A DNA stretch of 36,312 nucleotides, from assembly GCA_021734745.1 (NCBI GenBank), contig JAIPIK010000010.1, positions 1-36,312 on the forward strand, in the 5' to 3' direction. The DNA is from Candidatus Altimarinota bacterium. Its GTDB lineage: Bacteria > Patescibacteriota > Minisyncoccia > Phycocordibacterales > UBA5272. Below, in pieces: positions 1-36,312 of this stretch. Below the pieces are notes generated by a model that saw only the letters and a program-made list of their open reading frames with translations, was not told the origin of the DNA and did not search any database. The number at the start of each line of letters is the position of its first letter. The stretch's first letter is position 1. Both the position numbers and the translations under genes were made by a program.

Positions 1-44
1 GGGGGGTGAACGGATCTTGAGCACCGGAGGATTAGAACACACTC

Positions 45-73
45 AATATATCAGAACATCGTGAGCATGTCAA
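45..73 (-). promoter_or_regulatory. Sigma70-type promoter reading left, out of the window
   Basis: Read on the minus strand, TTGACA (73-68) is followed after exactly 17 bases by TATATT (50-45). The predicted start is near position 38, so the transcript leaves the window almost at once. The first bases of that transcript match no RNA or protein that I recognise. The gene it serves lies outside the window. Confidence 0.6.
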
Positions 74-116
74 TGCCAAGTACGATATTTTTAGTTAAGT
101 TTAAAAGGTAAAACAA

Positions 117-341
117 AAAAGCCAGCTTGTTGCTGGCTTTGTGTGGGGTTGTTCCCCCACAACGCATCTTCAAATGGGACGGGCGGATTCCAGTAACTTC
201 TTACTTGCTTTTGATTCAGCAAGCTCGACAACTTTCGTCGGTACTGTTTGGGAAGAAGCTTGTGAAAAGACTCCTCACAGTTTCAGAAACTTCCACAGAA
301 CCCTCTTTGTTTCCCGTGTGGATGAAAACCCATTTGAAGAC
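117..341 (-). ncRNA. Unassigned structured small RNA with own promoter and terminator
   Basis: A near-consensus minus-strand promoter (348-376) predicts a start near 341. From there the sequence folds into a closed structure. Bases 340-329 pair perfectly with 178-167 (12 bp), extended by 317-313 with 183-179 (5 bp) across an 11-base bulge. Inside are hairpins at 240-226 (CGAC stem, GAAA-containing loop) and 223-204 (CTTGCT/AGCAAG), plus a longer imperfect arm around 310-245. After the closing stem come a GC-rich hairpin (161-142) and an intrinsic terminator (140-118) with a minus-strand T-run. No open reading frame in the transcript exceeds a few dozen codons or has both a start codon and a Shine-Dalgarno site. 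Pairing of the two ends and a body of about 175 nt recall 6S RNA, but I cannot match a 6S, SRP, RNase P or tmRNA signature, so the identity is open. Confidence 0.6.
118..140 (-). terminator. Intrinsic terminator of the small RNA
   Basis: AAAGCCAGC and GCTGGCTTT form a 9-bp stem around a 5-base loop (TTGTT). On the minus strand the stem is followed by a run of T (plus-strand A-run before 118). It closes the transcript that starts near 341. A second GC-rich hairpin (142-161) lies just upstream in the same transcript. Confidence 0.8.
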
Positions 342-347
342 TAATAC

Positions 348-376
348 AGTATATCATTCTAACTGTATGTTGTCAA
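348..376 (-). promoter_or_regulatory. Consensus promoter of the small RNA
   Basis: On the minus strand TTGACA (376-371) and TATACT (353-348) are separated by 17 bases. The predicted start near 341 coincides with the first base of the closing stem of the downstream RNA, which supports both calls. Confidence 0.75.
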
Positions 377-382
377 GTATAA

Positions 383-391
383 TTATCCACA
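383..391 (+). promoter_or_regulatory. DnaA box
   Basis: TTATCCACA is an exact match to the classical 9-base DnaA box. It lies between the divergent small-RNA promoter and the 21-residue gene at 457. Only one box is present here, so this looks like a regulatory site and not an origin. The same word occurs ahead of mraZ and lexA. Confidence 0.5.
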
Positions 392-456
392 ACTGTGAAT
401 GCGTATGTTTTAGGTATACTTAGATAGTAATCAAGATGTAAATAATATATAAAAAT

Positions 457-522
457 ATGGCAAAAAAAGAACAGCATGGAACACGTGAAAAAAAGAAACC
501 AAAGAAGGTGGTTGCAAAGTAG
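457..522 (+). CDS. Very short basic protein (21 aa)
   Basis: The frame ATG...TAG encodes a lysine-rich 21-residue peptide beginning MAKKEQHGTREKKKPKK. Very short basic peptides with a related G-x-R-E-x-K-K-P-K core are widespread as hypothetical proteins in bacteria; I recall the pattern but cannot search it. A -10-like TATACT (415-420) gives a leader of about 30 bases, with no clear Shine-Dalgarno sequence. A strong terminator with a GAAA loop follows at 551-578. The basic composition would suit nucleic-acid or ribosome binding, but function is unknown. Confidence 0.55.
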   Translation: MAKKEQHGTREKKKPKKVVAK

Positions 523-550
523 TTTGTAGAATTCGTTAGACGCAAAATAA

Positions 551-578
551 AAAGCCCTATCCGAAAGGATGGGGCTTT
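551..578. terminator. Bidirectional intrinsic terminator
   Basis: A 12-bp stem (AAAGCCC, one T-G pair, then ATCC with GGAT) closes on a GAAA tetraloop. An A-run before it serves as the minus-strand T-run. It separates the converging 21-aa gene and the leftward membrane-protein operon. Confidence 0.85.
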
Positions 579-593
579 GATTTGCACAAACAT

Positions 594-1010
594 TCAATCC
601 GGAGATTTTGTTTCATATGCAAAGTGAACACATACAGAAATCGCTGCCAGTCCAACCAAGGAAATAAATCCAATGAAATTGAACTTGTCATACAGATAGT
701 AGTTATCTGTTAGCAATGCAGTTAGTGAAACAACTGCTTCTGTGACACCTGTTAGGCCGGCCAATAAATAGGCCAGTTTACCGAATGTCCATTTTTTGTG
801 CTGCTGAATGACTTCGATGGCTGGGATTGTGATTAGTACCACACCAGATAGCATCATAAAAATGAGAATGATATACATATCAGTCACATTCATCTTTGAT
901 GCTGAAAATAGGAAGTGGTAGATGCAGAAAATCATAGTTGCAGCAGCCACCACCCCATACATGAGAAAGTTCCCATGAACCACTTGCCTATCATTAGTGT
1001 TTACGTTCAT
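594..1010 (-). CDS. Four-helix integral membrane protein, unknown function
   Basis: This 138-residue protein has four hydrophobic segments, at roughly residues 17-37, 44-64, 76-97 and 110-131, with short polar loops and no catalytic motif that I recognise. It is the second gene of a leftward pair, starting 10 bases after the stop of the 134-aa membrane protein. A weak AAGGA lies just before its ATG. Both genes are read from the TTGACA promoter at 1474-1502 and end at the terminator at 551-578. Co-transcription of two small multi-pass proteins suggests one membrane complex, but this is inference. Confidence 0.75.
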   Translation of the reverse strand: MNVNTNDRQVVHGNFLMYGVVAAATMIFCIYHFLFSASKMNVTDMYIILIFMMLSGVVLITIPAIEVIQQHKKWTFGKLAYLLAGLTGVTEAVVSLTALLTDNYYLYDKFNFIGFISLVGLAAISVCVHFAYETKSPD

Positions 1011-1020
1011 CTTGAGATCC

Positions 1021-1425
1021 TTAGTGAGATTGGGTGAGATATTTTCGTTTGATGGTTATTGCACTATATATGGACAATAGAAGTCCAAAAAATGTAATTA
1101 CCATTCCAACTTGAAGATAAAACAATACTTCGTAAAGTTTGAAACCCAGAAGAGATAAACTTGTATTCATTTCATACGGCTTAAGACCGAGATATAAAAT
1201 CAAGTGGGAAATTCCTCCAAATAAACATGTTCCCAGCAAGAAATTATTTTTTTTGTAAGCATCTCCCCACTCATTTTTACTTGAAGGAACAGTGTGAGCT
1301 TTTGCTTCTTTTTTCATCTTAGGAATTTGGGTTAAAATCCAAATTGTCCCAAAAAAAATAATAACGAAGAACGTGACTATTTTGTTGGAATTAATCATGT
1401 TAGTGAAGACAATAGTGTTCTCCAT
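1021..1425 (-). CDS. Three-helix integral membrane protein, unknown function
   Basis: This 134-residue protein has hydrophobic segments at about residues 16-33, 61-80 and 97-122. A charged cytoplasmic-looking stretch with several lysines lies between the first two. The ATG is preceded by GAGGAG at good spacing (1432-1437 on the plus strand), one of the clear Shine-Dalgarno sites in the window. It is the first gene of a two-gene operon with the 138-aa membrane protein. I recognise no family. Confidence 0.75.
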   Translation of the reverse strand: MENTIVFTNMINSNKIVTFFVIIFFGTIWILTQIPKMKKEAKAHTVPSSKNEWGDAYKKNNFLLGTCLFGGISHLILYLGLKPYEMNTSLSLLGFKLYEVLFYLQVGMVITFFGLLLSIYSAITIKRKYLTQSH

Positions 1426-1473
1426 AAAAATCTCCTCAAAATATAGGTTTTAAAACAAAGGGCGCCTATATCA

Positions 1474-1502
1474 ATTATACATTAGTTATACAGCACTGTC
1501 AA
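1474..1502 (-). promoter_or_regulatory. Consensus promoter of the membrane-protein pair
   Basis: On the minus strand TTGACA (1502-1497) and TATAAT (1479-1474) match consensus with 17-base spacing. The start would be near 1467. A GGCGCCTATAT motif (1461-1471) sits over the start region, and a close copy (GGCGACCTATAT, 1538-1549) lies about 76 bases away. The pair could be operator sites. Confidence 0.75.
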
Positions 1503-1580
1503 TAGTGACAAAAGTATAATTTGTTGTTTACATAGAGGCGACCTATATAAAACGTAACTATGTAAAATTGATATAATTTT

Positions 1581-1617
1581 CTATCAGCTATCAGCTATCA
1601 GCTATCAGCTATCAGCT
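1581..1617. repeat. Heptamer tandem repeat CTATCAG x5
   Basis: Five perfect copies of CTATCAG plus two further bases lie directly upstream of the leaderless promoter of the HD gene. A partial copy of the same word (GCTATCAGCTAA) occurs at 31481-31492, in front of another leaderless promoter. Confidence 0.85.
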
Positions 1618-1632
1618 AATATCTGTTCATTC

Positions 1633-1641
1633 TGTTATACT
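1633..1641 (+). promoter_or_regulatory. Extended -10 promoter, leaderless start
   Basis: TGT followed by TATACT is an extended -10 element. It ends 8 bases before the ATG at 1650, so transcription should begin at or next to the start codon. There is no Shine-Dalgarno sequence. Confidence 0.6.
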
Positions 1642-1649
1642 AATCCTAT

Positions 1650-2246
1650 ATGCTATTTACATCTCGTATTAATGAAGCTATTAAACTCGCTTCACATCTC
1701 CATCGTAATCAAATAAGAAAAGACAATAACAAAACTCCGTATATTAGTCATTTAGTATCTGTTGCAATGATATTAAGAGAAGTAACAGATGATGAGGATA
1801 TTATCATTGCAGGACTAATGCATGACTCACTTGAAGATGTACCGAATTATACATATGATAACCTTGTTTCAAATTTTGGAAATCGTGTGGCTGATATTGT
1901 GAGTCATGTTACTGAGCCACTTGACGCTAATAAGGGAGAGGAAGAACAGCTTCCATGGCTTACACGTAAAGAAAAATATTTGGAGAATTTGCGTAGCGGG
2001 GGGACAGAAAGTGCAATGGTATCAACTAGTGATAAAATTCATAACACAGAAAGTTTTATAAGTGACGTTCTATCTGAACAAGATGAATTCATCTCTAGAT
2101 TTCACTCCAGCTTACGTAATAGATTATGGTTTCATGAACAAGTACTTTTAATTGTGGAAGAAAAACTAGGAAGGGAAAATAAACTCGTATCACGTCTAAC
2201 CTTATGTACAGAAGAATTCAGAGAATTAGTTAATAAGTACGAGTAA
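1650..2246 (+). CDS. Stand-alone HD-domain (p)ppGpp hydrolase-like protein
   Basis: This 198-residue protein matches the hydrolase domain of RelA/SpoT and small MESH1-type enzymes. His34 (in SHLVSV), His58-Asp59 (in MHDSLED) and Asp128 (in STSDKIHN) are spaced like the metal-binding residues of that family. The segment FGNRVADIVSHVTE is also typical. No synthetase domain, TGS or ACT domain is present, so it should degrade alarmones or a related pyrophosphorylated nucleotide but not make them. The gene has its own extended -10 promoter with a predicted leaderless start. A convergent terminator follows. The substrate is inferred; other HD phosphohydrolases remain possible. Confidence 0.8.
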   Translation: MLFTSRINEAIKLASHLHRNQIRKDNNKTPYISHLVSVAMILREVTDDEDIIIAGLMHDSLEDVPNYTYDNLVSNFGNRVADIVSHVTEPLDANKGEEEQLPWLTRKEKYLENLRSGGTESAMVSTSDKIHNTESFISDVLSEQDEFISRFHSSLRNRLWFHEQVLLIVEEKLGRENKLVSRLTLCTEEFRELVNKYE

Positions 2247-2261
2247 CTAATAGTAAATAAA

Positions 2262-2289
2262 ATCACGCTGCCCAAAAAGGGTGCGTGAT
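2262..2289. terminator. Bidirectional intrinsic terminator
   Basis: ATCACGC pairs with GCGTGAT, and an inner CCC pairs with GGG around an A5 loop. It lies between the converging HD gene and the leftward membrane-protein gene, with A-rich and T-rich flanks on both sides. Confidence 0.7.
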
Positions 2290-2339
2290 AAAAATGTATT
2301 CGGTGTTGCTTTCTTTAGACTACCTCTACTTGAAAATAG

Positions 2340-2873
2340 TTATTTTTGCTTTTCTTCTCCAACTCCTATTTCAAGAGAGGTGATAGAGGTTGTGCAAAGC
2401 ATGTACTCGATGCACAAAAAAAGAGTAATCGTTACTACTGGGGGCGCGAATACAAAACCCATAAGTGGATCATTGTAGGTTACAAAAACTAGTAATAGTA
2501 ATGGTACTGGTAACATTTTTAGATTTCTGATTCTAAAAAATTCCCTAGTCATTATCCCTTTAACAGAGGCATAATCTTCCTTTTTTTCTTCTGTAAGAAT
2601 AAGAACTAAATATATTTGATAAACTTTGAACAAAAAAATACTTAGGTATCCTATGGAAATCAAAAATATAACAGTTGGTATTATTTCCAAATCAGCTGCA
2701 ACTATTAATATAGATGACAATGCAACAAAGAAAATTCCCAATTTTACTAACGACAAAACAAACATAAGTATAGTAGCTCTTTTTATTGGAGTTATAAGCT
2801 CAATTTGTCTGATGATCCACTGTGTCCAGACGATAAAAAAAATATCAATCGAGGTAAACATTTTAACGAACAT
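2340..2873 (-). CDS. Integral membrane protein, unknown function
   Basis: This 177-residue protein has four or five hydrophobic segments, starting at about residues 33, 58, 80, 118 and 137. A charged loop (TEEKKEDYASVKG) lies near residue 100. I recognise no family or catalytic motif. The gene is transcribed leftward away from the helicase gene. A TTGACA on the minus strand (2935-2930) with a weak TAGAGT about 17 bases on is a plausible promoter. It overlaps a 10-bp inverted repeat that also touches the helicase promoter. Confidence 0.7.
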   Translation of the reverse strand: MFVKMFTSIDIFFIVWTQWIIRQIELITPIKRATILMFVLSLVKLGIFFVALSSILIVAADLEIIPTVIFLISIGYLSIFLFKVYQIYLVLILTEEKKEDYASVKGIMTREFFRIRNLKMLPVPLLLLVFVTYNDPLMGFVFAPPVVTITLFLCIEYMLCTTSITSLEIGVGEEKQK

Positions 2874-2906
2874 TTTCGACCTTTCTCAGTTAGGAAGTCT
2901 AACAAA

Positions 2907-2943
2907 ACTCTACATTAACATTAGTAGTTTGTCAATGTAGAGT
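2907..2943. promoter_or_regulatory. Inverted repeat in a divergent promoter region
   Basis: ACTCTACATT (2907-2916) and AATGTAGAGT (2934-2943) are perfect 10-base inverted arms separated by 17 bases. They lie between the divergent membrane-protein and helicase genes and overlap -35/-10-like elements for both (TATACT at 2943-2948 for the helicase). This is a candidate operator or DNA-bend site. No matching regulator is encoded nearby. Confidence 0.5.
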
Positions 2944-2962
2944 ATACTTAAATATATAAAGT

Positions 2963-5900
2963 ATGACTAAAAATAAATCAACACAAATTCCACTATTTGA
3001 AGAAAGATATAAAGCACTTAATACTGCTCAAAAGAAAGCAGTTGACACTATAGATGGTCCAGTGATGGTTATTGCTGGACCTGGTTCTGGTAAGACTGAA
3101 TTGCTTTCTCTTCGTGTTGGAAATATTTTGAAGAAGGGGTTTGTTTCCCCACACAATATTCTATGTCTTACTTTTACTGATAATGGTGCTGTTAATATGC
3201 GTGAACGACTCTTTAGTCTAATTGGTCAAGATGCATATCGTGTTGGCATTTTTACTTTTCATGCTTTTTGTAATCATATTATTTCTCGTCATCCAGAGTA
3301 TTTTTGGAAAGCAACTCACTTTACTCAAGCAAATGATATTACTAGAGCTGAGATATTGCAGGATATATTTACTTCACTACCGCATGGGCATCCACTCGCA
3401 AGTTATCATCCAGAGAAAGGATTTGTCTATCTTCGTGATGTTACTGACCGCATAAAGCACATTAAAAGTTATGGTTATACAGCAGACGAGTATATTTCAG
3501 TTATAAAAGAATTACCAAAGGAATATTCTTCTATCAATAAAATTTTATCAAAATGGCCAGAAAGAATGTCTATCAAAAAATTAGATGAAATAGAGTCCAT
3601 TGCTGAGGGGCTTAATTCTCTTTCAGGAACTACCTCACTTTATCTAGCAAATACATTACGTAATGCAATTTCATTAGCAATGATTCTAGGGAAAACTGAA
3701 CCAGTCGGAGATTGGAAATCTAAGTTCACAGTTAAAGAAGACGGTGAGGTCATACTTAAAGATTCTTACAAAGAGGATAAAATAATTGCAGTAGGTGAAT
3801 TATACAAAAAATATAGTGATGAAATGTATAAAAGAGCTCTGTATGATTATGATGATATGATTATCGAAGTAGTTCACGCTCTCTTGGAAAGTGCGATACT
3901 TCGAAATGAATTAGAGGAACAATATCAATATATTCTCGTTGATGAATTTCAAGATACAAATGAAGCACAAATGTCACTTGTGAGGGCAATTACATCAAGT
4001 TATATTCATGAAGGTAGGCCGAATGTGTGTGTGGTAGGAGATGATGATCAAGCTATTTATAAATTCCAAGGGGCTGAAATTTCTCACATTATGCGATTCA
4101 GAGATTCTTTGTACAAGAATGTAGAAACAATTGTTTTGGATAAAAATTATCGTTCGACTCAAAAGGTTCTTGACCTCGCTAGATCTCTTATCACTCAAGG
4201 TAAGGGGCGCCTTGAAAACAAATATGACGATATCAGAAAAATTCTTTCTTCTGAGAATAAGAAATTGGAAAAAGGAGAAATTTCTATAATTCAAACTACC
4301 TCTGATGTTGCTGAGTATACGCACGTTGCAAGGTCTATTCGAAAAGTACTTGATAGTGGTGAAAGTGCGAGTGAAATAGCAATATTAGCAAGAGGTCACA
4401 GAGAATTAAAAGAAATACTTCCTTATCTTGATCGTGAAGAAATACCTTATGAATACAACAAGAAATCAAATGTTTTCGATGAGCCTCATGTCAAAATTTT
4501 GATACAAATGTGTGAGTATGTTTCGTCTGTTTTGAAGCATGAAAAGACAGCAGAGTATGTTCTTCCCCATCTTCTATCTCATCCATGTTTTTCTATAGAT
4601 AGACAGAAGTTGTTTGCTTTAGCGGTAGAGGCAAAGGAGAATAATAAAAGTTGGACAGAGGTATTGGTTACGACTGATGATGAGAAGATAAAAAAGATAG
4701 GATTGATTTTATCTGAGATTGTTGTTTTAGGTGAACATATGCCACTTGTGCATGTGCTTGAGAAGTTTATGGAAGAAAGTGGTTTTAAAGAATTTTATTT
4801 TTCTCGTGAATCAATTAAGAAGAGTCCAACGACTTATGTAGCATTTCTTAATAGTTTGAAAACATTTATTGAAGCTCTCCGTGAGTGGAAAGAAGATGAA
4901 ATTTTGTTAGTGTCTGACGTAGCTCCTTTTGTACAAATACATATCGATCATGATATTTCTATGACAAGTGAGTCTCCTTTTTTGAAGAATGAAAATTCCG
5001 TCCAAATTATGACTGCTCACGCTTCTAAAGGGCTTGAGTTTTCTCACGTCTATATAATATCTGCTCACGATTCTATTTGGACAAAATCTCCACGTACCAA
5101 TATTGCCCCACTCCCAGCACCGCTTATACCACTTATGCAACCTGCAGGAGATACAGAAGATGATTTCATAAGGTTACTTTATGTTGCAATTACTAGAGCA
5201 AAGCACACTCTCTCTATATCAAGTCATGATTCTCAAGTGAGATATTTACCGGCAGAAAACATTGTTCATGAAGAAAGTGAAAATGATGTACCAATAGAAG
5301 CACATGAAAATGCTTTAGCTTTACACAAGAAACCTTACAAAGAGGACGAGTGGGTATTGTTAAGAAGACTCGTAAAAAATTATAAAATGCCAGTAACTCA
5401 TTTGAATAATTTTGTTAATATCAGCGAAGGCGGCCCTCTTTATTTTATTGAACAAAACCTCTTACGTTTTCCTCAACCAATGAATCCTTCCGGAGTTTAT
5501 GGTACCGCTATTCATAAAGCAATTGAAGAGATAATAATGCATCCGAAATATCACGCTGGTAAAAAAGCTTCTTTTGAATATATTTTAACCGTCTTTGATA
5601 AAGAACTATCAAGAGGAAGGTTGCCGACAAATGAAATGATAAAACAAGGGGAGCGTGGTAAAAAAGTACTTGATTGTATTTACAAGATTACTAAAGATAT
5701 GTTCAATCCATTCGATCTAGTTGAAGTTGATATGAGAGATGAAGGGGTAATGATAGGGGAAGCGCACCTGATAGGTAAAATAGATCTTTTAAGAGTTGTT
5801 GATAAAAAATATGAGGTAGTTGATTTCAAAACCGGCAAAGCCTTTATCTCTTGGGATGAAGCAAAAACTGATAACGATAAAATAAAACTTCACAAGTATC

Positions 5901-6178
5901 GTCAGCAATTAATCGTCTACAAACTTCTACTTGAAAATTCTATTAACTATAAAGATTTGCCTATTAGCAGACTTTCACTTTGGTTTGTTGAAGAGGAGAA
6001 ATTCACTGAACTTGTTTTGGATATTGTTGATGTTGAAATAGAAAGAACCAAGAAGTTAATTGAAGCAGTGTACAAAAAAATTATTAATTTGGAAATCACT
6101 CCAGATATTTCAAAATACGGAGAAAGTTATAAAGGGTTGTTAGAGTTCGAAGAGGATTTAATTAATGGAAATATCTAA
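2963..6178 (+). CDS. UvrD/Rep-family helicase with C-terminal PD-(D/E)XK nuclease (AddA-like)
   Basis: This 1071-residue protein is an SF1A DNA helicase fused to a nuclease, the AddA/RecB arrangement. Visible helicase motifs are Walker A GPGSGKT (39-45), LTFTDNGAVNMRER (Ia), DEFQDTN (about 327), VGDDDQAIYKFQGA (III, about 358), NYRS (IV, about 395), TAHASKGLEF (V, about 683) and LYVAITRAKH (VI, about 740). The C-terminal nuclease shows GTAIHKAIEE (about 847), GKIDLL (about 938) and DFKTGK (about 953). Such enzymes unwind and resect double-strand breaks before RecA loading. A small gene overlaps its end, and a second RecB-like nuclease lies 0.9 kb downstream. Together they could be an AddAB-like pair, but no AddB helicase-like subunit is seen. 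Confidence 0.92.
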   Translation: MTKNKSTQIPLFEERYKALNTAQKKAVDTIDGPVMVIAGPGSGKTELLSLRVGNILKKGFVSPHNILCLTFTDNGAVNMRERLFSLIGQDAYRVGIFTFHAFCNHIISRHPEYFWKATHFTQANDITRAEILQDIFTSLPHGHPLASYHPEKGFVYLRDVTDRIKHIKSYGYTADEYISVIKELPKEYSSINKILSKWPERMSIKKLDEIESIAEGLNSLSGTTSLYLANTLRNAISLAMILGKTEPVGDWKSKFTVKEDGEVILKDSYKEDKIIAVGELYKKYSDEMYKRALYDYDDMIIEVVHALLESAILRNELEEQYQYILVDEFQDTNEAQMSLVRAITSSYIHEGRPNVCVVGDDDQAIYKFQGAEISHIMRFRDSLYKNVETIVLDKNYRSTQKVLDLARSLITQGKGRLENKYDDIRKILSSENKKLEKGEISIIQTTSDVAEYTHVARSIRKVLDSGESASEIAILARGHRELKEILPYLDREEIPYEYNKKSNVFDEPHVKILIQMCEYVSSVLKHEKTAEYVLPHLLSHPCFSIDRQKLFALAVEAKENNKSWTEVLVTTDDEKIKKIGLILSEIVVLGEHMPLVHVLEKFMEESGFKEFYFSRESIKKSPTTYVAFLNSLKTFIEALREWKEDEILLVSDVAPFVQIHIDHDISMTSESPFLKNENSVQIMTAHASKGLEFSHVYIISAHDSIWTKSPRTNIAPLPAPLIPLMQPAGDTEDDFIRLLYVAITRAKHTLSISSHDSQVRYLPAENIVHEESENDVPIEAHENALALHKKPYKEDEWVLLRRLVKNYKMPVTHLNNFVNISEGGPLYFIEQNLLRFPQPMNPSGVYGTAIHKAIEEIIMHPKYHAGKKASFEYILTVFDKELSRGRLPTNEMIKQGERGKKVLDCIYKITKDMFNPFDLVEVDMRDEGVMIGEAHLIGKIDLLRVVDKKYEVVDFKTGKAFISWDEAKTDNDKIKLHKYRQQLIVYKLLLENSINYKDLPISRLSLWFVEEEKFTELVLDIVDVEIERTKKLIEAVYKKIINLEITPDISKYGESYKGLLEFEEDLINGNI

Positions 6179-6500
6179 TTCGAGTATGGAAAAGATGCAT
6201 ATTAATGAGAGAGGTTCTCATACGACTGTGATTGAAGGATCAAAAGATATATTGAAGAAATTTAAAAAAGCTGGAGTTTTTGTATCTCCTGGAGTTATAG
6301 AAGCAAATGTAAAAGCAAGAGGTAAGAGTGTGAAGTTAAAGCGAATAAACTCAGAGACTTTTGAGATGGTAATCGTGGTAAATAGTTCTAAGCAAACTTT
6401 TAAAGTTTATGGAGATAATCAAGATGAGATTATTGAAATAATAAATAGTTTCAAATCACAAAGTTGGAATGTTCAAGAAGTGCTAGATATTAGTAAGTAG
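6165..6500 (+). CDS. Small protein overlapping the helicase-nuclease gene
   Basis: This 111-residue protein starts 14 bases inside the helicase gene, so the two are probably translationally coupled. Other in-frame ATG codons lie 7 and 10 residues further on. It is lysine-rich with alternating predicted strands and a C-terminal helix, and has no signal peptide or membrane segment. I recognise no family. Its position suggests an accessory factor of the helicase-nuclease. A palindromic terminator follows. Confidence 0.65.
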   Translation: MEISNSSMEKMHINERGSHTTVIEGSKDILKKFKKAGVFVSPGVIEANVKARGKSVKLKRINSETFEMVIVVNSSKQTFKVYGDNQDEIIEIINSFKSQSWNVQEVLDISK

Positions 6501-6517
6501 AATATTATATATAAAAA

Positions 6518-6542
6518 CGCGAGCGACCCATGGTCACTCGCG
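6518..6542. terminator. Intrinsic terminator between converging genes
   Basis: CGCGAG/CTCGCG and GACC/GGTC form an 11-position stem with one C-A mismatch and a 3-base loop. The minus-strand T-run (plus-strand AAAAA at 6513-6517) is the stronger side and serves the 147-aa leftward gene. A weaker T-rich tract serves the plus strand. Confidence 0.8.
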
Positions 6543-6560
6543 CTATGTTATTTTTACGTT

Positions 6561-7004
6561 TCATTTTCTTCTACCAAGAATTATAAGAAAAGATGGGTCA
6601 GGAGTTTTTCCCTTGAATCTCAGCAATTTAGAGATATTTTCTCTTGTAAGAAGTGTTAAATCATTAATATTTTTTAAGTAATGGTCAGTTAGTGTGCGAG
6701 CCTGTCTTCTTGATAGACATGAGCTAAAGCGTGTTAGTTGGACATTGCTTATTCTCCCTCTCATTTTTAAAAAGGTAATGGCAGTATCAACGCACAGGAT
6801 AACTTCATAAAAATTTTTTTCTGTGTAGGCGCTAATATTTTTACTATTAATTTGACTCATACAAAAATTTTTCACTCTTCGTAAACATAGAAGAGTTAGT
6901 CTTCTAATCTTAGGGTCTACCTTTATTTTGTACGGAGCAATTACCTTTCTATGTTGTGGTCCAAATGCTGAAAGAGCGGTATTTGTACCTTGATTAGTAT
7001 TCAT
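6561..7004 (-). CDS. Basic protein of unknown function
   Basis: This 147-residue protein is rich in Arg and Lys, without membrane segments or a signal peptide. Several helices are likely, including RRLTLLCLRRVKNF and RRQARTLTDHYLKN. A strong GGAGGA Shine-Dalgarno sequence (7008-7013 on the plus strand) precedes the ATG. The stand-alone gene has its own terminator. The charge pattern fits a nucleic-acid-binding protein, but I recognise no domain. Confidence 0.65.
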   Translation of the reverse strand: MNTNQGTNTALSAFGPQHRKVIAPYKIKVDPKIRRLTLLCLRRVKNFCMSQINSKNISAYTEKNFYEVILCVDTAITFLKMRGRISNVQLTRFSSCLSRRQARTLTDHYLKNINDLTLLTRENISKLLRFKGKTPDPSFLIILGRRK

Positions 7005-7083
7005 ATATCCTCCACAAAATTTCTAGGAACTATCTTTCTATAATCTACATTTATTATTGTTATGTGTCCAGAACAAGAATAAT

Positions 7084-7092
7084 TGTTATACT
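7084..7092 (+). promoter_or_regulatory. Extended -10 promoter that fixes the nuclease start
   Basis: TGT plus TATACT forms an extended -10 element that ends 10 bases before the ATG at 7103. An in-frame ATG at 7064 lies upstream of this element and would be outside the transcript, so 7103 is the better start. Confidence 0.6.
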
Positions 7093-7102
7093 GTTAAACA
7101 TT

Positions 7103-7987
7103 ATGGTAGATAAATACACAGCGGTCTGGGTATCGCACTCATCAATGGGGGATTTTCTTAAATGTCCTAGACTTTATTATTTGCACAACATGTATAAAAG
7201 TGGAAAGACTGGACATAAAGTTTCTATAGTTAGTCCTCATATGTCACTCGGTATTGCTGTGCATGAGGTATTGGAAGGTCTAGCAGATTATCCTGCAAAT
7301 GAACGTCTTAATCGTGACTTACGTGCAAAATTCGAAGAAACTTGGTTAAAAGTCTCTGGTAAAAAGGGTGGCTTTACAAATATAGAAGAGGAAGAAGAAT
7401 TTAAGTTGCGCGGAAAAGATATGATAAATAATGTTATTAAAGACCCAAGATTTCTTACTAATAAATGTATCAAGCTTAAGCGTGATACCATGCCGTGTAA
7501 TTTTTATTTAAGTGAGGATCATAATATTATTTTAAATGGCTTAGTTGATTGGCTCGAGTATTTACCATTAACTGACTCACTCCATATTGTTGATTTCAAA
7601 ACTGGAAAACATGAGGAAAAAGAGGGGTCACTTCAACTTCCGATTTATTTATTGCTTTGCAATGCTTTACAAAAAAGAAAAGTTACAAAAGCAAGTTATT
7701 GGTATCTTGAAAGTGATAAAATGGTAGAAGCTATTCTTCCAGACTTGGAAACTGCGGAGAAAAATGTTTTGGAGATTGCGATGAAAGTAAAAGAGGCGCG
7801 TAGAATTGCAAAAAAAGATGGCGAGAATAAGGTTTTTATCTGCCCAGATGGTGCCTATGACCCAGTTACAAAAGAGGGTGGGTGCATGAACTGTAGACCG
7901 TATGAATGGATTATTAATAATGATGAACGTATGGAATATGTTGGTGTTGGTGGATTCAATCAGGATATGTATATAGTCAAAAAATAG
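7103..7987 (+). CDS. RecB/Cas4-like PD-(D/E)XK nuclease with likely Fe-S cluster
   Basis: From the chosen start the protein has 294 residues. It shows the RecB-family nuclease core: SHSSMGDFLKCPRLYYL near the N terminus, GIAVHEVLEGL, then NGLVDWLEYL followed by IVDFKTGK with the catalytic Asp and Lys. One Cys near the N terminus (KCPR) and three near the C terminus (FICPDG and GGCMNCRP) are placed like the four ligands of the iron-staple Fe-S cluster in AddB, Cas4 and related nucleases. The cluster is inferred. No cas genes are nearby, so a repair role with the upstream AddA-like protein is more likely than CRISPR adaptation. Confidence 0.85.
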   Translation: MVDKYTAVWVSHSSMGDFLKCPRLYYLHNMYKSGKTGHKVSIVSPHMSLGIAVHEVLEGLADYPANERLNRDLRAKFEETWLKVSGKKGGFTNIEEEEEFKLRGKDMINNVIKDPRFLTNKCIKLKRDTMPCNFYLSEDHNIILNGLVDWLEYLPLTDSLHIVDFKTGKHEEKEGSLQLPIYLLLCNALQKRKVTKASYWYLESDKMVEAILPDLETAEKNVLEIAMKVKEARRIAKKDGENKVFICPDGAYDPVTKEGGCMNCRPYEWIINNDERMEYVGVGGFNQDMYIVKK

Positions 7988-7996
7988 GTATTTTAG

Positions 7997-8005
7997 TGGT
8001 ATACT
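7997..8005 (+). promoter_or_regulatory. Extended -10 promoter, leaderless start
   Basis: TGG plus TATACT ends 8 bases before the ATG at 8014. There is no Shine-Dalgarno sequence. The element lies right after the stop codon of the nuclease gene. Confidence 0.6.
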
Positions 8006-8013
8006 AGATAAAT

Positions 8014-8544
8014 ATGAAAGATAAAAACAATATAATAATAGGAGTAGTTCTCGTGGTTTTAGTAGTAGTTATCTATTTTTGGGGAATGAAAGATAACACA
8101 GTGCAAACAGAGGGCTTTGTGGATGTTGTAGTCTCAACAACAACAGATGAAGTAGCTAATATTAATCCAGTCGTATTAAAAAATGAAATAAAAGTTGTGC
8201 CTAAAAAAGAAACAACAGTAACACCTGCCACACCAGTGGCGCAAACTGATAATTATATTAAATTAGGTCAACGGTCATTACTAAATGATATATATGTTAC
8301 ACCAACTAAAGTAACCTATGACAACAGATGTCCAGTTGATGTTCAGTGTATACAAGCAGGAACAACTGAAGTTGGTGTATTATTCGAGAGAGGTAGTTTG
8401 TCTCAAAATATAATCATTGCACTCGGTAAATCAATTGTATTTGATGGTAAGACAATTACACTGACAGATGTTAAACCGAACAAAGTATCAACGAAGTCAC
8501 TCTACGATACTGACTATAGATTTTTAGTATCTGTAGAAAATTAA
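8014..8544 (+). CDS. Membrane-anchored extracytoplasmic protein
   Basis: This 176-residue protein has one N-terminal transmembrane segment (about 7-24) and a Thr/Val/Pro-rich linker to about residue 80. A compact C-terminal domain carries the motif DNRCPVDVQCIQAGTTEVGV and ends with a segment starting ITLTDVKP. The Cys-Pro-x-Asp-Val-x-Cys pattern recurs in small secreted or lipid-anchored proteins of several bacterial phyla. The two Cys could form a disulfide, and a DsbA-like protein is encoded at 31529. Function is unknown. A 15-bp terminator follows. Confidence 0.7.
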   Translation: MKDKNNIIIGVVLVVLVVVIYFWGMKDNTVQTEGFVDVVVSTTTDEVANINPVVLKNEIKVVPKKETTVTPATPVAQTDNYIKLGQRSLLNDIYVTPTKVTYDNRCPVDVQCIQAGTTEVGVLFERGSLSQNIIIALGKSIVFDGKTITLTDVKPNKVSTKSLYDTDYRFLVSVEN

Positions 8545-8568
8545 TCCAAAAGTAAAAGAAAAAAAGAA

Positions 8569-8601
8569 AATAGGGTGGTCCGCTTCGCGGACCACCCTAT
8601 T
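8569..8601. terminator. Strong bidirectional terminator
   Basis: A perfect 15-bp stem, from AATAGGGTGGTCCGC and its complement, closes on a 3-base loop. A-rich sequence precedes it and T-rich sequence follows. It serves both the 176-aa gene and the leftward phoH gene. Confidence 0.9.
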
Positions 8602-8610
8602 GATTTTTAC

Positions 8611-10158
8611 TTAAAGCACTTCGTTTGCGTGATCTGCAAGACGTGAACGCTCACCTTTTTGTAACGCAATATTACCAGAGTGAGGCCACCCTCTGAACCT
8701 TTCAACCGCATAAGTCAAACCAGAGGACCCTTCACTTATAAACGGGGAATCAATTTGACTTAGATTCCCCATGCATACAACTTTGGTCCCTGGGCCAGCT
8801 CGAGTAATGAGTGCTTTCATTTGCTTCGGAGTCAGGTTCTGAGCTTCATCAATGATAAGAAATTTATTGTGAAAAGTTCTACCGCGCATAAAGTTAAGAG
8901 ATTTTATTTTGATACGACTACGGATAAGGTCCATAGTTGCGGCTCGTCCCCAACCATTAGGTGTTTTACCATTTTTTTCATCTACTTCACATGGTTTATT
9001 AAGGACTTCAAGATTATCTTCAAGAGCGCCCATCCAAGGAGTCATCTTTTCTTCCTCTGTTCCAGGAAGAAAACCAATATCTTCCCCCATTGGTATTGTT
9101 ACACGTGTGATAATAATTTCTGAGAAAAGTTTCATCTCTAATGTTTGGTGCAAAGCAGCAGCAAGTGTAAGTAATGTTTTTCCAGTACCTGCCATACCAA
9201 GTAAAGTAATGAAATCAACGTTTGGGTTCATTAAGAGATTGAGCGCAAAATTTTGTTCATTGTTTCGAGCTGTAATACCATAAACAGAATTTTTATCTTT
9301 TGAGTGATCTGTTGGGACTCGTAAAAGTATACCCTCATGTCCTCTACTAATAACTTGCAGATGCTGTTCTCCGTCAGACAGAAATTCATTTGTAGCAATA
9401 TCAACTTCTGAAAGTTTGAATCGAATGGGAGCTTGGTAAAAAACATGACCATCTTTTTTATAAGATGATACGTTTTGTACTGTTTCTAAGAAGCTTGGTT
9501 TCACCAGCACTGTTCCCGAGGGGAGAATATCACTATCCTCAATCGTTTTATCAGTAAGGTAGTCCTCTGCTACTATCCCAAGAGCTTTTGCTTTAAGTCG
9601 AACATTAATGTCCTTTGAAACCAAAACTACTTCAGAGTATTTCCTCCCTTTGAATTGGTCTCTTAAAGCTATTGTGGTAGCAACGATTACATCGTCAGGT
9701 TTTTTGGTATCGCTTTCATCACATGAGTGTATGAAGATAGATCCAGTAGCCTTACCTTTTGAAACAGTAACAAGGGAAACACCAGTGTTAATTCTCGAGT
9801 CGTTAATTGGAGAAAAAACTTCATTCAGTAATCTGGAAGTTGCTCTTGCACATCTGTTCGGCTCGCCGTTACCTTTTTTATTGTTGTCTAATTCCTGAAG
9901 AACAATGGAAAGGATGGCTATGCCATGCTCCTGAAAGCTAACTGTAGCTAATGGGTCATGCATTAAGACATTAGTATCAAGTATGTGTAACCTCGGTAGG
10001 TTTTTCTTTCCATTACTTACTTTTGGTTTATTTATTTGAGCAATCGGAATTGTAACTTCAGCAGGAGGTTTTACAGCGTCTATCTTTGCAAGCTCTCTGA
10101 CAGACGATCTTTTTTTACCTAATGATCTTACAGGCTGGTCTCTTCTTGGAGCTACCAT
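8611..10158 (-). CDS. PIN-PhoH ATPase (PhoH2 / YlaK type)
   Basis: This 515-residue protein joins an N-terminal PIN ribonuclease domain to a C-terminal PhoH-family ATPase. The PIN domain has the HILDTNVLMHDP core near residue 57 and a later acidic DVIVATTIALRDQ segment. The ATPase has Walker A GMAGTGKT near residue 321, Walker B LIIDEAQNL near 433, the sensor-like GNLSQIDSP and a C-terminal GERSRLAD. Proteins of this layout unwind and cleave RNA. The first 50 residues are basic and look disordered. A GAGGAG site precedes the ATG. This is the only clearly recognised protein in the window with a strong Shine-Dalgarno sequence. Confidence 0.93.
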   Translation of the reverse strand: MVAPRRDQPVRSLGKKRSSVRELAKIDAVKPPAEVTIPIAQINKPKVSNGKKNLPRLHILDTNVLMHDPLATVSFQEHGIAILSIVLQELDNNKKGNGEPNRCARATSRLLNEVFSPINDSRINTGVSLVTVSKGKATGSIFIHSCDESDTKKPDDVIVATTIALRDQFKGRKYSEVVLVSKDINVRLKAKALGIVAEDYLTDKTIEDSDILPSGTVLVKPSFLETVQNVSSYKKDGHVFYQAPIRFKLSEVDIATNEFLSDGEQHLQVISRGHEGILLRVPTDHSKDKNSVYGITARNNEQNFALNLLMNPNVDFITLLGMAGTGKTLLTLAAALHQTLEMKLFSEIIITRVTIPMGEDIGFLPGTEEEKMTPWMGALEDNLEVLNKPCEVDEKNGKTPNGWGRAATMDLIRSRIKIKSLNFMRGRTFHNKFLIIDEAQNLTPKQMKALITRAGPGTKVVCMGNLSQIDSPFISEGSSGLTYAVERFRGWPHSGNIALQKGERSRLADHANEVL

Positions 10159-10255
10159 GGTTTATTACTCCTCTGGTTAAATTTAAAAGGAACAAATTAC
10201 CTAACGTATACTATGCTTTTTTGAGAATTATGCAACTTTCCTCTATTTATAATAG

Positions 10256-10264
10256 TGGTATACT
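10256..10264 (+). promoter_or_regulatory. Extended -10 promoter
   Basis: TGG plus TATACT gives a leader of about 35 bases for the gene at 10306. A second -10-like TAGTAT at 10287-10292 would give a start near the ATG. Confidence 0.45.
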
Positions 10265-10305
10265 GAAGTAATTACAAAAATACAGATAGTATAAACCATA
10301 AATTT

Positions 10306-10707
10306 ATGAATAATTTTGAAAAACAATTTAGTGAACCAGAAACGAGTGTAGAGAGCGTTGAAGGAAGTGTACTAGAAAAAACAATCGGTGATTTTTTAGA
10401 ATCAAAAGGAGTTGATTCTAGTTTTAGACCTGTTGTAGATATAAGTGACAAAGGGTATTTATCTGTTGAAATATATAAAGATGGTAAAAGTGTGTTTAAT
10501 GGTTATTCGACAGCAGAACCTTTTCGAGTGGGAAAAGAAAAAATAATTGAAGGAGCAAAAGAAGCTATCGGTTATTGGCTAGATAGTCAAAGTCCAATCA
10601 TGGAAGATATGAACGATATCAAGGATCACACTGCATCTGAGCTTGAAAAATTCAAACTGACTGGAAAAGCAAGAGAAGAAAGTGAACAGGGAAGAAAAAC
10701 AGCATAA
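10306..10707 (+). CDS. Acidic soluble protein of unknown function
   Basis: This 133-residue protein has an acidic N terminus, a compact middle that looks alpha/beta (residues 25-95, with SFRPVVDISDKGYLSVEIYKD) and a charged helical tail. There is no signal peptide or membrane segment. It shares a promoter with, and overlaps by 26 bases, the YgjP-like metallopeptidase gene, so the two are probably made together. I recognise no family. Confidence 0.6.
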   Translation: MNNFEKQFSEPETSVESVEGSVLEKTIGDFLESKGVDSSFRPVVDISDKGYLSVEIYKDGKSVFNGYSTAEPFRVGKEKIIEGAKEAIGYWLDSQSPIMEDMNDIKDHTASELEKFKLTGKAREESEQGRKTA

Positions 10708-11269
10708 TTTTTTGAGAGGAATCGTTGTAACAGAAGGAGGGGATATAGAATACTCACTCAGTGTAAGTAAAAGAGCGAAATTTATAAGACTCGTTATTAG
10801 TCGTGAGGGGCTTTTGAAAGTGACAATTCCATTTTTGGTAAATGAAAATATAGCAGAAGATTTTATAATTCAAAAATCAAAATGGATAATTGAGAAGATG
10901 GAGAATGCTAAGAAAAACCCAAAAGTAGCAGTACAGAAACATACCAAGCAGGAGATAAAAGAATATAAAACACAAGCTTTGAATATTGTATCCTCTAGAC
11001 TTGAGTATTGGAATACATTTTATAATTTTACATATAATAAAATTACAATAAAAAATACGAAATCAAGATGGGGAAGCTGTTCAAAGAAAGGTAATCTTAA
11101 TTTTAATTATAAAATAGTTTTGTTACCACAAAAATTGGCTGATTATATTATTGTGCATGAGTTGTGTCACTTAGGCGAGATGAATCATTCATCAAAATTT
11201 TGGACATTAGTATCAAAAACAATCCCAGATCACAAGGAATTAAGAAAACAACTTAAATCAATTGTTTAA
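10682..11269 (+). CDS. YgjP-like (DUF45/M48-type) zinc metallopeptidase
   Basis: This protein of about 195 residues has the YgjP layout: an N-terminal strand-rich segment (VSKRAKFIRLVISREGLLKV), then SRWGSCSKKGNLNFN and the zinc site VHELCHLGEMNHSSKFW. The HExxH-like HELCH and a downstream His are the metal ligands. The start is taken as GTG at 10682, which overlaps the previous gene by 26 bases; no ATG is available before the conserved region. Family members are putative peptidases, some found near restriction systems, but none is seen here. A terminator follows. Confidence 0.85.
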   Translation: MNREEKQHNFLRGIVVTEGGDIEYSLSVSKRAKFIRLVISREGLLKVTIPFLVNENIAEDFIIQKSKWIIEKMENAKKNPKVAVQKHTKQEIKEYKTQALNIVSSRLEYWNTFYNFTYNKITIKNTKSRWGSCSKKGNLNFNYKIVLLPQKLADYIIVHELCHLGEMNHSSKFWTLVSKTIPDHKELRKQLKSIV

Positions 11270-11281
11270 ATGGAAAAAACA

Positions 11282-11304
11282 AAACCCCGATCGTTACGGG
11301 GTTT
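11282..11304. terminator. Bidirectional intrinsic terminator
   Basis: AAACCCCG and CGGGGTTT form an 8-bp stem with a 7-base loop between the converging metallopeptidase and secreted-protein genes. Confidence 0.75.
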
Positions 11305-11317
11305 AAAGTACTTCGGC

Positions 11318-11860
11318 TTAGTCACCAATTCTTTTTAAGGTTATGACTTCTTCTGAAGTTGTAGAAACACTCCAGACTATTTGGTTGTTACTGTCTATGA
11401 CGGTCGAGGTGTCACTTATAAGCTCTCCGTTTAGCCACGTTTTCTCAACGTACTTGCGCCCACCCTTTATAAATCCAAGATGAGTCATCTCCACATATCC
11501 CTTATCGCCAAAAGATGTTGCAATTGTAGATTTTCTACGAGCACCGACATCTTTCAGATAGTAGGGTCCATCAATAGGAAAAACTAAAACAAAGTCATTC
11601 ATTTTAATGGTTGCTTGACTGTGGGTAAAATTCAGTGTGAGTTTCATTCCGTCAATTATGGCATCATAACCGTCAGGTCTGTAGTTGATAATCATTTCCC
11701 CAACTTCTTTTTCTGTATAACCATTAATGTTAAATGGTACAGTTGGTGAAATGTTAATACTTTCAATACTTGTTACTCGGTACGCAACTTGTTGTGCAAA
11801 AGCACTTCCAACGCAGAGTAATGACAGAATCGCAGCAACTTGTATAAGGAACTTACTCAT
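11318..11860 (-). CDS. Secreted protein of unknown function
   Basis: From the chosen ATG the protein has 180 residues and begins with a typical signal peptide (MSKFLIQVAAILSLLCVG, cleavage likely after AFA). The mature part is rich in beta-strand-like segments, and I recognise no domain. A longer frame starts at 11908, but that codon overlaps the -10 element of the promoter at 11907-11934. The ATG at 11860 has a GAGGAA Shine-Dalgarno sequence at the right distance. The gene has its own promoter and terminator. Confidence 0.75.
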   Translation of the reverse strand: MSKFLIQVAAILSLLCVGSAFAQQVAYRVTSIESINISPTVPFNINGYTEKEVGEMIINYRPDGYDAIIDGMKLTLNFTHSQATIKMNDFVLVFPIDGPYYLKDVGARRKSTIATSFGDKGYVEMTHLGFIKGGRKYVEKTWLNGELISDTSTVIDSNNQIVWSVSTTSEEVITLKRIGD

Positions 11861-11906
11861 TTTATTTCCTCTTTTAGAAAATTTTGAATGTTTGTGTCTG
11901 CATGAC

Positions 11907-11934
11907 ATTGTACTGTATATTGTACAATTGTCAA
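11907..11934 (-). promoter_or_regulatory. Promoter of the secreted-protein gene
   Basis: On the minus strand TTGACA (11934-11929) and TACAAT (11912-11907) are 16 bases apart. The start near 11900 gives a leader of about 40 bases containing the Shine-Dalgarno sequence. Confidence 0.65.
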
Positions 11935-11956
11935 TAGCAACAAATTACAATAAATA

Positions 11957-11965
11957 TGGTATAAT
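11957..11965 (+). promoter_or_regulatory. Extended -10 promoter, leaderless start
   Basis: TGG plus the perfect TATAAT ends 9 bases before the ATG at 11975. No Shine-Dalgarno sequence is present. Confidence 0.65.
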
Positions 11966-11974
11966 GTCTAGATT

Positions 11975-12736
11975 ATGACAGAAAAGACTTATTTATATGG
12001 GCGTAATCCTCTAAAGGAGGCAATTCTTGCTAGTAAGCGCAATGGTTCATCAGTAATTGAAAAACTATTTTTAACCAAAAAGGCTGAGGAAGACCCAAAA
12101 CTAACTAGCCTAATTCAAACTAACAAACTCACATACGACGTTGTTACGTATCAAGAAATAGAGAGTATGGTGGGTCGTGACGCCGTACATCAGGGTGTTT
12201 GTGCTCTTCTTAATGATAATTTATTGTATACATCACTTGAAGAAGTTCTAGAAAAAACTAAAACTAAAAACGGAAACTCTTTATTTGTGTTATTAGATAA
12301 ACTTCAGGACCCACATAATGTTGGAGCTATTATTCGTACTGCAGTTGCATTCGGAGCAGATGCTATTTTGCTTCCTGACCATGAACAAGTATTAATTAAT
12401 GGAACAGTCATTAAGACTTCATCCGGAATGTCTTTTGCTATCCCAATTGTTAAAATAGGAAACGTAAACACTACACTTACAAAATTAAAGGATAATAGAT
12501 TTTGGACTTATGGTTTAGCGGGCAACGGTGATACAAAATTACAAGAAACAAAATTTGATACAGATACTGTTATTGTAGTTGGTGGAGAAAGTGAGGGTAT
12601 TCGCACAAGAACATTAGAGTTATGTGATTTTAAAATTTCAATTGAAACTGATGTATTGTGTGAATCACTTAATGCATCGAATGCTAGCGCTGTAACGCTG
12701 TATGAATTTAGAAAGCAAAACCCAACCATTGGCTAA
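11975..12736 (+). CDS. rlmB: SPOUT 23S rRNA 2'-O-ribose methyltransferase (RlmB/TrmH family)
   Basis: This 253-residue protein has the two-part RlmB layout. The N-terminal substrate-binding domain begins YLYGRNPLKEAI and contains VHQGVCALL. The C-terminal knotted SAM-binding domain carries motif 1 (LDKLQDPHNVGAIIRTA), motif 2 (VIVVGGESEGIR) and motif 3 (ESLNASNASAVTLYEF). Family members methylate a guanosine ribose in 23S rRNA. It starts a two-gene unit with the flavoprotein 18 bases downstream. The exact target cannot be fixed from sequence; other TrmH-family members are the alternative. Confidence 0.88.
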   Translation: MTEKTYLYGRNPLKEAILASKRNGSSVIEKLFLTKKAEEDPKLTSLIQTNKLTYDVVTYQEIESMVGRDAVHQGVCALLNDNLLYTSLEEVLEKTKTKNGNSLFVLLDKLQDPHNVGAIIRTAVAFGADAILLPDHEQVLINGTVIKTSSGMSFAIPIVKIGNVNTTLTKLKDNRFWTYGLAGNGDTKLQETKFDTDTVIVVGGESEGIRTRTLELCDFKISIETDVLCESLNASNASAVTLYEFRKQNPTIG

Positions 12737-12754
12737 TAGCTAAATAAAAATTAC

Positions 12755-14014
12755 ATGCCAAATAAATTAAATGAAAATAAAATATTAGATGTAGTCGTAA
12801 TCGGTGGAGGCCCAGCGGGTATGATGGCAGCAGCAGGTGCTGCTGCTCGTGGTAAAAAAGTTATGTTACTTGAGAAAAATACTGTGTTAGGTAAAAAGCT
12901 TCTTATCACAGGAGGTGGAAGATGTAATGTTACAAATAATAAAGCAACAACTAGAGAAATGCTTGCGAAGTATAAAGGAAATGATCAATTTCTTTTCTCG
13001 GCTTTTTCACAATTTGATGTTCCTAAAACACTTTCATTTTTTAACGATAGAGGAATGCCTACAAAAGAGGAGAATGAAGGAAGAATATTTCCAGTTTCTA
13101 ATTCATCACAATCTGTTTATGATGTTCTGTATGAATATATGAAAGAAGGTGGTGTTACAATACGAAAAAGTAGTATTGTGAGTGGTATTAAAATTGCCAA
13201 AAATAATGAAGGATTAGTTATTCATACAAAAAGTGGAAACGATATTCATGCAAAGGTGTGTATATTAGCAACTGGTGGAACGTCACGCCCAGAAACAGGC
13301 TCAACCGGTGAAGGTTTCGCATGGCTTAGAAAATTGGGACATACAATTATAGAAAATGATGTAGCCTTGGTGCCTGTTGCTTTAACTGATACATGGATAA
13401 AAAAGCTAAGTGGTAACACTCTAGAGGATATAAAGTTAACTACATTTCAGAATAATCAAAAACAAGAAACGTATAAAGGTAAAGTATTATTTACACATTT
13501 TGGTATTAGTGGGCCAGCTGTTCTTAATATGAGTAAAGATATAGGAGAACTCCTTAAGTATGGTGAAGTAGAGATCGTACTTGATTTATTTCCTTCGATT
13601 GATAATGGAACACTCAAGTCACGCCTTCAGTCAGTTCTAGTTGAGGATAGTAATAAAAAATTAAAAAATGTATTAGGAAGAATTATGCCATCGTTTCTTA
13701 CTTCAGCCATTCTTACATTAGCAGAGATTGATGGGCAGACTTTTAATCACAGCGTTAGTAGTGAAGACAGGGTAAAATTGGTAAAGCAGACGAAAGAACT
13801 AAAATTCCATGTAAAAGGATTATTAGGAAAAGATAAAGCAGTTGTATCGTCAGGTGGAGTTGCTCTCACTGAAGTTGATTTTAAAACAATGCAATCACGA
13901 ATTGTACCAGGCCTTTATATTGTTGGAGATGTTTTAAATATTGATAGACCTTCTGGTGGATATAGTCTTCAGCTTTGTTGGACTACTGGGTATGTTGCGG
14001 GTGAAAACTGTTAA
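12755..14014 (+). CDS. HI0933/YhiN-family FAD-dependent oxidoreductase
   Basis: This 419-residue flavoprotein has the N-terminal dinucleotide-binding motif VVVIGGGPAGMMAAAGAAARG (about 13-33). LGKKLLITGGGRCNVTN follows, the hallmark of the HI0933/YhiN family. ATGGTSRPETGSTGEGF lies in the middle and LYIVGDVLNIDRPSGGYSLQ near the C terminus. The FAD site is clear but the substrate is unknown; a relative, BaiN, has been linked to bile acid reduction. It follows rlmB with an 18-base gap, and the pair ends at the terminator at 14041-14066. Confidence 0.9.
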   Translation: MPNKLNENKILDVVVIGGGPAGMMAAAGAAARGKKVMLLEKNTVLGKKLLITGGGRCNVTNNKATTREMLAKYKGNDQFLFSAFSQFDVPKTLSFFNDRGMPTKEENEGRIFPVSNSSQSVYDVLYEYMKEGGVTIRKSSIVSGIKIAKNNEGLVIHTKSGNDIHAKVCILATGGTSRPETGSTGEGFAWLRKLGHTIIENDVALVPVALTDTWIKKLSGNTLEDIKLTTFQNNQKQETYKGKVLFTHFGISGPAVLNMSKDIGELLKYGEVEIVLDLFPSIDNGTLKSRLQSVLVEDSNKKLKNVLGRIMPSFLTSAILTLAEIDGQTFNHSVSSEDRVKLVKQTKELKFHVKGLLGKDKAVVSSGGVALTEVDFKTMQSRIVPGLYIVGDVLNIDRPSGGYSLQLCWTTGYVAGENC

Positions 14015-14040
14015 TATTTAATTTATAATAAGGTTACAAA

Positions 14041-14066
14041 AAAACACAATTATGAATTTGTGTTTT
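14041..14066. terminator. Bidirectional terminator
   Basis: AAAACACAA and TTGTGTTTT form a 9-bp AT-rich stem with an 8-base loop between the converging flavoprotein and RND pump genes. A T-run and an A-run lie at its ends. Confidence 0.6.
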
Positions 14067-14083
14067 AAATTGAAACATTTTAA

Positions 14084-17000
14084 TTATTCCTTTTTCAAAT
14101 CCTTGTATCTATTTCCTGGATAACGATAAAAGAAGACAGGTATTAGAACAAGGGTGAGAACCATAGCAAAAGCAAGTCCAAACATAATAGCAAAGGCAAG
14201 AGGTCCCCAAAGTGCTGATACTCCCGCAAGAGGTATCATACCTACAACAGTTGTTACAGTCGTAAGAAATATTGGACGTAGACGAACAGCAGATGCGTCT
14301 ACAATTACATCTTTTAATGTGCGAGCAGAATGACCGAGCGCGATTTCTTCCTCCTCATGATCTAGTTTGTGTAGAATAGAATCTAAAAGTATAATTGCAT
14401 GATTGATAATAACACCTGCAAGTGCAATCAATCCTAGCATTGATGAGAAGGATAGGGCTTGTCCTGTGATAGTGAGTCCACCGAATACTCCGATAAGTGA
14501 AAATGGAATAGTAAGTAGTAAATAGAATGCATATCTAAATGAATTGAATTCGAGAACAAGTATAGCGAGCATTCCAGCCATACCAGCTAAAAGCGCAAGA
14601 GCCATTTCACCGAAAGTGCGGTTGACCTCCTCATTGTCTCCACCGTATTTAACCTCTACTGTATCTGGAATTGCTAGTTCTTTTTCATGCTTTTTGAATT
14701 CATTTACAATCTCAATCGCATTTCCTTTTGGTGTTAAGTTGCTAGTTACTTCTGCTAAACGTTTTTTATCTTCATGATTTATTACTGCACGTGATTGAGA
14801 AATTGTAGTTCTTATAATTGAACCGAGAAGTATGGTGCCATTTGGGGTAGCAATAGGGAATCCTTTGATGCTATCAATGGTAGTTTTTATTGTATCTTCT
14901 GGATTTACAAAATCTGCATTTAAATCTGCCTTTACTATAATATCAATATCAGCCCCTGATTTTTTTATTGTTGTTGCGGTTACTCCAGATACTGCAGTAC
15001 GAAGTATTTGTGCTACACCCACTGCTGAGAGTCCTACTTGAGATGCTTTTGCTCTATCTATACTAATTTCAAAACGTGCACCATCATCACGAAGTGATGT
15101 GGTAACGTCTAGTGTTCCATCAATTGTTTGTAATATTCTCTCAGCCTTGTCAGCACTTTCTGTTAATTGGTCAAGATCATCACCTAAGAACTTAATAACA
15201 ACTGGAGCGCTAGTCGGTGGCCCATTATTACCCTGACTTACTTTTATTTCAGCAGATGTTACTGGACTGAGGTCCTTACGAAGAACTTCAACAATTTCAG
15301 TTGATGTGAGTTTGCGGGCATCTTTATCTCTTAGCATAACTGTGATGTTAGCTAATTTCCCATTTTCAGAACTGCCATTTCCCATTAAAGCAGAAGACGC
15401 ACCAACTGTCGTCACAAAAGAAACAACATGTTCATTATTATAAAGCAATTCCTCTACCTCTCTTACCGATAAATCTGTTTGCGAAAGGGGTGTTCCTTGA
15501 GGTCTCTCGATTGATACAAAAGCAAAACTTTGATCATCTTGTGGGAAAAATGATACACGAAGTAATCCAGTAATGGGGAGTGAAAGAGAAATAATAAAAG
15601 CAATACCAAGCGAAGCAAGAAAACGATTTTGTCGCTGTCTATTTCCAAGCATCTCACCTAGAAATTTTTTATACCATGTTTGTGCTTTAAGTGACCACTC
15701 TTCTTGCATCTCTTCGAAGTCACTCTTGTGATCTTTTGTAAGTAATACTGCAAGTAATGGCACAAATCCTAAAGCAACGACAATTGATGCCATGAGGACA
15801 AATATTATTGTAAATGGAATAGAAGAAATAAATTTCCCAACAATGCCAGATAAGAAAAAGAGAGGTGCAAATACAGCAACTGTAGTCATTGTTCCAGCAA
15901 TTAATGGCCACCCGTATTCTTTTATAGATGCAACTGCTGCACCTTCTGCATTTCCATATGTTTTTATTCGCGTATGTATTGCCTCAGCGACCACAATACC
16001 TGAATCAACCAGAATACCAATCGCAAGTATTAATGAAAAAAGGGACATGAAGTTAATCGTGTTTCCAGAAAGGTATAGTCCAGAAAATGCTATAACAAAG
16101 GAAAGAGGAATAGAAAGTCCAGCAACAACAGACTCACGCCATCCAATTGTTAAAAATAGCATAAGCATCACAAGAAAAACTGTTTCAAAACCAACTGTTG
16201 TTAAGTCGACTAAATCCCTTTTTACTTCTTTTCCAGCATCAAAAGTAATAACAACTTTTGCACCTAAAAGTTTATTACTTTTTAAATCATTAATTTTTTC
16301 ATGAACTTTTTTTACAATTTCTGTCACATCGCCACCAGATTTCTTATAAATAGAAAGAGTGAGTGCATTTTCGCTCGGTTCACCATTAACTGAGATTCTT
16401 GAGAAATTTTTTGGAGCTTCTAAGCCATCTGCAATAAATGCAATATCACGTAAATATACAGGTGCACCATTTCCTGTTTCTATTGTAATGTTTGGGACTT
16501 CAATTGCATTTTCAATTGAACCAGAAAATTTAATTGGATAATCAATGTCAGCAACTGTTATATTTCCGATAGGAAGGGATGCATTTGCACTTTGAAGTGC
16601 AATAACAACTTGATTAATTGATATTCCGTATTTTGCGAGCTGATCTTTTCTTACAACAACTTGCACTTCTTTATCTCTCGTTCCTGAAATAATAACTTTC
16701 GAAACACCTTTTACTTTTTTAATTTCTCTTTCTAAATCTTTACCAAGTTGAGTTAATTCAGCTGGAGACGCATCTTGTGAAATTGAAATGATTAACATTG
16801 GCTGATCTGCAAAGTTAATTTTCATTACAACAGGGTCAGTTGCGTCATCGGGCAATTCTCCCTTTGCACGATCAACGGCATCTTTTAAGTCTTGTATAGA
16901 TTTTTCAATATCTGCAGATGCATTGAACTGCGCAGTAACGATGGATATACCTTCACGAGAAGAGGATGTAACTTTGTCTACATTTTCGACATTAGCAACC

Positions 17001-17212
17001 TCATCTTCTATTTTATCTGTGATTAATTTTTCAGTATCTTCAGCAGAAGCACCACGAAGTACAGTAGAAACTACTCCAACTGGAATTATAACTTCAGGTG
17101 CAGACTCTTTTGGAATATTTAGAAGTGAATATAAACCAGCAAGAGTAAATACCGTCATTAAAAGAAATGTAAATGCTCGTTTTTTTAGGAAAAATATCCA
17201 GAGTGAGTGCAT
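14084..17212 (-). CDS. RND-family efflux pump (AcrB/HAE-type permease)
   Basis: This 1042-residue protein has the duplicated RND layout. TM1 is at about 11-31 and is followed by a large extracytoplasmic loop, TM2-6 cover about 335-490, and the second half repeats the pattern. The TM4 segment reads GILVDSGIVVAEA, so only the first residue of the Asp-Asp proton-relay pair of AcrB is kept. The TM10 equivalent (AGVIINHAIILLDS) lacks the AcrB relay Lys. Proton coupling may therefore resemble other HAE subfamilies. It is the last gene of the MarR / adaptor / pump operon. No outer-membrane channel gene is in the window. The substrate is unknown. Confidence 0.92.
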   Translation of the reverse strand: MHSLWIFFLKKRAFTFLLMTVFTLAGLYSLLNIPKESAPEVIIPVGVVSTVLRGASAEDTEKLITDKIEDEVANVENVDKVTSSSREGISIVTAQFNASADIEKSIQDLKDAVDRAKGELPDDATDPVVMKINFADQPMLIISISQDASPAELTQLGKDLEREIKKVKGVSKVIISGTRDKEVQVVVRKDQLAKYGISINQVVIALQSANASLPIGNITVADIDYPIKFSGSIENAIEVPNITIETGNGAPVYLRDIAFIADGLEAPKNFSRISVNGEPSENALTLSIYKKSGGDVTEIVKKVHEKINDLKSNKLLGAKVVITFDAGKEVKRDLVDLTTVGFETVFLVMLMLFLTIGWRESVVAGLSIPLSFVIAFSGLYLSGNTINFMSLFSLILAIGILVDSGIVVAEAIHTRIKTYGNAEGAAVASIKEYGWPLIAGTMTTVAVFAPLFFLSGIVGKFISSIPFTIIFVLMASIVVALGFVPLLAVLLTKDHKSDFEEMQEEWSLKAQTWYKKFLGEMLGNRQRQNRFLASLGIAFIISLSLPITGLLRVSFFPQDDQSFAFVSIERPQGTPLSQTDLSVREVEELLYNNEHVVSFVTTVGASSALMGNGSSENGKLANITVMLRDKDARKLTSTEIVEVLRKDLSPVTSAEIKVSQGNNGPPTSAPVVIKFLGDDLDQLTESADKAERILQTIDGTLDVTTSLRDDGARFEISIDRAKASQVGLSAVGVAQILRTAVSGVTATTIKKSGADIDIIVKADLNADFVNPEDTIKTTIDSIKGFPIATPNGTILLGSIIRTTISQSRAVINHEDKKRLAEVTSNLTPKGNAIEIVNEFKKHEKELAIPDTVEVKYGGDNEEVNRTFGEMALALLAGMAGMLAILVLEFNSFRYAFYLLLTIPFSLIGVFGGLTITGQALSFSSMLGLIALAGVIINHAIILLDSILHKLDHEEEEIALGHSARTLKDVIVDASAVRLRPIFLTTVTTVVGMIPLAGVSALWGPLAFAIMFGLAFAMVLTLVLIPVFFYRYPGNRYKDLKKE

Positions 17213-17243
17213 AAAGGTAAAATAGAAAAGTGGTTATGTTGTA

Positions 17244-18848
17244 TTATTCTTGTATTGAAACTTTCTGTCCTTCTTTTAATCCTCTAGCATCAAGTACTAT
17301 ATTTAATGACGGGTAAATTCCAGAGGTAATTTCCATCTCATCACCCAAAATTGCCCCGAGGGTAACAGGAATAGCAATGAGTGTAGATGAAGTACTCGTT
17401 GTATATACATAGGCACCATTAGGAGTTATTTTAAGAGCGGAAAGAGGTATGGCAATTGGCCCACTTATTTTTTTATCTTCCAAATGTGTACGTGATACTT
17501 TTATTTGAATGGATTGACCATTGATGAGAGATGAACCTCCTGAAGTAATACCGATACGAACTTCAATTTTTTTTGTTTTCGGGTCTATACCTCCAGCAAT
17601 TCTTGTAATAACACCTTGTATATTAGATGACATGGTAACTTTTCCACCAATGGCAATTCGCTTCACATCTTCTTCGTTTACATAAGTTACCACCTCGAGA
17701 GCCCCATTATTTGAGACAACTGCAACTTTTGTGAACTGAGAGACGTAATCTCCTGTTTGTATTGAGAGGGAGTTCAAAGTACCTGTGATAGGACTTTTTA
17801 TTATTGTTTTATTTAAACGAGAAAGTGCTCCATTGTAAGCACCGTAAGCTTGCTTAACCTGCGCATCTGCTGTAGCTGTACTGCCACCACCATTTTCGGT
17901 GCCTGTAATTGCTTCAGCATTAATACTTGAAGTCAATGAGAGTCTTGTTTCAGTTAACAAACCTATAGTTCCTGATATAGCACTTCTTGTTGCGCCGATA
18001 GTCGCTCTCATTGTTTCAAGAGTAGTTAGTGAGTAGTTATTATCTGGGACAGCTTTTGAATATGCAGTAGCTAAATCATCAAGATAATTTTTAATCATCT
18101 CAACTTCATTTTTAACTGAAGTTAATTCAGTAACAAGATCATTATCAATTGTTAAAGTTCTGTTTCTTGCTCCACGTGCCAAAATACTTGCTTCAATTTT
18201 TTTACGAGTAAATTCAAGAGAGTATATGAGATTTACATCTGGAACCAATGGTTGAAATTTTATATCAGCTCCGCGTGGGTGATAGTAGGAAGAATCTGTT
18301 TTAGTATAAATAATATCATCAACAGTAATATAGGCACTAGATATTGCATTTAATGCTTTTGTTTTTGATTCAATTAAAGAAGAACCAACAGTCCCATTAT
18401 TTATAATAGTAATATCCCTTGCAGCTTTTGCAGATTCATAAGCGCCTTCCGCTTGTTGCACTTGTGCTCTCTCAGCACTATTTTCAAACTCAGCTATAAT
18501 TTGACCAGCATAGACTTTATCACCCAGTTTTTTGTAAACGCGAGTTAACTTGCCTCCACTTTCAGCTAATATTGTTGCTTCGCTAACAGACGTCACTATT
18601 CCTAATAATGGGATAGGGGACTCTTTGTTTATGATTTCACTTACAGTACTCATAAGAACAGTGCGAGGAGTTTTAACCACTTCATCCCCCTCACTATTAT
18701 TTAGAAGCATGCTAATAAGAATAATCGCACCAACACAAATTACTACTGTAAGTATTTTTTGATTTTTAGACAATCTTAAAAACCTATTTCTAAGTTGATA
18801 ATATACAGATTTTACTCGACTGACAATTATTTCAAGATTAGTTTTCAT
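17244..18848 (-). CDS. RND periplasmic adaptor (membrane-fusion protein, HlyD-like)
   Basis: This 534-residue protein has a single N-terminal transmembrane anchor (about 32-49). The first half of a lipoyl-like domain (ESGGKLTRVYKKLGDKVYAG, about 96-115) precedes a long helical hairpin (about 125-340). The second lipoyl half (SPITGTLNSLSIQTGDYV), a beta-barrel and a membrane-proximal domain (IPLSALKITPNGAYVYT) follow. The hairpin insert is longer than in typical AcrA and contains Ser/Thr/Gly-rich stretches. It sits between marR (15-base gap) and the pump gene (31-base gap), so all three are co-transcribed and the product should pair with this pump. Confidence 0.9.
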   Translation of the reverse strand: MKTNLEIIVSRVKSVYYQLRNRFLRLSKNQKILTVVICVGAIILISMLLNNSEGDEVVKTPRTVLMSTVSEIINKESPIPLLGIVTSVSEATILAESGGKLTRVYKKLGDKVYAGQIIAEFENSAERAQVQQAEGAYESAKAARDITIINNGTVGSSLIESKTKALNAISSAYITVDDIIYTKTDSSYYHPRGADIKFQPLVPDVNLIYSLEFTRKKIEASILARGARNRTLTIDNDLVTELTSVKNEVEMIKNYLDDLATAYSKAVPDNNYSLTTLETMRATIGATRSAISGTIGLLTETRLSLTSSINAEAITGTENGGGSTATADAQVKQAYGAYNGALSRLNKTIIKSPITGTLNSLSIQTGDYVSQFTKVAVVSNNGALEVVTYVNEEDVKRIAIGGKVTMSSNIQGVITRIAGGIDPKTKKIEVRIGITSGGSSLINGQSIQIKVSRTHLEDKKISGPIAIPLSALKITPNGAYVYTTSTSSTLIAIPVTLGAILGDEMEITSGIYPSLNIVLDARGLKEGQKVSIQE

Positions 18849-18863
18849 GGTTTTGTAATTAAT

Positions 18864-19334
18864 TTATTTTTTACTAATAAGTCTGGCGAGTACATTATTA
18901 AAGTTTTTTGTTATATTTTTTTTATCCTTTTCAGTGATTGATTCGAATATAGTGACTAACTCGTCATTGATTATTTTTTCAGCTCTTCTAAAAGCAGTAA
19001 TACCTTTTTTTGTTATACTTACGTGATACTTCCTTCTATTTTCATCATTTTCTTTTTTACTAAGATAACCAAGTGATACTAATGTGGTGATATGCCTACT
19101 TATTGTTGCCTCTGTTAATTGTGAATATTTAGCAATTGAAGTCTGAGACAAAGGTGTGCTATTAGAACAATTAAAACCAATTAAAACCATAAATTGAGAA
19201 AATGAAATTGTTTTTTTCTTTGATAGGGTTTGTTCCAAGTGTTTTTGCACAGAAGCATGTAACTGATGAATTGAGTACATAAAACAATTTGAAAAGTTCC
19301 AAGAATCTGTTATTTTGTTAACCTGTGAAGACAT
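18864..19334 (-). CDS. MarR-family repressor of the efflux operon
   Basis: From the chosen start the protein has 156 residues. Flanking dimerisation helices enclose a winged helix (LSQTSIAKYSQLTEATISRH, then LVSLGYLSKKENDENRRKYH), as in MarR. The frame extends upstream to 19463, but those codons would encode a hydrophobic stretch foreign to MarR proteins and lie upstream of the promoter. The ATG at 19334 is 7 bases after a perfect TATAAT, so the mRNA is probably leaderless. As the first gene of the operon it likely represses its own promoter and the adaptor and pump genes. Confidence 0.88.
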   Translation of the reverse strand: MSSQVNKITDSWNFSNCFMYSIHQLHASVQKHLEQTLSKKKTISFSQFMVLIGFNCSNSTPLSQTSIAKYSQLTEATISRHITTLVSLGYLSKKENDENRRKYHVSITKKGITAFRRAEKIINDELVTIFESITEKDKKNITKNFNNVLARLISKK

Positions 19335-19341
19335 AGCTGAT

Positions 19342-19370
19342 ATTATAGTATGTAACGTAATTATTAGCAA
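19342..19370 (-). promoter_or_regulatory. Promoter of the marR-adaptor-pump operon
   Basis: On the minus strand TTGCTA (19370-19365), 17 bases, then TATAAT (19347-19342). The -10 ends 7 bases before the ATG. No long palindrome is obvious, so the MarR site cannot be placed. Confidence 0.65.
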
Positions 19371-19450
19371 GCTAAGAATAGATAATTTCACACTGCTATT
19401 TTTTGAGTAAAATACTGCCAATAAATACAAAAGAATAGAATACGGATAGA

Positions 19451-19476
19451 AAAACACAACCACCAGGTTGTGTTTT
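19451..19476. terminator. Intrinsic terminator
   Basis: AAAACACAACC and GGTTGTGTTTT form a perfect 11-bp stem around ACCA. It lies 8 bases after the stop of the leftward 112-aa gene and upstream of the marR promoter, so it insulates the efflux operon. Confidence 0.8.
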
Positions 19477-19483
19477 TAAAAAA

Positions 19484-19822
19484 TCAAGTTGCATCAACAG
19501 AGGCTATTGATCTTTGATCTTTATCAGATATATATGCATGTGTACCATCCGAAGTTCCTGATCCAAATTCTAATGCTTCTGTAAAATGTACAATAGTCTT
19601 TTCTACTTCACCACCTTCTGTGTCAGTGATAATAACTCTGAACGGTCCATGTTCGTCGATTGTTGTTGGAATATCTTTTAAATTTTTATTTGTCCAAGAT
19701 TTTTTCGGGTCATGTCCCAAAATAGCAGCAATGTCGTCTCTAGTGCTAATAATTAAACCAGTTCTTAATTCTTCAAAATTGAAAAAATTAGCCCTAAAAT
19801 TTATGCGTTGTATAGGATTCAT
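19484..19822 (-). CDS. Small soluble protein of unknown function
   Basis: This 112-residue acidic protein lacks a signal peptide and membrane segments. It contains ISTRDDIAAILGHDPKKSW and a strand-rich part with FRVIITDTEGGEVEKTIVHF. GAGGGAG lies 4 bases before the ATG. The gene has a TTGACA promoter and its own terminator, so it is a self-contained unit divergent from mreB. I recognise no family. Confidence 0.65.
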   Translation of the reverse strand: MNPIQRINFRANFFNFEELRTGLIISTRDDIAAILGHDPKKSWTNKNLKDIPTTIDEHGPFRVIITDTEGGEVEKTIVHFTEALEFGSGTSDGTHAYISDKDQRSIASVDAT

Positions 19823-19874
19823 TGCACTCCCTCATTTACTTGTTAATTAATTTAATCGGAACAAACTATCAATA

Positions 19875-19902
19875 ATACTACTATTATTTCTATATTTGTC
19901 AA
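19875..19902 (-). promoter_or_regulatory. Promoter of the 112-aa gene
   Basis: On the minus strand TTGACA (19902-19897), 16 bases, then TAGTAT (19880-19875). The leader is about 45 bases and contains the GAGGGAG site. Confidence 0.6.
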
Positions 19903-19924
19903 AGAAGATATGAATTTTAAATTA

Positions 19925-19933
19925 TGATAGAAT
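19925..19933 (+). promoter_or_regulatory. Extended -10 promoter of the mre operon, leaderless start
   Basis: TGA plus TAGAAT ends 6 bases before the mreB ATG. No Shine-Dalgarno sequence is present. Confidence 0.55.
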
Positions 19934-19939
19934 ACCCTC

Positions 19940-20989
19940 ATGTTTGAGCGATTTTATCGACAATTTTCTAATGATATCGGTATCGATTTAGGTACTGCTA
20001 ATACTCTCGTATATCTTCGTGGGCGTGGTATTGTGATTAATGAGCCATCTGTTGTAGCACTTAATACAAAAACTGACCGTGTTGTCGCTGTTGGCCTTGA
20101 GGCTAAAAATATGATGGGACGCACTCCACATCATATTCGAATTGTGCGACCACTTGTTGATGGTGTTATTTCTGATTATGAAGTTACTGAAGAGATGCTT
20201 TCATATTTAATTAACAAAGCGAATGATACAGTTAAAAAACTTCTTCGCCCAAGAGTTGTTATCGGTATACCAGTCGGTATTACAAATGTAGAAATGCGTG
20301 CAGTGTATGACGCAGCAAAATCAGCCGGTGCACGTGAAGTATATATTGTTGAAGAGCCAATGGCGGCCGCTATCGGAGTTCATATGCCAATACACGATCC
20401 AGTGGGAAGTATGATGATTGATATTGGTGGAGGGACAACTGACGTTGCTGTCATTGCTTTATCTGGAATAGTTAGATCAAAAAGTGTAAAAATTGCTGGA
20501 GATAAATTAACACAAGATATAATCAGTTATATGCGTGATGAGTTCAAGATGTTGGTGGGAGAAAAAACTGGAGAACATATAAAAGTGAGTCTTGGTTCTG
20601 CTCTTCCTGATGAGAACGGCGAAGAGTTAAGTGTTAAGGGACGTGACTTAGTAACTGGACTTCCTCGTGAAGCAGTTATAACTGATGTTGATATTAGAGA
20701 AGCAATGTATAGTTCAGTATCACAATTGGTTGATGCTATACGTGAAGTTTTAGAGACTACTCCACCTGAGGTTCTTGCAGATATCATGCAAAAAGGAATG
20801 ACTTTATCAGGGGGAGGTTCTCTTATAAGAAATCTTCCACAACTATTAGAAATGCAATTAAAAGTTCCTGTTACAGTTGCGGATGACCCACTCACAGCAG
20901 TGGCGCGAGGTTGTGGAATTATTTTAGAAGATGTTACTTTATATAAAGACGTATTAATACAAGACACTAATGACATATCTTTCAGGTAG
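19940..20989 (+). CDS. mreB: Rod-shape-determining actin homologue MreB
   Basis: This 349-residue protein is full length for MreB. Actin-fold phosphate loops are DLGTANTLVY (about 16-25) and IDIGGGTTDVAVIAL (about 160). Other MreB signatures are NEPSVVAL, EEPMAAAIG and GMTLSGGGSLIRNLP. MreB filaments guide lateral peptidoglycan synthesis together with MreC and PBP2, encoded just downstream. It is the first gene of the elongasome operon and overlaps mreC by 20 bases. The upstream promoter predicts a leaderless message. Confidence 0.97.
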   Translation: MFERFYRQFSNDIGIDLGTANTLVYLRGRGIVINEPSVVALNTKTDRVVAVGLEAKNMMGRTPHHIRIVRPLVDGVISDYEVTEEMLSYLINKANDTVKKLLRPRVVIGIPVGITNVEMRAVYDAAKSAGAREVYIVEEPMAAAIGVHMPIHDPVGSMMIDIGGGTTDVAVIALSGIVRSKSVKIAGDKLTQDIISYMRDEFKMLVGEKTGEHIKVSLGSALPDENGEELSVKGRDLVTGLPREAVITDVDIREAMYSSVSQLVDAIREVLETTPPEVLADIMQKGMTLSGGGSLIRNLPQLLEMQLKVPVTVADDPLTAVARGCGIILEDVTLYKDVLIQDTNDISFR

Positions 20990-21764
20990 AGCAAACAAAA
21001 GAAAAAAAACGTTCGAGTACATTACGTACGGGACTTTTTTTATTGTAGTTATTTTCTTCTGGTCATTTTTTAAGAGCAGTACATATCCGATAGTTGAACC
21101 AGTAGTTATAAAATATAGTTTAGTGAAAAAGTCTTTTAGCGAGTTTCCAGAATTTATTCACACATATGCAACATCAAGAGATGTATTAGTAAAAAGAGAC
21201 AAAGAGCTTGAGGTGGAAATTGAATATCTTGAGAATAAAATTGCTAGTAAAGAGGCTGAGTTAAAAGAGATGGGTTTGGTTCTTGAAGAGACCGGAGGCA
21301 TGTCTCCTGAGACAATTATTGTTATGTACCCGCTCATGCAAGATGTTACTAGATTATATTCAACTATACTTTTATCAAAAGGATATAAAGATGGAGTGGA
21401 GAAGGATGCGTACGTCTATGTTCGAGGACTGCAACCAGTGTGTATTATTAAGGAAGTTTATACATCAACATCATTATGTGAACTTATTTCTAAAGATGGA
21501 GTTGTGACCGAGGCTGTTGTTGGTAATTCTACTTCAACAATAGCAGTTACTCTTACTGGTAGAGGGGGAGGTACATTTCTTGGTAACGTTGCAAGAGATA
21601 CGCCTATTTCAATTGGTGAAGACGTTTATTTGAAAAGTGATCAATCTATGAAATTGGGAACAGTAGTGGATGTTATGCACAATAATCAAGATACTTCATG
21701 GCGGGTATTTGTAAGTGGCTCATACAACCCATTAACATCTTCAATTTTTTATACACACAAATAA
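20970..21764 (+). CDS. mreC: Rod-shape-determining protein MreC
   Basis: This 264-residue protein has one transmembrane segment (about 18-34) and a coiled-coil region with VKRDKELEVEIEYLENKI (about 74-100). The beta-rich C-terminal half is typical of MreC, with TLTGRGGGTFLGNVARD and ISIGEDVYLKSD. It links MreB to the extracytoplasmic synthases. The ATG lies inside the mreB 3' end (20-base overlap), so translation is probably coupled. The 52-residue protein in the mreD position starts 4 bases after its stop. Confidence 0.9.
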   Translation: MTYLSGRANKRKKTFEYITYGTFFIVVIFFWSFFKSSTYPIVEPVVIKYSLVKKSFSEFPEFIHTYATSRDVLVKRDKELEVEIEYLENKIASKEAELKEMGLVLEETGGMSPETIIVMYPLMQDVTRLYSTILLSKGYKDGVEKDAYVYVRGLQPVCIIKEVYTSTSLCELISKDGVVTEAVVGNSTSTIAVTLTGRGGGTFLGNVARDTPISIGEDVYLKSDQSMKLGTVVDVMHNNQDTSWRVFVSGSYNPLTSSIFYTHK

Positions 21765-21768
21765 CGAT

Positions 21769-21927
21769 ATGAATTTAAAGTTTTTAATTATTGCCGTCTC
21801 TGTTCTGCTAGTGCTTATTTTCGACATCACACTAGGAACATCAAAATATCCAATACTTACTTTATCCGTCTGTGTTATAGTACTTTTATATGAATATGTT
21901 TCGCCGTATATCTACAAATCGCGCTAG
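21769..21927 (+). CDS. Miniature membrane protein in the mreD position (52 aa)
   Basis: A 52-codon frame starts 4 bases after the mreC stop and overlaps the start of mrdA by 38 bases. It encodes two hydrophobic segments (MNLKFLIIAVSVLLVLIF and TLSVCVIVLLYEYV) separated by a short polar loop and ends SPYIYKSR. MreD normally has five or six helices and about 160 residues. This protein has the expected position and membrane character but only a third of the length. It may be a reduced MreD, a remnant, or an unrelated small subunit. Its tight packing between mreC and mrdA argues that it is translated. Confidence 0.6.
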   Translation: MNLKFLIIAVSVLLVLIFDITLGTSKYPILTLSVCVIVLLYEYVSPYIYKSR

Positions 21928-23671
21928 AAAGTTTGCTTCACATGAAATAGACCCAGAGGATGTTTTTTTGGATTCTCAGAATTTATCATCGTTAAACATT
22001 GACCAGATGGAGGGGCACTTTGAAAGGCCACTTGGTAAACATGTGTTTTATGTTTTCATTTTTGTTATAGTTTTACTTTTCGGTTCGTATACATACCGCC
22101 TTTTTAGTATGCAAATCATTAATGGTGACACATATGCAAAAAAAGCAGAGAATAATCATTTGAGAAAGTTACCACTTTTTGCATTACGTGGAACTATTGC
22201 TGATAGAAATGGTGAAATGCTCGCATGGAACACACTTGGAAATTATATTTATAAAGATAACAACAGTACAAGTTCAGAAAAAGTTTCTATTGATGATATC
22301 CCTATGCGTGTATATACAGAAGAAGATGGATTTTCACATTTACTTGGTTATGTTAGTTATCCGAAGCGCGACTCTAGCGGAGTTTTTTGGCAAGATGAAT
22401 ATATTGGAAAAGACGGAGTAGAAAAACAATATCAAAGTGTTTTACAGGGAGTTAAGGGTGAAAGAGTGATTGCGATAAATGCATTACATAAAATAGAAGC
22501 ACAGAATGTGGTAGCTTATCCAACGCACGGAACAAATATACAACTTACTGTTGATAAAGGAGTGCAGGCAAAATTATATGAACGTATAGAGGCTCTCGCG
22601 CACAAGGCATCATTCACATCAGGTGCTGGGGTTATTATGGATGTTAAAACTGGAGAAATATTAGCACTTGCTAGTTATCCAGAGTATGACAATAATATGA
22701 TGACAAATGCGAGGTCTAAAGAAGATAATAAACAAATTGGATTGGATTTACTGGATAAGCGTAGAAAATTTTTAGATAGAGCCGTTAGTGGACTTTTTAC
22801 TCCAGGTTCAACAGTAAAACCATTTGTTGCGATCGCAGCTTTAATGGAGGGGGTTATAACTCCCGAGCAGAACATTTATAGTGCCGGACAGCTAGTTATA
22901 AAGAATAAATATGGTGGACCGGATACTATCTTTAAGGATTGGAAGGCTCACGGTTATGTTGATATGAGAAAAGCAATTTCACAATCATCTGATGAATACT
23001 TTTATCAAGTCGGAGGTGGATATAAGGATCAAAAAGGTCTAGGTATAGTAAAAATAAACGAATACGCAAAACTTTTTGGTTTTGACACTATCACTGGAAT
23101 TGATTTACCAGCAGAAGAAAATGGATTAATACCTTCTCCTGAGTGGAAGAAAAAAGTTTTTGATGAAGATTGGCTTGTCGGTAATACATATCATACAGCA
23201 ATTGGTCAGTATGGATTTCAAATTACACCACTTGAACTTGTAAGAGCGGTATCTTCAATTGCAAATGGTGGTTATTTAGTAAGACCACATGTATTAGGTG
23301 GAGTAACAACTGCAAGTACATCGCTAAATCTATCAAAGAAAAACCTGAAAGTAATACAAGAGGGGATGCATATGGTTGTGTATGATGAAGGTGGAACAGG
23401 TAAAGTTCTTGATATAAAAGGTGTGGATATTGCTGCAAAATCTGGAACTGCAGAGCTTGGCGTAAGTAAGCAGTTAGTGAATTCACTTATTACCGGATAT
23501 TTCCCATATGAAAATCCTCGATATGCCTTTGTTGTTGTGATGGAAAAGGGAGATAGGCATAATCCGTATGGTGCAGTATTTGCAGCGCGAGAGACAATTG
23601 AATGGATGCGTGATAATACAGACTATACGAAAGACACATCTATAAAAGGCGAAATTACTGAGAGTTATTAA
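21890..23671 (+). CDS. mrdA: Penicillin-binding protein 2, elongation transpeptidase
   Basis: This 593-residue class B PBP has a cytoplasmic N terminus (about 55 residues), one transmembrane anchor (about 51-70), a dimerisation domain beginning LRGTIADRNGEMLAWN and a transpeptidase domain. The active-site motifs are GSTVKPF (Ser near 307), SSD (about 365) and KSGTAE (about 516); SSD in place of SxN is usual for PBP2. It cross-links peptidoglycan in the elongasome. No rodA lies in the window, so the partner glycosyltransferase must be elsewhere. The start overlaps the 52-aa membrane-protein gene. Confidence 0.93.
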   Translation: MNMFRRISTNRARKFASHEIDPEDVFLDSQNLSSLNIDQMEGHFERPLGKHVFYVFIFVIVLLFGSYTYRLFSMQIINGDTYAKKAENNHLRKLPLFALRGTIADRNGEMLAWNTLGNYIYKDNNSTSSEKVSIDDIPMRVYTEEDGFSHLLGYVSYPKRDSSGVFWQDEYIGKDGVEKQYQSVLQGVKGERVIAINALHKIEAQNVVAYPTHGTNIQLTVDKGVQAKLYERIEALAHKASFTSGAGVIMDVKTGEILALASYPEYDNNMMTNARSKEDNKQIGLDLLDKRRKFLDRAVSGLFTPGSTVKPFVAIAALMEGVITPEQNIYSAGQLVIKNKYGGPDTIFKDWKAHGYVDMRKAISQSSDEYFYQVGGGYKDQKGLGIVKINEYAKLFGFDTITGIDLPAEENGLIPSPEWKKKVFDEDWLVGNTYHTAIGQYGFQITPLELVRAVSSIANGGYLVRPHVLGGVTTASTSLNLSKKNLKVIQEGMHMVVYDEGGTGKVLDIKGVDIAAKSGTAELGVSKQLVNSLITGYFPYENPRYAFVVVMEKGDRHNPYGAVFAARETIEWMRDNTDYTKDTSIKGEITESY

Positions 23672-23706
23672 TAGAGCCTTAAAAGATGGACTGAAAACCA
23701 ATTTTG

Positions 23707-23715
23707 TGATACTAT
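23707..23715 (+). promoter_or_regulatory. Extended -10 promoter of greA
   Basis: TGA plus TACTAT lies 15 bases before the ATG at 23731. The TTG codon at 23716 in the same frame would be at or before the transcription start, so the ATG is preferred. Confidence 0.45.
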
Positions 23716-23730
23716 TTGATAAACAAATTT

Positions 23731-24186
23731 ATGGAATATTTAACACTTGAAAAGAAAACAGAGCTCGAAAATGAGCTTTCGACATTAAAAACCGTTCGTC
23801 GTAAGGAGATTGCAGATGCTCTTGAGTATGCAAAATCCCTTGGTGACTTGTCTGAAAACGCAGAGTATCATCAGGCTCGTGAGGACCAGGCAAACTGTGA
23901 AGACAGAATCGCACACATTGAACAGATTCTTAAGAATGCCGTTATCATGGAAGTTCACACTACAAGTGCTGTAAGTGTAGGGTCAACTGTTACTGTAGTA
24001 AAGAAGGGAAGTAAAGAAGAAAAAACTTTTGCACTTGTTGGAAGTGAAGAGGCGGATTCAGTATCAGGTAAAATCTCAAATGAGTCACCTTTAGGAGAAG
24101 CTATTCTCGGGAAGAAAAAAGGAGATAAAGTAGTTGTTCATGCACCAAAAGGTGATGTGGAATATTCTATTGTCTCAATAGCATAA
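23731..24186 (+). CDS. greA: Transcription elongation factor GreA
   Basis: This 151-residue protein is full length for GreA. The N-terminal coiled coil carries the tip motif GDLSENAEYHQAREDQ (about 38-53), whose acidic residues enter the RNA polymerase secondary channel to stimulate cleavage of backtracked RNA. The C-terminal FKBP-like domain includes ISNESPLGEAILGKKKGD. The start is taken at 23731, at MEYLTLEKK. The gene stands alone, and a hairpin terminator follows within the repeat-flanked gap. Confidence 0.95.
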   Translation: MEYLTLEKKTELENELSTLKTVRRKEIADALEYAKSLGDLSENAEYHQAREDQANCEDRIAHIEQILKNAVIMEVHTTSAVSVGSTVTVVKKGSKEEKTFALVGSEEADSVSGKISNESPLGEAILGKKKGDKVVVHAPKGDVEYSIVSIA

Positions 24187-24193
24187 GCAGGTT

Positions 24194-24349
24194 TTAGATG
24201 TTAGGTGTTAGATTATAGATTTTAGATAAATACAATTGCATCCTACGAATGCGATTGTATTTTTGTAATATCGACGAATGTTAATTCATCTGTTATTATT
24301 ATATATATGATATTTGTGTGCTATGTACTATCCAATGTCTAACATCTAA
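24194..24349. repeat. Inverted repeat flanking the greA-lysS gap
   Basis: TTAGATGTTAG (24194-24204), right after the greA stop, and its exact complement CTAACATCTAA (24339-24349), just before lysS, form a wide inverted pair. Degenerate copies of TTAGAT and TAACATC surround both arms. The greA terminator lies between them. Confidence 0.65.
24229..24261 (+). terminator. greA terminator
   Basis: AATACAATTGCAT and ATGCGATTGTATT form a 13-position stem with one T-G pair and a 7-base loop, followed by TTTT. Confidence 0.85.
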
Positions 24350-24368
24350 TCTTTAACATCTACCCAAT

Positions 24369-25820
24369 ATGGCATCAATCGACGAACTTCGTGCAGAGCG
24401 AATAAAAAAATTAGAGAGTTTACAAAAGCAAGGAATTTCATCGTATCCAAGTTCTTCTTCTCGTACACATGAATTACAAAGTGTGGTTGATAATTTTTCT
24501 GAATTAGAAAGCTCAACTAAAACTATTATAGTAAATGGTCGCGTCATGTCATCACGTGGACAAGGCGCTATTTCATTTATTGATTTGTATGATGGGTCAG
24601 CTAGATTTCAGGTTGTTATCAAACTCCCTGAATCAACGGAAGAGGTTATGGATTTTTATCGTGACTATGTTGATATTGGAGATTTCGTTGAAGTAACAGG
24701 AACAGTTTTTGTTACAAAATCAGGTCAGCAAAGTATTCTGGTTACAAAGGTTTCAATGCTCTCTAAGGCACTTCTTCCTTTGCCTGATAAATTCCATGGT
24801 TTACAAGATGAGGAGTTGCGTATGCGTGAGAGATATCTTGATATTCTTACGAATCCTGAACTAAAGGATTTGTTTACAAAAAAAGCGAAGTTTTGGGATG
24901 TAACACGAAATTTTTTGAAAGAGAAAGGATTTTTGGAAGTAGAAACACCTACAATAGAAGTCACTACAGGTGGAGCAGAAGCTCGTCCATTCTCAACATT
25001 TCATAATGATTATGACTTGGACGTATACATGCGCATTTGTGTTGGTGAGTTATGGCAGAAGAGACTTATGGCTGCTGGTTTTTCTAAAACATTTGAAATT
25101 GGTCGTATCTATAGAAATGAGGGTTCTTCACCAGATCATCTTCAAGAATTTACTAATTGTGAATTTTATATGGCGTACTCAAACTATGAAGATGGTATGA
25201 AATTAGTACAAGAACTGTATAGAAAAATAGCCACTGAAGTATTCGGAACAACTTCATTTACTACAAGAGGTCACACTTTTGATTTGAATGATGAATGGAA
25301 GCATATTAATTATACTGATGAAATTCTTAAACAAACAGGTCTTGATATTAACAGTGCAGATGAAAAAGTAATAGTTTCAAAGTTACAAGAACTTAAAGTA
25401 AAGTATGACGGAAATAATCGTGAAAGATTAATAGATACACTTTGGAAATATTGCAGGAAGAATATTACAGGCCCGGCATTTCTAATTAATCATCCATTAC
25501 TTGTTGCACCACTAGCAAAAGCTGGAGTTGATGGTAAAACTGCTCAAGTATTTCAGCCTATAATAGCTGGAAGTGAATTAGGAAGAGGATATAGTGAATT
25601 AAATGACCCACTCGATCAAAGAGAAAGATTCGAAGTACAACAGAAATTATTGGCAGGAGGGGATGAAGAAGCGATGATGGCAGACTGGGAATTCGTAGAG
25701 ATGTTAGAACATGGTATGCCCCCTACGTGTGGGTTTGGTTTTGGAGAAAGATTATTTGCTTTCTTTGTTGATAAACCAGTACGTGAAATACAGATGTTTC
25801 CATTAGTTAAGCCGAAGTAG
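24369..25820 (+). CDS. lysS: Lysyl-tRNA synthetase, class II
   Basis: This 483-residue enzyme has the N-terminal OB-fold anticodon-binding domain (about 50-130, with VNGRVMSSRGQGAISFIDLYD) and a class II catalytic core. Motif 1 surrounds FLEVETPTIEV. Motif 2 is FEIGRIYRNEGSSPDHLQEF, where most LysRS have HNPEF near its end. Motif 3 reads GFGFGERLFAFF, with Gly before the Glu-Arg pair where GIDR is common. These changes suggest a divergent LysRS clade, but the overall order and length fit LysRS better than AspRS or AsnRS. It charges tRNA-Lys. The gene is monocistronic. Confidence 0.92.
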   Translation: MASIDELRAERIKKLESLQKQGISSYPSSSSRTHELQSVVDNFSELESSTKTIIVNGRVMSSRGQGAISFIDLYDGSARFQVVIKLPESTEEVMDFYRDYVDIGDFVEVTGTVFVTKSGQQSILVTKVSMLSKALLPLPDKFHGLQDEELRMRERYLDILTNPELKDLFTKKAKFWDVTRNFLKEKGFLEVETPTIEVTTGGAEARPFSTFHNDYDLDVYMRICVGELWQKRLMAAGFSKTFEIGRIYRNEGSSPDHLQEFTNCEFYMAYSNYEDGMKLVQELYRKIATEVFGTTSFTTRGHTFDLNDEWKHINYTDEILKQTGLDINSADEKVIVSKLQELKVKYDGNNRERLIDTLWKYCRKNITGPAFLINHPLLVAPLAKAGVDGKTAQVFQPIIAGSELGRGYSELNDPLDQRERFEVQQKLLAGGDEEAMMADWEFVEMLEHGMPPTCGFGFGERLFAFFVDKPVREIQMFPLVKPK

Positions 25821-25939
25821 TTAATCAAAAATTTATTTGTTCTGGATTTTAGTTTAGTTTACTTTCTTCTTAAATTGGAGTAGGATTTGTTGTTGAACAT
25901 TACAAACAATCAAGTTTGAATGAATAGGAGAATAAAATC

Positions 25940-26269
25940 ATGGGAATTACTTCAGTCGTTCTTATTCATCACGACGCACTTGACCAGATTGAGAATGATC
26001 CGAATTTTGGTAAAAATCTTTCAAATGCAATTGCAAGTAAACGTCATTCGAATGAAAGAACAGCAACAGTTTCTGCAGGAACAAGTTGTAATGCAGCAGG
26101 AGTAGTCGGCAGGGATTTTGATGGTAGTGACACACAATTTGTTGTGATTGAATCTGGTATTGGCTGGATAGCAAAAGGGAAAGAAAAACCACTTTGGCCA
26201 CAAATCACAAAGAATATGGTCACAAGAGCCTTCTCAGGTCTAAAAAGGGTAAGAAATAAAGCAAATTAG
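25940..26269 (+). CDS. Small soluble protein of unknown function
   Basis: This 109-residue protein begins MGITSVVLIHHDALDQIEND and has a central Gly/Ala-rich part and a basic C-terminal tail. There is no signal peptide or membrane segment. AGGAG lies 9 bases before the ATG. It is a single gene with a strong terminator immediately after it, inserted between lysS and the dcw cluster. I recognise no family. An overlapping frame starting at 25920 has no support. Confidence 0.7.
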   Translation: MGITSVVLIHHDALDQIENDPNFGKNLSNAIASKRHSNERTATVSAGTSCNAAGVVGRDFDGSDTQFVVIESGIGWIAKGKEKPLWPQITKNMVTRAFSGLKRVRNKAN

Positions 26270-26281
26270 AAAAATTTAATG

Positions 26282-26308
26282 AGCGTGACACATCGGTGTC
26301 GCGCTTTT
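26282..26308 (+). terminator. Intrinsic terminator
   Basis: AGCGTGACAC pairs with GTGTCGCGCT (10 positions, one T-G pair) around ATCG, followed by TTTT. It separates the 109-aa gene from the mraZ promoter. Confidence 0.85.
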
Positions 26309-26323
26309 CTTTATCTATTCCCG

Positions 26324-26332
26324 TTATCCACA
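26324..26332 (+). promoter_or_regulatory. DnaA box upstream of mraZ
   Basis: TTATCCACA, an exact DnaA-box match, lies 29 bases before the first MraZ box, near where the -35 region of the mraZ promoter would lie. DnaA could link division-gene expression to replication. This is a sequence match only. Confidence 0.5.
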
Positions 26333-26360
26333 TGTATTTTCTAGTAAAATAGATACAAAG

Positions 26361-26395
26361 TGGGGTATAATGGGTCTCAGTGGGGCGAAGTGGGA
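26361..26395 (+). promoter_or_regulatory. MraZ operator: four TGGGN boxes over the promoter
   Basis: Four boxes, TGGGG, TGGGT, TGGGG and TGGGA, start at 26361, 26371, 26381 and 26391, each separated by exactly 5 bases. This is the direct-repeat pattern known for MraZ autoregulation in E. coli. The first spacer and second box contain TATAAT (26366-26371), the likely -10 element, so MraZ binding would cover the promoter. The site also rules out upstream mraZ start codons. Confidence 0.85.
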
Positions 26396-26423
26396 GCTTT
26401 TTCTCATTATATATATTTTAAAC

Positions 26424-26858
26424 ATGCTAATCGGCCAATACAATCACGACTTAGATCCAAAAAAACGACTTACGCTACCATCAAAGTGGCGTGCGGATTT
26501 AGGTAAAAAAGTGATTGTAACTAAAGGATTAGATAATTCTCTGTTTGTTTTCCCTGTAAAACGTTGGGAAACATTCGCAGAGCAATTATCTCAATCAGGA
26601 TTCGGTAGTCAAGATACAAGAAGTTTCGCACGATTTATGTTAGGTAGTGCATTTGAAACTGATGTTGACGCTGCCGGACGTATCGTAATCCCAGATACTC
26701 TAAAAGATTTCGCACATTTATCTGAAAAAGTAGTGTGCGCGGGGATGTATTCACGTATTGAGCTTTGGGATGAAGATGCTTGGAAGGCAAACATCTCAAA
26801 AGTTAATGGTCAGGCTGACGCATTAGCTGGAAAGTTAAATGAATTAGGTATCTTGTAA
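26424..26858 (+). CDS. mraZ: MraZ transcriptional regulator of the dcw cluster
   Basis: From ATG 26424 the protein has 144 residues and two SpoVT/AbrB-like halves: IGQYNHDLDPKKRLTLPSKW and, later, ETDVDAAGRIVIPDTLKDF. Each half carries the D-x-K/A-x-R core of the family. The frame is open from 26370, but that part covers the operator boxes and is unlikely to be transcribed. MraZ forms rings that bind the TGGGN repeats and repress its own operon. No Shine-Dalgarno sequence is visible in the leader of about 45 bases. Confidence 0.95.
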   Translation: MLIGQYNHDLDPKKRLTLPSKWRADLGKKVIVTKGLDNSLFVFPVKRWETFAEQLSQSGFGSQDTRSFARFMLGSAFETDVDAAGRIVIPDTLKDFAHLSEKVVCAGMYSRIELWDEDAWKANISKVNGQADALAGKLNELGIL

Positions 26859-26935
26859 TATGGAATCTTATGGAAAAAATTTTATCACATATATCATTCT
26901 TATCTCGTCCACCAATAAAGATTAAATTATCTACT

Positions 26936-27826
26936 ATGCATATTCCTGTACTTCTAAATGAATCAATTGAAGGCTTAAATATAAAAGAAGGGGGTATTTA
27001 TGTTGACTGTACTACAAACCGAGGAGGTCACAGTATAAAAATAGCCAAAGCGCTTAAAAAAGGAGGAACACTTATTTGTATTGATCTAGATAAGGTTGCG
27101 CTAAAAGAAGCAGAACAGGAAATATCCAAAATAAAGAATGTCCCTACTTTACACTTTATTCATTCAAATTTTAGACACCTACCCTCAATTCTTAAAGAGC
27201 TTGGAGTTGGTCATGTTGATGGAATACTAGCAGACTTAGGATTATCATCACAAGAGCTTGATGAGTCTAAGAGAGGCTTTTCATTCAGATTTGATGAGCC
27301 ATTACTTATGACTTATGACTCTAATCCTTCTGAGGATGTAACAACGGCCTTTGACATAGTCAATTATTGGAGTGAGTCAACAATCGCAGATATTTTGTAT
27401 GGTTTTTCAGATGAGACATACAGAGGACGTATCGCAAGTGCAATTGTTAAAGCAAGAATTGAAAAGCCAATTAAAACTACTTTTGAACTGGTTGATATTA
27501 TTGCGGGGGCTGTGCCAACAATTTATCGCCACAAAAAAACTCATTTTGCGACTAAAACATTTCAAGCTTTACGTATGGCCGCAAATGATGAACTCGGAAG
27601 TATTAATGATTTAATTGCATCTTTGCCAAATATTCTTGCATCAAATGGACGAGCTTGCATTATAACTTTTCATAGCACAGAAGACAGGATCGTAAAACAA
27701 GGATTAAGAGCAAATAACGACACACTGAAAGCAATTACAAAAAAAGCAATTATTCCACAAGAAAAAGAAATTAATGAAAACCCACGTGCCCGTAGTGCGC
27801 AGTTGAGAATAGTAGAAAGAATTTAA
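26936..27826 (+). CDS. rsmH: 16S rRNA m4C1402 methyltransferase RsmH
   Basis: From ATG 26936 the protein has 296 residues and starts with the family's typical HIPVLLNESIEGL. It carries a SAM-binding GGIYVDCTTNRGGHS segment, ILADLGLSSQELDESKRGFS, and the C-terminal FHSTEDRIVKQ and NPRARSAQLR motifs. An in-frame ATG at 26870, 12 bases after mraZ, would add 22 non-conserved residues and cannot be excluded. One family difference is CTTNRGGHS, where DCTxGxGGHS is common. The enzyme methylates the decoding-site cytosine. It is the second gene of the dcw cluster. Confidence 0.93.
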   Translation: MHIPVLLNESIEGLNIKEGGIYVDCTTNRGGHSIKIAKALKKGGTLICIDLDKVALKEAEQEISKIKNVPTLHFIHSNFRHLPSILKELGVGHVDGILADLGLSSQELDESKRGFSFRFDEPLLMTYDSNPSEDVTTAFDIVNYWSESTIADILYGFSDETYRGRIASAIVKARIEKPIKTTFELVDIIAGAVPTIYRHKKTHFATKTFQALRMAANDELGSINDLIASLPNILASNGRACIITFHSTEDRIVKQGLRANNDTLKAITKKAIIPQEKEINENPRARSAQLRIVERI

Positions 27827-27834
27827 ACATCATT

Positions 27835-28152
27835 ATGTCACCAAAATATCAATCCATTACATTATATGAAAGAACTGTCCACGCAATGATTGGAACACTT
27901 TCTGTGTTGGCTTTGGTATATTGTGTCGTTTTACTTTCATTAGTATTCTCTGTAATTGAGCGAAAACAAAATACAATTGCTAGTAGAGACCTTACATCAC
28001 AATTAAGTGCCCTTGAGGCGAACTATGCAAATAAACTTGCATCAATTAATGAATCAACTTTAATTAATCATCAGTATACACGTATAGATGGAACAACTTT
28101 TGCCGTACGAAAAGACGCGATAGCAAGTTATACTGTGCTCTATGCGCGATAG
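27835..28152 (+). CDS. FtsL-like small division protein
   Basis: This 105-residue bitopic protein has a short cytoplasmic N terminus and one transmembrane segment (about 19-40). The extracytoplasmic part is helical and coiled-coil-like (about 42-75). Size, topology and position between rsmH and ftsI match FtsL, which bridges FtsB/FtsQ and the FtsWI synthase. Sequence identity in FtsL is always low, so the call rests on context and topology. It starts 8 bases after rsmH and overlaps ftsI by 11 bases. Confidence 0.75.
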   Translation: MSPKYQSITLYERTVHAMIGTLSVLALVYCVVLLSLVFSVIERKQNTIASRDLTSQLSALEANYANKLASINESTLINHQYTRIDGTTFAVRKDAIASYTVLYAR

Positions 28153-29893
28153 TCATTATTCTGAAATAACTGAAGAGCAAATAAGGCGATCTATTGACAG
28201 GGGCCACTTAGTCCTAATTATGTTGTTGCTAGTTTCAATTGTTATTGTGGCTCGCGCTTTCTATGTTCAAATAGTACAACATAATTACTATACAAAATTA
28301 GGCAACAAACAATATGTTTCATCTGTCCCAATTAATTTTGACAGGGGTACAATTTTCTTTTCAAGATATAAAGGATCTCCTGTTCCTGCAGCACAACTAA
28401 AGACAACATATCGTATAGCAATTGATCCTACTCAAATTAAAGACGCAGAAGCCCTTTATGTTGTGCTGGATAAATACATTCCACTTGATGAAGAGGCATT
28501 TTTAAAGAAGGCAAATAAATTAGACGACCCATATGAGGAAGTGGCAAAAGGAGTGAATGCTGACCTAGTCGCTCTGATAAAGGCACAAAAATTAAAGGGA
28601 GTCTCATTTTATAAGGATAATGAGCGATCATATACACAAGAGGATGTTGGTTCCAAAATAATTGGATTTGTCGGTAACGACGGAATTCGTGTTAAAGGTC
28701 AGTATGGACTTGAGAGATATTATGACGATGTTCTATCACGAAGTAGTAGTGACAAAACCATAAATTTTTTTGCTGAGTTATTTACCGACATTGAGAAAAC
28801 AATTGTTTCAAATGTTGATACACAAGAAGGAGATATTATTTTAACCATTGATGCAGAAGCAGAAAGGGTTTTGCATAGTCTATTACTCGAAACAAAAGCA
28901 ACATGGAATTCTGATATTATTGGAGGGATTATTATGGACCCAAAGACAGGAGCAATTATCGCCATGGACTCATTACCATCTTTTGATCCAAATAATTTTC
29001 AGAATGTAAAAGATTCAACTATTTATATTAATCAAAATGTTTCTGGTGTATATGAGATGGGGAGTATTATTAAACCAATAACCATGGCCTCAGCAATCGA
29101 TGCGGGGGTAATAAATGAAGCAAGTACTACCTATAATGATACAGGCTTTAGAGATTTGAATGGTTATAAAGTTAGTAATTATGATGGAAAACCAAGAGGA
29201 AAAAATACAAAAATGCAGACTATTTTAGATAAATCTCTAAACGTTGGAATAGTTTTTCTTGTTGAGAAATTAGGGTATAAGCAATTTCAGGATTATTTTA
29301 AAAAGTTTGGGATTGGAACAGAAACAGGGATTGATGTTCCAGGAGAAGCGAGCGGTTTAACAAAAAACCTAGATAGTAAAGTTTTTGTTGATAGTGCAAC
29401 TGCTGGATTTGGACAAGGTATTGCCATAACGCCCATACAAACAGTCAGAGCACTTGCAGCTTTAGGTAATGGAGGAAAGTTAGTTACACCGCATATTGTT
29501 GACAGTATTATTTATCAGAACGGTGACATAAAAAAAATAGATTTGGATACTCCTGAGCAAGTTATTTCAGCAGATACTAGTGAGCGTATATCACGCATGC
29601 TCGTACACGTGGTTGATAATGCCCTAAAGAATGGGGATTATAAAATGGATAGATATACGATAGCTGCAAAAACAGGAACAGCTCAAATGGTAAAGCCTGG
29701 TGCAGGATATTATGATGACAGATACCTCCACTCATTCTTTGGATACTTTCCTGCGTACGAACCACGATATATTATTTTCCTTTTTCATACATATCCGAAA
29801 GGGGCTGAGTATGCATCAGCCACACTTACTGATCCATTTTTTAAATTAGTTAAGTTTCTAATATCTTACTACGAAATTCCACCAGACAGGTAG
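28142..29893 (+). CDS. ftsI: Penicillin-binding protein 3 / FtsI, septal transpeptidase
   Basis: This 583-residue class B PBP has a transmembrane anchor (about 22-42), a pedestal domain beginning with the NFDRGTIFF segment, and a transpeptidase domain. The active-site motifs are GSIIKPI (Ser near 308), SLN (about 365) and KTGTAQ (about 510). The SxN motif is SLN, whereas the PBP2 upstream has SSD, so the two enzymes belong to different subfamilies. It cross-links septal peptidoglycan with FtsW, which is not in the window. The dcw cluster ends here; mraY and mur genes do not follow. Confidence 0.93.
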   Translation: MRDSHYSEITEEQIRRSIDRGHLVLIMLLLVSIVIVARAFYVQIVQHNYYTKLGNKQYVSSVPINFDRGTIFFSRYKGSPVPAAQLKTTYRIAIDPTQIKDAEALYVVLDKYIPLDEEAFLKKANKLDDPYEEVAKGVNADLVALIKAQKLKGVSFYKDNERSYTQEDVGSKIIGFVGNDGIRVKGQYGLERYYDDVLSRSSSDKTINFFAELFTDIEKTIVSNVDTQEGDIILTIDAEAERVLHSLLLETKATWNSDIIGGIIMDPKTGAIIAMDSLPSFDPNNFQNVKDSTIYINQNVSGVYEMGSIIKPITMASAIDAGVINEASTTYNDTGFRDLNGYKVSNYDGKPRGKNTKMQTILDKSLNVGIVFLVEKLGYKQFQDYFKKFGIGTETGIDVPGEASGLTKNLDSKVFVDSATAGFGQGIAITPIQTVRALAALGNGGKLVTPHIVDSIIYQNGDIKKIDLDTPEQVISADTSERISRMLVHVVDNALKNGDYKMDRYTIAAKTGTAQMVKPGAGYYDDRYLHSFFGYFPAYEPRYIIFLFHTYPKGAEYASATLTDPFFKLVKFLISYYEIPPDR

Positions 29894-29919
29894 ACACTTA
29901 GTTATTTTTATTATATAAT
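29891..29919 (+). promoter_or_regulatory. Promoter of the 66-aa gene, overlapping the ftsI stop
   Basis: TAGACA (29891-29896), 17 bases, then TATAAT (29914-29919). The first three bases of the -35 element are the ftsI stop codon. The leader contains a GGGGG Shine-Dalgarno sequence. Confidence 0.6.
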
Positions 29920-29952
29920 ATTAAAAGTTACCGATTTAAAAAAGGGGGAATT

Positions 29953-30153
29953 ATGAAAATTCAAATCAGTGGTGATGGTATGTTTCCTAAAAAATTGAAA
30001 CAAAGCAAGCATCCTATGTCGTTGGACATGTGGCTTCGTATTAATTTTCAACGATATAACCCAGTAGAAACAATTCAAGAGTCGTATCGTATGCACTTTG
30101 ACCTTTTAGGTTGGTTGACTAATCTCATCTACAAGGTGCTCAAAAGATGGTGA
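29953..30153 (+). CDS. Small basic protein of unknown function (66 aa)
   Basis: This 66-residue protein has a Lys-rich N-terminal half and a C-terminal amphipathic or hydrophobic helix (LLGWLTNLIYKVLKRW) that could touch the membrane. AAAGGGGG precedes the ATG by 5 bases. Promoter, Shine-Dalgarno sequence and terminator are all present, so it is a complete monocistronic unit right after ftsI. I recognise no family. Confidence 0.65.
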   Translation: MKIQISGDGMFPKKLKQSKHPMSLDMWLRINFQRYNPVETIQESYRMHFDLLGWLTNLIYKVLKRW

Positions 30154-30194
30154 TTTTAATTTAAGCACTTAGTTCACATACAAAAAATTTTATG

Positions 30195-30220
30195 AGTCAG
30201 ACAGAGATGTCTGACTTTTT
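30195..30220 (+). terminator. Strong intrinsic terminator
   Basis: AGTCAGACA and TGTCTGACT form a 9-bp stem around GAGA, followed by TTTTTGTTTT. Confidence 0.9.
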
Positions 30221-30275
30221 GTTTTATTAATAAAACTCCATTTTATATTAGTCTGTACTTTTTTGCAAAATATGG

Positions 30276-30302
30276 TATAATTAGAATCAATAATATTATA
30301 CT
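30276..30302 (+). promoter_or_regulatory. Two -10 elements before the methyltransferase gene
   Basis: A perfect TATAAT (30276-30281, preceded by TGG) and a second element TATACT (30297-30302) are present. The second ends 6 bases before the ATG at 30309. The first gives a leader of about 20 bases, the second a leaderless mRNA. Confidence 0.5.
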
Positions 30303-30308
30303 CTAAAA

Positions 30309-31421
30309 ATGAAAAAAACTGATTCAAAAAAACCATACGCTTACAAAAGTAAAGGAAGTGTTAATAGTAAGTTTGGTAGACCTATTCGTGGTGACAAAAC
30401 CATTTCTAGTCGCCCATATAATAATAAAAAAAGTTCTTCATCATACGCAGCAAAGGCACCATATGGAGTACGCAAAGATAAACCTGTATATAAAGGAAAG
30501 GAGGATCGTTTAGCTGGAGGAAAGACTAGAAATGAAACTAGAGTATATTCTGGATACAGTGCACATACTCCTCGCTCTTATTCCAAACCTACAATTAATT
30601 CAAAAGAGATACAAACTATAAACCATAAACCAGTAACTGCTGTGGATACTTCATGGGGAGGTGTTGCAGATTGGTATAATAAGCATTTAGAAAAAGGAGA
30701 TGACACATACCATACAAAAGTAATATTCCCGAATATTTTAAGAATGCTTGGCGATGTAACTGGTAAGAAAATTTTAGACATGGCATGTGGCCAAGGAATA
30801 TTTGCAGAACAACTACGTGACAAAGGTGCATTTGTAACAGGTGTTGATGTTGCAAAGGAATTAATTAAATTAGCTGAGGAGAATAGTCAGACAATTAAAC
30901 AAAAAGGCACACATAAAGTTATTTACCATGTATCTTCAGCAGAGGATATGTCTATTCTTAAGGATAGTACTTTTGATATAGTTGTTTGTATTTTAGCTCT
31001 TCAAAATATGGAAAATTTACAAAAAACAATTTCAGAAGCAAAACGTGTATTAACATCAAACGGAAAGTTATTTTTAGTTCTTAATCATCCAAGTTTTAGA
31101 AATCCAAAACAAACCTATTGGGGGTACAATGAAAATGATGATATGCAATATAGAAGAGTTGATGAATATATGTCAGAATCTCATGTGAGAATTGATATGA
31201 CACCAGGTAGTCCTCATGATAAAAAATTTACCGTATCTTTCCATAGACCACTTCAAGTGTATGTAAAAGCACTTGCAAAGTCAGGGCTTGGAATAACACG
31301 ATTAGAAGAATGGGTTAGTCATAGAGAAAGTGAACGTGGGTCACGTAAGAAAGCAGAAGATAAAGCTCGCAAAGAAATACCATTATTTATGTGTATTGAA
31401 AGTAAAGTTAATAGTTTATAG
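30309..31421 (+). CDS. SAM-dependent methyltransferase with basic disordered N-terminal tail
   Basis: This 370-residue protein has two parts. Residues 1-110 are rich in Lys, Ser, Tyr, Gly and Arg, with repeated short basic patches, and look disordered. Residues 115-300 form a class I methyltransferase: motif I ILDMACGQGIFAEQL (155-169), acidic motif II GVDVA (about 178), then SSAEDM and FDIVVCILALQNM. The C-terminal part includes FHRPLQVYVKALAKSGLGI, typical of UbiE/BioC-like enzymes. The tail resembles RNA-binding extensions, so an RNA or ribosomal-protein substrate is possible. The substrate cannot be assigned. Confidence 0.82.
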   Translation: MKKTDSKKPYAYKSKGSVNSKFGRPIRGDKTISSRPYNNKKSSSSYAAKAPYGVRKDKPVYKGKEDRLAGGKTRNETRVYSGYSAHTPRSYSKPTINSKEIQTINHKPVTAVDTSWGGVADWYNKHLEKGDDTYHTKVIFPNILRMLGDVTGKKILDMACGQGIFAEQLRDKGAFVTGVDVAKELIKLAEENSQTIKQKGTHKVIYHVSSAEDMSILKDSTFDIVVCILALQNMENLQKTISEAKRVLTSNGKLFLVLNHPSFRNPKQTYWGYNENDDMQYRRVDEYMSESHVRIDMTPGSPHDKKFTVSFHRPLQVYVKALAKSGLGITRLEEWVSHRESERGSRKKAEDKARKEIPLFMCIESKVNSL

Positions 31422-31512
31422 TCAGTAGTATCTTATAACTATAAAATTAATAAACAGTGAAGTGTCGTATTTTTCTATAAGCTATCAGCTAAAGACAATA
31501 AGCTTGGGGTTA

Positions 31513-31521
31513 TGTTATAAT
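31513..31521 (+). promoter_or_regulatory. Extended -10 promoter, leaderless start
   Basis: TGT plus the perfect TATAAT ends 7 bases before the ATG at 31529. The repeat word GCTATCAGCTAA lies 20 bases upstream. Confidence 0.65.
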
Positions 31522-31528
31522 CTAAGTT

Positions 31529-32200
31529 ATGAAAAAAATACATCATCAGCTACAAACAATAGAAGGTAAATTCATTGCAGGAGTTCTTTTAGTAATAGTT
31601 CTTTTGTTTGCATATTACTTTTTTGCGAAACCAGCGGATGTTATTTCTAATACAACAGAAGAAATTACAATTTCAAAAACAGACCACGTTCGTGGAGCAC
31701 AAGACGGTATTTTAACTTTAGTGGTATTTGGTGATTTTCAATGTCCAGCATGTGCGGCATATGAGCCACTTGTTCAACAAGTTGTTGAGGACAACAAAAC
31801 AATTGTAAAATCTGTGTACAAACATTTTCCACTTACTCAAATTCATCAGAATGCAATGATAGCAGCAAAGGCCTCAGAAGCAGCCGCTCTACAAGGTAAG
31901 TTCTGGGAAATGCATGATTTGTTATATGAAAAACAAAAGGATTGGTCTCTTGGTATAAATGCATACGATGTTCTTCTAACCTATGCCACTACTTTAGGAC
32001 TTGACACAAATAAATTTAAAGAGGATTTAAACAATAAAGAAATCGAAGATAAAATTTTTGCAGAGTATAAGGAAGGTGTAAGATTAGGTGTTCAAGGTAC
32101 TCCAACTTTCTTTTTGAATGGAAAGAAGTTAGAAAGTCCAACATCACTTGAGTCTTTTAATAGACTTATTCTAGAAACAGCAGCGAATCTTCCTAAGTAG
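31529..32200 (+). CDS. Membrane-anchored DsbA-family thiol oxidoreductase
   Basis: This 223-residue protein has one N-terminal transmembrane anchor (about 15-33) and an extracytoplasmic thioredoxin fold of the DsbA/BdbD type. The active site is FQCPACAAYE (Cys72 and Cys75), the helical insert includes HQNAMIAAKASEAAALQGKFWEMHD, and the cis-Pro loop is QGTPTFFLNGKK. CPAC differs from the CPHC of E. coli DsbA. It likely forms or shuffles disulfides in exported proteins, perhaps including the Cys-containing protein encoded at 8014. No VKOR or DsbB partner is in the window. Confidence 0.9.
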   Translation: MKKIHHQLQTIEGKFIAGVLLVIVLLFAYYFFAKPADVISNTTEEITISKTDHVRGAQDGILTLVVFGDFQCPACAAYEPLVQQVVEDNKTIVKSVYKHFPLTQIHQNAMIAAKASEAAALQGKFWEMHDLLYEKQKDWSLGINAYDVLLTYATTLGLDTNKFKEDLNNKEIEDKIFAEYKEGVRLGVQGTPTFFLNGKKLESPTSLESFNRLILETAANLPK

Positions 32201-32246
32201 CATTGCATTACCTAACGAATAACATCCAAACGACTAACTATACATT

Positions 32247-32477
32247 ATGATAAAAGAATTTTTCCTAAAACAAGCAGTAAAGCACGGTACAAAGAATCTT
32301 CCGAAGGATCAGCAGGAGATGCTTTCGAAAGCAGTAGAAAAAGACCCAAAACTTTTTGAAAAAATTGCAAAAGAAATTGATGTGCTCAAGAAATCAGGTA
32401 AGCCAGAAATGTATGCAGCACTCGACGTTATGAAGAAGTATCAGAAGGAGTTACAGAGTCTTTTTAAAAACGACTAA
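32247..32477 (+). CDS. Small helical protein of unknown function (76 aa)
   Basis: This 76-residue protein is predicted to be almost all helix, with a Lys/Glu-rich pattern, no Cys and no membrane segment. It begins MIKEFFLKQAVKHGTKNLPK. The leader contains CCTAACGAATAAC (32211-32223), also found before the gene at 35262. There is no Shine-Dalgarno sequence. The stop codon lies inside the left arm of the large inverted repeat at 32463-32590. It may be co-transcribed with the DsbA-like gene 46 bases upstream. Function is unknown. Confidence 0.65.
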   Translation: MIKEFFLKQAVKHGTKNLPKDQQEMLSKAVEKDPKLFEKIAKEIDVLKKSGKPEMYAALDVMKKYQKELQSLFKND

Positions 32478-32590
32478 AAGACCTCATCTACTTTGTCATA
32501 AGCGATTTTTAGTCGTCAATGTACTACTCGTACACCTCCTCCTAAAAATCGCTTACTCCTCGTACCTAAGGCCTTTTCCTCGTTTTTAAA
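32463..32590. repeat. Nested inverted repeat forming a large hairpin
   Basis: Inner arms TAAGCGATTTTTAG (32499-32512) and its exact complement (32542-32555) form a perfect 14-bp stem with a 29-base loop. Outer arms 32463-32484 and 32569-32590 match at 19 of 22 positions. The element begins at the stop codon of the 76-aa gene and fills most of the gap before the hydrolase gene. It could act as a terminator, an RNA-stability element or a small non-autonomous mobile repeat. Confidence 0.75.
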
Positions 32591-32614
32591 TTACCTTCGC
32601 TTTGCCGTTTGTTA

Positions 32615-32623
32615 TGTTAGAAT
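32615..32623 (+). promoter_or_regulatory. Extended -10 promoter, leaderless start
   Basis: TGT plus TAGAAT ends 7 bases before the ATG at 32631. No Shine-Dalgarno sequence is present. Confidence 0.55.
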
Positions 32624-32630
32624 AATAGTT

Positions 32631-33197
32631 ATGAAATCCGCAATCATACTCCATGGGATGCCATCAAAAGAAGAATATTTTAACTGCGATAGGTCATCAC
32701 AATCTAATAGTCATTGGTTGCCATGGTTACAACAACAGCTTATTGTAAATGGTGTATTAACTCAAACACCTGAACTACCAGAACCATACTTACCTGTATA
32801 TGAGGAATGGTGCAAAGTATTTGAACAGTTTACAATCGATGAAGATACAACTCTTGTTGGTCACAGTTGTGGTGCAGGTTTTCTTTTGCGCTGGTTAAGT
32901 GAAAATAAAATTGAAGTCGGGAAGGTTGTTTTAGTTGCTCCATGGTTTGATCCAGTAAAAGAAATTCAAAATAATTTTTTTGATTTTGAAATAGACAGAG
33001 ATATATTACAGCGAGTAGAAGTAATGAGTATTTTTGTTTCTTCTGATGATGAGAAAACAGTATTAGATAGTGTAGAAATAATTACGAAACAATTACCACA
33101 AGTAGAAGTTAAGAGGTTTGAAGGTAAGGGACATTTTACATTTGGTGACATGAAGACAGAAAAATTTCCTGAACTTTTGGAGTATATTTTGGGATAG
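32631..33197 (+). CDS. RBBP9/YdeN-family alpha/beta serine hydrolase
   Basis: This 188-residue protein matches the small RBBP9/YdeN hydrolases. It begins SAIILHGMPSKEE, with WLPWLQQQL after the first strand. The nucleophile elbow is LVGHSCGAGF (Ser79). The acid residue lies in VSSDDEKT and the catalytic His in GKGHFTFG. The triad is complete, so an esterase or related activity is likely. The substrate is unknown. The gene has its own promoter and stands alone. Confidence 0.85.
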   Translation: MKSAIILHGMPSKEEYFNCDRSSQSNSHWLPWLQQQLIVNGVLTQTPELPEPYLPVYEEWCKVFEQFTIDEDTTLVGHSCGAGFLLRWLSENKIEVGKVVLVAPWFDPVKEIQNNFFDFEIDRDILQRVEVMSIFVSSDDEKTVLDSVEIITKQLPQVEVKRFEGKGHFTFGDMKTEKFPELLEYILG

Positions 33198-33255
33198 TTT
33201 ATTTTTGTTATATAAATTAAATAAGAGTTAAATAATCGCAATATCATATTATATT

Positions 33256-33264
33256 TGCTAGTAT
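33256..33264 (+). promoter_or_regulatory. Extended -10 promoter, leaderless start
   Basis: TGC plus TAGTAT ends 6 bases before the engB ATG. No Shine-Dalgarno sequence is present. Confidence 0.55.
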
Positions 33265-33270
33265 AGACCC

Positions 33271-33837
33271 ATGAATATAAACTCAGTAAAATTTATGAAG
33301 GGACTAGTAAAAGATGACCCAATCATGGATGATGGAATACCACAGGTGGCTTTCATTGGACGTTCAAATGTCGGTAAGTCTAGTCTCGTTAACGCTCTAA
33401 CCAAGAGTTCAGTTTCTCGTACCAGCTCAACACCAGGAAGAACTGCAGAAATTAATTTTTTTCTCATAAACCAAGATACTTATTTTGTAGACTTACCAGG
33501 GTATGGTTTCGCAAAAGTTTCTAATGCGCAAAGAGACAAACTTACAAATCTTATTAATTCATATTTGTTTAATAAGGTATATGTTCAAAAGAGGGTAGTA
33601 CTTATCATTGATATCAATGTTGGTATGACCAGTAAAGATATCGAAATGTTTGAAAATCTTAAAAAGGCAAACAAAAACATTGTGCTTGTACTAAGTAAAG
33701 TGGATAAAATAACTCAGAAAGATTTTCATCACAATATGAAAGAGATAGTAAAAATAACTTGTAACCTGCCACTGTTTCAGATTTCTTCAAAGAATGGTAC
33801 TGGAATGGAGGAATTAATTGATGAATTACTTTCGTAA
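33271..33837 (+). CDS. engB: Ribosome-biogenesis GTPase EngB/YsxC
   Basis: This 188-residue GTPase is typical in length for EngB. G1 is GRSNVGKSS (30-38), G2 lies around TSSTPGRTAEINFF, G3 is DLPGYGFAK (74-82), G4 is SKVDK and G5 is QISSKNGTG. It assists assembly of the large ribosomal subunit. The promoter predicts a leaderless message. A terminator shared with the convergent membrane-protein gene follows. Confidence 0.95.
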   Translation: MNINSVKFMKGLVKDDPIMDDGIPQVAFIGRSNVGKSSLVNALTKSSVSRTSSTPGRTAEINFFLINQDTYFVDLPGYGFAKVSNAQRDKLTNLINSYLFNKVYVQKRVVLIIDINVGMTSKDIEMFENLKKANKNIVLVLSKVDKITQKDFHHNMKEIVKITCNLPLFQISSKNGTGMEELIDELLS

Positions 33838-33896
33838 GATTTTGTAATCATATTTTAAGTAAACATTACAATTTTAGATTGAACATATAATATAAA

Positions 33897-33924
33897 AAAG
33901 GCCGTACAAGTTGTACGTGCCTTT
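33897..33924. terminator. Bidirectional intrinsic terminator
   Basis: AAAGGCCGTACAA pairs with TTGTACGTGCCTTT with a one-base bulge. The A-run before it and T-rich sequence after it fit termination of engB and of the leftward gene. Confidence 0.7.
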
Positions 33925-33935
33925 AAGTAAGATAT

Positions 33936-34277
33936 TTATTTCTTTCTTTTCAGTTCAGGAGATATAACACAAGCCACATCGCGGTGTTTATGTTTGAACG
34001 ATTCCCAAAGCTTTTCACTTTTGTTTGCTGAAGCAACTGCGTAAAACATAGCTGATATTACCGAGAGTATTGATGGCTTCATGTTTCCTAACACAATTAC
34101 TCCAAGAATTGGTATTGCCACCATGAATATAGCAATAATATGATTCTGATATCTAAAGAGGTAGCTATTCTCTGAAAGATATTTCTCGTATACAGATAGT
34201 GCTACTGCAAGGTTTAAACAGTTTTGGGTACAGTCATTTTTATGCAGGGAGTGCTCCGTATTTGTTAAGGCATTCAC
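33936..34277 (-). CDS. Small membrane protein with two transmembrane helices
   Basis: From the chosen start the protein has 113 residues. There is a polar N-terminal region with two Cys, a segment YEKYLSENSYLFRYQNH, two adjacent transmembrane helices (about 46-64 and 67-85) and a basic tail. This resembles SLATT-like two-helix proteins in layout only. The start is a GTG at 34277 with GAGGAGG 8 bases upstream; a longer TTG-initiated frame to 34331 overlaps the -10 region at its 5' end. The promoter is divergent from lexA. Function is unknown. Confidence 0.65.
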   Translation of the reverse strand: MNALTNTEHSLHKNDCTQNCLNLAVALSVYEKYLSENSYLFRYQNHIIAIFMVAIPILGVIVLGNMKPSILSVISAMFYAVASANKSEKLWESFKHKHRDVACVISPELKRKK

Positions 34278-34331
34278 AGTTGTATCCTCCTCATTATGAA
34301 CAATTCGACAGCGTTGTCGATACAAGTACAA

Positions 34332-34359
34332 ATTATCATAGTAGTCATCTAAAAGTCAA
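34332..34359 (-). promoter_or_regulatory. Promoter of the 113-aa membrane protein
   Basis: On the minus strand TTGACT (34359-34354), 16 bases, then GATAAT (34337-34332). The leader is about 50 bases and contains GAGGAGG. Confidence 0.6.
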
Positions 34360-34390
34360 ACATCATAAGTGTTTTATATATGAATACAAG

Positions 34391-34399
34391 TTATCCACA
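34391..34399 (+). promoter_or_regulatory. DnaA box upstream of lexA
   Basis: TTATCCACA, an exact DnaA-box match, lies 9 bases before the -35 element of the lexA promoter. It is the third exact copy in the window; all three are on the plus strand and in promoter regions. Confidence 0.5.
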
Positions 34400-34408
34400 G
34401 TTGTTCTA

Positions 34409-34437
34409 TTGCAGTAGAACATTTGTTCTACTATTAT
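34409..34437 (+). promoter_or_regulatory. lexA promoter with SOS box in the spacer
   Basis: The -35 element TTGCAG (34409-34414) and -10 element TATTAT (34432-34437) are 17 bases apart. The spacer is almost exactly the palindrome TAGAACATTTGTTCTA (34415-34430). Its core GAAC-N4-GTTC is the Gram-positive-type LexA site. LexA bound here would block RNA polymerase. The -10 ends 6 bases before the ATG at 34444, so the mRNA is probably leaderless. Confidence 0.85.
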
Positions 34438-34443
34438 ATATAT

Positions 34444-35007
34444 ATGAATTACGAACAAATTTTATCAACATACTTTGCAGAGAATAAACGTATGCCTACA
34501 TACGAAGAGATGAAAGAACTCTTTGGAGTTGCATCTAAAAACACTGTAGCATACAGAGTTAATAAATTAATAGAAAGTGGTTTTCTTTTTAAATCTGGTA
34601 ACAAACTATCACTTACTGATACTGGATACATAATGAGATTAGGAACAGTACAAGCTGGATTCCCAACAGCCGCAGATGAGGATGTAGAAACCGAATTAAT
34701 GTCACTCGATGATTTTTTAGTAGAGAAAAAAAACTCAACCTACATGCTTGAAGTAATGGGTGAATCAATGATAGATGCTGGAATTATGGAAGGAGACTTG
34801 GTTTTAGTAGAAAGAGGGAAGACGCCTCGGCGAGGAGATATAGTTCTCGCTCTTGTAGATAATGAGTATACCCTCAAGTATTTAGAAACAGAAAATGGTA
34901 AGCCGGTACTAGTCCCAGCAAATAAACTATTCAAGAAAATTTATCCCAACCCAAACAAATTAAGAATCGAAGCCGTATTAAAGGCAGTAATAAGGAAATA
35001 CAGATGA
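34444..35007 (+). CDS. lexA: LexA SOS-response repressor
   Basis: From ATG 34444 the protein has 187 residues. The N-terminal winged helix-turn-helix spans about 1-65 (PTYEEMKELFGVASKNTVAY). The S24 autoprotease domain has cleavage site VQAGFP (Ala71-Gly72), catalytic Ser108 in GESMIDAGI and Lys145 in YTLKYLE. Upstream in-frame codons to 34423 overlap the SOS box and -10 and are rejected. It should repress its own gene through the palindrome in the promoter and be cleaved upon RecA activation. A Y-family-like relic lies downstream, the kind of neighbour expected in an SOS locus. Confidence 0.93.
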   Translation: MNYEQILSTYFAENKRMPTYEEMKELFGVASKNTVAYRVNKLIESGFLFKSGNKLSLTDTGYIMRLGTVQAGFPTAADEDVETELMSLDDFLVEKKNSTYMLEVMGESMIDAGIMEGDLVLVERGKTPRRGDIVLALVDNEYTLKYLETENGKPVLVPANKLFKKIYPNPNKLRIEAVLKAVIRKYR

Positions 35008-35031
35008 TAGGTGATAGGGACTAGGGACTAG
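35007..35031. repeat. Left arm of a long-range inverted repeat
   Basis: Directly after the lexA stop codon come ATAGGTGA and then TAGGGACTAGGGACTAG, a tandem of TAGGGAC. The complements occur at 36263-36294. The arms bound a segment of about 1.3 kb. Confidence 0.7.
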
Positions 35032-35082
35032 AAAGTACAATTACAAAAATAAACAAAAAGAACAAAAACAAAACTACAAAAT

Positions 35083-35202
35083 ATGAAAATATTAAACCTA
35101 TCAATTGAAATAGTAAACACATCAAGAAATATCGAGTCGACATATATGAGCCGAAGAAGTGATTTTATTTCCAGACTCTCTCAACTCTCTGAAATGATCT
35201 AG
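35083..35202 (+). CDS. Possible 39-aa protein between lexA and the Y-family relic
   Basis: A 39-codon frame begins MKILNLSIEIVNTSRNIEST and ends LSEMI. It is rich in Ser and Arg and predicted helical in the second half. It has no Shine-Dalgarno sequence or clear promoter and could be chance or a leader. It is listed because the 254-base gap between lexA and the next gene otherwise holds only repeats. Confidence 0.3.
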   Translation: MKILNLSIEIVNTSRNIESTYMSRRSDFISRLSQLSEMI

Positions 35203-35261
35203 TAATTTATTTTAATGTATCTACTCCTTACTTCCTAACGAATAACTCCTAACTATCTATC

Positions 35262-35696
35262 ATGACTATTTCTACCAAACAAGCAATCATCAAAATAACA
35301 TCATCTGGCAAAAATTTTTCAAAAATAAATTATAGTCGACGTATGTATGCAATCATAAGACGCTACACACCAGAGGTTGTAGAAGGTAAACACAACGAGT
35401 GTTTTGCAGATCTTACTGGTCTTAGAACTTTTTTGAAGATGACTTACAAGGAGATGGCAGAGAATATTGTAAATGACATTAAGAGGGAGATTGGAATTTT
35501 TTGTACAGTAGATGTTGTGACTCTAGATTTATTTTTGGAAGCAAAGAATCAAAGCAAAAAATTAAGAAGTGTTGCGACTTATAAAGAGATGAATAAACTT
35601 TTTGCTAATTCATCATTTACTTCAACAAAAAAACGCAAAAGCCTGACATATAAATCTAAAAAATTAGTTGTACCATTTTTGGGTAAGGTTTCTTAG
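35262..35696 (+). CDS. Truncated Y-family DNA polymerase-like protein, catalytic Asp replaced
   Basis: This 144-residue protein resembles only the middle of the DinB/UmuC palm. YSRRMYAIIRRYTPEVVEG (about 24-42) aligns with the helix before the catalytic motif. KHNECFADLTGLR stands where active enzymes have SIDECFADLTG. Later, YKEMAENIVNDIKREIG and TVDVVTLDLFLEAKN match the helix and strand that follow. The N-terminal catalytic motif (DxDxFFAxVE) and the little-finger domain are absent, and Asp of SIDE is Asn. A basic C-terminal tail (STKKRKSLTYKSKK) is present. The frame is intact, so it may have a non-catalytic role. Its place downstream of lexA fits SOS ancestry. Confidence 0.65.
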   Translation: MTISTKQAIIKITSSGKNFSKINYSRRMYAIIRRYTPEVVEGKHNECFADLTGLRTFLKMTYKEMAENIVNDIKREIGIFCTVDVVTLDLFLEAKNQSKKLRSVATYKEMNKLFANSSFTSTKKRKSLTYKSKKLVVPFLGKVS

Positions 35697-35749
35697 TTAT
35701 TTTATTTTTTGTATAAGATTAGTTAATTTAATTGTTTGTTAAAAACAAA

Positions 35750-35780
35750 AAACGGGCACACATCTCTGTGTCACCCGTTT
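35750..35780. terminator. Bidirectional intrinsic terminator
   Basis: AAACGGG and CCCGTTT with inner ACACA/TGTGT form a hairpin with TCTC loop between the converging relic and 110-aa genes. A-rich sequence precedes the stem. Confidence 0.75.
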
Positions 35781-35798
35781 CTCCTGACAAAACAAGAG

Positions 35799-36131
35799 CT
35801 ACTGTGATCCAATCTTTTGTCTGTTTTCTTCTGTGTATCCACTATCAAGACGAATGGATGATTGGTTTGGACTTCTATCTTGATACGTGAAGGTCCCTTT
35901 TCCAGACGAAGAATGTATACCTTCATAATATTCTCCGATTCGTCGCAAGTCATTGCGGTAACCAGATACATTTACATGGAATTTTACAACTACCATGAGT
36001 TCGCAGGTGTTGTCATCATCAATGTAAGTCCGAACAACTTCACCTTGTAATCCGTGCATGATATCGTGTTCGTTGATTATGGTCACGATATCTCCAGCAT
36101 TGAAACCGCCTCTTTTCACAGCTTGATTCAT
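35799..36131 (-). CDS. Small SH3/KOW-like protein of unknown function
   Basis: This 110-residue protein begins with a segment reminiscent of KOW or SH3-type barrels (FNAGDIVTIINEHDIMHGLQGEVV, about 10-33). Beta-strand-like VVVKFHVNV and a polar C-terminal tail follow. There is no membrane segment. AAGGAG lies 8 bases before the ATG, and the gene has its own promoter and terminator. The domain call is by pattern only. Confidence 0.6.
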   Translation of the reverse strand: MNQAVKRGGFNAGDIVTIINEHDIMHGLQGEVVRTYIDDDNTCELMVVVKFHVNVSGYRNDLRRIGEYYEGIHSSSGKGTFTYQDRSPNQSSIRLDSGYTEENRQKIGSQ

Positions 36132-36183
36132 GGAAATTTCTCCTTACAAATTGTGGGATTTTTGATTTACTGCGGGTATTTGG

Positions 36184-36192
36184 ATACTATCA
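36184..36192 (-). promoter_or_regulatory. Extended -10 promoter of the 110-aa gene
   Basis: On the minus strand TGA plus TAGTAT (36192-36184) gives a leader of about 45 bases that contains AAGGAG. Confidence 0.45.
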
Positions 36193-36262
36193 TAAAATTG
36201 GTTCTTTTCCCATTATGATTTATGAGTTAAGAGTTTTCATGGTAGTATGTATTTTATATTTA

Positions 36263-36294
36263 CTAGTCCCTAGTCCCTAAAAACTGTCACCTAT
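36263..36294. repeat. Right arm of the long-range inverted repeat
   Basis: CTAGTCCCTAGTCCCTA (36263-36279) is the exact complement of 35015-35031. TCACCTAT (36287-36294), after a 7-base insert, complements 35007-35014. Beyond it, to the window end, I see no feature. Confidence 0.7.
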
Positions 36295-36312
36295 GAGCCT
36301 ATCTATCGGCAT

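Follow-up and report, generated by a model that had tools for sequence, protein, structure and literature searches.

The first bases of this contig raise the question of whether they hold a small RNA (sRNA) gene, and whether the pairing of the two ends of its product makes that RNA a 6S RNA or a regulator of another kind. The window, that is the whole stretch of 36,312 nt that was analysed, is contig C4 of genome G000 taken from the contig's first base; the genome assembly comprises 30 contigs (960 kb, 35% GC, 97% complete) and resembles Patescibacteria in gene content and size. On the minus strand, a promoter-like site TTGACA-17-TATACT is present at 376-348, as in the original prediction, and its predicted start at 342/341 agrees with the position of about 341 given there. 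From this site we infer the transcription of an RNA, hereafter RNA1, and the GC hairpin (160-141) and T-run terminator (140-113) that had been described at its end are both present. The elements of this unit are:

348-376, minus strand: RNA1 promoter (-35 TTGACA at 376-371, 17-nt spacer, -10 TATACT at 353-348, TG preceding the -10)
113-342, minus strand: RNA1, with a predicted length of about 225 nt (start at 342/341, end within the T tract)
329-341, minus strand: closing stem, 5' strand (pair probability 0.86 for the terminal G-U, G341-U166, and 0.97-1.0 for the others)
166-178, minus strand: closing stem, 3' strand, partner of 341-329
313-317, minus strand: second stem, 5' strand ACGGG, pairing with 183-179 (CCCGU) in the MFE and centroid folds
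179-183, minus strand: second stem, 3' strand CCCGU, in the MFE and centroid folds
226-240, minus strand: internal hairpin CGACGAAAGUUGUCG of the predicted fold
203-225, minus strand: internal hairpin (A)GCUUGCUGAAUCAAAAGCAAGU of the predicted fold
141-160, minus strand: GC hairpin UGUGGGG-GAACAA-CCCCACA of the predicted fold
113-140, minus strand: intrinsic terminator of RNA1, 9-bp stem (stem and T run at 140-118)

The 36-kb window contains only two TTGACA-16/18-TATAMT sites, compared with an expectation of 0.12, and of the 49 strong promoters in the whole genome just four, that of RNA1 among them, have a terminator no more than 300 nt downstream. RNA1 is present in a single copy in the genome. 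With its own promoter, a structured body, an intrinsic terminator and no ORF, it has the predicted make-up of a stand-alone bacterial sRNA gene.

The pairing of 340-329 with 178-167 proposed earlier holds in our folds, as 12 Watson-Crick pairs, nearly all at probabilities of 0.97-1.0, and one G-U pair extends it to a helix of 13 bp (341-329 with 178-166) that begins at the predicted 5' end, G341 being the first base of the stem. Among 200 dinucleotide shuffles of 342-163, the longest helix at any position measured 11 bp, the longest one with its start confined to the first four bases measured 7 bp, and no shuffle contained a helix of 12 bp. The whole transcript (a 229-nt segment) folds at -84.9 kcal/mol compared with -60.8 +/- 4.8 for the shuffles (z of -5.05, equalled by 0 of 200); the 3' hairpins add to this score, the portion upstream of the terminator giving a z of -3.9 alone. 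The interior is predicted to be multibranched, the closing stem being followed by a one-sided bulge UUUUCAUCCAC (328-318), the ACGGG/CCCGU stem, a third stem and hairpins, among them the expected ones at 240-226 and 225-203.

The absence of a known signature was borne out by a search of the window against Rfam, run up to E 5: RNA1 could be assigned to no family, no model reached its cut-off, and whatever scored below the cut-off in the RNA1 interval was at chance level (E 0.38 or worse). SRP RNA, 6S and tmRNA were rejected as identities of RNA1 on the same search, and ARAGORN likewise finds no tmRNA in the window. A retron-type ncRNA, considered because of the end stem, was rejected, since the terminator closes the unit and no reverse transcriptase was noticed by eye among the window's ORFs. 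Searches for homologues were equally negative: at the DNA level, RNA1 retrieves only itself in 21 family genomes and nothing in phages and plasmids, a single-sequence covariance model recovers itself plus noise in the family genomes (E 0.05 or worse per genome), and the same model yields no credible homologue in 297 genomes of the order. The two best matches in the order (E 0.0035 and 0.007), unremarkable since values of this size are expected given 297 genomes, were discarded as they lie inside ORFs of 298 and 363 aa. When genome contigs were scanned with a 14-mer of the closing stem, the matches were all scattered over organisms with no relation to this one. The promoter, the stem from +1, the terminator and the lack of any Rfam match thus support the original description of an unassigned structured RNA gene.

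As regards other RNA systems of this lineage, G000 lacks an SRP54-family GTPase (Ffh/FtsY), and no small SRP RNA rose above noise in the 21 family genomes (G000 and 20 relatives), although the controls were detected; the lineage may lack the SRP pathway. ARAGORN, used alone on the 30 contigs of G000, reports tRNAs and no tmRNA.

Two alternative identities can be weighed on these data. That the interval is a small ORF, or the attenuator leader of a protein gene, is very improbable. Short frames do exist, for example a 16-codon internal frame from an ATG within the closing stem, but those of the minus strand are tiny, and the longer ones on the plus strand (98 and 67 aa, with TTG/GTG starts) match nothing in NCBIfam, in line with the earlier statement that no open frame makes sense; moreover, the terminator is followed within about 45 nt by a new promoter, and the sequence is gene-free up to the contig end. 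As for the resemblance to 6S RNA (RF00013) that had been suggested, RNA1 does have paired ends, a size of about 200 nt and its own promoter. The resemblance found no support, and RNA1 is not 6S. The closing stem of the 6S rod is there, but the MFE and centroid folds are predicted to be multibranched instead of leading through a central bubble to a terminal stem-loop, and no match to the 6S model appears at E up to 5. This model also detects no 6S in the 21 family genomes, an absence that means little because it recovered just six of 14 control genomes. One could still imagine RNA1 as a functional replacement of 6S that binds RNA polymerase through the closed stem and the bulge, given the end-to-end stem from +1, the length of about 225 nt, the strong promoter and the undetected 6S of the family. 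Nevertheless, the interior departs from the rod and RNA1 is not conserved in the genus, contrary to what a housekeeping RNA would show, so that such a replacement is highly unlikely.

Synteny places RNA1 in a wider context. Divergently from it lies a small gene that serves as a marker of synteny:

457-522, plus strand: 21-aa basic protein MAKKEQHGTREKKKPKKVVAK (KKKPKK), divergent from RNA1

This protein matches no Pfam or NCBIfam family. Close versions of it are found across the genus, and a profile built on it has matches in 74 of 297 genomes of the order (E up to 1). In the genus, the divergent flank of its gene is followed first by a gene of unknown function and next by rpmA (L27), and in ten congeners (G004, G005, G006, G008, G009, G010, G012, G013, G014 and G017) this flank contains an sRNA-like unit with promoter and terminator. 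No such unit was found at the locus of the 21-aa protein in G003, G007, G011, G015 and G016, and among the loci inspected by eye in distant families none revealed an obvious unit of this kind. The sRNA loci of the genus are labelled L011 (1737-1814), L215 (1365-1294, minus strand), L002, L006, L007, L008, L010, L212 and L213. CCUCC is present in eight of the ten congener units, whereas shuffles contain it in 3.2 on average and reached eight once in 1000; on the antisense strand, used as a control, one unit of ten contains it. In most of the units the motif is predicted to be unpaired.

These congener RNAs recall known families. The alpha-r14 sRNAs have anti-Shine-Dalgarno loops with CCUCCUCCC as their defining feature, on stems that vary (PMC10746234), and a small DUF1127 protein is encoded on the same transcript as the CcsR RNAs of Alphaproteobacteria (PMC10253847). 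Similarly to the CcsR (CcsR1, RF02791), cuckoo and alpha-r14 RNAs, those of the congeners' locus are short, carry CCUCCUCCC in hairpin loops and stand beside a gene for a small basic protein. In contrast to CcsR/cuckoo, the partner here, also next to RNA1 (457-522, plus strand), is a divergent 21-aa KKKPKK peptide, not a co-transcribed DUF1127 protein. The RNA of G014 matches anti-hemB (RF02837) over its full length (45.8 bits, E 1e-9), and that of G009 matches the whole model too (38.9 bits, E 2e-6), with a weak match to CcsR1; in both the C-rich hairpin and the terminator are covered, although the two scores remain below the 49.5-bit cut-off. Neither RF02791 nor RF02837 finds a match in the window, and RNA1 differs from these families as it lacks CCUCC, so that no hairpin loop of it presents this motif or CCUCCUCCC.

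The architecture closest to that of RNA1 comes from G008, whose small protein is identical to MAKKEQHGTREKKKPKKVVAK. Its RNA is closed end to end by an 11-bp stem, GUUCUCGGUGG/CCAUCGAGAAC, unrelated in sequence to the stem of RNA1, and its ends pair better than those of all 200 shuffles. Beyond this stem, the predicted fold continues with a GCGGGU/AACCCG stem and then a multibranch, one loop of which contains CCUCCUCCC. The modelled architectures of the two RNAs suggest common descent.

Two further elements close to the contig end bear on this relationship; this second promoter with its C-rich transcript (73-1) had escaped the original description, as had the conserved sRNA locus of the relatives:

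45-73, minus strand: second promoter TTGACA-17-TATATT (11/12)
1-38, minus strand: RNA2, a further putative sRNA of which only the 5' portion is present, the contig ending within it; it bears UCCUCC at 31-26

RNA2, rather than RNA1, may be this species' counterpart of the CCUCC-loop sRNA of the genus. Since rpmA is absent from the assembly, the contig end probably falls immediately ahead of the region found next in the relatives.

Whether RNA1 itself belongs to the CCUCC-loop sRNAs depends on how its own sequence is read. It could be a diverged orthologue of the genus's CCUCCUCCC anti-Shine-Dalgarno-loop sRNA, acting via CUUCUUCCC, its stretch nearest to CCUCC, if an alternative fold exposed it. 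RNA1 and the congener units agree in position, orientation and promoter type, the G008 RNA combines a closing stem with CCUCCUCCC, and the loop UCUUCUCCC of G009 is intermediate. However, CUUCUUCCC is largely base-paired in the predicted ensemble and lacks a flanking hairpin of its own, and UCCUCC is carried by the second RNA downstream, which makes this orthology a tentative and rather unlikely reading. In addition, a Shine-Dalgarno-like motif is present in only 12% of the genome's start regions (as given by crude start calls), weakening a general anti-Shine-Dalgarno function. More improbable still is a new class of end-closed sRNAs formed by RNA1 and the G008 RNA, in which the architecture (stem at +1, CGGG/CCCG stem, multibranch) would have been kept while nearly all of the sequence was replaced, in a lineage without detectable 6S, and which could regulate global transcription or translation.

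We regard RNA1 as an independently transcribed, intrinsically terminated and end-closed sRNA gene at a fast-evolving locus, most likely encoding a trans-acting regulator that would work by base pairing, a reading to which we assign a probability of roughly 0.55. In its favour, the promoter, the stem and the terminator all have strong statistical backing and the coding alternative is poor; against it stand the missing CCUCC and the lack of homologues by sequence or covariance model. We propose a trans-acting mode since the place is given over to sRNA genes and the RNAs of the relatives bear an antisense motif that is known from other phyla. The closing stem, starting from the first transcribed base, would shield the 5' end from decay and could hold the unpaired UUUUCAUCCAC (328-318), AAACAAAGA and CCCAAACAGUAC available for pairing with mRNAs; target prediction from the accessible segments of RNA1 gave no signal beyond noise.

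RNA1 is thus a genuine and well-delimited orphan sRNA gene of an ordinary kind, and the genus-wide CCUCC sRNA locus is more interesting than RNA1 itself. There, an sRNA gene has been kept at a fixed place in the genus despite an almost complete turnover of its sequence, and sRNAs with anti-Shine-Dalgarno loops of the CcsR/cuckoo kind apparently also occur far from Proteobacteria. Among open-access papers searched with narrow terms, none dealt with 6S RNA or with anti-Shine-Dalgarno sRNAs of bacteria whose genomes are as small as these.

A short motif separates the divergent promoters of RNA1 and the 21-aa gene:

383-391, plus strand: TTATCCACA

It is present in this position, exactly or as a TT[AG]TCCAC[AT] variant, in 13 of 15 loci of the genus, and its sequence is that of the consensus DnaA box of E. 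coli. The genome contains it 23 times, often just upstream of -10-like sequences, with further copies in the window at 26324 and 34391.
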